64,000 nt of DNA from Lampris incognitus. Lineage: Eukaryota > Chordata > Actinopteri > Lampriformes > Lampridae. The notes beneath the pieces are model-generated. The model ran no database searches. It was not told where the DNA came from and saw only the letters and a list, made by a program, of their open reading frames with translations. The position numbers and the translations under genes are program-made. Where the stretch lies: the NCBI RefSeq assembly GCF_029633865.1, contig NC_079219.1, positions 52,599,121 to 52,663,120 on the forward strand. The letters are read 5' to 3'. The stretch's first letter is position 1. Each line of letters opens with the position of its first letter. Shown here in pieces: positions 1-64,000 of this stretch.

Positions 1-198
1 GAAAAGCTCTTTTTTATCTGACACACATGTGCGCGGTGTACGGCGGGATCAGCCCCGGACTAGAAAACGGCGCAGTTGAAAGCAGCAGAGGTTGTGAATC
101 CACACGGAGAGGATTCCCGCGTCTCAGACTTTGTGACTGTCGAGATTAGCGAAACGGGCCGCGGATGGCAAGGTTCCGAGTTACGCCGTTTGCTAAAC

Positions 199-764
199 CA
201 GTGGTTCTCAACCTTTTTGGGGTCCTGGACCCCCTGCGTATTTTTGATCTACCCTGAGGACCCCTCCACCTGATCTTGGGGGAGGGGGGTTGCAATTTGA
301 TAGAAACAGTAGAAACTGCATTTTAAATTGCATTATAGCATTTATTCACTCTTTGGGGCAAAAATAAGAGCTTTCAGTTGTAACTTTCAGATATGTGTAA
401 CAAAACAGAATTCTTATGCAGTAACTTTCAGATATATGTAACAACACAGAATATGTATTCAGTAACTTTCAGATATATGTAACAACAGAATTTTTATGCA
501 GTAACTTTTAACAATGCAAACGGGAGCGAGATCTCTTATTAAAATACAATAAATTACACTTGTGAAACAGATGTAATTAGAGAAAAAGTCCCGTTACCCT
601 TTATAGTTTAGGTAGATAAAGGTCTCAGTCACATTTGAGTAAAATAATCCTATTTCTATAAATGTCATAGGATCTTTTTTTTTAAGATATTTTATTTTCA
701 CGGACCCCTTGCAATTACACCACGGACCACTAGGGGTCCGCGGACCCCCGGTTGAGAAACACTG
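199..764. mobile_element. Non-autonomous hAT-type DNA transposon
   Basis: The element begins CAGTGGTTCTCAACC and ends GGTTGAGAAACACTG, the terminal inverted repeats typical of hAT elements. It is flanked by an 8-bp target duplication with one mismatch (TGCTAAAC at 191-198 and AGCTAAAC at 765-772). It has no transposase coding capacity. Subterminal GGGGTCC/GGACCCC blocks are repeated at both ends, and an internal tandem repeat is described separately. Confidence 0.88.
380..509. repeat. 41-bp tandem repeat, about three copies, inside the hAT element
   Basis: Units starting GTAACTTTCAGATATRTGTA begin at 380, 421 and 462 and are 41, 41 and 39 bp long. A partial fourth begins at 501. They are confined to the 199-764 transposon. 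Confidence 0.85.
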
Positions 765-3700
765 AGCTAAACGTTCGCAACGCCGCAGCTGGTGTGCTCC
801 ATCTCAGCGTGCAGCGACGCTACTAGCCTCATAACGTTCCGGCTGAGGAAGGAGAAAAAGAAGGAAAAGAAAGGCCAATCTAAAAGGCTGGCCATGTCTG
901 TTATGAAGAAAGAGGTTAACGTCTAGAAGGAATAAACACAAGTTTATTTGATTGCCCCTCAATCTTACATTTATGAATAAAATGCTGGAGGCCTTAACGG
1001 GCCTTAAGTATGAGTCTGTATGTCCGCCATGATGGAAACACAATCAGCCCTGCCATCAAGCGATGAACAGGGCACTGTGTTGGAGGACAAATCCAAGAAA
1101 CGGCATTTTTTCCCCCCACCGTATTTTCACAATGTGCTGTGAAGCGTGATGGTGGTTGGAGTCTACACAAGAGTCCTGTTGCTTTATCTTGCTTTGGTTT
1201 TGGTCACCGCCGTTCAAATGACAGCTTTAAGGCGAATGTGGTCCATGATGGCGTTCTCTGTGACCTGCCACCAGATTTCTGGCAGCGGGGCTATTCACCC
1301 AGTATGTCACTTCAGAACAAGATCGGTTATTTTTCAAGGTTGAATTCCTTCACATACCCAAATTCAAGTATGCCATTTCTATGGACAGTCCCCGTATCAG
1401 AGAGTCTTAAATATCAATGAGTTGAGGACAATGGCAATGGCACCAAGTGAAGGAGGTACACCCAGTGATTCAGGCCCATCATGAAATGACGCTGAGCTGG
1501 CTGTAAAGGTTCTAAGCAGGCATCATATGGGAGATGTCTGTTTGACATTTGGATTCTCACCTCAGGGAAATGTTGTTATAATCCAACCGCCCAAGAGTTT
1601 CATACATTAATACGATTATATTTAGCTTGCAGGGGGATTTTATATATTCACTGTTACCACCCGTGTAGATTTGATTTAGTTCAGTACCAACTTTAACCTG
1701 CAGATGATGATGGGAGTTTATACCAGGAAATGGCTGTCTGTCCAAGGCAGGCGCATTTGAGATCTAAATGATGAGTAAAACAACGGTAACATTCACTTGG
1801 TGTGTGTAAACCAAATGGTGATGGGAAAGACCGGACTGGTAGAAATACGGACCGACTTTCTGTTTGTTGATCTTCTGGTTTCAGCTTCCTCAGTTTAGAT
1901 AGACTTAAACCACACTCGTAAACCACATTCTCTTATCTCATCTTCTGACATTGAAATACATCTTGTTTTGATTGTGCGTGCTTGCATTTAGGAGTCGGTG
2001 TAGAGCTCCTTCTTAAAAGGAGAATGAGAAGTCTGGGAAATGGAAAACCATCTCACAGCCTCGTGGCTAAGCCTTGCTCTTAATATGCTGTTAAGGGAAG
2101 ATGGTTGAGGGCTAAAACTTAGCAAACACGGTGTAATTCTTACAAAAAAACAGGAATAACCAATTATTAAGAAAACCTTTATTTCCTACAATAATTTCCA
2201 AAGTCCACCTTCAGAAGATAGTACCGGTTTCCATCGAGGGCTGTGGAGTAATTCGGTACAATGCAGGAATTGGTACTGGTGAAAAACGAATGGGATTTAA
2301 AATGAGAGAGGAGCCGACAAGTTTGAGTCGATCCCTCTGAGATGCAGAACAAAGAGCGTTTACTCTGGCCTGTCCAGAGGTTGTTTTGTTTCACAAATAA
2401 TCAATACGGAGAGGCTTGTGGGCCCGGAGTTGGTCAGATTCATGGTTTGCGTGGAGTATTTTGGGGTTGGCAGGTTATTTCTTGTGATTTTTGGATCAAT
2501 GGGAGACAACACGGGCTGCATGTATTGGGACTGTCTGAGAAAACACTGAATGGATGCTTATTTGAATCCGGTCGAAGGCCCCTGGACACACACTGTGTTT
2601 AAGTTTGGTAAATTACAGATTTCAGCTGGGAATCTGAACCCGTTTACGGATCACAGTGTTTCATCACGGCGAAAGGTACGTTGGTAAATCGAGAACGACG
2701 GCATGATTGAAGCGTGGCATCCGATTGTAACTCGGGCCGGGGCCGTCCTTTGATACGCGTCCAACGGGCGCATTAAGTCACTTGCGCCGCTCGTGTGTTT
2801 AGCCTGCTTTGTGTGCGATGCGTGCCACCCAGGCTGCAGACAAGACATGGATCAGCGTGCTCATGCAGGAATACACAATGATGTCACAGACAGGAAATGG
2901 CCAGGGAAAGGCTTGGCACCTTCTGGTATTGGCCAGTCCCCCATGTTGGCCCAGAGGCAACGCTGTAATAATAAACAGGTAATCACAAGGCAGCGTGAGA
3001 GTACACAACGGCATTGCGAAGCTCGGTGGGTAATAAAAGCAGATTTTTCACTTGAGGGGAATGATTATTTGTGTTCTCTGGTCGTCGGTAAATAGAGGGC
3101 CTCTCGCAGGAAGCGTAAACATACAGTTGGGAGTGGGAGGCGGTTGCGGCCCCGGCGCAACGATTCCAAATTTTCCTGTTTACATTCAATCAGGATGGAA
3201 TACACATATTTACGTATACATATATACATGTAAGTGCAGACCGTGTCGCTGTTTGGGCGTTGAATTTGAAAAAAGATCGTTTCCCCGAGGCGACAGAGTC
3301 AAAGAGATACTCTCAAATAAAGGAAAGAACTCGAAGGGTTTCACACAACTTCCTTCCACAAGCTCCGTTTCTTGAACGCCCCCTTTAGCCGAAAATCGCA
3401 GTAACCTCGTTTAGACTATGCGGTGAATTTGATCTACGATAACTTAACGACCGAGCTGTACCGTGTTAGCATGCGTTTTACACCGGTTGCAAAGGGAAAA
3501 ATGATAATTGCTCGGCTTGACTGACAGAGAACACTCTCTCCCCGCCCGTGGGATCGGTGACGGAGGCCCGAGAGCACCGTTTTGTCCCTGTATAGGAGCG
3601 GCGCTTGTGTCCGGGCCCCTGGGGTGGCAGGGCCCTCATGACAGCGGCCTCTGTCCCGTCCCTCGTGGGCATCGACTCCCACGGTGTTAATCCTCCCGGC

Positions 3701-4710
3701 TTCATTAACCTGGTGGCCCTACGTCCCCCGCCAGCCCTGCACACGGAGACCCTCGTGTCACGCTGATAATTGATGGGTTGTTACCTTGGGTAACAATGAT
3801 CTCCTTTATCCCACGCGCAACGTGTCAGGCTCCTTATTTCCGACCGATTCTGGCTGGTCTGAGTCAGCGGGTCTACGCGGGGAAGTGGAGAAAATCCAGC
3901 TGTCAATCACACGGCGACACCTTGTTCTCAAACAGCAACGGACCGACTGATAAACCGTGGTCTTCGATGTGTTTTAGTCCAAACAAGGGAGTCAGAATGG
4001 CTTGTTTTGCAGATGAAACAGCTAGAAATGCACAAAATTCAAAATGCAGTGTTAGAAAAACTACTGCAGTTTACTTCCTCTATACCTTGCTGCTCGCTTG
4101 CAATGAAAAAGTACCACAAGAATGCTGCTAAAATCATAATATCCAGGAATATTGAAGTGGATTCAGGGAACTATCACCTGATATGACCAGAACTCATAAC
4201 TTCTTAAACTTCCAGGAGGAGGAGGTCAAGAGTAGTTGGACCGATGGCAAATAAATCAGAGCAAACAAGCAAAAACATCAGTGGAAATCTGTTGTGTGGA
4301 GTAAGATGTGCCTGAAGCGAACTGGCTCTGCAAAGTGTTTATGGACTAATTTGTTTTTGTTTCATCGGTTTGGTATGTCTTAACTATACCGAGCTACACT
4401 GTTGTGTCAGTCATGTAACAGGGGCATCAAACTTTTGAAACTGGGTGCTGTAATCCTCCGTGTATGACTCATCATCTGTTTGCTTTACTTCCCAGCAGGC
4501 GCGGCGCTGCAGGACGCTGACTCACCACAAACCAGCATCAGGATCCCTCAGTCCACCGACGCAAGGCCCACCCGGTCTGGTGACCATGGCAACGACGATG
4601 ACAACAACAACAACAACAACAAAACAACAAAACATGTTCTCTGTTCTTTTTTTATATCAGCTGCTGCAAACGGGTCATAGTGGTTTATCCGACAGTGAGA
4701 TTATCAACCC
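765..4710. other. No gene seen; AT-rich intergenic DNA
   Basis: Short open frames here are interrupted, overlap on both strands and match no family I know. A poor similarity to a later deacetylase exon around 2885-2985 (minus strand) is discussed as a weak candidate only. A (AAC)n microsatellite lies at about 4600-4630. Confidence 0.6.
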
Positions 4711-5114
4711 CACCCCCCCTTTCCCTTCCCAATTGTATCCGGCCAATTACCCCACTCTTCCGAGCCGTCCCGGTCGCTGCTCCACCCCCCTCTGCCGATC
4801 CGGGGAGGGCTGCAGACTACCGCATGCCTCCTCCCATACATGTGGAGTTGCCGGCCGCTTCTTTTCACCTGACAGTGAGGAGTTTCACCAGGGGGACGTA
4901 GCGCGTGGGAGGATCACGCTATTCCCCCCAGTTCCCCCTCCCCCATGAACAGGCACCCCGACCGACCAGAGGAGGCGCTAGTGCAGCGACCAGGACACGT
5001 ACCCAACATCCGGCTTCCCACCCGCAGAGACAGCCAATTCTGTCTGCAGGGACGGGACGGGACGGGACGGGATGCCCGACCAAGCTGGAGGTAACACGCT
5101 ACCCGGACGCCCCC
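4711..5114 (-). mobile_element. tRNA-derived SINE, copy 1 (deleted head)
   Basis: This is the first of seven related copies, all lying head-right and tail-left, i.e. minus strand. The body matches the other copies from the tail (AATTGTATCCGGCCAATTAC) to the last bases of the head (GCTACCCGGACGCCC). The tRNA-like portion with the B box is deleted between GGTAACAC and GCTACCCGG. A GGGAC pentamer is expanded four-fold near 5048-5070. Confidence 0.85.
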
Positions 5115-6970
5115 ATGACTTTTCATTTCAATGATGTACGCCAATGTACCCTAGCAGCCCAAAAGCTCTTGAAATGTTGCAGAGTTTCCCTTTCTGTGTT
5201 CAAGAGGGAAGGTGGTGATTCTGCAGGCACGTCACTTCAACGGCTATCAGAAGTCGTCACGTCCTAACGACAAAATAACACTTGGCATAGCAAGGGTGTC
5301 AGCACATATCTGCCCCAGTTTAAAATGCATATGCGTACACAGACGTGTACTCACAGGGCCATCAACAGAGAAAAGCCGCCAACCTCGTAGCCCCAATTTA
5401 ACAGTCCGCAGTGTTGCTTAAGATCATTACCAGCTGCCTAATATGAGCGTTTGTAACCTGTCCTGATGCCTGCGGGGAGACCCGCCGCCGACGCGCTGAT
5501 ATCTCCCACGGTACGTCACGTAAACCGGGGCTTATCTCCCCTCTCTATCACCGGGGGTCACCGGGGTGCCGGCCCCACGACTTTACAACGGGAGAGTTGG
5601 CGTTTCGTGACCCCGGCGCTAAATCAAGTTCAAAGAAGGCCCGGCGGTGTTTGGCAGATGGTCTTCCGTCAGGCCGGCGGGGGAAGAAAGTGTTTGGCCA
5701 ACCTCTGCTCCCCCTCTTTGACTCTCGGCTCCGTGTCTTCTGGCGGAAGGGACGCCCAGTTCAGGGCCCGCAGCCCCAGCACACTGCCACTGAAAGTCAG
5801 TCCTCCGAGTTAAGTTGACCTGATTTGTGCTATTGCATCACATCTTTACAAAAAGGATTCGCCCCTTTAGTGAATGCTGTCGCACGTTAAATAAAAAAAA
5901 AAAAAATCCTTTGGCGGTAACGTACAGAACTTCCCCCCCTTCCAAGTTAAAAAAAGGGGGGAGAAATTAGATTAGACGAACGCTATGTGAAACAGTAACC
6001 ATGAGTGGTTGGATTCCTGAGGAGTGAATACACACCAGCTCACCCCGGCTGGATAAACACTTTCACCCTCCGCCTTTATTAATTCCACTCACCTCGGTGT
6101 CACCGTGGATTAGGAGTGTTTATGAACGCCAGTAACTCCGAGTGATCTTATAAAAATCCTGCAAATGGATGCGGCATATGACTCGAATCACCGGCATGTG
6201 TTTTCTTGTGTTTTTGAATCTCTTTTTTTTTTTGGTTAAAGAGGGGGAAAGAGAAAAACTTCCAGGCGTAATATCATCCGAAAGGGCTGCATCGGCGTGA
6301 CCGGTGCCCTCGCCTGCTTCTTCCCTCCTCAAGACCCGTTGCGTTTTTGTCAGTTTGACTTTTACAGATCTCTTCCAGAAGTAACGCGGCCCCGGTATCA
6401 CAACCTGCTGTTATTCTAAGCCGAGCTAAGTGAAACCAGCGTGCTGGTTACTGACCGGCCTGCACTGACAAGGTGGACATGTGTTTGTGTCTTTAGCCAC
6501 AACTGAAGCTACACATCTCATTGTGTCATTTTCCAAGTCGCCTGGCGGTAACTTACCACCAGCTGCATCTGAACACAACTGGCAGAAGCAGAACTGTGTA
6601 CTTTGCGTTACTGGTGTGTTACCCTATTAAAGTATTTACTGCACTTTATGATGAATACTCGTATTCTGTAATGGGACAGCCACCGGTCATTAACTCGGTG
6701 CCTGCTCTGACCACGGGAACGCCAACACAAGTGTACATGATATCTCGCATTGTTAATAAAGTTACGACTCTTGTTAAGACTTGAGTTTCAGAAGAAGTTG
6801 TGTTTGTGAGGATGGCCTCGACTCACAATGACGACCGCTGAGTCTCGGGCAGCGACATATTTCAGGAACAGAACAGACTCAAATCTGTGAATTGTTCTGT
6901 TTTGAGCATAAACGCTGACAAAATACTAGCAGGATAATGTTTAGTGTGGGTCAAAGGCTGTTGGCATAAC

Positions 6971-7004
<34 letters not shown>

Positions 7005-7087
7005 TGTGCATTTGCATGTGCATGTTTTACTCGGTCAAAGAATGGTAGGCGCACAGCCGGGAGGCGGACAGCAGTGCACCAGTCAAA
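5115..7087. other. No gene seen; (TG)n at about 6969-7010
   Basis: This is mostly unique-looking AT-rich DNA with scattered short open frames and a (TG)n/(CA)n microsatellite near its right end. I saw no splice-bounded peptide that resembles a known protein. Confidence 0.6.
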
Positions 7088-7537
7088 GTCAGTAAGAAAA
7101 CATGAAAACATATGAAAACATCTGATCCATTGCAGAGGAGTCAGTAAGAAAACATAAGAAACTATCTGATCCAATTGCAGAGGAGTCAGTAAGAAAACAT
7201 GAAAATATAAGAAAACATCTGATCCATTGCAGAGGAGTCAGTAAGAAAACATAAAACATAAGAAACCATCTGATCCAATTGCAGAGGAGTCAGTAAGAAA
7301 ACATGAAAATATAAGAAAACATCTGATCCATTGCAGAGGAGTCAGTAAGAAAACATGAAAACATAAGAAACTATCTGATCAATTGCAGAGGAGTCAGTAA
7401 GAAAACATGAAAACAAAACATAAGGAAACGTGAAAACATAAGAAAACATGAAAACATTTGATCCACTGCAGACGAGTCAGTAAGAAAACATAAAACATAA
7501 GAAAATGTGAAAACATTTGATCCACTGCAGAGGAGTC
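7088..7537. repeat. Minisatellite, about 50-bp unit, eight to nine copies
   Basis: Units of the form TGCAGAGGAGTCAGTAAGAA followed by AACATGAAAA/ATATAAGAAA and AACATCTGATCCAT recur about every 45-57 bp across the whole interval. Small length differences are confined to the ACATGAAAA portion, as expected from unequal exchange. No coding potential is seen. Confidence 0.9.
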
Positions 7538-9388
7538 TTACTCCCCAGCTCCACTTTAACCATCACTGAAAAATGAAATCCTAATGAACACACAACGACG
7601 CTCTGCCAGCCCTCTTTGGAAAATCTGTTTCGAGCGCTGTAAACGATTCAAGAAATGTTCAACAAAGGAAATATTTGGCACGGAATCAGATCTACTTCGC
7701 CTCCCCCGGCGTTGTGCAACGCGGCACAATCTTTGCATTGTTGTTTTCACGTTATGTTTTTGCTTTTTTTCGGGTGCTTTTTCACCTGAACTTTAACGCT
7801 TGCCCCAGAGAGAGATGCAAATGCCCAGAGAACATAATGGCTCCTTTCCTGTGTAAAAAAAAAAAAAAACAGGCAGTAAAGGCAAGGTAATTAAGGTTGT
7901 CATGACAACGGGGCCCAGCAGGCCCCGATGGTGCCACTACACTTGCATAACTTCAAACGGTATCAAAGCTCCGGACTACCAGGCCTGGTGCACGAGCTCT
8001 GGTTTGAATTAGAGACCAACTTCCACAGTCCCTCTTCAAATTCAAGATCAATATGGAACACCCCGTTCACAAAAAAAAAAAAAGGAGGGAAAAAAAAACG
8101 CCAGAATAAAAAGGGGAGAAAGGGCCCAACTAGTCCTAGTCCAGACAGACCTGGCTCTCTGGATTTCATTAGAGTCAATTATCTTATCTGTTTCATCTCA
8201 ATGCTGCCCCAAGGGCTGGCAGGCGGACCGGCCGGGTTCTTTGCAGTTTGAGAAAGCCTGCAGCCAGCCAGAGGCCTGCGGTCCGGGTCATTAAAACACT
8301 CTTACCCCTGCTGCTCACGATAAAATATTTTCATGCTTTTTGTCAATAGATTTTCCTCCTTTGGTTCCCACAGGACGTAAACATGCACAACTTGAACCCA
8401 AATTTTGTTTTCTCGATATGCAGCGATAAAGATGCAGTAAATTCAATATATTCGGGGCGTTGTTCTTCTCGTCGTTGATAAAGGCAGCCCCGTGATGTGG
8501 TCACCTGGTTACGCTGCATGCACAGAGTTTGGCTTATGCATTTTTGTCCTTTTTGCTGAAACAATGGGGAGAAATAAAACAGCCCAGATGATTTGAAGCA
8601 ACATTGTGGATTTTTTTTTTTTAATTTTTTTTATTAAGTCATTAAGACCTAGTGTGTACACAACAAATTGTGTATCAGTTGACCTCTGGTGCATCAATAC
8701 AAACTCAATTCCACCGTCATCTCCTCAAATGGTCTGGTAAGACACCCACGGGCAGTATTGTCACAAGACCAGCGTGATGAGATGTGATCCTTCATTCGCA
8801 CACAGGAAGAGACACTCGCTACAAGGCAGGATGAAAATGGACCCGGGATTTTAGATGTCTTCTTCTCGGCGATGGCTTGTTGGTGGTAGAGGTTGCAGCC
8901 AAATACTCGTGGTCCATCGCTCAAGACAAAAAAACATCTAAAATTATGCTTTTTTTTATCATGCCTCATACCGAGCCTCATTCCCTGTGCACATAGAAAC
9001 AATCGCGTCTCGTTCCCTCAATTGATAGAAAAATTACAACGTCGCTCCTTCATTTATTCATTCCCTGTGCACCCTCAGTTCCAGCAGGCGTTAAGTGGAC
9101 GGCAAGAGTACCGCCGTGCTGCGTCTCCAGTCCATTGCGGCCACTCTGCACTTGCTCTATGCAGGAGACGCGGGATAAAACGGGACGATTTAGGTAATCC
9201 GGCACAATTTTGCAGCTCCGGCACAGAGCTCAGAAAATAGGAGCCTTAATCAAGGAAAAGGGATGCCCCTGGAGCAGAATGGGGACTGGGCCGTGCTGGG
9301 GGGGGGGGGTGATTGGGGGTGGGGGTGGGTGGGGGTGGCAAGAGAGGTGCGTGAGGCCCAGGACCTTGAGCTGAAATAGAAAACCCTC
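7538..9388. other. No gene seen; spacer
   Basis: The DNA contains A-rich and T-rich runs (for example 7855-7870, 8071-8098 and 8609-8634) and a G-run at 9299-9310. No protein or RNA gene was recognised. Confidence 0.6.
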
Positions 9389-9515
9389 CTCATCAGGGGG
9401 CTGAGGGATCATGGGTAGAGAACTTCCCTTCATCACAGCCACGCTGGGAAATGCAGAGGACAGCGGGGTCAGCGCAGACGGACCACTGTGTGCCGTTGCC
9501 ATGACAAACATCCCA
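9389..9515 (-). pseudogene. Relic of an hdac9 catalytic exon (HGNGT active-site exon)
   Basis: Read on the minus strand from 9515, the DNA translates as WDVCHGNGTQW, then ADPAVLCIS, then DEGKFS and SAP. It aligns without gaps to the class IIa HDAC segment WDVHHGNGTQQ...DPS-L---S...D-GNF...AP, with about half of 39 residues identical. Decay is plain. The first histidine of the HH pair is cysteine and several core residues differ. After the SAP codons one extra T gives two consecutive TGA codons; skipping it restores D-E, the exact end of the exon in HDAC4. The donor position reads GA instead of GT, and the acceptor side has lost its AG. It lies about 33 kb downstream of the hdac9b stop on the same strand, where the catalytic exons belong. 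Confidence 0.8.
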
Positions 9516-10384
9516 GAGGGCCAAGGAAAATAGATGACAAGTACAATAATATGAGGTGTAATCACCAGGGTTGGTTGCCTGTAATGTGCCTCTGCCACTC
9601 TCCGGGCCCCATATTCTCCGAAAGAGAAAATCTCGGCGTACTTTAGGGGTAAATTGCTCAGTAATGTGGTCATTTCTCCTCCGTGCCGCTAGAAATCAGG
9701 AAAACCTTGGGGGACGTGCTCTGGAGACTCCGCATGAGCGCCCGTTGAGGGATTCCAGTCCACTTCCACGGCTCGGTATTTACTTTCCGGTTCTTTGTAC
9801 TGGGCTCCCTGCAGATGGAAATCTAGGATCCTCTTCAAGGGGGAAATTTTATGAGTTATTAACTGTCAACAGTTCATAACCTCCAAGGAGCTATTAAACT
9901 TTCCCCTACGGCCTCTGCGGAAAATGCCCTTGTTTGATTTGGATCGAAAAGATGTTTGAACGTTTTCGCTTCATATACCTTGCAAACAAGTGCAGCGAAA
10001 TACGGCTATCGCAGCTAGCATCAGGCCGGCGTGTCGAGATAAGGGCCTCGGCATGTTGATTACGTGTTTTCCTGGTTTTCAAACCAAGGAGGCGTGGATG
10101 GCGACAATGGCACATCAAAGAAAGCTCGGTGCTTATTGGTGACACGACTGCAACCGATATTCCGGTTTTCCCAGAGTGCTTGCGGTTCCTCTGGCAGGCT
10201 TAAGATAAGACTTTATTAGCCTTTGAGGGCAAAGCTGTCCTGAAAGTGCTTCTGCTCACATAAACTAAACTGTAAATTACAGGAAATACAATCGGTCACA
10301 CGCAAGAATATTCCTAACTGCTCCATGAGAAGGTCGACCACCCGTTCATTGTTTCCGTTCACCTTCAAGGATTCCATTAATTTC
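9516..10384. other. No gene seen; spacer between relic exon and SINE copy 2
   Basis: No intact coding exon was recognised. A very weak nucleotide resemblance to the deacetylase exon encoding GFCFFNS occurs on the minus strand at about 10125-10040; it is noted as a low-confidence candidate elsewhere. Confidence 0.55.
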
Positions 10385-10826
10385 TTCTTTTTTTGGGGGG
10401 GAGGGTTGTTTTCCTCCTTTTTCTCCCCAGTTGTACTTGTCCAATTACCCCACTCTTCCGAGCCGTCCCGGTCGCTGCTCCACCCCCTCTGCCGATCCGG
10501 AGAGGGCTGCAGACTACCACATGCCTCCTCCGATACGTGTGGAGTCGCCAGCCGCTTCTTTTCACCTGACAGTGAGGAGTTTCACCAGGGGGACGTAGCG
10601 CGTGGGAGGATCACACTATCCCCCCCCCCCGAACAGGTGCCCCGACCGACCAGAGGAGGCGCTAGTGAAGCGACCAGGACACATACCCAACATCTGGCTT
10701 CCCACCCGCTGACACGGCCAATTGTGTCTGTAGGGACGGCCGACCAAGCCGGAAGTAACACGGGGACTCGAACCGGCGATCCCCGTGTTGGTAGGCAACG
10801 GAATAGACCGCCACGCTACCATGCCC
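10385..10826 (-). mobile_element. tRNA-derived SINE, copy 2 (complete)
   Basis: Read on the minus strand, the head carries an A-box-like TAGCGTGGCGGTCTATTCCG and a B box GGTTCGAGTCC, so it was derived from a tRNA and would be transcribed by RNA polymerase III. The tail is pyrimidine/purine-biased (CTCCCC...TTTTT on the plus strand). It is flanked by a 15-bp target duplication with one mismatch (10370-10384 and 10827-10841). The long plus-strand open frame across it is not a gene, because the same peptide recurs in every SINE copy. Confidence 0.92.
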
Positions 10827-12369
10827 GATTTCATTAATTTCAACCCTCGTTCATGTTAATTCAAGTCCCGAAGCTCTTTACCATCTGCTGAAGTGCATTA
10901 TGGGGGTGCTCTGATGCTCAGTCATCGGAGCCATAAATAGCCTGCATGTCGTGCGCCTGCAGGTGGCCCTTCCGTGTCTTCTCCCCCTGAAGGCAGCTCA
11001 CTTCATACGCCGTAAAACGAATTATGAAATGGGTCAGAGGTAATACAGTGCAAATGCTGAAAATGTCCTTTAATGTATGTCGAAGGGTTTCTCTGCTCAC
11101 AGCTCCAAGTAAATAAGCGAATCACAGTCCGGGCCAGGGGAACCCGGTCCCTACACGGGACCCCTGCTTGACTTCAGGGTATATCATAGTTGTATTTGCC
11201 CCTGAGAAACGGTGTCAGTGGTGCGACTAAATCATTTATCACTCGCCAAAAACAACCAGGATGAATAATTGAGTCCAGATGTGGCTGATTTGAGCTTGAT
11301 ACCAGGGTTCATTTCCTGTCTGCGCTTTGTAAGACAACCTATTTCACCTCCCAGGCAGCCGCTGGCTGCAGGTCCGGCCTGAGTATCAGCACTCCTCAGG
11401 TGTCGCTGTTTGGATCGTACGACGGATCCCGTGCAAAAACATCCAGGGTCGGAACAAAACCGGGTGCATAATCAAGACTGGAAGCACGGGATCGTGAGAG
11501 GAGAGCAGGAGTCACCGGTCCGGTTCTACCACGACCAGGAGCTTCACGGCATCCTCAGCGACCGCTCACATCCGTTACAGCAACAGTTCAAAATGCATCA
11601 TAGAGGCGGATTACTGCAGCGTAAAACCAGAACGACCCGCTTCAAGCGGTCCTCTGGACCCGCTCTGAGGCCGGCTTTATGGTGTTTCGTGTTCGGGCGG
11701 TATTTAACTCACGTCACTTTTACTGTTGTGATTTTATGTTTCATTTTATACCTCTATTAGAAGCTTTCATTTGCACAAGTCTGAGCGGATAAAGAAAGTC
11801 AAGAAACGGATAATTCAGTGAGAAAAACCCAACCTGACGAGTGAAAATGAAAGAAAAAAACAACAACAATATCAGTGAGGACCTATACGGAGAGAAAGAC
11901 ACACGCACACACACAAACATAAAGATACTACATATGGACAAACACAATCACACGTGCAGTAGCAGTTCTCTTGTTTATTTTATATGCTAAATGATGTGGG
12001 AGGCCATAACTCTCTGGCTGCCTTAAAAGCCCTCCCCTCCGGCCCTATGGGCGCATGTGGTAGTGATTAGATCCTCTGTTTGGGCCACACAGGTGACTGA
12101 CATCCACTGACCGCTCCTCAGCGCCCACGTACTTGCCTGGTAATGAAGCCGAGGACTGCTGGGATGAAGGTCGTCCTCTCTGATGCCGAGTAAGCCCCAT
12201 TTACGTTTGGCATTTGACGCGACTTGTATTTGCATTGCATCCGGGCGTGACCGCTCGGCCATTACGTTCACACACACTATCAAAAATGGGTCTCCGGTAG
12301 CCAGACAAATGTGATGGTGTACTCTCCCACGCAGTAAGAAAATTTCCTCTCGAATAAAGTCTACTTTTT
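10827..12369. other. No gene seen; spacer between SINE copies 2 and 3
   Basis: A 116-codon open frame on the plus strand at 11410-11760 has no recognisable domain, no flanking splice logic and ordinary spacer composition, so I do not call it a gene. Confidence 0.55.
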
Positions 12370-12886
12370 TTGGGGGGGGGGGGGCTCCCTCCTTTTCTCC
12401 CCAACTGTATCCGGCCAATTACCCCACTCTTGTGTTGCTGTCTTGTGTTGTGTTGCTGTAAAGCCCCTTGAGGCAATTTTGTAATTTGTGATATTGGGCT
12501 ACACAAATAAAATTGACTTGACTTGACGCTGCTCCAACCCCCTCCGCCGATCCGGGGAGGGCTGCAGACTACCACACGCCTCCTCCGATACAAGTGGAGT
12601 CGCCAGCCGCTTCTTTTCACCTGGCAGTGAGGAGTTTCACCAGGGGGGGACATAGCTCGTGGGAGGATCACGCTATTCCCCCCCGGTTCCCCCTCCCCCA
12701 CACCCGAACAGGCGCCCCGACCGACCAGAGGAGGCGCTAGTGCAGCGACCAGGACACATCCCCACATCCGGCTTCTCACCCGCAGACATGGCCAATTGTG
12801 TCCGTAGGGACGCCCGACCAAGCCGGAGGTAACACGGGGATTCGAACCGGCAACAGAACAGACCGCTACGCTACCCGGACGCCCTG
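12370..12886 (-). mobile_element. tRNA-derived SINE, copy 3, interrupted by another element
   Basis: It is the same family as copies 1 and 2, with a 13-bp perfect target duplication AAGTCTACTTTTT at 12357-12369 and 12887-12899. The body is broken at 12432-12527 by the 3' tail of a different retroelement, which replaced about 16 bp. The tRNA-like head is shortened around its B box. Confidence 0.9.
12432..12527 (+). mobile_element. 3' tail fragment of a non-LTR retroelement nested in SINE copy 3
   Basis: This 96-bp piece contains GCTGTAAAGCCCCTTGAGGC and ends in repeated TTGAC units. It matches the end of the larger copy at 47471-47863. A 3'-truncated tail with short terminal repeats is typical of L2/CR1-like or RTE-like insertion. 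Confidence 0.8.
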
Positions 12887-14002
12887 AAGTCTACTTTTTA
12901 CCTCCAACCACAAATGACCCGGTGGTGGTTTTATAGCAATATTATTACAATCCATCACTAATGGGTGCATTTGCTCATTGGTTTCTGTACAAATAAGTAC
13001 AACTGGACTTCTATCTGATCTCACGGGACACGTTTCAATGCTGTGAGGCAGAAGAGGCGACCAGGCCCCGTCAGGGAAGTCCTCAAGCCTTTGTATTTTT
13101 CTTTTAAGGACACTGAGGACATAGTATCTAATTTCAGGATCAGGAATCAGGAATATTGTCATTCCATTCCATTCACCTGCACACATGAAATGAAACGGAA
13201 TACCGTTTCCCCCTGCCCACAGCAGCGCAACACAAAGACAAAAACACACACCCAAACTACACAAAAACTACAAAACACACATATCCAACATATCAACAAC
13301 AAAATTCACTGTCCAAAACAGCGAACGCCAGGATGACTGTTGGAAGTGCTGGTCTGCATGGGCTAGCAGTTAGCTTAGCCTGCCCCGCTTCCACTTCCTG
13401 TCAGACCGCCCTCGGCGTTTCCTCCTCAGGCGCAGCTCCAGGCAGGGCCGTGGTCCCTGGGACCACCGGAAGCAGCAGACCAGGCTCTCCCAGCCAATCC
13501 AACGCCAGCCAGACACCCCCGACACACCTCCCCACACTCCACACGATGACACTCAAACACAGTCAAGGCTAGGCGAGGCCGCCGCCAGACCGCCCTCGGT
13601 GTTATCGGAACTGCCGGTCTGCATGGGCTAGCAGTTAGCATATATCTGACTAAGTATATGATGATTAGGTGACCATCGGGTTAGGGTTAGGTGTCCCTAA
13701 TGTGAATATTTACATCACAGCCATTTCAAACTGTCACACCGAGGAAGCTCTTCATCGGTCCTTCCATAAAAGTGGTCTCTGAAGTGGTCTCTGGCATCTA
13801 GTTTTACTTTCACTTCCTATCCTGTGTTGGAGCGCTGAGGGTCGGCATGCTTTTCCAGCATGTTTACTGATATTTTCTACATCCTAGCTTTGATTTTTTT
13901 TTGTTTTTTTTGGAGGAGTCACATTGAGGGTTAACACTGACAGTGAGCTAGCACGACGGCAGGAGAGGTGAGGCGAGGGGACAAGGGGTGTCGGGTGATT
14001 TT
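12887..14002. other. No gene seen; contains a local duplication of about 30 bp
   Basis: The sequence GGTCTGCATGGGCTAGCAGT occurs at about 13351 and again at about 13617. An AGACCGCCCTCGG block likewise occurs at about 13403 and 13587, so a short segment is duplicated with the two blocks in swapped order. A GGGTTAGGGTTAGG telomere-like octad is at about 13678-13691. A minus-strand peptide around 12935 containing PPPGH is treated as a weak relic candidate only. Confidence 0.55.
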
Positions 14003-14202
14003 NNNNNNNNNNNNNNNNNNNNNNNNNNNNNNNNNNNNNNNNNNNNNNNNNNNNNNNNNNNNNNNNNNNNNNNNNNNNNNNNNNNNNNNNNNNNNNNNNN
14101 NNNNNNNNNNNNNNNNNNNNNNNNNNNNNNNNNNNNNNNNNNNNNNNNNNNNNNNNNNNNNNNNNNNNNNNNNNNNNNNNNNNNNNNNNNNNNNNNNNNN
14201 NN
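14003..14202. other. Assembly gap (200 N)
   Basis: There are exactly 200 N bases, the usual placeholder for a gap of unknown size. Open frames running through it are meaningless. Confidence 1.
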
Positions 14203-15466
14203 TTTCATCATAAGTACGGGATAATTGTACCTGTTGCCAGTGAGATATTGCCAGAGGTTTGGTTCAGGGTGATAGTCCTTGGGAATTTTCGACTAGGACA
14301 GTGTCAGATAGGACAGGGTAGGATGCTTCTGTCCTAGTAACTTGTAACTGTATATCACCAGTCTGAAAGCAGTCTCTTTTGGACAAAAGCATCACACTTG
14401 TTTGAATGAGTCAAATTATTACACAACGGTCATCTTGTACGTGTTCCCACTTTGTGTTGTGTGTGTTCTTGGACAAGGCATCTGTCCGAGACAGCTGGCA
14501 TTATCACATCAAGAAATGACCTTACCATCTAAATATACTGAAGTTGAAGTAAGCCTTTATGGCAGCATTTGGCAAAGTCAAAGTCAATGTAATATATGTG
14601 TAATACATTTGTAATGTATCTGTAATAGATTTACACACACTGAGGCCACATTTTCTGCCTTAACCAAAAGAAAAAAGAAAAAGAAAAGAAACACTAATAC
14701 AAATGTGATTTGTATTAAGTGTTTGGGAGGAAATTCCCCCCCTACCCCCCCCACCCCCAAAAATGTCAGCGGGCCGATCTCACGTCCTGAAGCCGGAGCT
14801 CAGCACAGAGACGAGGAGAAGTGAATGCCACCTGTTTCACAGCCACTTGTACTATGCTCTTGGCATAATACAAGCTTGTTCATGGCAGCTTAGCACCAGA
14901 CCATATGAGGTGGCACTGCCAGCTGAACATGGGGGAAACTGGTGTTAACTTCAGCCTACTACAATCTGTGGCATCCTGTGCATTTAAATCACATGATCCC
15001 CCCCACTTATATATGGCGATTTCCCACTTTGTAAAAAAAAAAAAGAGCAAAAAAAAGCAATGCCCTGTTGTGACTTGGACCGCTGGAGCGGGCATTGCAT
15101 TCCTGTCTAGTCTGGGAAGAAATTCTTACAGTATAAGGAGGGACCTCGTTCTCCGACACCAGAGTTATGCTCATTCGCTGACATGTCCACATTTTGCCGT
15201 AGCGAAGGAATAAAACACAAACTGTGGGCCTGTCGCAGCGCTCCTCCATAACAGAGCTAACAACATGTATCGGCCTTAACTCGAACCAGTCACGGAAAAG
15301 AGAGTCCAGCTCATTCTTATGCAAGCTTGGCCACAGCAGCAATGCTTGTTGTCTGCGAGCGCTACTTCTGTAGTGTCATGTAGTAAGAAGGCTTAACGCC
15401 AAAACCTCTATTTTTGTTTGGTCAACCACCTTGTATTAACTTGAGTCAATACAGAACAAATTTCAC

Positions 15467-15964
15467 TCACTGGTGATTCAATACAGCAAGTAGTTCCACT
15501 TCTACAGCCTCAAGTGGTTTTGGGGAACCGGCCTTCTCACGGGTTTCTTGTTTATATCTGATCTCACAAAATAGTAACAAAGAGGGCACATGGCGGTAGA
15601 AAAAGATGTTCTGCGCCCGGCCTTTGTTTCTGTATGCCATGGCAGCCTCGGGATATTGAAAGCACTGGCGAGGAACCTCTCGCAGCCAACAAGCGTTGCT
15701 ACTGTGCCAAATTCGCACTAAAGATTTTGGACTTGAAGCTACAATCCTGAACGTTGTTGTTTTGTTTGACATGTCTTTGATGATCCTGGGAACTGCATTG
15801 GTGTTTTGGTGTTTGACCACCCGGAATCCCAAAGATTCATTTGAGTCCACAGGAGTTAATGTGTCATCGCCTTCCTCACCCAGGAGAAACAAAATAAACC
15901 TGGGTTTTTTAGCCAGTGATGTAGCGCCTGCTGCTAACAGTCTTTTGTGGGCCTGGTCTGCCAT
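15467..15964 (-). CDS. Unidentified 165-codon open reading frame
   Basis: An ATG-to-stop frame encodes a peptide beginning MADQAHKRLLAAGATSLAKK and ending ELLAVLNHQ. It has mixed composition with charged and hydrophobic residues and is not low-complexity, unlike most long frames in this window. I do not recognise any domain; there is no signal peptide or membrane segment. It is AT-rich like its surroundings. It could be a fragment of an unrecognised transposon, a retrocopy, or chance. No promoter or poly(A) assignment is possible. Confidence 0.25.
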   Translation of the reverse strand: MADQAHKRLLAAGATSLAKKPRFILFLLGEEGDDTLTPVDSNESLGFRVVKHQNTNAVPRIIKDMSNKTTTFRIVASSPKSLVRIWHSSNACWLREVPRQCFQYPEAAMAYRNKGRAQNIFFYRHVPSLLLFCEIRYKQETREKAGSPKPLEAVEVELLAVLNHQ

Positions 15965-16203
15965 ATATTTATGTTAGCTACAACGTCTCTTCTTCTTCAG
16001 ACTCATGGCAAATGTGAAGAAGAGACTAGTCTTTCTTTGTGACTACTTCCACATTTGGCTGCTACGGTGAAGATGTAAAATGCCATTTGGTGGCTCATTT
16101 TACCCAGGAGAATTTTACCCCAAAAGTAACCATTAAAGGAGGCAAATACAAATGCATTCATGATTTATATATTTGTAGATTAGCAATTGCCTCAAATATG
16201 CCG

Positions 16204-16311
16204 TGATCCATCCATCCATCCATCCATTATCCAAACCGCTTATCCTGCTCTCAGGGTCATGGGGATGCTGGAGCCTATCCCAGCAGTCATTGGGCGGGAG
16301 GCAGGAAATGT
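16204..16311 (+). repeat. Fragment of a common fish interspersed repeat
   Basis: It begins with (ATCC)n and continues AAACCGCTTATCCTGCTCTC and GGAGCCTATCCCAGCAGTCA. I recognise this from memory as a high-copy teleost repeat that usually extends further. Here it stops after GGGCGGGAGGCAGG. Confidence 0.7.
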
Positions 16312-19300
16312 CAAAAATGACAATTGTTCCCTGTAAGTCCTCAGAATTTTTAGCTTTAAAGTGTCTTTTTGGAAATTGTTTTGCTTTATGAGACAGGATA
16401 GAGGAGAACAGGGATGAAATGCGACACAGATCGTAGGATAGAAATTAATCTAAGACACAACATTCTGATCACAGACTGGTATTTGGTCAAAAACTTTGGA
16501 GTGTTTTTTTAAGTGTTGTAGCGCTTGCGGTGTTGAAAAATATATCATAGGGTCGCTAACAACATTTACGAGTGTTTCCCGAAGCATGTCATACAGCTTA
16601 TGGACTAGTTTATAAAATATCTCGTAAAATATGTTGTAGGACATGAAGATGTATTGCTATAGGGAAACCCTGCCTCGGCCGAGGAACCGGGATGTCCCAT
16701 ACCCCAGTCTCCTTTCTGAGACAGCGCTGATGTCCTGGGCAGGAGACAGCAGTTATATTGAACTGTATTTAAAACTTTTAACTGACCAATGAACACCACG
16801 TTTGTGTTTTTTCCAGGAAACTGCTTGAAGATGAATACCGTATATTGGATATTAAGTTATGCCCTTCAGCATTTCATTGTGAAAATGTTAAAGATCAACA
16901 TGTGATTTTGATAACATTTTGACAAAGTGAAGCTCCGGAGCTCTGAAGAACAAAGAGCACTAAATCAAGCACATGACAAAACAGATAGGAATAACTTTTC
17001 AGCTTCTTTTCACAAGCATTTTACAGTATGAACTCCAGGTAAATGCCATTTGTCTTAAAATCAGACAGCCCATGATGGGCAACAGGCTTATCCTATGTGT
17101 GATGTGTACGTGTGATGACGTTATTTGAACACTGCGTAGACGAGCAAACATGGCAGCAACAATATTAATGGCATTTGGAGTTTTGTTTTTCCCATTGTCT
17201 CTGAGCTGCTATTCAGTTGCAGCAAACACGTGCCTTACGTAGCCATACACAGATGTTTCCCTCCGAGATTAGCCTGTGATAAAGTGCCTTGAATGAAAGG
17301 CCATCAACTCCCACGCATGCAGATGCCTCGGGGACCTTTACAGGGTCCTTCATTTTACTCTCTTAATATATGGTGATAATGAGGGAGCCTTCAAACCCTC
17401 CCTGAAAAATATATCTTCAGTGCAGCCCTGCCTCGCTGGCTGCCCTCCACATGCCATTTGGTCTCAGGTCTTAAATCTGCTGGAATGTCTTAAAAAATAC
17501 CAGAGCTGTACAATAGGTGGACACTATCAGAGAGGAATGTGTCATCCTATGTCCACATGGACGACTTGAAAAATAATGGATTTGTGGTGTAACATTACCT
17601 TTACGTCCTAGAACAGAAATTGAACTTGGGACTTAAACCTGACAGGACTATTCTACAACACAGTTAAGATGATTCTGTGAGCATTGAGCATCCCTGTTAT
17701 TTTAATGTTACCTTGCATTCAGGCTTGTATTACTGGTTTAAATCCTTTCCTAGATGTCTGTGTCCTTAGTTAACATACCAACACTGTAAACAATGGAGCA
17801 AATCTTGACCATCTGTGATCACAGGAGCCACAAAAACAGCAAGATTTTCAGAAGAGTAGAGCTGGAACCAGAAATGGTTTCTTGGCATGGGTCTTGGAGT
17901 AGAAATCACAGGTCTTACGAGTCCTGAGGGTGTTGTTTTGCCTGGCGGTGCGTTCAGGCAACACTTACAAACACGTGCTGTCCAACTAGCTGGAGAGCCA
18001 GCGGACTTGCTTTATAGGCTATGGACCGGGGCGGTGTGAGGGAGGTATGGGCACGTAAAAAAGTGCCTGGCCACAGGAATCAAAGACGAGAGACGGCATC
18101 CCGGGGACGCGTGAGCTGCCGTGATGGGACTCTAACAGACAGGAGAGGCCAAGTTTGCCATTCACCCCCACCCTCCACCCCCAGCGAAGAGGCCACCTCC
18201 CCGGGGCCACTGTGGTTTCTCAGTATCACCTATCAGCCCAGCCAATCAGCGGGCTGAGATAAAGCAGTTCCTCTAAGGCCGGAAAGCCTTTGAACACGGC
18301 AGGGGAAAAACTCCCCCAGCCCTCTTATCTCATTAAACTTGAAAAGGAATATTAATCCTTGAAGGGCTAAGATAACAGTATGGATGACACCAGTCAGAGA
18401 CTGACAGCCAATATAAACCCCTATCTATGTTGGGTCATTGGTGTTTCATCTCGGGAGACAAAAGAGGGAACGGCGGAATTCCTCAGCCGTTTACAAAGAC
18501 AGGTTAAGTAAGATGTCGCCTCTTGCATCGGTGATTCGTGAAGCTGTTTTTAATGAAGGAACCGCAAACTGGTACTCACTGATGGAACAGCATTTTGCCA
18601 TTACATCATAAAACTACAATTTTTAACAAAGTTTAGAAAAAAGTCAGTTTTCAAGTAAATAAATGCTGAAAAGCAGTTTCACATGCATTAATCTTACTCA
18701 GCATTATATCATCCGTGATAATAGAACAAATGACAAATTTTCTCCACTGATCTCATGCACACAAGCCATCAGCCATACAAAGCTAGGCCTCACAGACATG
18801 GGATCATCCCCAGCCAACTTGGACTGGCTCGAACAATTGGAGAGGACTGAATGTACATTTGGTTTGTCACCAGCCGCAGGGAGCGGAGCACACACGCAGT
18901 CCAACAGAAATGAGTCTATGACAGGAACCAATATGAAAGCAGTCTTTTTCTGTTGTTGTTTTTCAGTTAGAGGTGGCCCTTTTCACTTTAGCACACTAAA
19001 AAAAGTCTTCTTTATTCGCCACCAGTGCAGTCTCTGTTGCACTGTCCCACACCTCCACTGTGCTAACAGCACATGGAAAGAAAAACACCACGTTGGACCT
19101 CTTGATGCCAGCTTCACAGAAATCTTGACATGCACACAAGAAAACGGAGGCTGCGCTTTCGGCCCACTGTCCTATTTAATTTAGACAGGCAGTATAAGTT
19201 TATCTTACAAATGCCGGTAATAAAGTGATGTGCGGTGGTTTTCGCATTTACCACCACTAGCGAGTCAAATATAGCATACGCCTTGTACTGCATACCTACT

Positions 19301-19540
19301 CAATGTTAGGTCGATAAAATGGTAACACTAACTCAGAGCCTGGTTGGCTGACGCCCAGCCTCGATGAAATTAATGAATTTGAGACATTTAAATGTGAGCT
19401 TTATAAATTACACTGATAACAGTGTCAAAAGGTTTTCATGTCACTTTTGGGAATATGCCAATTTACAGGGTCGGGACATCAAAATACCTCCCATCAATAC
19501 AAACTGTGATTATAATCAAATTATTTAAATAACAGTACAG

Positions 19541-20413
19541 ATACACCGATGAGCCAAAACATTAAAACCACCTGAGGCCACTGCCATCAGGGAATACCGT
19601 TGCCATGAAGGGGTGTACCTGGTCTGCAGCAATGTGTAGGTATGAGTCAAAGTAACATCCACATGAATGCCAGGATCCAAGGTTTCAGAACATTGCCCAG
19701 AGCCTCACACTGCCTCCGCCGGCTTGCCTTCTTCCCATAGTGCATCATGGTGCCATCTCCTCCCCAGGTAAATGACACACATACACCCGGCCGTCCACAT
19801 GATGTAAAAGAAAACATGATACATCAGACCAGGCCACCTTCTTCCACTGCTGCATGGTCCATTTCTGACACTCGTGTGCCCATTATAGGGGCTTTCGGTG
19901 GTGGACAGGGGTCATCATGGGCATCTACGCAGCCCCATACACAACAAGCTGAGATGCACTGTGTGTTCTGACACCTGTCTATCATAGCCAGCATTAACCT
20001 TTTCAGCAATTTGAGCTGTAGTAGCTCTTCCGTGGGATCAGACCAGATGGAATAGCCTTCGTTCTCTACACGCATCAGTGAGTCATGGAAGCCATGACCC
20101 TGTCACCGGTTCACCAGTTGTCCTTCCTTGGACCACTTTTTAGGTACTGACCACACTGGGAACACCCCACAAGACCTGCTGTTTTGGAGATGATCTGACC
20201 CAGTCGTCTAGCTATCACAATTTGGCTCGTGTCAAAGTCACTAAGATCTGTACGCTTGACCATTTTTCCTGCTTCCAACACATCAACTTCAAGAACTGAC
20301 TGTTCACTTGCTGCCTAATATATCCCACCCCTGTACAGGTGCCATTGTAACAAGATAATCAATGTTATTCACTTCACCTGTCGTGGTTTTCATGTTTTGG
20401 CTGATTGGTGTAT
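19541..20413. mobile_element. DNA transposon with terminal inverted repeats, probably non-autonomous
   Basis: The left end ATACACCGATGAGCCAAAAC and the right end GTTTTGGCTGATTGGTGTAT are inverted repeats with few mismatches, and AAACCACCTG is mirrored further in. The interior (about 870 bp) has no continuous transposase frame. The superfamily is uncertain because the flanking duplication is not clear. Confidence 0.75.
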
Positions 20414-20519
20414 AACGCAGAAGCATCTAGGTGCAGTTACAATAAGATGTCTGCCTACTACAGGCCTACCTGGTTTGGCATGATCCCTAACTCTAGGGCA
20501 TAACATTTCATAACTAGCG

Positions 20520-20757
20520 AAATTTGATCACATCACTAGTTGAACACATATCGACTGGTGAGCAGTTTTGTCGAACTAGTAAGATGACGATGTCAACGTG
20601 CCAAAAATATCAATCAACTAGTGTGACAACAAGCCCAACGAATGTCTCGCTAGTTGTGCATCGTCACTCACTAGTGCTGAGTGAGGGTCAGCTAGTCAAA
20701 GGAAAGGCCCAACATGTAAGAAACATTTCCAACATGTTGGGTCAAAATCTATACATG
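20520..20757. repeat. ACTAGT-rich repeat, left part
   Basis: The palindrome ACTAGT occurs at 20535, 20575, 20617 and 20670, with related GCTAGT sites between. The segment is cut by the Ty3/gypsy insertion and continues at 25327. Confidence 0.6.
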
Positions 20758-20762
20758 GTCGG

Positions 20763-20947
20763 TGTGATGAGAACTACAGTGCCCAGCGTGCTGTGTACGT
20801 AAGAGGAGGGGCACGCAACCATATGTTTTAGCGCGGTTCTGGACTGGGGCATTCTGGGGATTGTCCGGGTCGGGGACTGGAAGCGGATGGCTGAATAAAG
20901 CACGTTATTAATCGCGACTCCCTTGCCTGTCGTTTATGCACATGACA
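20763..20947 (+). repeat. 5' LTR of the Ty3/gypsy element
   Basis: It starts TGTGATGAGAAC and ends GCACATGACA. A GAATAAAG hexamer context (AATAAA) lies about 50 bp before the end and could serve as the poly(A) signal. Confidence 0.93.
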
Positions 20948-20984
20948 TGGTGTCAGAAGATCTTCGAGTCCACTTACCTCAATA

Positions 20985-21675
20985 ATGGGGAACGGAGTTG
21001 GTCCGGTGAGACGAGGAATGGCAACATTTCATCCCCCCGAGGCGTTTGAGTTCACGCAGCCGGCGGCATGGCCGATTTGGATTCAGAGGTTTTCCCGGTT
21101 TCCACTAGCGACCAAGCTAAATGCGGAGGACGGTGAGATCCAAGTCAATTCCTTGATATAGGCAATGGGGAAAGATGCAGAAGCTATTTTTAATTCATTT
21201 ACGTTCGAAGAGGCTTCTCGCGCTAGCGATGATGACAGGGTGGTCAGTAAGTTCAACGAGCATTTCGTACCACGGAGAAATGTCCTCCACGAACGTGCAT
21301 GTTTTCCCCAGCGCGCGCAGAGAGCTGGAGAGACTGTCGAGGCCTTTGTGAGGAGGAGTTTATATGAGGTGGCAGAACACTGCGAGTTCAGGGCATTAAA
21401 GGAAGTGCACATTCGTGATAGAGTTGTGATCGGAGTTGCTGACCGAGACGTGTCACAGCAGAAGTTGCAGATGGAGGATGAGCTCCCGCTAGGAAAAGCG
21501 GTGCAAATGGGCCCCCCCGTCAGTTCCAACTGGTTAAACAGCAAAACGCGGAAGGAATTACAGCTGAACTGAATGCAGTTAGCAAAGCACAGGGCGCCAA
21601 TACAAACCGCAACCGCCACAATAAGGGCAACGGAAACGCACAGCGGCCCAAAACAGCCTGCCCCCCATGTAATCG
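20985..21675 (+). pseudogene. gag of the Ty3/gypsy element, disrupted
   Basis: The frame from the ATG at 20985 has the gag-like pattern of a PPEAFEF...WPIWIQRF start and a downstream capsid-like region (FNEHFVPRRN, ERACFPQRAQ, VEAFVRRSLYEVAEHC). A TAG stop interrupts it at 21159-21161, and a frameshift near the C-run at 21511-21517 shifts the nucleocapsid part into another frame. Function is inferred from position and pattern. Confidence 0.8.
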
Positions 21676-21676
21676 C

Positions 21677-22310
21677 GTGCACGGGCAGCAGCAGCAGGAA
21701 TGCCCTGCACGCAACAGGCGTTGCAGGAAATGCGACAAGCTGGGACATTTTGCTGCCGTATGCAAAGCCAGAGACGTGAGGGAGGTCGTTCACCAGGGTG
21801 ATGCGTATGAGGGCGAAGCGGAAAGTGAAAGCAACCCCTACTTCCTCGGTTGCATAGAGGGGAAGGATTTTGAGAAAAAGTGGCAAGTGGAGTTACCGAT
21901 CTGCGGCAAGCTGGTTAATTTTAAAATCGATACAGGGGCGGACATCACTACCATGTCACAGACTGCATATACTAGGTCACTGCCTGAACGGCCACAGCTG
22001 GTTAAAACATCAATCGACCTGAGAAGCCCAGGGGGAGCACTGCAGTGTGCGGGGAAATTTGTGGCATGCACGGAGAGACGGGGGAAGATGCACAAAATTG
22101 GGATTTTTGTGATAAAAGGGCCAAATGCCAACAATCTATTGAGTCGCAGAGCTGCATGTGAAATGGGCCTAGTTTGTAGAACAGATCAGGTTAGCGAAGA
22201 TGTTTTCGGGGACATTGGATTGCTTAATTGTGAACCTGTCATGATTGAGCTTAAGCCCAATATACAGCCTTATGCCCTCAGCACGCCATGCAGGGTCCCT
22301 TTCCCTGCCG
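21677..22310 (+). pseudogene. Zinc knuckle and aspartic protease region of the Ty3/gypsy element
   Basis: The frame encodes a CCHC knuckle (C16-x2-C19-x4-H24-x4-C29), which binds RNA. It then encodes a retropepsin-like protease with FKIDTGADITTM, the DTGA catalytic motif. The frame is lost near 22293-22312, just before the reverse transcriptase. Confidence 0.85.
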
Positions 22311-24650
22311 AAGGTGGACGACGAGCTGCAACGCATGCAGTCCTTGGGGATCATCACAGAAGTGACCGAGCCCACAGAGTGGTGTGCACCCATGGTGCCC
22401 GTAGTCAAAAAGAACGGCAAGATACGGATCTGTGTGGACCTAAAGCGATTAAACCAGGCTGTTAAGCACGAGCGGTTTATGCTTCCCACGCTGGAGGACA
22501 TTATGCCCAAGTTAGCAGGGGCAGGGGTTTTTACAACGCTAGACGCATCGTCTGGCTTCTGGCAAATTCCGCTAGATCCCAGATGTGTAAAACTAACCAC
22601 TTTCATTACTCCCAGAGGCCGGTTCTGGTTCCAGCGGCTCCCGTTCGGCATCACATCGGCACCGGAGATCTTCCAGAGGGAAATGTGCATTCTGCTGAGA
22701 GACCACAAGGGCACGGTCGTCGTCATGGATGACATACTCGTGTACGGCAAGGACCAGGACGAGCACGATAGAAACTTGGAGGCGGTACTGCAGACAATCA
22801 AAACATCGGGGCTGAAGCTCAACCGGGAGAAATGCCGCTTCAGCAGGAGTGAGTTGCAATATTTCGGGCACATCATCAGCAAAGACGGCATCAAACCAGA
22901 TCCAGGCAAGGTGAAGGCCATCTCAGACATGCAGAGCCCCGAGAATGTCCCTCAGGTGAGACAGTGGCTGGGTATGGTAAATTATCTGGGGAGGTTTCTA
23001 CCCGAACTGTCATCAGTGCTACACCCGGTGAGTGAGCTGCTGAAGAAAGACGCAGAGTGGCAGTGGGGGGAGCCCCAACAGCAAGCCTTCACCAAGGTAA
23101 AAGCAATGTTGTCTTCCACTCCTGCCCTGGCATACTATGATGTAGCAAGGCCCACCATTGTGAGCGCGGACGCTAGTAGTTACGGGCTGGGGGCAGCACT
23201 GTTGCAGGTTCAGGGGGACAAAGTTCAGCCTGTTGCCTTCTGCTCCAGAACTCTCACAGATGCAGAGAAGAGATACTCTCAGTTAGAGAAGGAATGCCTT
23301 GCAGGGGTGTGGGCCTGTGAGCGGTTTTCCCGTTATCTGTTAGGCTTGGCTGAGTTTAGCTTACAGACAGACCACAAGCCCCTGGCCCCCCTCATTAATG
23401 CATATGATCTGGACAAAGTGCCGCCGAGATGCCAGCGGCTTCTAATTTGTCTAATGCGTTTTAACCCCAGAGCAGTGTATGTTCCGGGTTCACAGCTGGT
23501 GGTGGCCGATGCCCTTTCCAGGAACCCACTCCAGGACGGCCGCGGGGCAGACACAGACGGGGATATGCGTGCGCATGTCGAAGCTGTGATCGAAACCAAA
23601 CCAGTGTCGAGCACGAAGCTGGACATGTTAAAGCAGGCCACGCGTCAGGACGACACAATGCAGAGGGTGATCGGGTACACCAGAGAGGGATGGCCGAGGC
23701 ACGTGCCCTTTTATCTGCATGGCTACCACGCTGCGAGGGCATCGCTGTCCGAGGCAGACGGGCTGCTCCTGTACCAAGACAGGATTGTAATTCCCCCCGC
23801 GTATCAGGAAGACATCCTACACAGGATTCACGAAGGGCACCAAGGCTTTACAAAGTGTCGTGAAAGAGCCAGGATGTCTGTCTGGTGGCCCAGCATCGGA
23901 TCGGACATTTACCGGAAAGTTACACAGTGCACATTCTGCCAAATCAATAAGCCCTCACAGTACAAAGAGCCTCTATGTACAACACCACTGCCGCCCGGCC
24001 CATGGCACAAGATTGGGGTAGACCTTTGCGAGCAGGATGGAAAAAACTACCTGGTGGTGGTTGATTATTATTCCAGGGACATTGAGATCGCCCAGCTACA
24101 GACCACCTCCAGTCTACAGGTGATTGAGCAGCTGAAAGGTATGTTCGCACGATGGGGCGTCCCTGGAGAACTCATTAATGACAATGCCACACAGTTTACG
24201 TCAGCCGAATTTAGGCAGTTTTGTAGGAACTATGATTTCCGCCACACAGCACGCAGCCCCCACTTCCCCCAGGCAAATGGAGCTGCCGAAAGGGCCGTCG
24301 GGACGGCCAAAAGAATTTTGCGGCAGCCTGACCCTCACCTAGCGCTGATGTGCTACCGCGCCACACCAATTGCTGCCACAGGTGCGAGCCCCGCGCAGCT
24401 CATGACCGGCCGCCAGATCCGGACCAACATGCCTGTGCTGGAGAGGAAACTCCAGCCACAGCTCTTCGACCACAAGGAGGTGGAGAAGAATGACAGAAGG
24501 GCAAAAGAGGCTTATAAGTTTTTCTTCGACAGGAGACACTCTGCATGTGCCCTAACCGAACTGCACTCAGGCAAGAGAGTACGAGTCAAACTAGATGGAC
24601 AAAAGGGGTGGAACATGCCTGCAGTCGTGGCGAATCCCTCAGGGAACCAC
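22245..24650 (+). CDS. pol of the Ty3/gypsy element: reverse transcriptase, RNase H, integrase
   Basis: This is a long open frame (the open part extends to 24881, but homology ends near 24650). Numbering from the ATG at 22245, reverse transcriptase occupies about 25-235 with D100 and the D162-D163 pair in a VMDDILVYG context. RNase H follows at about 290-420 (D307, E346 or E348, D374). The integrase zinc region has H527, H530, C560 and C563, and the catalytic D591, D644 and E680 are spaced as D-D-35-E. The start codon given is only the first ATG in frame; in a working element this part would be made as a polyprotein. Frameshifts at both ends separate it from protease and from the pol C-terminus. 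Confidence 0.88.
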
Positions 24651-24907
24651 GCTCCTACATGGTGCGTACGGAAGACGGTGCTGTCTTCAGACGGAACCGC
24701 AGGCACCTGCAATCCGTGCCTGCCCCTGCAACTGTTGCAACCCAACCAGCCAGAGACAGCAATGACTTGCAGCAGGAACGACTCAGCCCACCGGTTGCCA
24801 CCTCATCGGGCACTCCCACGGAGCCGGACGTGCCAGCAAGGCCCTCTGGGTTCACCGTCACCTCCAGTGGCAGAGTTGTAAAACCCCCAAAGCGGTATGA
24901 TGTTTAG
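24651..24907 (+). pseudogene. C-terminal end of Ty3/gypsy pol in a shifted frame
   Basis: After a frameshift near 24645-24660, another frame continues with VRTEDGAVFRRNRRHLQ and ends GRVVKPPKRYDV before a stop at 24905-24907. This is the usual end of integrase in this group of elements. Confidence 0.75.
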
Positions 24908-25136
24908 ATACTGAGTGAGCAATGGGGCAGAATAATCCCCACACTCAGTCAAAGGCCTGGGCAGTCTACCCCACCCTTCGGGTTAATTTTTGAATTTTGA
25001 AGTGCATGTCTTCATTGTTAGCTGGTTATGCTGTTAATTAGCAAATTGCTAATATGGTATTGCTGTTGCTATGTTTTATAATCTAGCAATGTTATTGTTT
25101 CCATTGGAACATACATGTTCTTTAAAAGGAGGGAGA

Positions 25137-25321
25137 TGTGATGAGAACTACAGTGCCCAGCATGCTGTGTACGTAAGAGGAGGGGCACGCAACCATATGT
25201 TTTAGCGCGGTTCTGTACTGGGGCATTCTGGGGATTGTCCGGGTCGGGGACTGGAAGCAGATGGCTGAATAAAGCACGTTATTAATCGCGACTCCCTTGC
25301 CTGTCGTTTATGCACATGACA
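25137..25321 (+). repeat. 3' LTR of the Ty3/gypsy element
   Basis: It has the same 185-bp length as the left LTR. I count three substitutions between them (cagcg/cagca, ctgga/ctgta, agcgg/agcag), about 1.6%, which points to a fairly recent insertion. Confidence 0.93.
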
Positions 25322-25326
25322 GTCGG

Positions 25327-25523
25327 TACTTATTCTGACGAGTGAAACAAAATGTCTTCCACTAATTAGTGAGGAGAACGTGAGTGTTACTAGTTAACTA
25401 GAGACTCTTTTTGGACCCTAACCAGTTCATTACTAAGAGAACGTGTATAACTAGTTAACCAGTCACTAAGTAGTTAACCGACTAGTGTAACTAGTTGACA
25501 TTTTGGCTCTTACCAGTTAACTG
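25327..25523. repeat. ACTAGT-rich repeat, right part
   Basis: ACTAGT occurs at 25389, 25450, 25481 and 25490, mostly within CTAGTTAAC contexts. Together with the left part it forms an approximately 430-bp unit of unknown type. Confidence 0.6.
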
Positions 25524-25879
25524 CTGATGGAGGAGACGTTCGCCCGCCTCGAAGTTCTCGCCGAGCTCCACAGCAACCAGGGCTGGAACTTCAAATCCCA
25601 AATCTTCAGCGAGGTCAGCCTACGACTGGGGGTGAGAAAAAAGACCAGGACGACATCATGCTCAAAGTGACGGGCTGGTACCCTGGCCACCCAGCTTGCC
25701 GTCCTCACCAGCCAACACCAGCGGGACTGGGACCGCCACCTGCCCCTGGTCCTGTGGTCCTGCTGGACTACTGTCCAGGAGTCTAGCCAGTGCGGCGTGC
25801 CTGCTGCCCTCATGTTTGGGCGGGAGCTCCGCGGACTTGACGTTCGGGCCCCGCCTGAGCCCGAGATTGCCGGGGGGCG
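25524..25879 (+). pseudogene. Gypsy integrase fragment, left of the LINE
   Basis: The frame beginning FARLEVLAELHSNQGWNFKS changes near 25650-25680, where the segment containing the catalytic glutamate is missing. It resumes with TLATQLAVLT and LPLVLWSCWTTVQESSQCGV. This is typical of gypsy integrase cores. It is degenerate and non-functional. Confidence 0.8.
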
Positions 25880-26189
25880 GGGTACCTGGGAGTCACGTGA
25901 TTCAGCGAAGCTACACAGCCGCTAGCTCGGAGGCTCTCCAAACAAATTCATTTTAAAACCTTTATAAACCCCCAAACCCGCTTTTAATTCGGTCGGACAG
26001 CCGCAGCACGCCGCTGAGACCCGGGAACACAACTAAAGTCAGCTAGTGAGCAAATTCCGACATGCGAGGAAACATTAACCGGGACTGGCGACCAAGAAGC
26101 TCGCATAATGGCGGCGGCACCGGAACGCTTGAGCCGGAGGACACTTGCTTATTCTTCAAGAGATAAAAAAACTGTTGGAAATTACTAAT

Positions 26190-26550
26190 AACACACGTTA
26201 GCCCCTAGCTAACGGGTCAGACCCTTTAGCCGAGCGGTTAGTGATGCCGCCTTGTGGTGCAGTACACCCCGTATCGAATCCCGCACCGGGCAAAAAAATA
26301 ACCGATTACATTGGTGGCAGCGGTGGGATCCGGAAGTGTGCAGATCCTCAGAAGTCTCTTCGGAGCGCGGGAAGAACAAAGCGCGAGAGCGCGCTTCCGG
26401 GGAGGGTGACGAGTGTAAACTACTAATAAGACACGTTAGCCCCTAGCTAACGAGTCTGACCCTTAGCCGAGCGGTTAGTGATGTCGCCTTGTGTTGCAGT
26501 ACACCCGTATCGAATCCCGCACCGGGCAAGAAAATAACCGGTTACACTGT
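26190..26550 (+). repeat. Two tandem modules with tRNA-like boxes at the LINE 5' end
   Basis: Modules of about 120 bp (26190-26310 and 26427-26550, offset about 239 bp) share CACGTTAGCCCCTAGCTAAC, TAGCCGAGCGGTTAGTGATG and GTATCGAATCCCGCACCGGG. The latter two resemble RNA polymerase III A and B boxes. The sequence TTGGTGGCAGCGGTGGGATC follows the first module. Folding to a true tRNA is not evident. Confidence 0.7.
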
Positions 26551-26599
26551 TAGCAAGCCCGTCCCCAGCAAAACCGCAGAAATTAATCAGTTTATCTCT

Positions 26600-27230
26600 G
26601 GACTGAAAGCTGCTGGACATGCTGAGCTCCCGCGTGGCCGAGGCGGAGGACCGGTTGGTGGAGCTGGACTCTCGCGGGTATCAAGTTGAGTAAGGACAGA
26701 GTCTTTTTAATGGCGAAAGTTAACCAACTGGAAAACTGCAGCCGACGCAGCAACATACCGGTCGTTCAGCTCCGGGAAGGCTGCGAGGGAAACGACGTTA
26801 ACTTGGTTGCTAGTTGGATCCCAACCACCCTGGGACAAGGGCATTTCACCGAGCCCCTGATAGCAGGCGCGTCGGGGTTCTGTACTCCGTCCACTTGCAG
26901 CCCAGAGACCCGAGACCTGTCCTGATACGCCTGCTCAAATATCAAGCTCGGGGCAAAATCCTACGGTCCAGTAAGGGGCCCATCGTGCATGATGATCAGG
27001 TCAGGGAAAAGTTCAGCCTGTGCTGGACCTTTTCCCGCCCTGAGCGCCAGCCTAATGACACGCAGGAAGGAGTAAGACCAAGTTAAGAGGGAACTTCGAC
27101 CGAAGGATATTCCGTTTGCCCTACTACGTCCCGCAGCACTGAGGATCACGCTCCCTGAGGGAAGGAGAAGATTCCTCAAAACCCCTAAGGAAGCGGTGAC
27201 ATTCCTGCGTGACCCTCCGGGAGAATCATA
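26600..27230 (+). pseudogene. L1-type ORF1 relic
   Basis: Fragments in several frames read KVNQLENCSRRSNIPVVQL, PRPVLIRLLKYQARGKILRS and GPIVHDDQ, then pieces resembling DIPFALLRPAALRITLPEG and FLKTPKEAVTFL. This is the order of the RNA-binding ORF1 protein of fish L1 elements. Several frameshifts and stops are present. Confidence 0.72.
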
Positions 27231-27785
27231 ACGGACGAAACCAGGTAGGATGAAAACTGGATAGGCAGCCGTTGTTCTTACGAGCTGCCATGGCTTTAGG
27301 CTTAAAACTGTCGTCACTCTTGTTATATTAAAGACGTTCTAGACAAGGACAGCGCCCTCAGTTTACATTTGAAAGATTGGTTTCAGCTTAAACCGACTAA
27401 TTTGTGTAGTAACAATTTTTGAAACGGGTGTTTTCAATATTTATAGTAATTTCCTGTTTCACTTAAAATTTGATAATTTTGTATAGTAATTCATCTTTTC
27501 AGACAGCCCTGGGCTGGACAAGATGTTTACAAATCAGCCAGACATGGCATGCATGGTAAGTGCAAAGTGCACATCCCAGTTTAGTAGGGTAGATGGTGCC
27601 AATGTTCAGGAGTAGGCACCTTTTCTTTTTTTTTCTTTTTTTTTTACTACTGTCAGTGCATTTTTTATTTATTTTTATTTTTTTGCTATTTTACCACAGG
27701 AGACACATTTTCACTTGCACAGGGAATTCACAAAAGGTCATAATACTGTGATAGCTGTATACACTTATTGTTGATGAATAGAGTA

Positions 27786-28246
27786 ATGAAATTTGTTGGC
27801 TTTAACGTGAATGGGCCAAATGGACTGGTTAAAAGGAAGAGAGTCTTGACACACCTGAAAAAACTGCAAATTGATATTGCTTTTATCCAAGAAAGCCATC
27901 TTACCCTACAGGAGCATAAGAAACTGAGGAGACAATGTGTAGGACATGTATTATCATCATTTTTGCTTGGATCCTATTCTGGATAAGTCAACCTCGACAG
28001 TATCCAAAACAAAAGCGGCCAAAACCGCCTTGATTTTTATGAAAGATCTTAATTCGATGGATGTGTGGAGACAAATGCACCCTCAAACCAGGGACTACTC
28101 TTTCTATTCCTGCCTCCATAACGCTCATACTAGAATTGACCTTTTTCTGTTTTTATAGAACATTAGAATATGAATACTTACCTAGAACCCTGTCAGATCA
28201 TTCACCTTTGATCCTGTGTATCTTGATGCCAGAAAAACCAACTAAT
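27786..28246 (+). pseudogene. LINE endonuclease domain
   Basis: It starts FVGFNVNGPNGLVKRKRVLT and continues IDIAFIQESHLT, the N-terminus of an L1-type apurinic endonuclease with the catalytic N and E positions (FNVNG, QES). After an internal deletion and frameshift, the SDHSPLIL motif is present near 28195-28215. The SINE at 28247 interrupts the rest. Confidence 0.82.
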
Positions 28247-28422
28247 GGGGGCACCCCGGTGGCTCACCTGGTAGAGCATGTACCACATAAGGCCGAGTCC
28301 TTACTGCTCAGGCCTGGGTTCGAATCTAGCCTGGGGCCTTTGCTGCATGTCATCCCCTGCCTTTCCTGTCTCTCTTGACTGTCGCTATCGAATAAAGGCA
28401 GAAAATGCCACACAAAAAAAAA
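28247..28422 (+). mobile_element. tRNA-derived SINE in the LINE (second family)
   Basis: The head has an A box GTGGCTCACCTGGTAGAGC and a B box GGTTCGAATCT, and the tail ends in a poly(A) run. The 7-bp duplication AACTAAT flanks it (28240-28246 and 28423-28429). It differs in sequence and orientation from the seven-copy family. Confidence 0.85.
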
Positions 28423-29474
28423 AACTAATTCATATAGATGGCGTTTGAACCCTACCCTTCTTCAAAAACCAGATTTCTGCAAGTTTATTAGGGACCAGAT
28501 AGAGCTATTCTGTGAGACAAACTGCCTCTTCTCCCAATAGTTTTATATTATGGGACATGCTAAAAACTTATTTAAGGGGACAAATAATCTCCTATACAAA
28601 AGTTATTAAAACATGGCAGAAAAAGAAGAATTGGAATCAGAAATTTTGAAATTGGAAAAGGAGTTCCAACAGTATGGGTCCAAAGAATTACCAATCACAA
28701 ACAAACAAAAAGCTCAAATACAATACACTACATACATACTTATAGAATTGAAAAAGCAATTTTAAGAAATAAACACAGACATTAAGAATTGGGAGAGAAG
28801 GCACACAAAATCTTATCCTTGCGACTGAGAAAAGAGGAAAGCTCAAGCACAATTAATGGTATTCAAACTGAAACAGGTTCAGTCTCATATAATCCAATAG
28901 AAATTAATAACACATTTAAAAAAGCGTTATAAAAATGTATATATGTCAGAATCTCCAAAAGACCTGACTAAAATGGATGAATTTCTGTCCACCATTGAAT
29001 TGCCCAAACTTGGCCAAGAAGACCAAATGAATCTTGATCTTCCTTTCACACAAAGAAATTGAAAAGGCCCTGGGGTCATTACAATCTAATAAATCACCAG
29101 GGAAAGATGGTTTCCCCCCTGAATTTTACAGAAATGTAAGGATCTACTCATCCCCCTCATCATGAATATAATTAACTTAGCATCTAAAACTCAAACTCTC
29201 CCCAAATCATTCTCTACTGCCATAATCACTGTGATTCACAGTAGAAAAAAAAGAAACCCATTAAAGTGCTCTTAATTTCGGCCTATTATTAAATTCAGAC
29301 TATAAATTGATCTCTAAGGCCCTAGCTAACAGGCTTGGCCAATATTTGCCACAATTAATGAATCCAGACCAAAGTGGCTTTATTTTGAAATGCTTATCAG
29401 CTAACAATTTATGTAGGCTCTTTGATATTGTCCACCTAACAAAATCTAAAACTGAGCCTAGTGTAGCTCTAGAT
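28423..29474 (+). pseudogene. LINE reverse transcriptase, N-terminal part
   Basis: After the SINE, LINE sequence resumes with YRWRLNPTLLQKPDF. Later pieces include EIEKALGSLQSNKSPGKDGF, an SNKSPGxDG motif of L1 reverse transcriptases, and ANRLGQYLPQLMNPDQSGF. Stops and frameshifts are frequent. The end SVALD is cut by hAT transposon 1. Confidence 0.8.
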
Positions 29475-29676
29475 CACTGAACCCCAATTAGCGGCCCGCA
29501 GGAGAGCCAAATGTTTGACCCTCTTAACTCTACTTTGTTTTGGCCTCACCCAACACCATATACTTGACCACTTGACATAGAGTGCATGGACATAACACAT
29601 ACTCCACACTCTCTACGGTCCTTGACTAAACAGAGCAGTTCACCAGCTAAGTCACAGATAATCAATAACTGTCCTA

Positions 29677-31180
29677 AACCAAGAACATGGCCTGCACGAA
29701 AAAGCGCAAAGTCGACCAGGAATACCGTCATTTCAGATCTGACTGGATTGATCAGTTTTGTTTTATTTTACCAGACCATGCCAATGCTTAACTGACATGC
29801 TTGATATGCATGTAGATAGTAGTCTACAAAGCAGATAATCTCAGGCGGCACTTCAACACTGTGCATGCTGCCAGTTTTAATGCCAACTACCCTACAAAAT
29901 CAGATGCAAACAAAAAATAGCACATTTACATCATTCAAGCACTCCATTTCTACTATCTGTAAATTAACATTGGCACAAAAGAGTGCGACAGCTGCATCAT
30001 TGCGTGTTTCATGGAACCTTGCTAAAGCTAAGAAGCCATTCACTGATGCTGAGTTGATTAAAATGTGTGCAATTGATAGGGTTGGCGAAGTTTAAAGTCA
30101 TGATGAGAAAAACAAGCAAACAATTGTGGTCCACACCTGTTTGCTTGGCACCTGACAATGACACCTGCTTTAATAGCTCGAGCTATTAAAGTAGGTGCCA
30201 TTGTCGGCTAACACAGCAACAAGAAGAGTAGAGCTTGTAGCGGAGGAGTATTTTTCCAATCTGCTCACCGATTTGAAGAAAGCAGAAGCCATATCACTAG
30301 CCATAGACTCATTCTGTGACCGAACCAATATGGAACAGCTATCTGTTCACAAGACTTTTTGATGGGAAGACCTTTTGGGAAGAGCTACTTTGTTTGCTTC
30401 CTCTGCCTGGGCACGCAACTGGAGAAATAATCTTTAATAAATTAACACAGTTCTTTGAGAAGAATGGCTTGGAGGTGTGCAAAATTGTGTATGTTGTCAC
30501 CAATGGGGCTCCGGGGACAACACAAGGGCTTGGTAAGCAGGCTTATCGCTGCTAACCTAGCACTTTTATCATGTCATTGCATTATTCACAAATCAGTGTC
30601 GTGTGCCAAACTGTGTATGGAAGTGAAAGAGGCGATGGATACTGGGGCGAGACCGATAAATATCATTCGCGAAAGTTCTAGTCTGCATCATCGCCTTTTC
30701 AGAGCATTGCAGGGGGAAATGTCAGCGGAACACAAGGATCTTTTGCTGCCTATTGGTAAATGGATTGCATTTATATGGCACTTTTCTTGTCTACTGACCA
30801 CTTAAAGCGCTTCACAATGTATGCCTCATTCACCCATTCACACACATATTCATCCTCTGATAGCGGAGGCTGCTATGCAAGGTGCCAACCTGCTCATTAG
30901 GATCAGTTAAGGATTCAGTGTGTTGCTCAAGGACACTTTGATATGCTCTCCACAGGAGCCAGGGATCGAACCAGTGACCTTTCGATTACTGGACAACCTG
31001 CTGTACCTCCTGAGCCATGCCGCCTAATGATGTTCGCTGGCTGAACAAAGGTCGTGTGTTGGAGAGAATGTGCAATGTGCGCGATAAGCTTGTGTCATTT
31101 TTATCCGGACTGCGAAGCCAAAAAGCTCAAGAATATCAGAGGTCTTTAAGTGACAATAAGGTGATGGCATATGTTCATCT
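29677..31180 (+). pseudogene. Degenerate hAT transposase (ZBED/SCAND3-like)
   Basis: Fragments in changing frames read KKRKVDQEYRHFRSDWIDQF, LRRHFNTVHAASF (end of a BED-type finger), VSWNLAKAKKPFTDAELIK, AISLAIDSFCDRTN, VVTNGAPGTTQGL, CIIHKSVSCAKLC and NDVRWLNKGRVLERM. The order matches hAT transposases of the ZBED type. Stops, frameshifts and the SINE insertion inactivate it. Confidence 0.8.
30753..31022 (-). mobile_element. tRNA-derived SINE with L2-like tail, nested in hAT 1
   Basis: On the minus strand it begins with a tRNA-like head (GGCGGCATGGCTCAGGAGGT, B box GGTTCGATCCC). It ends in an L2-type 3' tail (GTGAAGCGCTTTAAGTGGTC, GTGCCATATAAATGCAATCC). It splits the transposase between LLLP and NDVRWLN. 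Boundaries are approximate. Confidence 0.8.
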
Positions 31181-31216
31181 TTGTGTGACATGTCTCATCT
31201 AAATCACCTTGATCTG

Positions 31217-31290
31217 CAATTAATAATAATAATATTGATAATATTAAAAATAATAATGACGATAAAAATGATAATAACAATAATAATTTT
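31217..31290. repeat. (AAT)n-rich microsatellite in hAT 1
   Basis: Imperfect AAT/ATA/GAT triplets with little other sequence. Confidence 0.8.
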
Positions 31291-31435
31291 AGTGGTAGCA
31301 ACAACAACATCTGCACATAAAACAACTTTTACTGGGGCAATGGGGGGGGGGACCTGGATATTTTGGTCCTTGGCTTGACATGCATGACGTAATTTGGCCC
31401 TTGGGGACAATTAATTGGGGAACCCTGCTGTAGAT

Positions 31436-31656
31436 GCTGAAAAGGCCTTCAATAGGCTGGAGTGGTCATGTTTATTTAAAGTCTTGGCCAAGTTTGGGTT
31501 TGGCCAATTGTTTATTAATTGGGTAAAAAACCCTTTATCATGAACCCTGGGCCAAAATTATCACAAACGGACAGATCTTGACAGTGTTTCTCTTGAGTAG
31601 ATCGAGTCGACAGGGTTGCCCTTTGTCTCCAGGACTCTTTATCTTGGCTATTGAGC
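31436..31656 (+). pseudogene. LINE reverse transcriptase, middle part
   Basis: It reads DAEKAFNRLEWSCLFKVLAK and later GCPLSPGLFILAIEPLA, the D-containing motif A and the GxPLSP motif of LINE reverse transcriptases. It begins exactly where hAT 1 ends and stops where hAT 2 starts. Confidence 0.85.
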
Positions 31657-31704
31657 CCCTAGCCCAGTGGTTCTCAAACTTCCTGTCATGCCCCCCTTTG
31701 GAGG

Positions 31705-33006
31705 TAGGGTGACCAGGTGTCCCACTTTATGCGGGACTGCACAGCATTTTAATCCCTTGTCCCGTGTCCCACATAATGAAACAATGTCCTGCATTTTGGT
31801 TGGCTCTAATTTTCAAAATTCAAACTACTGCAGGACAGACGCTTTTCTAAAATCTGTCTTTTGTCCAATGACTGTGAAGAAAGCAGGGAAGGCTGTCATC
31901 ACAGGGCTATGTTTGATGTCAGTCAACCTGGGCCCACGTGGGTCAAGTGCAGGTTAACCTGTCACCATCTTTGGTGCCACAGGCTATGCCCAACGGGCAA
32001 AATTGTGAGTCACCACAAAATTACTGCAGATTTAGGTAGAATATGATGGACAGTAACACCAAGAAAAGGAAATGCAGCTACCACAAAGACTGGGAAACAA
32101 TTTGTGACTCATTGAAGCCAGTGCAAGGCGAGTCCCAGAGAGTTTTTTGCAAAATTTGCCAGAGTTATTTTTCAGTTTCACACGAAGGGGAATATGATGT
32201 GAAGTGGCATGGGAAATGTGGATCTCACAAAAATTGTGTAGCTCAAAAAGAGATGTAATGATCTATGGACTCATTCCTACTGAAACCCAAAGATGACTCC
32301 CAGACAGATAAGGTAACAACAGCGTTTACCACACTGTACAGCATCCCCACTCATACAGGTCAGCAGACTGTGGTAGTAAGCTAGCACCAGTCATTTTTCC
32401 ACACTCGGACATAGCAAAAAAAGAAATCATGCGGCTGTACAAAAACAGCGTCCACAGTTACAGATGTGCCTGCACCTGCCTCTGCAGAGACTTGTTTGAG
32501 AGAATTAGAAACACCAGTGGTTCAACTCCAAAGTGATAAAATGCGCACATGCCATTTTTTTCAGTGGTTTCAGATGCTTCTAATTATGGCACTACAAAAC
32601 TTTTCCCACTGTCTGTTAGATATTGGACACCAGAGTTGGGTTTGAAAAACAAGATCCTTGACTTTTATGAGAATAGCGATGAGTCATCTGCTAACATACA
32701 CCACCAGATTGTGAACAAGTTAACAGAAAATGACCTGCAACTGGTTATGAAAAATATACTTAAGTCCTTCACATGCTAAAGGCCTAACCTGTAACCATAG
32801 TCTATTGTGTGCTACTGAATCAGACAGAGGGCAAAGCATAGAGATGCTTTACGAGCTAAGGGGCAAAATGGAAAATTTTATTTAATTTAGATAGACATTA
32901 TATCAAAATTTTAGACTACCTCTCAGCATTGATAATGTGTCCCACATTGACCCACACAAACATACTCTTTTTCCCACATTTGGTTTGTTGGGATCTGGTC
33001 ACCCTA
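31705..33006 (+). mobile_element. DNA transposon 3 nested in hAT 2
   Basis: Ends TAGGGTGACCAGGTGTCCC and GGGATCTGGTCACCCTA are inverted repeats, and the 8-bp duplication TTTGGAGG is perfect (31697-31704 and 33007-33014). An 8-bp duplication and BED-like coding relics suggest the hAT superfamily. Confidence 0.85.
32043..32779 (+). pseudogene. Transposase fragments of DNA transposon 3
   Basis: The first frame (32043-32258) encodes KKRKCSYHKDWETICDSLK and a C-x2-C finger (FCKICQSYFS). A second (about 32549-32779) encodes VVSDASNYGTTKLFPLSVRY and YENSDESSANIH. The middle is missing or out of frame. The family is assigned by resemblance to hAT transposases of fish. Confidence 0.6.
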
Positions 33007-33459
33007 TTTGGAGGAGGAAAAATTTTTATGCCCCCTGCCCCAACAAAATGGTGACAAAATGGGTCAAGTTTAACTTTATTTAAATAACATCAAGATCATG
33101 AACATTCCTTTCACTTTTCTTTGACTAATTTCTGTTGTGCAAATAACAAACGCAAGTTCCACTTCAACTTTATCAACTTTATCAAACCTCTTTTTGTGAC
33201 ATTTGTCACTAGATTGCTCCATCAGTCTGTGCTTTTTCAAAAACAGAAAAACGAAATAAATTTTAAAAATCACTTTGCTAGAACAATAACAATAAAGTTC
33301 AATCTGTGCAAAAAAAAAAAAATGCAGATATTTGAGAAAAACGATGAGCAAGTCAATTTGTGAGAGCTCAAGTCTTATCACTGCATTAGTGGCTGCAATG
33401 ATCCTGTTTTGCACTGCACATCTTTTCAAAATGGGGTTGCAGGCTTGATACTGCCATTC

Positions 33460-35412
33460 TCAAGTCATGCTCAATGTTGAGCTTAGATCTGTTTTTGTTT
33501 TAAGTGAGGCAACACCAGAAAAGCCCATCTCACAGAGATAGGATGTGGTGCAGGGAAACAGAATCCCCACAGCCGTCTGTCCTATGAGTGGATACTCCCT
33601 CTCCACACCAAGCCAGAATTCATCCAGTGTCTGAGCTGTAAAGCTCAGCCTCAGGGTGGAGTCAGATGTCATCTCGATGAACTGGTCCTCTTCAGCAGAG
33701 CTGAAATCAGTAGGTGCTGCTGCATTGAATGGATCTGTCACCCATACACTGTTGTTTGGGAAGTATTTTTGAAAAAAATCCTCTCAGGGAAGAGATGTGC
33801 TCCTTAAGACATGAAATCACTGTAGTGGCTCCAGAATCACTGGTTTCAACAAATTCACTCAGATTCTCAAAGAAATCAGTATTTCCTTGATCAAGTCACC
33901 TGCCCCACAACTCAAACTTTTGAGTGAATGCACTGACCTTGTCTGCCAGGTGAGGACGGTGCTTGTCTCTGCCTTGAAGCTGAAGATTTAATTCATTCAG
34001 CTTTCCAAATATATCGCTGAGATAGGCCAGTTTCATCAGAAATTGTTCATCACTAAACTTGCTTGCAACTTCATGCATACGCTCCTCCTCCAGAAACACG
34101 CGAATTTCCTCTCTGAGCTCGAAGACTCATGCCAACACTACCTCGCTTGAGCCACCTAGCCTCGCTGTGAAAAAACACAGCTGAATGTTCAGCTCCCATC
34201 TCCTCACAAAGTGCAGAGAACAGCTGCGCTCTCAGGGATCTTCTTTTGATGAAATTAACCACGCTAACAACATCGGTCAAAACCTCGTTTAGGTCAGGGC
34301 TAATTTGTCTTGATGCTAGCGCTTCCCTGTGTATGACACAGTGCGTCCATTGGGCATTTTGCAAGACCCTCTTGATTAGTGCCTGCAATCCCTTCGTTTT
34401 CCCTGCCATGGTCTGTGCACCATCCGTGCAAATGTCCGCCCAGTTCTCCCATTTCAGCCCAGGTTCTGTCAGGTAACAGTCAAGAAGCCTAAAGAGCTCA
34501 TCAGCTGTCGCTCTACTCGGGACATACTTGCCAAACAGCAAATCCTCACACAGTGACTCTGAGGTGACAAAGCGAACCTATCCAATAAACAAGCAGTCTT
34601 TATTGCTGTCGTAGCCTTATCCACTTGTAAGGCAAAACGTTTGTCTTTCACTTTTTCAATGAGTTGTTCTTCAAGGTCATTTGAAATGTCACATATACGT
34701 CTTGTAACAGTATCATTGGACAGAGGGACAGCTTCAATTTTGCAGCGCTTGTCTCATCGAACATAGTTGACACCATATCTAAAGCTGCCGGAAGTATGAG
34801 CTCCTCTGCTATTTTGTGTGGTTTCTTGCACTGGGCAATTCTGTATGTGACTTTATGATGCCATTACTTCTTTGTTGTTCACTGACGCAGCTTTTACAAA
34901 GCAATGTTCCTGCTGATGGTATGCACCAAGTTTTCTCTGAAAGAACTCTTATTGACGTGCTGGCCGAGGTGGACACCCCGGCTTCAGAAAGTAAAAGTCC
35001 TACCATGTATTTGTTCTACCAATTCACTAAACAATTTCACTCTACCTGGCTGAAGAGTTGTACTAATTAAATTCAGCTGGTGCAGCGCATGGATGGAACA
35101 AATACATGGCAGGACTTTTACTTTCTGAAGCCGGGTTGTCCACCTGTGCATATTGGGGTGTATTGTCTCTAAGTGTCTTCTTAATTTATTTGGTCTCATA
35201 CTATCAGCTGCCAGAGTTTTCAGACATAAAATGCACACTGGTCTCTCCTCGTCTCCCACCACATTCACTGTGAACCCAAGAGCAAGATAGGCTTCGTCAT
35301 ATTTTCTTAACTTGGTTTTTGGTTGATTACCATCATCAGCTAAGCACCTTGTCTTGTTTGTCTCAGAAGCATCGCCTGTCTTTCTTTTCGTCCCTGTCAA
35401 ATATCTCTCCAT
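33460..35412 (-). pseudogene. Degenerate ZBED5-like hAT transposase
   Basis: It starts MERYLTGTKRKTGD and has a BED-type finger (C-x2-C...H-x4-H in CILCLKTLAADS...RRHLETIHP). After breaks it reads ADICTDGAQTMAGKTKGLQA, THCVIHREALASR and FIKRRSLRAQLF, then KFSDEQFLMKLAYLSDIFGK and near the end SYLCEMGFSGVASLKTK. This is the finger, catalytic core and C-terminal dimerisation order of hAT transposases. At least four frameshifts or stops are present. Confidence 0.85.
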
Positions 35413-35597
35413 TCTGTGAACCTACCAACTCTGTCTCATGAAAGCACATTTTGTTGATTCTTCCGCCGTGAAAAAGATTCTGAAGTCAAAACAGTAGTTC
35501 CGCACTACCCCCCCCCCCAGTTAGGCGTGCCCCCCGTCAAGCCTCTATGCCCCCCAGGGGGTGCGCGCCACACACTTTAAGAAATGCTGCCCTAGCT

Positions 35598-37250
35598 GAA
35601 GAAATTAGACAGGATCCTGATATAAAGGATTTCAAAGTAGAGCAAACAAATTAGAAATTAATCTCCTGGCAGATGACGTCGTTTTGTACATAACAGACCC
35701 TGGTACCTCCCTCAACCAAATTACAGACTCTATTAAACGCTTATGGTGTTATTTCAGGATAGAACTGGTAAAAAAGTGAAATTATTCCACCACCAATTAT
35801 ACTGAGATTTGATTACACTGATTGCACATCAGCAAACAAGCCCATTCTAGTGACTCCTGAATGGTATAAAGGATCTTGGAATAACTGTAGATAATGACCT
35901 TAAACATTTGTACAAACTTAGTTACCTCCCATTGCTCTGTAGACGATCTATATAGGTGGATGAGTTTGCCCATTACTCTAATTGGCAGAGGTAACTGTGT
36001 GAAAATGAATATATTACCGAGGTTAGTGTATCTTTTCCAGTCTTTGCCCATTCCACTACCTAAAACTTTCTTTAAAACCCTCAATAAACATGTTAGACAA
36101 TTTATATGGAATTGTAAAGCCCCAAGATTATAGATTAGGGGGCCTTCGATTACCCAGTTTTAAAAATTATTTGGCAGCTCAAATGCGATTTATTTCATCC
36201 TTTTTGATGGCAAAAGTGTCTCCTCCTGGATACAAACTGGATTGCACTCCCTTAAAGAAAGGTATCCAGTGATTTTATTTATAAGCAGAACTCCAAAATT
36301 ATATCCAGCAGGACAGACAATCCTGTTTTAAAGCATTTGATTAAAATATGGTGTGAGACTCATGGAAGTTTTGGACTGAAATTGGGACTGTCACCAAAAA
36401 CACCTCTGAGACAAAATGAACTCATACCTATGACTCAAAACAACAAGATTCTGGAGACTTGGTATCATAAAGGGATCCAGCATTTGGAAGACTGCTACAA
36501 AAAACTTCTCACGTCCTTTGAACAATTAAAGAGGAAATACGACTTCTCCAACAAGACATTCTTCTGCTATCTTCAGTTAAGAGCTTTTTTTAGAACCACC
36601 CTGGGCCTTGGAATGACTTTACCTGTACTTACCAATGTGGAGGAACTGCTTCATGAGGGAAATGTATACGAATTTATTTCTAAAATGTGGTCCTTACTGC
36701 TGAATGAGGGGCCAAGGCCAGGTTTTCACAAATCTAGAGCGAGATGGGAATCAGATCTGAACATAGCAATTGATGAACAACTCTGGTCAGCTTTATGTCA
36801 AAGCAGTTTGTCAGCTACCATTAATGCCCAGTACAGATTAGTTCACTATAATTTCCTCCATCACCTGTACCTCACCCCACAGAAACTACATAAATCCAAA
36901 CCTGATTTGTCAGAAATGGGCTTCAGATGTGGTATATGTATAGGTCCGCTCCTTCCTGCACTGTACCCGGCTTTGTACAAAGGTGAGGCCTTTTTGGTAC
37001 AACTTCTGTGACACCTTGACCAAGATCACAGGAGTTACCTTCCCATTAGATCCTGAGCTTTGCTTACTGTGGAATTTCACAAGTGACAGGAGATCTTCAA
37101 CCAATTCCCAAATTAAATTTTTGGAAATCGCTTTATGTGTGGCCAGGAAATGCGTAACAGTGACATGGGAATCTGATTCCCCTCTCCTCATTGAAAGATG
37201 GTCTTCAGAAATGAACAGTTGTATTCCTCTTGAAAAGATCACAGAGTCTT
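35598..37250 (+). pseudogene. LINE reverse transcriptase active-site part and C-terminal region
   Basis: After hAT 2 the LINE continues with EEIRQD, then the NLLADDVVLYI active-site motif (ADD) near 35665-35695. ITLIGRGNCVKMNILPRLVY, NKHVRQFIWNCK and a 224-codon open piece at 36337-37011 follow, corresponding to the L1 C-terminal domain. Several frameshifts separate them. Confidence 0.83.
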
Positions 37251-37537
37251 AGAAAAGGATACAACACCTTTCTGAAAATTTGGCAGCCTTACATAGGCAC
37301 ATCACTGATGCCACCATAGGGATGCGATCATTTCTGGTTAGCTAGACGGCATCTTTAAAGTATATAACACTGTGTTCGTGCAGTGTCTCTGTATTTCACT
37401 CTATCGGCTGACTTTTTTTCCCTCCCGTCTTCCGTTTATAGGAAGGGTAGGGGATTGGGGTTTTTTTGTTGTGTGTTTCGTGTTCTATGGTTGTTAAAAT
37501 GGGTTTGAAAATGAAAAATAAAATACTCTAAAAAAGA

Positions 37538-38040
37538 AATGAACTACCTCTGGAGACTGAGGAATTGCCTGCAGGTGATCCACGACTACACCTGCCCGGG
37601 GCCCAGGCCAACTCCGGAGTGTGGTAGAAGAGAGCCTATGACACACGGTGTCTTGGGCAGGCCTTCGTGCGAGGGGACAAGGTATGGATGTGTTGTCCCG
37701 TTTGCAAGAAGGGGATTTCCCACGAGCTTTGCAGCCACTGGCAGGGATCCGCGAGGTCATGGGCCAGCTGTCTGAGGTGGTATACCAGGTGCGCATGCCT
37801 GGCCAGGGGCACGTGGTGGTGCTGTACCAGGACAGACTCTCTCCATACTGCCCCCTTGTTCCGTCTGTTGTTGGGGCCGAGGGCGACAGTAGCACCCCAT
37901 GCATCGATCAGTGTGCATCTCCCCCAGTTGCACTTCCTGTGAGCCCCAGGTGGCCTGTTCGCAAGCGACGGCACCCTGGACATGTGAAGGACTATGTATT
38001 GGGTGATGGGGTCATCAAGGATAACTGACCCCTCAGGTGG
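37538..38040 (+). pseudogene. Gypsy integrase C-terminal fragment, right of the LINE
   Basis: In mixed frames the DNA encodes YLWRLRNCLQVIHDYT, then LSEVVYQVRMPGQGHVVVLYQD and the end KRRHPGHVKDYVLGDGV before a stop, with at least one frameshift. It joins naturally to the 25524-25879 fragment if the LINE is removed. Confidence 0.78.
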
Positions 38041-38048
38041 GGGGGTTA

Positions 38049-38376
38049 TGTAGTGACCGGAGGAGGCTGTCTCTCTGACTGTGGGCAGCTCTGCACTGGG
38101 GGAGCGCGGGGGTTCACAGGACTGTTAATGTTTGGATTAAAATTGTGTTTTAGTTCATGTTTTGGTTATAGTTGTGTTGATTGTTTTGGGGGTTTGACTC
38201 GGGCTGGGTTGATGACCATTTTACTGACTGACTGGCTGTAGGACCGTGACTAAGGCTGATGTTTTTAATAGTGACCTCGGGGGGAAAGCCGTTGTTCGGC
38301 AATCATTTTGGGGGAAGCTGCCATTAAAAACGAGATCTCTGCCTCTTGCCTCCTTCTTTCACACCAGCTCGCCACA
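38049..38376 (+). repeat. Probable 3' LTR of the truncated gypsy element
   Basis: The segment begins TGTAGTGACCGGAGG directly after a G-rich tract (GGTGGGGGGGTTA) and ends CAGCTCGCCACA. TG...CA ends, the position after pol and the preceding purine tract support an LTR of about 328 bp. No second copy is in the window for comparison. Confidence 0.7.
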
Positions 38377-38768
38377 ATATCAGTCGGATTTTGTAGTCTA
38401 TGCGTACACGTGCACCCATGGCAACCCTGAAACCACAGAGACCCCCACATAACAAATCCTAGTATAACGCGTGCTGCTTGATAACTTTGGGTTTGTAATG
38501 CGATGCTGTATAACAAGGTAATATACCAGTTGTGTGAGATCGAATGCCGTTACTGATGATGTCACTCATATCCCTGTCTCCACTTCCGCTAACCCCTGCG
38601 CTGTGTTAACTTAATGTGTGCTTTATGATTTCATTCACTGAGGTGAATTTGTGTTTGGATTCATTGAACAAGTAGGTTTGTGTGTAGTTTGATGAGTCGG
38701 ATGCTGCCTATACAGAATTTATTGTGTCCCACAAGCCTTTTCGTGCCAGAGACACCACCGAGGAGTCA
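38377..38768. other. No gene seen; spacer after the gypsy LTR
   Basis: No repeats or coding features were recognised in this interval. Confidence 0.6.
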
Positions 38769-39311
38769 TAGTAGTAGCAGTAGTAGTGGTACTAGGGGTA
38801 GCGGTATTAGTAGTAGTTGCAGTAGCAATTGTGGTAATAGCAGTAGTAGTGGTTGTAACAGCATCAGTGTTAGTGGTAGAAGTAGTAGTAATAGGTGTAG
38901 CAGTGGCAGTAGTAGTAGTTGTAGTAGTTCTAGCAAGCCTAATAGTAGTAGTAGTAGCAGCAGTAGGAGTATTGGTAGTAATTACAATAGCAGTTGTAGC
39001 AATAGCAGTAGTCGTTGCAGTAGTAGTAATAGCAGTAGTGTCTGTGAATGTTCTCATTCATCCAGGTCATGATTATCCAAAGGAATTGAATCAAGTGCAA
39101 CTGGACTTGGTATATATCCATGAAGACGTTTCGCCTCTCATTTCTGACTAGACCAAGCTTGGTCTAATCAGAAAGGCACGAACTGAGGAAGCCTCTTGGA
39201 TGAGAGGCGAAACATCTTCACGGATATATACCAAGTCCAGTTGCACTTGATTCAATTCCTTTGGATAATAGCTGTAGTATTATTAGTAACAGTAGCAGTG
39301 GTGGTAGTAGT
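38769..39311. repeat. Imperfect (AGT)n trinucleotide repeat, interrupted by a palindrome
   Basis: AGT/AGC/GGT triplets run from 38769 to about 39041 and resume at about 39270-39311, separated by the inverted repeat described next. The serine-rich and valine-rich open frames here are only translations of this repeat. Confidence 0.88.
39072..39269. repeat. Long inverted repeat (70-bp arms) with a second inner palindrome
   Basis: The arms 39072-39141 and 39200-39269 are reverse complements with about two mismatches (left starts ATTATCCAAAGGAATTG, right ends CAATTCCTTTGGATAAT). Between them, 39141-39174 is itself a palindrome centred on AAGCTT. The whole could fold into a long hairpin. Confidence 0.9.
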
Positions 39312-41184
39312 CAAATTAATCAGAGAGACTTTTATTCCAAAAATTCTCAGACAGGAAATGGAAAAAATTCCTGCCCATTCCATAAATGACATATTTGACA
39401 CACAATGAAAAGATACCTCAAGAAAACTACTCCAGTGAATTCATATTCGTGCAGGAGCCTCAGGCCAGCAGCTCCCATGCAGCTGGGATGAATGAGTGAG
39501 TCGTGCATTCATTGCATTAATTTCCCGGACTGTGCTGCTCTCTCGCTCCAGATCTTTAAAACACTGAGACATAATTTCAGGATTTTAGAAGTTTCCTGAC
39601 AGAGTTGATGACTGGATGGCGCACGCTTTTCTCAGTAAAAGCCTGGTCTTTGTCTATCCTCATCCGTTAGCAATAACATTCCCTTAGAGTATGTAATTTG
39701 AGATACCCCAAAGTCTTCATAATCATCATCATCATCATCATCATCTTTCAAACAAATACCAACACTGCGTACTCAAATTCATAACTTTTACTGCGTCTCA
39801 CCTCATGGTGACTCCAATCTGCTCAGAGAAAGTAGGAAGGCTCATGTCTCCTCAGTTCCTCCCCTACTTGGACACCTTTAAAAATGCTTGTTTGCTTTTA
39901 CAACTGGCTCTGTGGGCGGTTGGGGAGGGGCACTGCAGACAGAGCCGGGCTTCGTTATTTTTTCTGTCTTTGTAACAGCTCATTTAAAATCACAAGGGCC
40001 CGAGGGCCCAAGACAGATGGCATCTACTTAACAAAGAGCCATTTTCTAATTTGACTCAAATACTTCCTAACGGGAGGTAACGTTACACTTTTGTGAAAAT
40101 ATCCGAGGAGCTTTTGCGAAATTGTCATGAGAGAATGGGCTTTGTGAAATAAAAATGTGTCACGCGAGGCAAGACACCCGCCGTTCCAAACTCGTGTCTC
40201 CATTAAAAGCCTCCTTTTGACTTGGAAAGCCATCATATCCATAAAAGTAGCACACACAGAGTGGCTGTAATGGCCTTGCTGTGTGATTGAATTGGGAGCG
40301 TTGCCATTTCAAAAGCGTTCTCAGAGAAGCAAACAGCAACTGGGGCTGGTGCGTGAGCTCTCTCCCTCTCATCATCGCGTGTAGGGTGTATCACGCCAAA
40401 CCCATGAGCTAAGCTCGCTGTGAAATTGCTTGAGCTCGGTTTGCAAAGCATCGGCGTAAGTCATATATCACCGGGCCGGAGCTCACCTTATCTGGACCGC
40501 TGTAATGCTGCCACAAGGAGCCCTCGCATGCTCACATCAAAGAAACAGCCCGAAAGCCTCCTAAGCTCCTTTAAAGGGTTACCAAGATTCCCTGGAAACA
40601 AAGCACCGGGTTACAGGGCTCAGTGTGGGAAAAGCCGTCCTGGCTAAATGGTTTTTTTAGGCACTTCATTTGAGAAGCTCATGCAGAATCTCAAGTGGCG
40701 ATTGTGGAAAATTTAAGGTGCGAATCCAATATAGCAATGATTTTTTTTTTTTATATCGGTGTGTTTGTGCTGTAGGAAACGACCGGCACGGCCGTGTGTT
40801 ACCGTCCGCCACGTTGTGCTGTTACGCGGGTGTGGTGTTACGTTGCAAAACCTTGGCGAAAATGTAAATGATCTGCAAAAACAAAATATGCCGGGACGTA
40901 ATAGGGGAATGAACTTTATTTTTAAAAAAGAAAGGTTTATCACACAAGGCAGAGAAGAGAAGAAAATGCAAACTGCTATGAACAGACCACAGGACCCCCG
41001 CTGGCAGCAGAGGGGCTCTCATTACAACCAAAATCAAAGGAGAAAGAGTACAAGACTCACATTGTTCTGAATGTGGTGATTACTTACTCTAAAACGTTAG
41101 AACTAGACGATCTGAATGTACAGTATAAGACAGACTGAAATACAGAACCCGCTCACCAGCACTTGTTTTTTTTTTTTTTTTACA
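39312..41184. other. No gene seen; (ATC)n at 39719-39744
   Basis: This spacer lies between the LINE/gypsy cluster and the hdac9b 3' region. Short open frames on both strands look random. I found no catalytic HDAC exon here. Confidence 0.6.
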
Positions 41185-42722
41185 TTTATTAGACAATACA
41201 AATGAAACGGGAAGGTCTACAGCTATCAAATACACTTGATTGATCACTTTAAGACAGACTATACATGTCGCAATGGGCACTTTCAGGGGGGGGGGAAAGA
41301 GTCTCGGAAAGAGGAACCAAGGTCCCGTCCCACTTCTTCGTCTTCTTCTTTTTTGTTTTATTGAAGTAACATCAAACCTTCCATGTCGAGGTAAGCACGT
41401 CACTAGGGAATAAGAAGGAAGCGATTCCCTTTTAAAAAAGGGCTCCCTTAACCATATCCCCATTCACTTTGTAATTCGCCTTGACAGTAAATCAATTCTC
41501 GAGCCTGGCCCCTTGGACTCCTCCAGCCCTGGGTCCTCCTCTCCCAACATTCCTGTACACATGAATCACTCCGACTCCTGGCTTCTAGAAGGCATTTCCT
41601 GCCCGGCCCTCTCTCTCTCGCCTTCTCTCTCGCTCTCTCCCTCTATCCTCTCTCTCTCTCTCTCTGACTCCTCTGCTGAAAGCTGGACAGGAACCCGGCT
41701 GAGCTTTGATTTGGACCCGGAGGGAGCAGAGGGAGGCGAGCTCAGCTTAACACAAGGGCCCTGGCTCTGGGGTCGGCCCCTACAGACCCAGGAGATCTGC
41801 CGGAGATGCCTACACACCCAAAAGCTCAGATTTACCAGTGTTTAAGCCTCTCTACTGCAATATAAAGCAGCAGACTGTAGGTCAATAATGCAGTGCCACG
41901 GCCGCTGCAGTGTCTGTCATGAGGGCGTGTCCTCTGTTAGGGTTCTAAAGTGTACATTCTCTCTCAGACAGAGGTGAGCATGCTCTTTATTTTTTATTGG
42001 GTCTTTTTTTTTGTTTTTGTTTTTTTCTCCAATTCCGAGACCACTTCGACATAAAACATCATCACAGATTTTGGAGAATGACAGCGAATGTGATGTCTTG
42101 AAATTCTTTAAAAACACACCACGGGACCTGGTGATCATTTTCAGTGCTACCAGCATTCAAATAGTTTATGGCAAAAAAAAATAAAAATAAAAATAATCAT
42201 AATCATAATAATAAAAATGTACACAGTGGGAACATAAGTTGCCTTTTAAAAGCTGTGCGCCCGTTCAACTTCTCCTCCTCTAGAAATGATCTTTGATACT
42301 AAATCCACAGTTTATGTACATAAAACTCTTTCAGCAGACCGGCGACAACCAAAAGCAACCCTTAAAAAGATTAAACCGTCTTAAAATCTCTTCGTGTCAT
42401 TATTATTTACACAACGATGAAACATACTTTACAGAGATCACTACACAAAGTTCACAAGCGGAGAGTCCTAAGGTGAGAGGCGAGACTGGAGTCGAGTGAA
42501 AAAGGGTCACATCTTGTGGCAGGGGTAGGAGGTTGGCCTACTTTGTGCAATGGCTGCTGTGTGAGTGTGTGTGTATGTGTAGGTGCTGCATGAACAGTTT
42601 TCACCTGTGTGTGTGTGTGTGTGTGTGTATTTCTATGTAGTGTATGTGTGCGTGCACGCACATGTATGTCTAGCCTTGTCCTTCTGTGAATGTTGAAGTG
42701 TGGGATCTCATCCTCTCTCCTC
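41185..42722 (-). promoter_or_regulatory. hdac9b: Probable 3' untranslated region of hdac9b with candidate poly(A) signals
   Basis: Downstream of the hdac9b stop, the minus strand has AATAAA hexamers at 41998-41993, 41991-41986 and 41190-41185. The last of these is followed closely by an A-rich stretch. The segment has no coding signal on either strand and contains TG-rich and CT-rich simple sequence (about 42552-42660 and 41612-41665). The boundary is inferred from the hexamers only. Confidence 0.45.
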
Positions 42723-43058
42723 TCAGATCATGGCTCTTATCACCAGTCTTCCTTTCACCTGGTGAAGATAGGCGCTCTGCTCTGATTTTAGGCTCTGATT
42801 GGCCAGGGCCTCGTCCTCGCTGTCGGCCGGCTCCTCTTTGACCTTGATGACCCCGCGGTGAACCTCAGAGAGCTCCCCGTTGGAGCCGCCGCTGCTGCTG
42901 CTGCTGCAGCTGCTGAGGGTGTGCTTCCGGATAACGCCACCGGGGGGCAGCCTGTCCTCCTGCATGCTGTGCTCCAGGGGCCGCTGCTCTTCCTCTTCCT
43001 CAGACTCTTGCAGGTGCACGCTGGGCTGACGTAACTGCTCAATGGACTTGGAGAGCAG
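42723..43058 (-). CDS. hdac9b: hdac9b terminal coding exon with MITR-type read-through tail
   Basis: After a gttttgcag acceptor, 100 codons (43058-42759) follow HDAC9 through LLSKSIEQL, an acidic stretch, a serine run and [13 protein letters not shown] to SAYLHQ. At that point the DNA reads CAG|GTGAAA, a usable splice donor. Translation continues through it for 11 codons ([11 protein letters not shown]) to a TGA stop. Human MITR ends the same way, by reading past the donor into a short tail also containing a VI-K/R-x-x-I ending. In a full-length HDAC9, splicing at 42758 would lead to catalytic exons, and none is intact in this window. Confidence 0.93.
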   Translation of the reverse strand: MLSKSIEQLRQPSVHLQESEEEEEQRPLEHSMQEDRLPPGGVIRKHTLSSCSSSSSGGSNGELSEVHRGVIKVKEEPADSEDEALANQSLKSEQSAYLHQVKGRLVIRAMI

Positions 43059-45158
43059 CTGCAAAACACATTAGCGTAGTGTTAATAATGATGTGATAAA
43101 ACCAAATGAATTTTCCCCAATCAAACTTAGATTTCAGACGTGCAAACAAGATACCCGGTCCAGAAATGTGGCGACTAGGTTACAAGCGAAAAGCACCAGA
43201 ATTCATCCCAGTGCTCCAAGAAACATGAGAGCAGTCCTGTTTCACGTCCACAAAGACAATGTCACAGCTGCCACCTGAATATTCATGCAGTCGAGCCGGC
43301 CAGCCAACGCGGCCTGGCGGCTCCTTCAGCCATTAGGAACTGGAACAATTATTAAAACAGCATAAGGCTTATAAATGAGCGCTTCGCCAGCCAGTGTATC
43401 CAGCTGGGACCTGAACAACTTCTGTCTGCCTTTCTTGTACGAAGGATATAACCACAGACCTTTAAATAGCCACGCTCCATACAAATTCTGCTCCACAGTG
43501 AGCCGTAATTAACAATTCAAATCAAAAATACCTCGTTTTATTGCCTCTGTGTACATTTTATTAGGTCTTTTTTCGTATTAATATTTTGATCGTGTTCCAT
43601 TCCTTCGTTCCGGTTTTAAAACATTGAAAATGCTTCAGCGATACCTGAAATGAGAGAAGAACGGAGGGGAAACACTAACTTTCGCCGTTTTTACTGAGCG
43701 CCGCCTCTCTTTTCACTTACGTTGAATTATTTTGGGTGGCATGAAAGTCGAGTCGGGTCAGTTTTATTTGTGCAGCCCAACGTCACAAATTACAACGTAC
43801 GAAAATGTTAAAGTAAAATTGTGTTTTAAAGGGAATGAGGGCAAACTCCTATCCTCGTAGTAATGACTAAAATGTAGTTTCAACTCTTTTTTTGTATATT
43901 TCGTATCTTGCTGAATATCAAGACAGCATTAGACTAGACTACTCAACCAAAACAGTAGAACAAATTACTGACCGATTCAACAAGAAGAACCCCCAAAAAC
44001 AGACACGAACAGAAGGCATATTGGTGTAATTCAAAAACATCAGGACATCTGCACCACATCTTCATATTGCGTCACAAACACAAGCAAAGAAGTCTCTCAT
44101 GCCGATTCCCAAAAGCACCTGAGATTTACTGCTGCGCTCGACTTAAACGAAAAGGATGGGAATATTTTAGTGTGCTCAGAAACAAATCGAGACATGTCGG
44201 TTGTTGATGCAGTGAAAAGTGGGCGGTTATTGGCGTTATATTTGAGGTACTTGTCGGGACGTTGGCACACGTGGATTCAAAGCACGACTGGTTCCTCTGT
44301 GCAGGAGATTGGGGCATCAACCAGAAACGGTTGTCATGAAATAATTATCCTGCTGTGGAGAAAGGGCTGAAAAATAACACGCGGCAGCACTGTCAGAGAA
44401 TGTAGGCCTGATATAAATACCCCTTCACCGAAGAATTAGCCTCTTTAACCTGGAATTAGCAAATGCTGTTTTTACCCTCCTTCTTAAAACCCCTAAGCTT
44501 CTTCAAATTTCCATTAGTGCCCCCTGCTGTTGCAGGTACTGCAAGACATTTGAAAACTATCCCCCCCCCCCCCCCAGTGTCAAGCCCTGCACCACCCAAG
44601 GCCTCTGCTAGGAAATTAATTAGGGCAATGATTCAGAAATCCTTCTCAGCAAACACTGAGGGCTCATCCGTGATTAGTGACCATTTATAACCTCGACTTA
44701 GAGCAGCTTTAAACGCGATCTCATTGGGCCGTGCGATCACGGCGTCGCTCGTGTGTTTCCGGGCATGTTGTCCGTTTTGTTTCGCTGCACTTCGAACGTC
44801 ATACTGACCGCACGCTGCTTTTTCCAATAATGAACGGCTTTGGTTAGAGCCGATTTCAGCTGCTGGGGTTAGCTTAATTCATTAATGTTACGGCGGGGGC
44901 GGGGGGTGGGGACAGGAACAGAAATTAAGTGTTATATCAAACGTCACATCGTTAGGTACAACCCAGTAATGGCCCTGGCGCTTTGTATTTTTTTATTAAT
45001 GCTAAGTGAGAGCGGCACTTGAAGCCAGATCGACAGTTCCCATAGCCGCTTGCCGCTTCCGAGGCCGGAGCGCCGGGACAGATCCGTGTGTGAGCTCTAA
45101 CAATGCCGCCTTTCACAGTGTCTGCCACCACACACACACACACACACACCCACACCCA

Positions 45159-45197
<39 letters not shown>

Positions 45198-48100
45198 CCC
45201 TTAGCAGAATAATTACACTCCGAGGATGGCGGGGTCACCTCGGCCGGCACACAGAAACACAAATATTGCCACAAAGGAACAAAAGCATGTATTCTGGGCA
45301 CTATTTCCTTCATTTGAACTTGGCTGAGTTGAATTTCACAGAGTTAGCATGTGAACGCCACTGATGCCTTAAGTTATGATAACAGAATTAGTGCAGGGGA
45401 AGCGTTTCTTCTGCCACTTGAAGCCGGGCAGAAGTTCTTTACTTAGCAAGAAAAACACCGGTATACCAGGGGGAAAGAACAGACCCGGGTACCCAGCTCT
45501 GTAAACTCAAGGTACCGCGGATGCTTTCACAAAAGGTTAAAAATAGACCGGCATTTGTGGGTTTTAAAGCGATTAAATCGGACTCCCACAGGTAAAACCA
45601 GCACAAGACCTGGTGACGCCCAGCGAGGGAGAGAGGGCATTTCACGATGCGATGTGGAGGTGCAGAATAGCAGCACGGTACCTTGTTTATGTGGACTTGC
45701 TGCTGGTACTGTTTCTGCCGCTCGAGGAAGTGCTGGTGTTGCTGCTGGATGACAAGCTGGGCCAGCGTGTTCTGGGGGAGCGGCGCTGACTGGGTCCGGT
45801 TCAGGGGCCGGTGTTTTGGCAGTTTGGGCCGACTGTTGGAAGAGGGGCGATCTTTCATGGCCAGGAGGGACTGAGGGTGGGATGACATGGAGCCCGGGCC
45901 TTTAAGGCACAGAAGAAGAAAAACACATTTAAAGTTTTTTTGCACACATCTCCCTCCTTTACCCACGGCATGAGGTCCAAGTTGAAAGCTGGTTCAGAGT
46001 ACAATATATTTATATCTTAAAGGCAAATTTTCTAAAGAGAGATTCACATTGATATCAGTCTCCATCCAAATGTTGGGAAAATCTTTGGCAAAAGTGGTGG
46101 AAAAAAATTAAAATGCAAATCTTTCCACTAGCTGGTTTTCAGCTATTACACAATTTTCCTGAATACAGGGTAGCATCATCAAAAATATAAGCACTACTTG
46201 TCATCGGAGAAGTTCAAAAAACAATTTCCATTGAGTTTTTATCGGATTATTACTTTAGTGCCTTGTTCGCTTTTCCAGTTTGTTCTTTTCAGTACATTTT
46301 ACATTCAGCTGTCATCACTCACACCATCAAACTTCCCATGAATATGAAAAAAACGCTGCTGGGGACACCTGAGTTTCCCTGCAGGAGAACTCACCAGAGG
46401 AGAGGATCTTCTGCTGCCTCATCTGCTCCTTCTGCAGGAGGTGCTGGAGGAGCGCCTGGTGGCTGGAGCTCACTTTACTCTCCAGGCCGCTCTGCAGGGG
46501 AACAGGGCCCATTAGCTGCCCCGGGAGCCCATGTCTGACCTCTGTCGATCTGTCTTTCAGCCCCATGGCCACCTGGAGAGGATGAGGCATCAACCAAAAC
46601 ATGAATATTCCTTTATTCAAACCTTGCTGTGTATTTTTCACCGAGCAGCCATGTTTAATCTTTTAAAGGGACATTTCACCGCTCCGAATGTGCACATCCA
46701 GGAAATACCAATGGTTGATGTTGTCAATTAAAACCTGAACCGCTCTGGTGTAACCCCCCCTTTTTCCCCCAGTTGTATCCAGCCAATTACCCCAGTCTTC
46801 TGAGCCCTCCAGGTCGGTCGCTGCTCCACCCCCTCTGCCGATCCGGGGAGGGCTGCAGACTACCATGTCTCCTCCGATACATGTGGAGTCACTAGCTGCT
46901 GCTTTTCACCGGACAATGAAAAGGTTCACCAGGGGGACGTAACGCGTGGGAGGATCACGCTATTCCCCCCAGTTCCCCGATCAGGCGCCCCAACCAACCA
47001 GAGGAGGCGCTCGTGCAGCGACCAGGACACATACCCACATCCGGCTTCCCACCTGCAGACACGGCCAATTGTGTCTGTAGGGACGCCCAACCAAGCCAGA
47101 GGTAACGCGGGGATTTGAATCGAACCGGGATCCCCGTGTTGGTAGGCAATGGCATAGACCGCCACGCTACCCAGACGCCCCTGGTGTAACTCATATTTAC
47201 AGAGAAAGGGGTCTTTTTCCTGTTCAGGGAACCTGACCTGCAGTTACTACATGTACCAACAAGGACACAACCGTCTCGACATGCCGCTACAGCTGTAATG
47301 CTTCTAATACGCCCTCACACCCTTTCTCTCTCCCATAGTCACTTGGTTTTGTATTTCCCATGTATGTTATATCGTTTGACACGTTATCTTTAGGCGGCGC
47401 TAACAGAGAAGGATTTAGTCTATGTAGATATGTTATATCCTTCTCTCACTAAGATGCGTGACTACATTTTTTTTTTTTTACATGATGGCGGTCGCGTGGG
47501 CTCGGGTCCTGGGCTGTTGCGGTGGCATCTGGACACTGCTTGGCATCCTCCTCATCATATTCTTCATATATTTTATAATTCCATTATAATTCTGTTATGC
47601 TCTTTCAGTGTTGTATTCTGTAAACTGTGTAATCACAGCATCCATTGCACGTTGTCCTTCTTGGGAGAGAGATCCCTCCTCTGTTGCTCTCCCTGAGGTT
47701 TCTTCCTATTTTTTCTCCCTGTTAAAGGTTTTTTTTAGGGAGTTGTTCCTTATCCGATGCAAGGGTCTAAGGACAGGATGTTGTATTGCTGTAAAGCCCC
47801 TTGAGGCAAATTTGTAATCTGTGATATTAGGCTACACAAATAAAATGGACTTGACTTGACTAGATGGATCCATGTGATGCAAGGAGCTCTGGTTACTGAC
47901 CATGGTGGTTTTTTAGTGCAGTCTTCCTTTAAACATTACTTTTTGATAATGTTGTCTTTATTAGACAAGAAAGTGAAGGCAGACAGGAAATACAGGGCGA
48001 AGAGAGAGAGGAAGACGTGCAGCAAAAAGTTCCCAAACCAGATCGGAACAGCCTTCAGGCCCGGCCGGCACGGTTCAGCTCTTATCTGGCTGAACCACCG

Positions 48101-51100
48101 CGGCGCTCTTGTTTATTCTTTCTCGAGAAATTTAACCTTTAATGTTAACCAACTATTTATATAAATTTCGCCATTCCGTGTGAGGAAACCGGCCCGTCCT
48201 TGCTTTTACAAACCGCTTATTGTGCGAGGTTGAAATGTGAGCCCGTCAATGGGCTGAGGTTTAAAGCAGCTGATGAACGGGCCTCGCTGGAATGTGCCAG
48301 CGAGCTTAAAGATGATATACGATGTGCCGTATTATCTGGAGCTGCATTTTGAGTGGAATTGGACTTTTTTAAAAAGCCGTGATGAATGAGGTAACAGTGG
48401 AAGATAAGAGGAGGCCTGACACTAGACACTTCAGAACAATATTTATCTTGGGGGCGATAAAATCACCTCGGGTGAAAGGTCAACGACCCGTGGCCACAGG
48501 CAGAACCCAGACAGCCACCGATGGCCAAGGTCTTTCAACAATACATTCGAGACACAACCACTGAAATATCGAAAAGCTCAGTTTGTTGTGGGGGAAAAAA
48601 AAATTGAAAGTAAAAGAAGAACACATGTAGGTCATTTCCAACTCTTGTACTCACATTAATAGGAGAGGAGGCGGCGGAGAGACCCAGGGTGATGTTGGGT
48701 AAAGAGGGAGACGTGTACAAGCTCAGCATAGACATGGAGCCCTCTGGCCGGAATAACCTCGGCTGGGAGGGCCAGCGCTGCATTAGAGACATGGGAGAGA
48801 GAGAGAAAGAGAGAAAGAGAGAGATATTTAAGGAGTTGGACATAGACTTAGAATTCCTGCTATGGAGTGTTTTGGGGGGGGGGGGTTTCAAAGGAGGCAA
48901 GAGTCACAGCATTAACATAAATGCCCTGTGACAACTGACATCCCTGTAATATTACTGTGTGCAGTACTGGGAAAGAGATGTGTTTTCCTTCGTCTTTTTC
49001 TTTTGGGATTTCTCCCCCTTTTTCTCCCCAATTGTATCCGGCCAATTACCCCACTCAACCGAGCCGTCCTGGTCGCTGCTCCACCCCCTTCCACCGAGAG
49101 ATGCATTTTCATGCTGAGGGTTACCTGGCATCTAACAAAATACGACCGTTGAAGGCGATTGGGTTCTGTTATTCCGAAACACAGGGAAGCTTAAATCTAC
49201 AGGTCAAATCAAAGTCCTTGAGTTCCTCTGTCCCCAGTCCTCCTCTGCTCCCAGTCCTTTGCTCCCTTGCTCCTCCACCCTCAGGCTCCTCTCCCACAGG
49301 TCACCGGCACTGGGCCGTACTTCCTGCACCCAGCTGAGCAGCCGAGCAGCTGCCATGTTTATCCTTCCAACCCCCACTGGCACTCTGTGACCTGTAGGTG
49401 GATATCCGGCCCATATTCGACCCGAGGGACCTGTTCCCTCTGTAAAAGCATACTGAATGTAACGGTGCACAAATACAACCTTGCTTTTGCAGCAGGCATG
49501 AGGTCCTCGAGCGGCCCCGCAATCCACCCAACGGCTTCCATGAGAGACCCGGTTTGAAGCTGACGCGATGGCAATCCGGCGTGTTTGTGATTGTTAGCGT
49601 GTGGATGTCTTTGGCTACCAGCGCCTGGGATATCAATTAAACCCCGCAGTCGGTGTCCCTCCCCCGAACCCCCGGCGTTGGGCCCAGCGTTGGGCCGTCT
49701 CTCCACTCATGGTGTCACTGGAGGTCTCTGGGAGAGTAAACACCACCGGTGCATGAAAACACAGCTGTTCTGTTCAGGATTATTCCAGGATGTGTCATAT
49801 CTGCCACCCCACATAATGGCCTGCGCTGTGGGCTCGCTCCAAGTTACTCGGCCATGGTTCTTTTGGGGAAACGCCTCAGAGCAAAGGGACCGAGACGGCT
49901 CGCAGCCAAACCGGCAACAGAAATACAGTGACAAGCCAGCCGAAACCTGCATCCCAAATTAAGGATCCCGCGAAAGGGAAAGAAAAAGATTGTGTGGTAA
50001 ATGTGTAATATATAAAAAAAGAAGCAGCTGTGAGAATATCTGCTTTCCCTCATGGACGTGTTTATCATTTGAAAAGGGCAAAAGGTCTGTTTAAAACCGT
50101 GCATATTGTATCGTCTTAAAAAAGAGCAGACGTGGAAGGTTTCCGAAGGGCGTATGGTGCAGAAGTATGGGTCATGCTGTGGCTCTTTAATAGGACGGAC
50201 AGAAGGGTTTTGAACAGAGAGAGGCCAACTTGCTGTTTTTATTGCTGCAAGCGCAGACAGACAGGTGGGCAAATACTCATTTCAGCCCAAACATCACAAG
50301 TTTGATTTTTGCCATGAAAATATTGTGTATGTGTTACAACATCGGAGGCAAGTAGTTACTTGAGTCCTGGCATAAGAAGCTGTTCAGATCATATGTATAT
50401 GTAATGACATCAGTCGCAGGTCTTTGGCAAGTCTCAGGTCCATTCTTTGGCAAAATAAATGGCAGTAATTATGAATGTGAGGGGTTATGATTCGGGGTCT
50501 TCTTTCCAATTCAAACAACACGTGTGATTTGCAGCATCCAGCAGCACAAAGTCGTTTCAGCCCTAGCATAAGAAGCCACTCAAATATTATGTCTCACAGC
50601 ATCAGCAATAACTGCTTTGTTTCACTCTTTTGCAAATAAACAGCAGAAATTAGGAGTTGGACGGGCTACGATTTAGGGCCATACCTCAGTTTTGGTGGTG
50701 GTCGGAAGAGAGGAGGGGCCGTTTTCAGCCCCCAGGGCACTGGAGGCCCCTATGGGAGAGCTGGGACCCGAGCCAGGGGCGCTGTTAGTGGGCGTGGTGT
50801 CTGTGGAGGAAAGAGGGATTAGATATACACATGCTCACACTGACTACATATAACACACACACAAACACACACACACACACACACACACAGAGGCCTGGCA
50901 TGACAGCTGCAGCCTCATAACACTTTAATATGCATCATCACATCTGTCCATTTAAAATTCTCTTTCTTATGTGGACGTGCCATAGTCATTATATAATACT
51001 ACTGCACTACAGCACTGCTGTACTGTATGTTATATACTACTGCACTACAGTACTGCTGAACTGTACATTATATACTACTGCACTGCAGTACTGCTACCTG

Positions 51101-54100
51101 GTTTTTGTTTCAGAAGCAAAGCAATTAAACTTAAATCTTCAGCCATTCGATCTTAATTTTCAAAAATAAAACTAGTTGCTACTATGCAGAATTATCCTCA
51201 TTATTATCTGCTTCGAAAATACATGCAGATATTTAAGAATAAACAAATGGTGCATCCCCCCCCCCCCATTTTTTCTCCCCAGTTGTATCCAGCCGATTAC
51301 CCCACTCTTCCGAGCCAGCCCGGTCGCTGCTCCACCCCCTCTGCCGATCCGGGGAGGGCCGCAGACTACCACATGCCTCCTCCGATACATGTGGAGTCAC
51401 CAGCCGCTCTTTTCACCTGACAGTGAGGAGTTTCGCCAGGGGGACGTAGCATGTGGGAATATCACGCTATTCCCCCCAGTTCCCCTCCCCCCTGAACAGG
51501 CGCCCCGACCGACCAGAGGGGGTGCTACTGCAGCGACCAGGACACATACCCACATCCGGCTTCCCACCCGCAGACACAGCCAATTGTGTCTGTAGGGATG
51601 CCCGACCAAGCTGGAGGTAACACGGGGATTCGAACCAGTGATCCCCATGTTGGTAGGCAGCGGAATAGACCGCCACGCCACCCGGGTGCCCAAATGGTGC
51701 ATTTTTTTTAATATATGATGCAGTGACTTCAGCTCACCCTTGGCCCCTGACAACAAGCTAATCATAAAGCTGGATTTGGAAAAGCTCAATTTCTATATGT
51801 GGCTGTTGTACGAACCCATCAGCTCCAGAGCTCTCTTCTTGTATGGAGTCATGATGTTGGCATCTCTCCTCTTCAGCATCGGGCTGCTCCTCCTCTCTGC
51901 CACCTTCTGCTTCAGTCTGGAACGTACCTTCAGGTTGGGCTCAGAAGCTAGAGAGGGAGACAAATACAGTTTCCGCCCTTGAGTCTTCGTTCAACTATCT
52001 GGATGACAAAGTAGTCACAAACTGAGTGGTCATAAACTGGACGGTGACTTTTGAACAATGTGACTCCTGCAAAGCGAAGGTGTGTAAAGACCCTAGCTTC
52101 TCACAGATTTGCCATTGTGTTTTATAACTATTAGAGGAAATGTTGACACAAGCCAATTCAAAGAGAGAAGTGAAAGTAAGAGAAAAGAAAAACCCATAAA
52201 TCAGTTGAAAAATAAGCAATATTGTCACACTTTGACATGTAACAATTTCAGTTTCGGTGATGTTCGGGGCAGGTTTTGGAAAAAATGTAAATGAGTCAGG
52301 ATTGGGCCCGTTTCCACCTCATCTGGACCAAATTAGGGTCGAGCAACACACTGGCTCTGAGTGAAAGAGTCCGCTACCTGCCGCCCTGGTGACCACAGTC
52401 TGATACAGTAGCAGCAGTTAAACTAACACAAAAACATGGCAGATGTTTTGAGCGCTCCCCGCACCCCAACCCTCCTAATGCAGAACAGAGACACCCAAAC
52501 ACACATGGTCCCTCACCCGCGGCCCGCCTCAGCCCATCCAAACACACACGGTCCCTTTTCAGAGAAATACTATTACTGGAAGAGGTATTTTCCTGAATGG
52601 CAATCTTAATTGAACCGGATATACAAGTATAAATGAGGTTCATATCAAGTCAAAATGGATCCATTACTGTCAGTAATATGGCAAGATGATGGATTAGAGT
52701 TAGATTTATATTTTGGCTCCCTTTACAGATGAGCCTGAAACTGAATAACTGTTTTTCAATAATGTAAAAACAAAGAGCATGGAATCCATCCAACTAACTG
52801 GCTGGATCTAGCTAGCTAGGAAGATCTAGCTAGATAGATCACAAAACAGCCTTCAAATTAAAGCAACAATCCATGATTTTTCTCCATTAATAAATAGTTA
52901 TTTCCTCCATCTGCGGCATGGAGTCAAGTTACATAATGCTAACTGGGATCTGGACATACTCTCCAACATATACCACTGATGATTTTTTTTTTTGACTGCG
53001 TAGGACAAACACTGGTGCAGCAGCAAACACGTTCCTACTCAAACAGGAAAAAGCATTGAAACATGGTGACGATGTGGCCATGTTTCTGTTGGACAAACAA
53101 CCAACAGGACTGTACAACAGTGTTTCCACATAGTGTGATGTAGTTTGTAATACATTAGACTGTCTGTGTTAGCTTTGGTCCCAGGATCCATTTTTACAAG
53201 GGTGGGAACTGTTTACTGCTGAGCTAACCAGCCACAATGGCTGCTACACCTTGTTTGTAGTTTCTCTCTGACAGAGGTATTAGGGACAGAGCAGGGAAAA
53301 TCACAGATTTAAGCTTTAAAAAAAAGGGGGGGGGGTTGCTTGACACAAATGTGGCTGAAAATACAGAGGTGCAGAGGGCTTGATTTGAACAAAAGGGGTC
53401 AATTCTAACTGGAGTAAGGAATCAAAAGAATGTGGGATCATCGGAACAGAATTTGGGTGAGCGCCAGTCAGTGTTATGTCTGGGTGCCGAGGCATGCTCC
53501 TATGAAGTGCCCGGGGACGCTGACTCACTGGGTCAGCACGTCTCCGTCTCTCACGGACTTCCCATCAACCCTGTGGGCCTTGGAATCCCACCGCATGTCT
53601 CTCACACGCACATACACACACACACCCGAGTAAACAGGCGGAATATATTAGATCCTCTCCCAAAGGGGAAACTACAATGGCGAACAAAGCTGCAATGAAG
53701 TTACGTAAACCATCTGTTACACAATAACAAACCTGCTTCAATTATTCAGTCTGAATCAGTAATTGAAAAGACACTTTTTTGCGTGGGGGGGTGCGTGGGG
53801 GGGGGGTTTACACCGGATAAGTGCACGTTGAAGCTGAGAGAGTAGAGACAGGGGGGCATAGCCAGGAGATTGGGCCAAATGCTGCTATTCCTGGCTGTTG
53901 CCAAAAGCAGCTGAGAGAGAGAGAGAGAGAGAAAGAAATTCTCTCCATTAAATAAAATTGCACAGACCCCTAATCCTGTGGGTGTGAGGTAGACCGAGAG
54001 GGAGAAAGCAAGGAGGAGAGGAGGCAGGAGGAGATAGATGGAGAGAAAACGCTGCAGGGAGTCGTATGGATCTGCTTCACGCCCTGCTGCCCTGATTGCT

Positions 54101-57100
54101 TTCTATTTTTACACACCGCTGCTGCCACCAAGCCTCGCATCCTCATCGGTCACCACGGGAACACCAGACAGCAGCATAAGAGACAGAGACTCTGTCACCG
54201 GTCCCCATGGAAAACAGAAAACAACACACACACACAAAAAAAGAAGCCCACTGCACCATGCAACAGGAGGCAATGATGAGAGCAGCGACATCTAACTAAG
54301 CTTCTAAGCTTGTGCGCTGAACACCTGGATCACTTTGACCACTGCTGACAGGCCGCCAACGCAAGTTACCCAGCCAAAACACATGTGCCAGCAGAGCAGC
54401 AGGGTCATAAATCAATCACGTTATTGCATTTGAGAGTAGCGCTGCCGGGCCAGTGGTTTTACTCAAGCTGCATGTGTCATGATATCTCCCGTTTAATAAG
54501 AATTGCAGCTCCGCTGTCGGTGTGGGTGCCTGCACCCATCAGAGAGTTGGACCTGGACGGGGCCAGATGGCCGTGTGGGATATTCTCATAGGGAGGCTGC
54601 TGCTGGAGCGGCGTGCGTTTGCTTCACGGCGAAGGCTCGCCATGCACTACGCTCCACACTGCTGCACGAAAGGGAGTCAAAACAGACTGGTTAACGCTAA
54701 TCTGTTTGCCGTTCCAGTATTGCGTTTGGCCTCGTCACACCCCCCAACGAACTCCTTGGCCGAAAGATAGAGAACATCTCCAGTCCTTCACATAATCCAG
54801 TCCTTCACAAACCCAGCAAGTTCAACTCTCCAAGTAAACCTTTTGGGATTTTTGAAGATCAGTTGATATTCCCACTGTAAGGTCGACGCAACAGGAAATC
54901 TGCTTGCCTCTCGGCTTTATGAGTTTTACTTATTGAAGCCTTATTTGAAAGCCTTTATGGGTAAAGTGGGTCAAGACCAGGGAGGGTGTTGCACCTCTTT
55001 GCTTCTAAGCTGCATCTATTCTTGCCACAGACCGTCACGTGCCCTTAGTCCAGTCTATTCTAGTCCATAGACATGGCATGAAGAGGATATAAGTAAAAAA
55101 GGAAATCATGTGAAATTCTTTTAACTACTTTTTTTGGGGGTGAGCATTTACAGACTCAAGGGCATCACAACTGTCTTGTGATCGAAAGGATGATGAATCC
55201 ATTCATAGGAAAGCCCACGAAGATCCCAGCACAGCTCACACGTCTTAGACGGGGTGTTTTCTTGATCATATGCTTTAAATCTACACCTGTTTAGAGAAGT
55301 CAAATATTCGGATATTTAAAGCTTGAGATAGCCAACCGTTTCCGTGAATTAGCCGTTCTTTTGGCTGTAAACTTGCCGCAGAAGGTCCGTAGCCATGTGT
55401 TGAAGTGGACTTTAGGTTGGAGATATTTTTGATCTGATTGAGGTTTCCTCAGTCTCGGAGGGTTTTCTGGGCGCACATGACTGAAAAGTTAAGAAAGACT
55501 ACACCACCAACAGCTGAGAGCTCAAACCCAGAGGAGCGCATCCGTCTACTGGAAGACAACTACGATGAGGTTTCATGGAGGAGCTGAGGTCGGGCTGATA
55601 TTCACGTCTCTTTATCTCAGGAGATTTTCCAAAGTGCACAACAGTTCACTGTTACGAAACTTACAGTGGAAAAAGGAAAAACAGGACTACAAAAGAGTGC
55701 GCCGGCCGGTTCCTGTCCCACAGAATGAGGCAAACACAATGGCATCGCTTCAGTAGCATCTAAACATCCTATTTACTGGGTCACTCTCAAATTTAGCCTT
55801 TAAAAAAAACCCTTTTACAGCCACGGATAAGACGCACTAATTACTGTTGTGCGCACAAGTTCCAAACGACCAAATGCAGTGAACCACGCGAGCCCTTTTC
55901 CATAAAAGGAGGGACCTTCTAGCTCAACTTAAGACTGGAATTCCCAGAAAGGATAGGAGTCGGGCCCACGGGCCAAATGAAGCGGCGGGGAGCCGAACGC
56001 GAAGCGTCGGGAGTGATCTCCACTTTGTTTTTCGGAGAGTTATCTTTGCTTAAACAAACAGAGCTGTCCGGGTTCATCCTGCCGTCTCACCGGCAGCACC
56101 TGCCAATCAGACGTCAGGGACGGCTGGCGGCTCGGGGGAACAACGCTACCTTTGTGCGTCCCCTCCCCCCCCTCGCGTGCCAGCCTCTCTGAGGACTTTA
56201 ATGAAGACGGACAGGAAGTGGGGGAGGCAGGGCGCCGCACAGGAAATGACCACATATAGATTCTGGAATCCCAAGACCAGGAAATGTTTTTTTTACGGTT
56301 TTATCAGCACATGAGAGCCGTGCTCAGGGAGGGGAGATAATATGATCATTAATGAAAGAATGAAAATTGCTTGCTTAATAGTTCAGATGAGGGAGGCTGA
56401 CATTCTGTACCAGTTGCAATGAGTGTGAATTTTTTTTTTCTTTCTTTCTTTTCTATTGCAACCATTGTTGGAAGTAAACGAGGCTACCATAAATTGGGAG
56501 TGTCTTCTATGGGCTTTCTAATTTTTCATAAAGCGTCGACTTAGGCTGGTTATTAGACTAGTTATTAGGCTGGTTATTATTAGACTGGTTATTAGGCTGG
56601 TTAATAGACTGGTTATTATTAGGCTGGTTATTAGACTGTTTATTATTAAACTGGTTATTAGAATGGTTATTAAGCAGGTTATTAGACTGTTTATTATTAA
56701 ACTGGTTATTAGACTGTTTATTATTAAACTGGTTATTAGACAGGTTATTATTAGACTGGTTGTTAGGCTGGTTATTAGACTGGTTATTAGACTGGTTATT
56801 AGACTGGTTATTAGGCTGGTGGGCCGAGCCTTACCTCCTGCCTCTGAAGGCATGCTGGTCTAAGATTAAAATATATATATATCGCCCATAATCCAAGTTT
56901 TAAAGAAAGTTGCAACAGGAAAAAAACCCAATCTCTTCTACCTTTCCAGTGTTTATTCCCCTCAGACTCCATAATAAGCAAGAATTACCTTTGTGTTACA
57001 AGACGTAATTCCTTTGCCTGATCTCTAAACTGTATATAAACACAACATGACAGGCCTGCAGTTAAATAACTCAACAAGTATAATTGTTTGCCAATTTAAT

Positions 57101-60100
57101 TAAAAGAGACACAGAGGGGAAAAGAACAAAATGTAATTTGGTGACCTCACTGCCGAGTTATGATTTTTTTTTTAGCTTGGCAAGAACTTTAGCTCGAGCG
57201 AACCAAGAGGGAGGTATAATTCTTATTTATACAAGCGTCCCCTACGGGCTCCCTGAAACTTTTAAACCAACAAACGCCGGCTGCTTTTTGGTGGGAATTT
57301 GTGTGTTTTCAAAACAGTTTGTAAAGCCTATAAATCTGAGGAATTAATCCTCTTTAATTCTCCCAATTTTCGGCTAAAATATTCAAGCGGGGCTTTTAAA
57401 CCCGGCGTGTTACGGCAGCGCGGGACAAACGTGACTTCTTTCGCGGGGGCGAAAGTGAAGCTTTCAGCCCAAAACTGCACTTGTTATTTTTTAAGGCTTG
57501 CACGGCGTTAAATACAGCCGAAGTGCCGGGCTGTTGCTCGCGTTGCAACCGCCACGGACTTTTTGGCCTCTTGTTCTCCCACGTCCTCAACCATTATGTG
57601 AGAAATGGCAAGCCCCGAAGCAGAGAGGTGAGAGGGTCACGGGTCAAACTGGGCCTAACTGATCTCATTAGCGGGTCACAGTCTTCTTCAGGAAATCCTC
57701 CTCGTGTTCACACAGACCCTTTGATTGCCTCGGGTCGACGTACGCCCGCCGTATTAGTTATCACATGGACCAGCGTCACAAATAACATGCAGATCTTAAC
57801 GTTCACGCCTGTCCCAACTGTTTCTTTTTTTCTGGACCCCCCGCCCCCTTTTTCTCCTCAATTGTATCCGGCCAATTATCCCATCTTTCTGAGCCATGCC
57901 AGTCGCTGCTCCACCCCCCTCTGCTGATCCGGGGAGGGCTGCAGACCACCACATGCCTCCTCCCATACATGTGGAGTCGCCAGCTGCTTCTTTTCACCTG
58001 ACAGTGAGGAGTTTCACCAGGGGGACGTAGCGCGTGGGAGGATCACGCTATTCCCCCCCGAACAGGCGCCCTGACCGACCAGAGGAGGCGCTAGTGCGGC
58101 GACCAGGACACACCCACATCCGGCTTCCCACCCGCAGACATAGCCAATTGTGTCTGTAGGGACGCCCGACCAAGCCAGAGGTAACGCGGGGATTTGAACC
58201 AGCATCGCTGTGTTGGTAGGCAACGGAATAGATCGCTACGCCACCCGGACGCCCGTCCCAACGGTTTCTGACTGACGTCAAAACAGATGTGCATCTCTCC
58301 GCTTTTAATGTGAAAACGCTCTGAGTTGTTTCCCTGTGTTCACTTGTGTTTGTGTGTTTCGGTGTGTTTGCATGTGTGTGTGTGTGTGTGTGTGGGGGGG
58401 GGGGTGATAAACACACCTGTCTTTCTCAAGGGGAAATCGTCCTTGCTCTCCATTGGTGGGAGGATGTACTGACAGGTGGGCGAGGCGCCTCCCAGAGGTG
58501 GAGAGCTTTGGTCCAGGGACGTATGATGGGAGGACCTGATTTAAAAAAAAAAAAAGGGCTATCAGAGTAAATATCAACAGAGACTGCAATATCACATGAC
58601 TGCCACTATGACACCAAGGTTTTTCTACATGGTAAACACAAAACCTGAATCTGATAGATGTTTAATTACATAAAATAATGTTAATATGTCGTGCTATGTA
58701 TAGAAGTTATTTACAACCACATTATCCCGTACTTTGCTGGCAATATTCATCTATGTGCACATGCATTTTGATTAATATTAGATGATTTTGCATGTTGTCA
58801 GCTTTAGAATATATGCAGTTCTTGTCTTGTGTCCTTATTCCATCAAGACAAATTCCTTGTACGTGCAAACCAACATGCACCTCAACATAACCCAAAGTTG
58901 AAGTTGAACTTGTTTTTTGGGACTGCATCATACTCGGAACAGGAAAAACAAAATGGGAAGTAAGTGGGGGACTTACTGGTACCAGAGTTTTGTGTGATGG
59001 ATGAGGGAATTGGAGACTCCATTCCCGCCGGTGTCTTTGGCTGACTTGCTCAACAGAAACTCTTGGAGTTTCTGCTTTACTTCTGTACTGGCCATTGCAC
59101 CTGTCACACCAGGGGTGAAAAGTCAAAGGGATTGGTGTTATCGTCAAACTTACAAACACGACCCCATTGTACATTAGAGAGTAAACAGCACAATAATGCA
59201 AGTCTTGAATTTTTCCATTATAAAATGAATTTGCCGGTTTTGTTTGCTTGTTTGCTCACATCATCGTTGTGTTGTTAGGGGGATTATGCAACACCCAGTG
59301 AGGAAGAAGGCGTATTCAAATTTTCTTTCCTATCTTCTGTTCCATTTCTTTTCTTTTCTTTTTCTTTTTTTACTCAGTTGACAGATTTTAGAACGTTCCC
59401 TTCTTATGTAAGAAGATCTCCCCCTAGTGGTGTAAAAGCATTCAACAGGTTGCAGCCTGTAACGTGAAACTGCAGAATGTAATGGAGGGAGGATTACGGT
59501 GGCAGGGCGTGGTTTTAGATTTTTAGACCCAATGAGGCCACTAATTATATCTATCATTAGATACAAGGCTGTAAATACTCATTTACACCGTCCTCGTCAT
59601 ATCATAAGGTTCTTAACTGTGATTAAAAAGTGTTTTAAATGATGTTGCTCCGTTGCTCTTCAACAGTTCAGTTTCAAATAGTGGAAATGACACACAACAA
59701 TAGGCTGTCCAGCAGCCCTTTAATCTGTTATGTTTGGTATCAAGCAGTGAATCTGAGACGGTGGAAAGGTTTTTTTTTTCTTTCTCTGAAAACAAGGACT
59801 TTCTCACAACAGGGGTACATTTCTGGATTTGCAGCCGTTATCGTGGCGGAGTAACTCCAGGCTTTAAGATCAGTATGGTGCCACCGCATTACAGTCTCGG
59901 CTCACTGCTTTCTGGCTTCAGGAGCCGTTCGCAACAACCATCATACAGCAACAGAGGGATGTGAGCGTGATTCCTGCTGCTGAGCGGCGTGGTTTGAAAT
60001 GAAAAAACATCACAACGGAATCGGATTTTGAGAGGGGTACGTGAAGGTGTAAGTGGGCGGCAGTGGCGATCGGCTCCTCTTACTCTCGCGAGCGCGCTCC

Positions 60101-60165
60101 TTGCCCCTGAGGCCAGCTGCGTGCTGCTCTCGCCGGTGCCTCTCCTGCTCCTTCTCCAGCTGGCT

Positions 60166-60197
<32 letters not shown>

Positions 60198-61239
60198 GAC
60201 GGCTCTCCTTCTCCGCGGCCTCCTGCTGCTGTTTCATGGCTTGCAGCTCTTGCTGGAGCTGGCAAACACAACGGCAGCAAGTCAGCATGGAAGTTACACC
60301 AAGACCATACGTGTACGTTTTTTAAAAACAAACTTCAGCGTGGGGTTTCTTTGATCGTCTACATTGTCTGTTTTTTCGCTGTCACGTGCTGTTCTGGTGC
60401 CGTGCTGATAATACTTGTTAGGCTCCACGCTGAGCTGCACGGCTCTGTGTTGTGTTGTGTTGTGCGCCCTGCCCCAGGGCGATGTGTTGCATTCTGCCGC
60501 CGAGCCGTTTTCAACCGTTCTCTGATCCACGCTTTTGTACTGACAACTGCAGTGCTGTCCTGTAATATACTCCTCTTTACTGCTTTGTGATCAGCCTTAT
60601 CATATTGTGATCTGCGATTCTGTTCTGTGCTACACTGTTTTCCGCCGTTTTGTGACCGGTCCTGTTTATTATAACCTAAACGCTGTGTTTCGCAATACTG
60701 TTTTATCCAGTTCAGGGATCGGTCCTGTTGTAGTAAAAAATTGCAATGCTGTCCTGTGCTCTTTCTGTTTCCAACTATTCTGCAGTCATTCCTGTCTTAC
60801 AATAATCTGCAGTGCTGTCTTGTTCTATAATGGGTTGTTTTTTTTTTTTTTTACTGTTCTGCAATCAGTCCTTTTGTATTGAGCTCTCCAATGTTGTGCC
60901 CAACACCAGTTTTAGGCTCTACTATTGACCCCATTGCTGTCACTGCAATGCTACTTTGCCCTGTCAACCCTGCCCCCCCGAGGTGGCCCATACCAACCTT
61001 GAGGTGCTCCTGGAGCTGGGCCTGGTGCTGTCGGGTCAGGTTCTCATGTTGTTTCTGGAACTCGCTGATGAGCAGCTGCTTCTGGATCTGCTGCTGTTTC
61101 TGGATGAGGAGGAGCTCCTGCTGCAGCTGCCTCTCCCACAGTGCCGGGTCTGAGCCGGGCCCCAGCATCCTCAAGTCTGTGCGCAGGTCTAAGGGAGAGA
61201 CAGTCTCCACCGCCAGTAGCACCTCTGGCTTAATGTCCA
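42723..61239 (-). CDS. hdac9b: hdac9b, MITR-type class IIa HDAC corepressor (ten exons, 5' end missing)
   Basis: This is a spliced gene whose coding exons, in transcript order, are 61239-60998, 60258-60084, 59100-58977, 58535-58417, 51947-51816, 50800-50685, 48777-48655, 46572-46395, 45899-45682 and 43058-42723. All nine introns are GT-AG and the phases join without a break into 587 codons plus stop, close to the roughly 590 residues of human MITR. Residues here are numbered from the first one in the window. Visible parts are PLDLR (16-20, CtBP type), a Gln-rich coiled coil (about 36-140), the MEF2-binding helix (144-159), a basic nuclear-localisation stretch (228-248), 14-3-3 phosphosites at S222 and S441, and a SUMO-type VKEE at K550. 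Such proteins bind MEF2 in the nucleus and repress its targets through corepressors; phosphorylation and 14-3-3 binding relieve this. There is no deacetylase domain. The exact paralogue name is inferred from similarity. Confidence 0.93.
43059..45681. other. hdac9b intron with (CA)n and a retroelement tail fragment
   Basis: The intron contains a compound (CA)n/(CCCACA)n tract at 45129-45194, a C-run at about 44561-44574 and a reversed fragment (43748-43795) of the TTGAC-ended retroelement tail. No extra exon was recognised. Confidence 0.7.
43748..43795 (-). repeat. Fragment of the TTGAC-ended retroelement tail
   Basis: On the minus strand it reads TTGTAATTTGTGACGTTGGG followed by ACAAATAAAACTGAC, matching the tails at 12432-12527 and about 47804-47863. 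Confidence 0.7.
45682..45899 (-). CDS. hdac9b: hdac9b coding exon: second 14-3-3 site and Gln-rich helix
   Basis: This exon has two bases completing glycine and 72 codons, with a ccttaaag acceptor and a GTACCG donor. The peptide contains [15 protein letters not shown], the second 14-3-3 phosphorylation site (S441), and [23 protein letters not shown], a conserved Gln-rich helix. Phosphorylation at the two sites (S222 and S441) drives nuclear export in class IIa HDACs. Confidence 0.95.
46395..46572 (-). CDS. hdac9b: hdac9b coding exon: [11 protein letters not shown] block
   Basis: This exon has 59 codons plus one base, between a cctctccag acceptor and a GTGAGT donor. The second half, [21 protein letters not shown], is almost identical to HDAC9. 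The first half is a variable linker. The leftover base joins the first two bases of the next exon to give glycine. Confidence 0.95.
46755..47180 (-). mobile_element. tRNA-derived SINE, copy 4, in an hdac9b intron
   Basis: It is the same family as copies 1-3. A perfect 10-bp duplication CTGGTGTAAC flanks it (46745-46754 and 47181-47190). The tRNA-like head is at the high-coordinate end. Confidence 0.92.
47471..47863 (+). mobile_element. Non-LTR retroelement 3' portion in an hdac9b intron
   Basis: It contains CATGATGGCGGTCGCGTGGG, TTTCTTCCTATTTTTTCTCC and AGGGAGTTGTTCCTTATCCG. It ends with a GCTGTAAAGCCCCTTGAGGC tail and repeated TTGAC units. I recognise this as a common teleost repeat, but its clade is uncertain. 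It is opposite in orientation to hdac9b. The left boundary is approximate. Confidence 0.75.
48655..48777 (-). CDS. hdac9b: hdac9b coding exon: [15 protein letters not shown] block
   Basis: This exon has 41 whole codons between a taatgcag acceptor and a GTGAGT donor. It contains [15 protein letters not shown], an invariant block of class IIa HDACs and one of the most recognisable pieces of this gene. The block is thought to be part of the repressor/corepressor interaction region. Confidence 0.95.
48988..49096 (-). mobile_element. tRNA-derived SINE, copy 5, head-truncated
   Basis: Only the tail and adjoining body (TTTCTCCCCAATTGTATCCG to CGCTGCTCCACCCCC) remain. The flanks GAGATGTGTTTTC and GAGATGCATTTTC may be a target duplication with two mismatches. 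Confidence 0.78.
50685..50800 (-). CDS. hdac9b: hdac9b coding exon: Ser/Pro-rich linker
   Basis: This exon has two bases completing aspartate and 38 codons, between a cctccacag acceptor and a GTATGG donor. The peptide contains APGSGPSSP, corresponding to the [11 protein letters not shown] stretch of class IIa HDACs, followed by a variable Ser/Thr-rich sequence. It is low-complexity linker with no fold expected. The phases on both sides fit the neighbouring exons exactly, which supports the call despite low conservation. Confidence 0.9.
51256..51690 (-). mobile_element. tRNA-derived SINE, copy 6, in an hdac9b intron
   Basis: It is a full-length copy with a perfect 12-bp duplication CAAATGGTGCAT (51244-51255 and 51691-51702). 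It ends about 125 bp from the hdac9b exon at 51816-51947, on that exon's donor side. Confidence 0.93.
51816..51947 (-). CDS. hdac9b: hdac9b coding exon: 14-3-3 site S222 and nuclear localisation signal
   Basis: This exon has two bases completing alanine, 43 codons, and one base of a split aspartate. The acceptor is ctctctag. The donor is GTTCGT, a weak consensus, but it is the only choice that keeps the phase. The peptide starts [19 protein letters not shown], giving the phosphoserine of the RKTASEP site and the arginine/lysine-rich nuclear localisation region. It then departs from human HDAC9 ([13 protein letters not shown] instead of SSPLLRRKDGNVV). It is separated from the previous exon by the largest intron in the window, about 6.5 kb. 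Confidence 0.92.
56541..56820. repeat. Minisatellite of 12- and 15-bp units
   Basis: The unit GGTTATTAGACT (or with extra ATT) repeats about 20 times with small changes. Both strands stay open across it, producing long Ile/Thr/Ser or Val/Ile/Arg peptides that are not genes. Confidence 0.92.
57826..58254 (-). mobile_element. tRNA-derived SINE, copy 7, in an hdac9b intron
   Basis: It is a full-length copy with a 15-bp duplication carrying one mismatch (57811-57825 and 58255-58269). It lies about 160 bp from the hdac9b exon 58417-58535. Confidence 0.93.
58373..58404. repeat. (TG)n/G-run next to an hdac9b splice donor
   Basis: A (TG)n stretch followed by a run of G lies 13-44 bp beyond the donor of the 58417-58535 exon. 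On the transcript this is C-run then (CA)n, which can influence splicing. Confidence 0.8.
58417..58535 (-). CDS. hdac9b: hdac9b coding exon: linker leading to first 14-3-3 site
   Basis: This exon has one base finishing the split glutamine, 39 codons, and one base of the next alanine codon. The acceptor is taaatcag and the donor GTGTGT. The peptide has [14 protein letters not shown] and ends KDDFPLRKT, the basophilic half of the RKTASEP 14-3-3/CaMK site that is completed in the next exon. The order and exon boundary match HDAC4 and HDAC9. Confidence 0.94.
58977..59100 (-). CDS. hdac9b: hdac9b coding exon: MEF2-binding helix
   Basis: This exon has two bases completing a serine codon, 40 full codons, and two bases of a split glutamine. 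The acceptor is gtgacag and the donor GTAAGT. The peptide [17 protein letters not shown] (residues 144-160) matches the amphipathic helix by which class IIa HDACs dock on the MADS/MEF2 domain. It is identical to the human HDAC9 helix as I remember it, which implies that MEF2 binding is retained. The remainder runs to KLWY. Confidence 0.95.
60084..60258 (-). CDS. hdac9b: hdac9b coding exon: Gln-rich coiled coil with polyQ run
   Basis: This exon has 58 codons plus one base, between a tttgccag acceptor and a strong GTAAGA donor. The peptide continues the coiled coil ([18 protein letters not shown]) and ends in HRREQ...LRGKERARE, the conserved HDAC9 segment. It carries nine consecutive glutamines (residues 104-112) encoded by a (CAG)n tract, where human HDAC9 has a short mixed Gln/Arg/Glu stretch. 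The tract may vary in length between individuals. Confidence 0.95.
60998..61239 (-). CDS. hdac9b: hdac9b coding exon (first in window): CtBP motif and start of Gln-rich coiled coil
   Basis: This exon holds 80 full codons plus the last two bases of a split valine codon, so one more coding exon precedes it. It follows a caacag acceptor and ends at an AAG codon before a GTTGGT donor. The peptide contains [11 protein letters not shown], with the PLDLR motif that recruits CtBP in HDAC9, then a long Gln/Leu-rich helix ([28 protein letters not shown]) that is nearly identical to human HDAC9. In class IIa HDACs this helix drives oligomerisation. A bare plus-strand reading of the same DNA gives meaningless Cys/Ser-rich peptides. 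Confidence 0.95.
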
Positions 61240-63044
61240 CTGTTGACCACAGAGGAAAAAGGAGGGCAGAGAATAAAGAGGTTGAAAAATGCACATCAAA
61301 AAAATGGCTATTTTCACTGTTCTGCAGTCAGACCTGTTGTCTCATAAACGACAACGCTGTCCTGCAATGCACAACTATCTACCATTTTGCGATCAGTCCC
61401 GTTGTATTATAATCACAAATATTATCCTGTGCAACATTTTCTACCATTCTGCAATCAGTCCTGTGGTACTGTCCTGCTGTGCATTAATGCATCTTTTTTG
61501 CTTTTTGCAAAATTTGCCCAAATTCTGCTCACAACCACGGTTTTACCAATTTTTGTGGCCACTTGTGTGAGTTTGGTTGTACACAGCATCCTATGATGGC
61601 TTCCTGGAATACAAGGCATTAAGAGTTAAGCGGGTAGATGTGGTAGGGGGGATCAGAGATGACGAACACAGCCTTCTCTCCTGTGATCCTATGAAACCCG
61701 CAACTATATTCCAGTTTCTATAAACAAACACAGGATCATATCCGTCAGCAAAGAGCCCACTGGGACCGGCCGCTGAACACTCTCAAATGGACATTTGGCA
61801 CGAAATGTTGAACATTTCAAGTAAAGTATTTACATGATATCCTATCTGTCCACTCCTCTACAAACAAACAAGACTTTACCGAGAAGTCACCGGATATCCC
61901 TTATAGCCTTAAAAGATCCAAGGAGAGGTCCATTTTCTCTGGAGCATGGAATCTGAGTTTGTTTGTGCATTTCCGCTCCTGTAAATTTTCCTTTTTATTT
62001 GTCTCCCCCTTCCCTACTGCAGACATTTTAACGTCCACATCAGTAGGAGCTGCCTTCGTCTTGACAACCAGCTCCGCGTTATGTTATGGGTAATAGCCAG
62101 ATACAAAGTGAGAGGGCATCCCCATCGGTCTCAGAGCTCTATATATAGTTTGTTCCACAGAGGAAACAGCCAAGAGCCAGTTTATAGATGATAGAAGACA
62201 AGGCTACTCCATCTCTCTGCTCCACAGAGGATGCTTTGACGTGCCACAGTGTCTTTATTTATCCATTCATTTTCCTTCTTTTTTTTTCTAGCCACATTTC
62301 TGTACCCGGTGAAAATCTGTAAGCAAGCTGTCTTTTACAGCATACCATCTTGCATCAGCCTAATAACAAGATACTGCAGGGGGGGGGTTGTGTGACAGTA
62401 CAGTCACATAACAACACAGTGCGTTTTCTGATTTCTCGGGAGGGGGAAAAAACATTTGAGTTGTGGTCATCGTGATGTAACAGTGAAAGAATGGGATGCA
62501 TTGTGTGCAGCGTATAATGTCCTTTCCACTTTTAGACCAATAGAAATATTCAAACCTACTTAAAATGCCGGCGAATGAGGGGTATTGGGGGGAGCGAGGG
62601 GGGGGGGATTTATTGAGCGCATTCATCGCCTTAATCTTCTCAAGGGTCACATTCGAAGGGAACAAATACAGGCAATGTTACAACACCACCTGTTCGTTCA
62701 ACGGCCGCCCGGGAGAAAACTGACACAGTGCACTTTTTATGTTCAAGTTTAGAAGGGGGGGGGGAGAAAAAATGCCTGCGTCAGTGGTGTCACACATTTA
62801 CACTCGTTTACTGTACTGAAACACCAATACGTGGAAGGGAAACCAGCCAAAAGAAGCCACATCAGTCTAGAGTCGCTATCAGTTGAAAAATACAGCTTCC
62901 CCCCTTCGCTGATGAAACGGACCACAACCTGCCCCCCTTTTTTCTCCTTCTTCGTAGCCACAGTTTTGCGTGTATGCGGCAGCCATGATTATAAATAGAA
63001 ACATAAAGGCAAGTGGCGCAATCCTGGTGTATGACAACCCCCCC

Positions 63045-63102
<58 letters not shown>

Positions 63103-63273
63103 GGTATCCGCCACCCTGAGTTGCCGCTGCCATGGCAACGCTGGCGACGTAATCACGTCTCCCCGTCCTGCAGATACGGAGTCTCGCTGTGCCATCTCTC
63201 CTACCTACAGCGGCTGTTTGACATCTCATTCCAGCCTTTTCCATCCTTATATAACGTAAAATAGGAGTTCCCA
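61240..63273. other. Upstream intron or 5' region of hdac9b; no exon recognised
   Basis: The first hdac9b coding exon should lie upstream (higher coordinates) and is expected to encode only a few residues, so it could be here unnoticed or beyond the window. A (CA)n microsatellite is at 63048-63099. Confidence 0.6.
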
Positions 63274-63607
63274 ACAGAGAGAGAGAGAGAAAGACAGACA
63301 GAGAGAGAGAGACAGAGTGAGAGAGACAGACAGACAGAGAGCGAGAGAGACAGACAGAGCGAGAGAGAGTCGGAGAGAGAGAAAGACTGACGGACTGAGC
63401 GAGAGAGAGACAGAGTAAGAGAGACAGACAGACAGACAGACAGAGCGAGAGAGAGTGGGAGAGAGAGACAGACAGACAGACAGATAGACAGAGCGAGAGA
63501 GAGTAAGAGAGACAGACAGACAGACAGACAGAGCGAGAGAGAGTGGGAGAGAGAGACAGACAGACAGAGAGAGCAAGAGAGAGAGAGACAGACAGAGAGC
63601 GAGAGAA

Positions 63608-63668
<61 letters not shown>

Positions 63669-63806
63669 GCGAGAGAGAGGCAGAGCGAGAGAGAAACAGA
63701 GAGAGTGAGAGAGAGACAGAGTGAAAGAGACAGACAGAGAGCGAGAGAAACAGACAGACAGACAGACTGAGCGAGAGAGAGAGAGAGAGAGTGGGAGAGA
63801 GAGAGC
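63274..63806. repeat. 530-bp purine-rich GAGA/GACA satellite-like block
   Basis: Almost pure GAGA and GACA tetranucleotides occur with higher-order units containing AGAGCGAGAGAGA. The long minus-strand Leu/Ser/Cys/Val open frames are artefacts of this repeat. Confidence 0.92.
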
Positions 63807-64000
63807 CTTGAAAAGCACACTGTGTGAAGAGATTCAGCGGATGGGAGAGAACTTGTCTTTAAAACGCGTTCAAAGAGCGAGGACAGCTCTGGGGACGCCA
63901 CCGCCACCGCCACCGCCACTGCACTTTCCCAGCACGCGTTCTAAAAACGGCCCCCCGTCACATGACCGAGGCGGGCTGCAGGCACAGGCACCTGTAGCGC
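63807..64000. other. GC-richer end of window with (CCGCCA)n
   Basis: A short (CACCGC)n run at about 63899-63920 and locally higher GC/CpG content could mark the edge of a promoter-associated region. No exon can be supported. Confidence 0.35.

Follow-up and report, generated by a model that had tools for sequence, protein, structure and literature searches.

The hdac9b locus of the opah

The window, the whole 64,000-nucleotide stretch that was analysed, lies on the opah (Lampris incognitus) chromosome designated C12. It contains hdac9b, whose exons span 61246 to 42723 on the minus strand, and, further along the same strand, the relic of a catalytic exon. One twist1-like gene is located at C12:52594459-52594740, 13.8 kb beyond the relic and in convergent orientation; the relic thus sits between hdac9b and twist1, after the hdac9 exons. 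The features are as follows.

61246-60998, 60261-60085, 59098-58964, 58534-58418 and 51948-51811, minus strand: first five upstream exons of hdac9b (approximate ends; translated search)
50804-50685, 48801-48649, 46590-46393 and 45894-45679, minus strand: remaining four upstream exons of hdac9b (approximate ends; translated search)
42723..43061, minus strand: terminal coding exon of hdac9b with a read-through MITR-type tail and stop (translation, protein comparison)
41986..41998, minus strand: two AATAAA polyadenylation-like motifs about 730 bases past the hdac9b stop (motif match only)
14003..14202, no strand: 200 N inside the hdac9b-twist1 interval, a gap or withheld stretch that could hide sequence
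9513..9514, minus strand: former splice acceptor, GG against AG in five open paralogues (alignment)
9389..9512, minus strand: relic of the HDAC9 catalytic exon (DVHHGNGTQ...) (profile, whole-genome translated search, alignment)
9387..9388, minus strand: former splice donor, GA against GT in five open paralogues (alignment)

The best protein match of the window gene is histone deacetylase 9-B of Lampris incognitus, 623 residues in length, and its upstream exons contain the Pfam domain HDAC4_Gln (E 5e-24). In the terminal exon, the former donor CAG/GTGAAA is read as coding, followed by a 12-residue tail and a stop. Mammalian MITR likewise ends by read-through at exon 12. The locus shows an end state, in which the read-through MITR-type end is the only C-terminus seen and profiles of exons 14, 15 and 17-24 reveal no intact catalytic domain downstream. 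Exon numbers here are our own count, taking the MITR-ending exon as 12; by this count the relic is exon 20.

A decayed catalytic exon downstream of hdac9b

The relic is 124 bases in length (9512-9389, minus strand) and reads DVCHGNGTQWSVCADPAVLCISQRGCDEGKFS up to its frame shift. It matches the class IIa histone deacetylase exon that bears the DVHHGNGTQ motif, with the HH pair changed to CH and both ends aligned to five open exons of opah paralogues. The initial annotation had placed it at 9389-9515; sequence and coordinates were as described, with the exon proper confined to 9512-9389. A translated search of window 1-42,700, as proposed there, recovered the relic as a class IIa HDAC exon. The exon-20 profile, built from five opah paralogues and two human sequences, scored 23.1 bits on the relic; the next real match in window 1-42,700 reached 0.5 bits, and ten Markov-shuffled copies of the same region gave at most 1.4 bits. 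Across 319,902 bases of opah DNA, profile scores above 1.3 bits fell only on known HDAC loci or on the relic.

When the eel HDAC9 catalytic domain was searched against the whole opah genome, the relic was found at E 0.0023, the only one of 61 matches on C12. A PDB search with the relic retrieved HDAC4 (E 2e-4) and, over two stretches, HDAC6 (3e-9). Pfam PF00850 gave 16.2 bits, under its cut-off of 27.9, and the relic was not among the PF00850 matches at E 0.001. At the DNA level, the 501 bases that include the relic match the genome once, at the relic itself; no second copy was found at E 0.1.

In the five open class IIa genes of the opah, GAT is preceded by AG, and the last GAG is followed by GT. 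In the relic the acceptor is changed from AG to GG and the donor from GT to GA, in agreement with the splice-site losses reported in the initial annotation; the alignment also bears out the reported change of the first His of the HH pair to Cys. The last nine bases of the relic, CCTGATGAG, are identical to those of the C27 gene. When these matching ends are aligned, the relic is longer by a net 4 bases; the excess is 1 base when a 121-base exon is taken. With either alignment the reading frame is shifted and meets TGA TGA at the exon end. The two stops described earlier therefore stand, whereas the one-base insertion holds only for the 121-base cut. The leading W of the previously quoted 'WDVCHGNG' is not an exon residue. 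It is intronic; the open opah exons begin at D right after the acceptor, and the W of the open class IIa genes is supplied by the preceding exon. With both splice sites broken and a frame shift into two stops, the relic has the structure of a pseudo-exon.

Assignment of the relic to HDAC9

Eel HDAC9 is the closest sequence to the relic, with 19/32 identical residues, compared with 17-18/32 for ten other HDAC9s and 16-17/32 for five opah paralogues; these counts replace the figure of about 20 of 39 given previously. The relic reads DEG, as do all 11 of the HDAC9s compared, whereas the five opah paralogues read DDG or DNG. Among the 16 exons compared, ADPAVL occurs in eel HDAC9 and the relic only. 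Although these residues are of HDAC9 type, the margin over the paralogues is narrow, and it is the genomic place that settles the identity of the relic. Translated search and synteny confirmed that it lies on the same strand as the hdac9b exons and in the right order after them. Origin from a different paralogue, which had been named beforehand as the alternative, is not borne out by residues, place, strand or order. It is supported that the relic is a dead HDAC9 catalytic exon.

Five class IIa catalytic loci (C13, C14, C27 and two on C2) and no sixth emerged when the opah genome was searched with the catalytic domain of eel HDAC9. In a phylogenetic tree that included human HDAC4, HDAC5 and HDAC9, all five are separate from HDAC9 (support 100/96); the C13 locus joins HDAC5 (99/97), and the C14 and C27 loci join HDAC4 (94/95). 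Some residues had suggested the C13 paralogue as an "hdac9a", which was rejected on its grouping with HDAC5. The Q-rich exon is present at four opah loci, of which C12 alone is hdac9. Neither a second hdac9 gene nor an HDAC9 catalytic domain was found elsewhere in the opah assembly; the window gene is the only hdac9 found in this genome.

The two C2 genes, hdac7-like by elimination, are located at C2:44696450 and C2:131520023, about 87 Mb apart. Each of them adjoins a twist-like gene (C2:44740737 and C2:131502026, respectively), and the C14 hdac4-like gene also has a twist neighbor. Among the matches listed, no twist match was found near the hdac5-like (C13) or the second hdac4-like (C27) locus.

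The remaining catalytic exons and the level of substitution

Ten exon profiles (14, 15 and 17-24) were run over window 1-42,700 plus 10 kb below it, reaching past twist1. None of the nine other catalytic exons was detectable in this region: the best real score was below the best shuffle for each, save exon 15 at 2.8 against 2.7. Tblastn with HDAC4 and HDAC9 domains, over the window and 40 kb below, likewise returned exon 20 alone.

We simulated equal drift of the catalytic exons for eight others besides exon 20 (14, 15, 17-19 and 21-23); exons of opah hdac5 were used, set in random flanks, and the indel rate was assumed. Each of the eight was detected in 72-100 of 100 runs at K 0.2, in 37-81 at K 0.3 and in 10-49 at K 0.4; exon 20 itself reached 23 bits in only 4 of 100 runs at K 0.4. 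If the exons are treated as independent, the product of the single probabilities puts the chance that none of the eight is found at K 0.4 at about 0.03. Equal drift with all exons kept is thus improbable, and deletion of the others, or slower change in exon 20, must be added; the other catalytic exons were probably deleted or changed faster than exon 20. The former catalytic-exon interval contains a Ty3/Gypsy-like element (21162-24881, plus strand), whose long open frames encode reverse transcriptase, RNase H and integrase domains, and open frames at 33460-35421 (minus strand) resemble, by eye only, a hAT-type transposase relic. The element and the other transposon-like frames make deletion or overwriting of the catalytic exons plausible.

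At first and second codon positions that are invariant among the paralogues, the relic kept 48 of 68 bases with both ends aligned (K 0.37) and 47 of 68 in the shorter alignment (K 0.40). All eight invariant third positions were kept (7/8 in the shorter alignment). By codon position the substitutions show no sign of a coding pattern, in small numbers. For comparison, fourfold sites are identical at 37/73 in the C14-C27 pair and at 57/135 in the C2 pair, which corresponds to about 0.40-0.55 changes per lineage if both pairs date from the teleost duplication. Fourfold K between older paralogues is 0.93-1.6 in total over five comparisons, not much above the 0.80-1.10 of the younger pairs, so the sites are near saturation and the clock is rough. 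On this rough clock, the relic has diverged since the teleost duplication to about the level of synonymous sites, which fits early loss and neutral drift. Survival of the exon by itself was considered as proof of constraint and rejected, its divergence being near that of fourfold sites.

Distribution of the short form among fishes

The opah protein was searched against protein databases. The best 120 of 2,650 matches are all 557-640 residues in length and without the HHG motif. Osmerus and Polymixia are represented, as are numerous acanthomorphs; 11 of the entries are unnamed, and several species are repeated. The 12-residue MITR tail is identical in 114 of these 120 and differs by one residue in the other 6. 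Judged from these sequences, the near-constant read-through tail (42723-42773, minus strand) suggests a function of its own.

Because this search reached only proteins of up to about 1,040 residues, two further searches were aimed at full-length HDAC9, and in each of them the eel was the only teleost among the best 120 matches. In the search with eel HDAC9, the ray-finned fishes among the best 120 of 4,614 matches (lowest score 1,387 bits; gar 1,731) were Anguilla, gar, bowfin, reedfish and sterlet. Zebrafish and bonytongues are absent from all protein matches listed. The branch of the eel HDAC9 catalytic domain is 0.19, about 2.5 to 4 times those of gar, bowfin and reedfish (0.05-0.08). On this branch length, constraint may possibly be relaxed in the sole teleost seen keeping the domain.

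The initial annotation had spoken of decay "in this genome", which is too narrow: the best 120 matches, from smelt to acanthomorphs, are all of the short MITR type. As the listed proteins share this form, the loss is probably old and shared rather than opah-specific, and it probably fixed a short form that already existed. By parsimony, on gene models and the best 120 matches, the catalytic domain was lost before the smelt-acanthomorph split. In the open-licence literature, judged by titles and abstract openings, we found no report of HDAC9 catalytic-domain loss in teleosts.

DISCUSSION

We consider it probable that the relic is the decayed leftover of a lost catalytic half, and that the sole opah hdac9 became MITR-type through an old loss followed by drift. 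The window gene would then encode a short MITR-type repressor, in which the MEF2-binding, corepressor-recruiting N-terminal half is kept and the deacetylase domain is absent. Of the two hdac9 copies left by the teleost genome duplication, one would have been lost, and in the other the read-through MITR form would have become the sole form. The MITR tail may then have been retained, whereas the catalytic exons beyond it drifted until most had been deleted or overwritten by transposons, exon 20 presumably surviving by chance between hdac9b and twist1. In this course we infer the timing, the order of events, the neutrality and the deletion of the other exons. The relic had been put forward as direct evidence of how the catalytic half was lost; one exon, however, records neither the order of events, nor the first disabling change, nor what became of the other exons.

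The exon might also owe its survival to twist1. If its DNA was kept as, or within, a twist1 cis-regulatory element, the protein function would have gone while an enhancer stayed, leaving an exonic remnant. This is unlikely, although several observations point towards it. In the mouse, a 23 kb deletion of Hdac9 exons 17-20 with enhancers eTw5-7 lowered Twist1 fivefold in the hindlimb, and Hdac9 exons 18 and 19 lie in Twist1 enhancers (PMC6233932; also PMC9411924); conserved non-coding elements recruited from exons are known as well (PMC5728398). The relic is exon 20 by our own count, its match to the mouse numbering being an assumption. It lies 13.8 kb from twist1 and is the sole survivor of ten exons profiled, and the simulation makes equal drift with all exons in place improbable. 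However, its K of 0.37-0.40 is about equal to the fourfold-site level, and the surroundings of the relic show four E-boxes against a mean of 7.5. Within 600 bases of it there are no TFAP2 or TAATTA core motifs; since only about 0.3 of each would be expected, this absence says little. The scan for TFAP2 and LMX1B sites around the relic gave nothing above background and was set aside. Tested by itself, the exon-containing segment 4 of eTw-6 did not drive expression (PMC6233932). That these same bases act as a twist1 element, exon 20 having been left in the twist1 control region once its coding role was stripped in teleosts, is a doubtful proposition.

The two other readings have far less in their favor. 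If the catalytic domain had gone on coding in the opah lineage up to a fairly recent, independent loss, a relic that is still readable and nearly full length would be accounted for, yet we regard this as very improbable: the domain would have to have been lost separately in smelt, Polymixia, beryciform and percomorph fish, whose listed proteins are of the MITR type and share the same tail, and a young loss should leave several readable exons, as in the simulation at K 0.2. That the resemblance is due to chance, or that the relic is a copy strayed from some other HDAC gene, is scarcely credible. The match is short (32 residues) and PF00850 stays under its cut-off, but the score is far above the shuffles, the ends are exon-exact, the DNA has a single match in the genome, and the relic carries HDAC9-type residues in the right place, strand and order. 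The old loss followed by drift is the reading that we retain. On this reading, the MITR-type HDAC9 found in the listed teleosts reflects a lost deacetylase domain and not gene models that are incomplete, and the loss can be given a rough age. Fish that carry a MITR-type HDAC9 may be unsuited as models for its deacetylase function.

Dong 2010 reportedly deals, by its title, with exons left over after duplication. In the opah, a teleost, an exon has likewise been left over, next to a developmental regulator; here, by contrast, the host gene survives in part.

The closest likeness of the opah gene is to MITR/HDRP, the short form of HDAC9 (PMC7912504), which is the same gene with the N-terminal half and no deacetylase domain. 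There it is one isoform beside full-length HDAC9, whereas in the listed fish it is the form seen, and in the opah the catalytic exons are decayed or not found.

In mammals HDAC9 exons both code and regulate TWIST1, two roles that are confounded there and that have a bearing on craniofacial disease in humans; if the opah exon is constrained, it would offer a natural separation of the two. The exonic enhancers of TWIST1 within HDAC9, eTw5-7, share the synteny block with the relic and lie in neighboring exons (PMC6233932). The exons at eTw5-7 still code, whereas the opah exon is dead.
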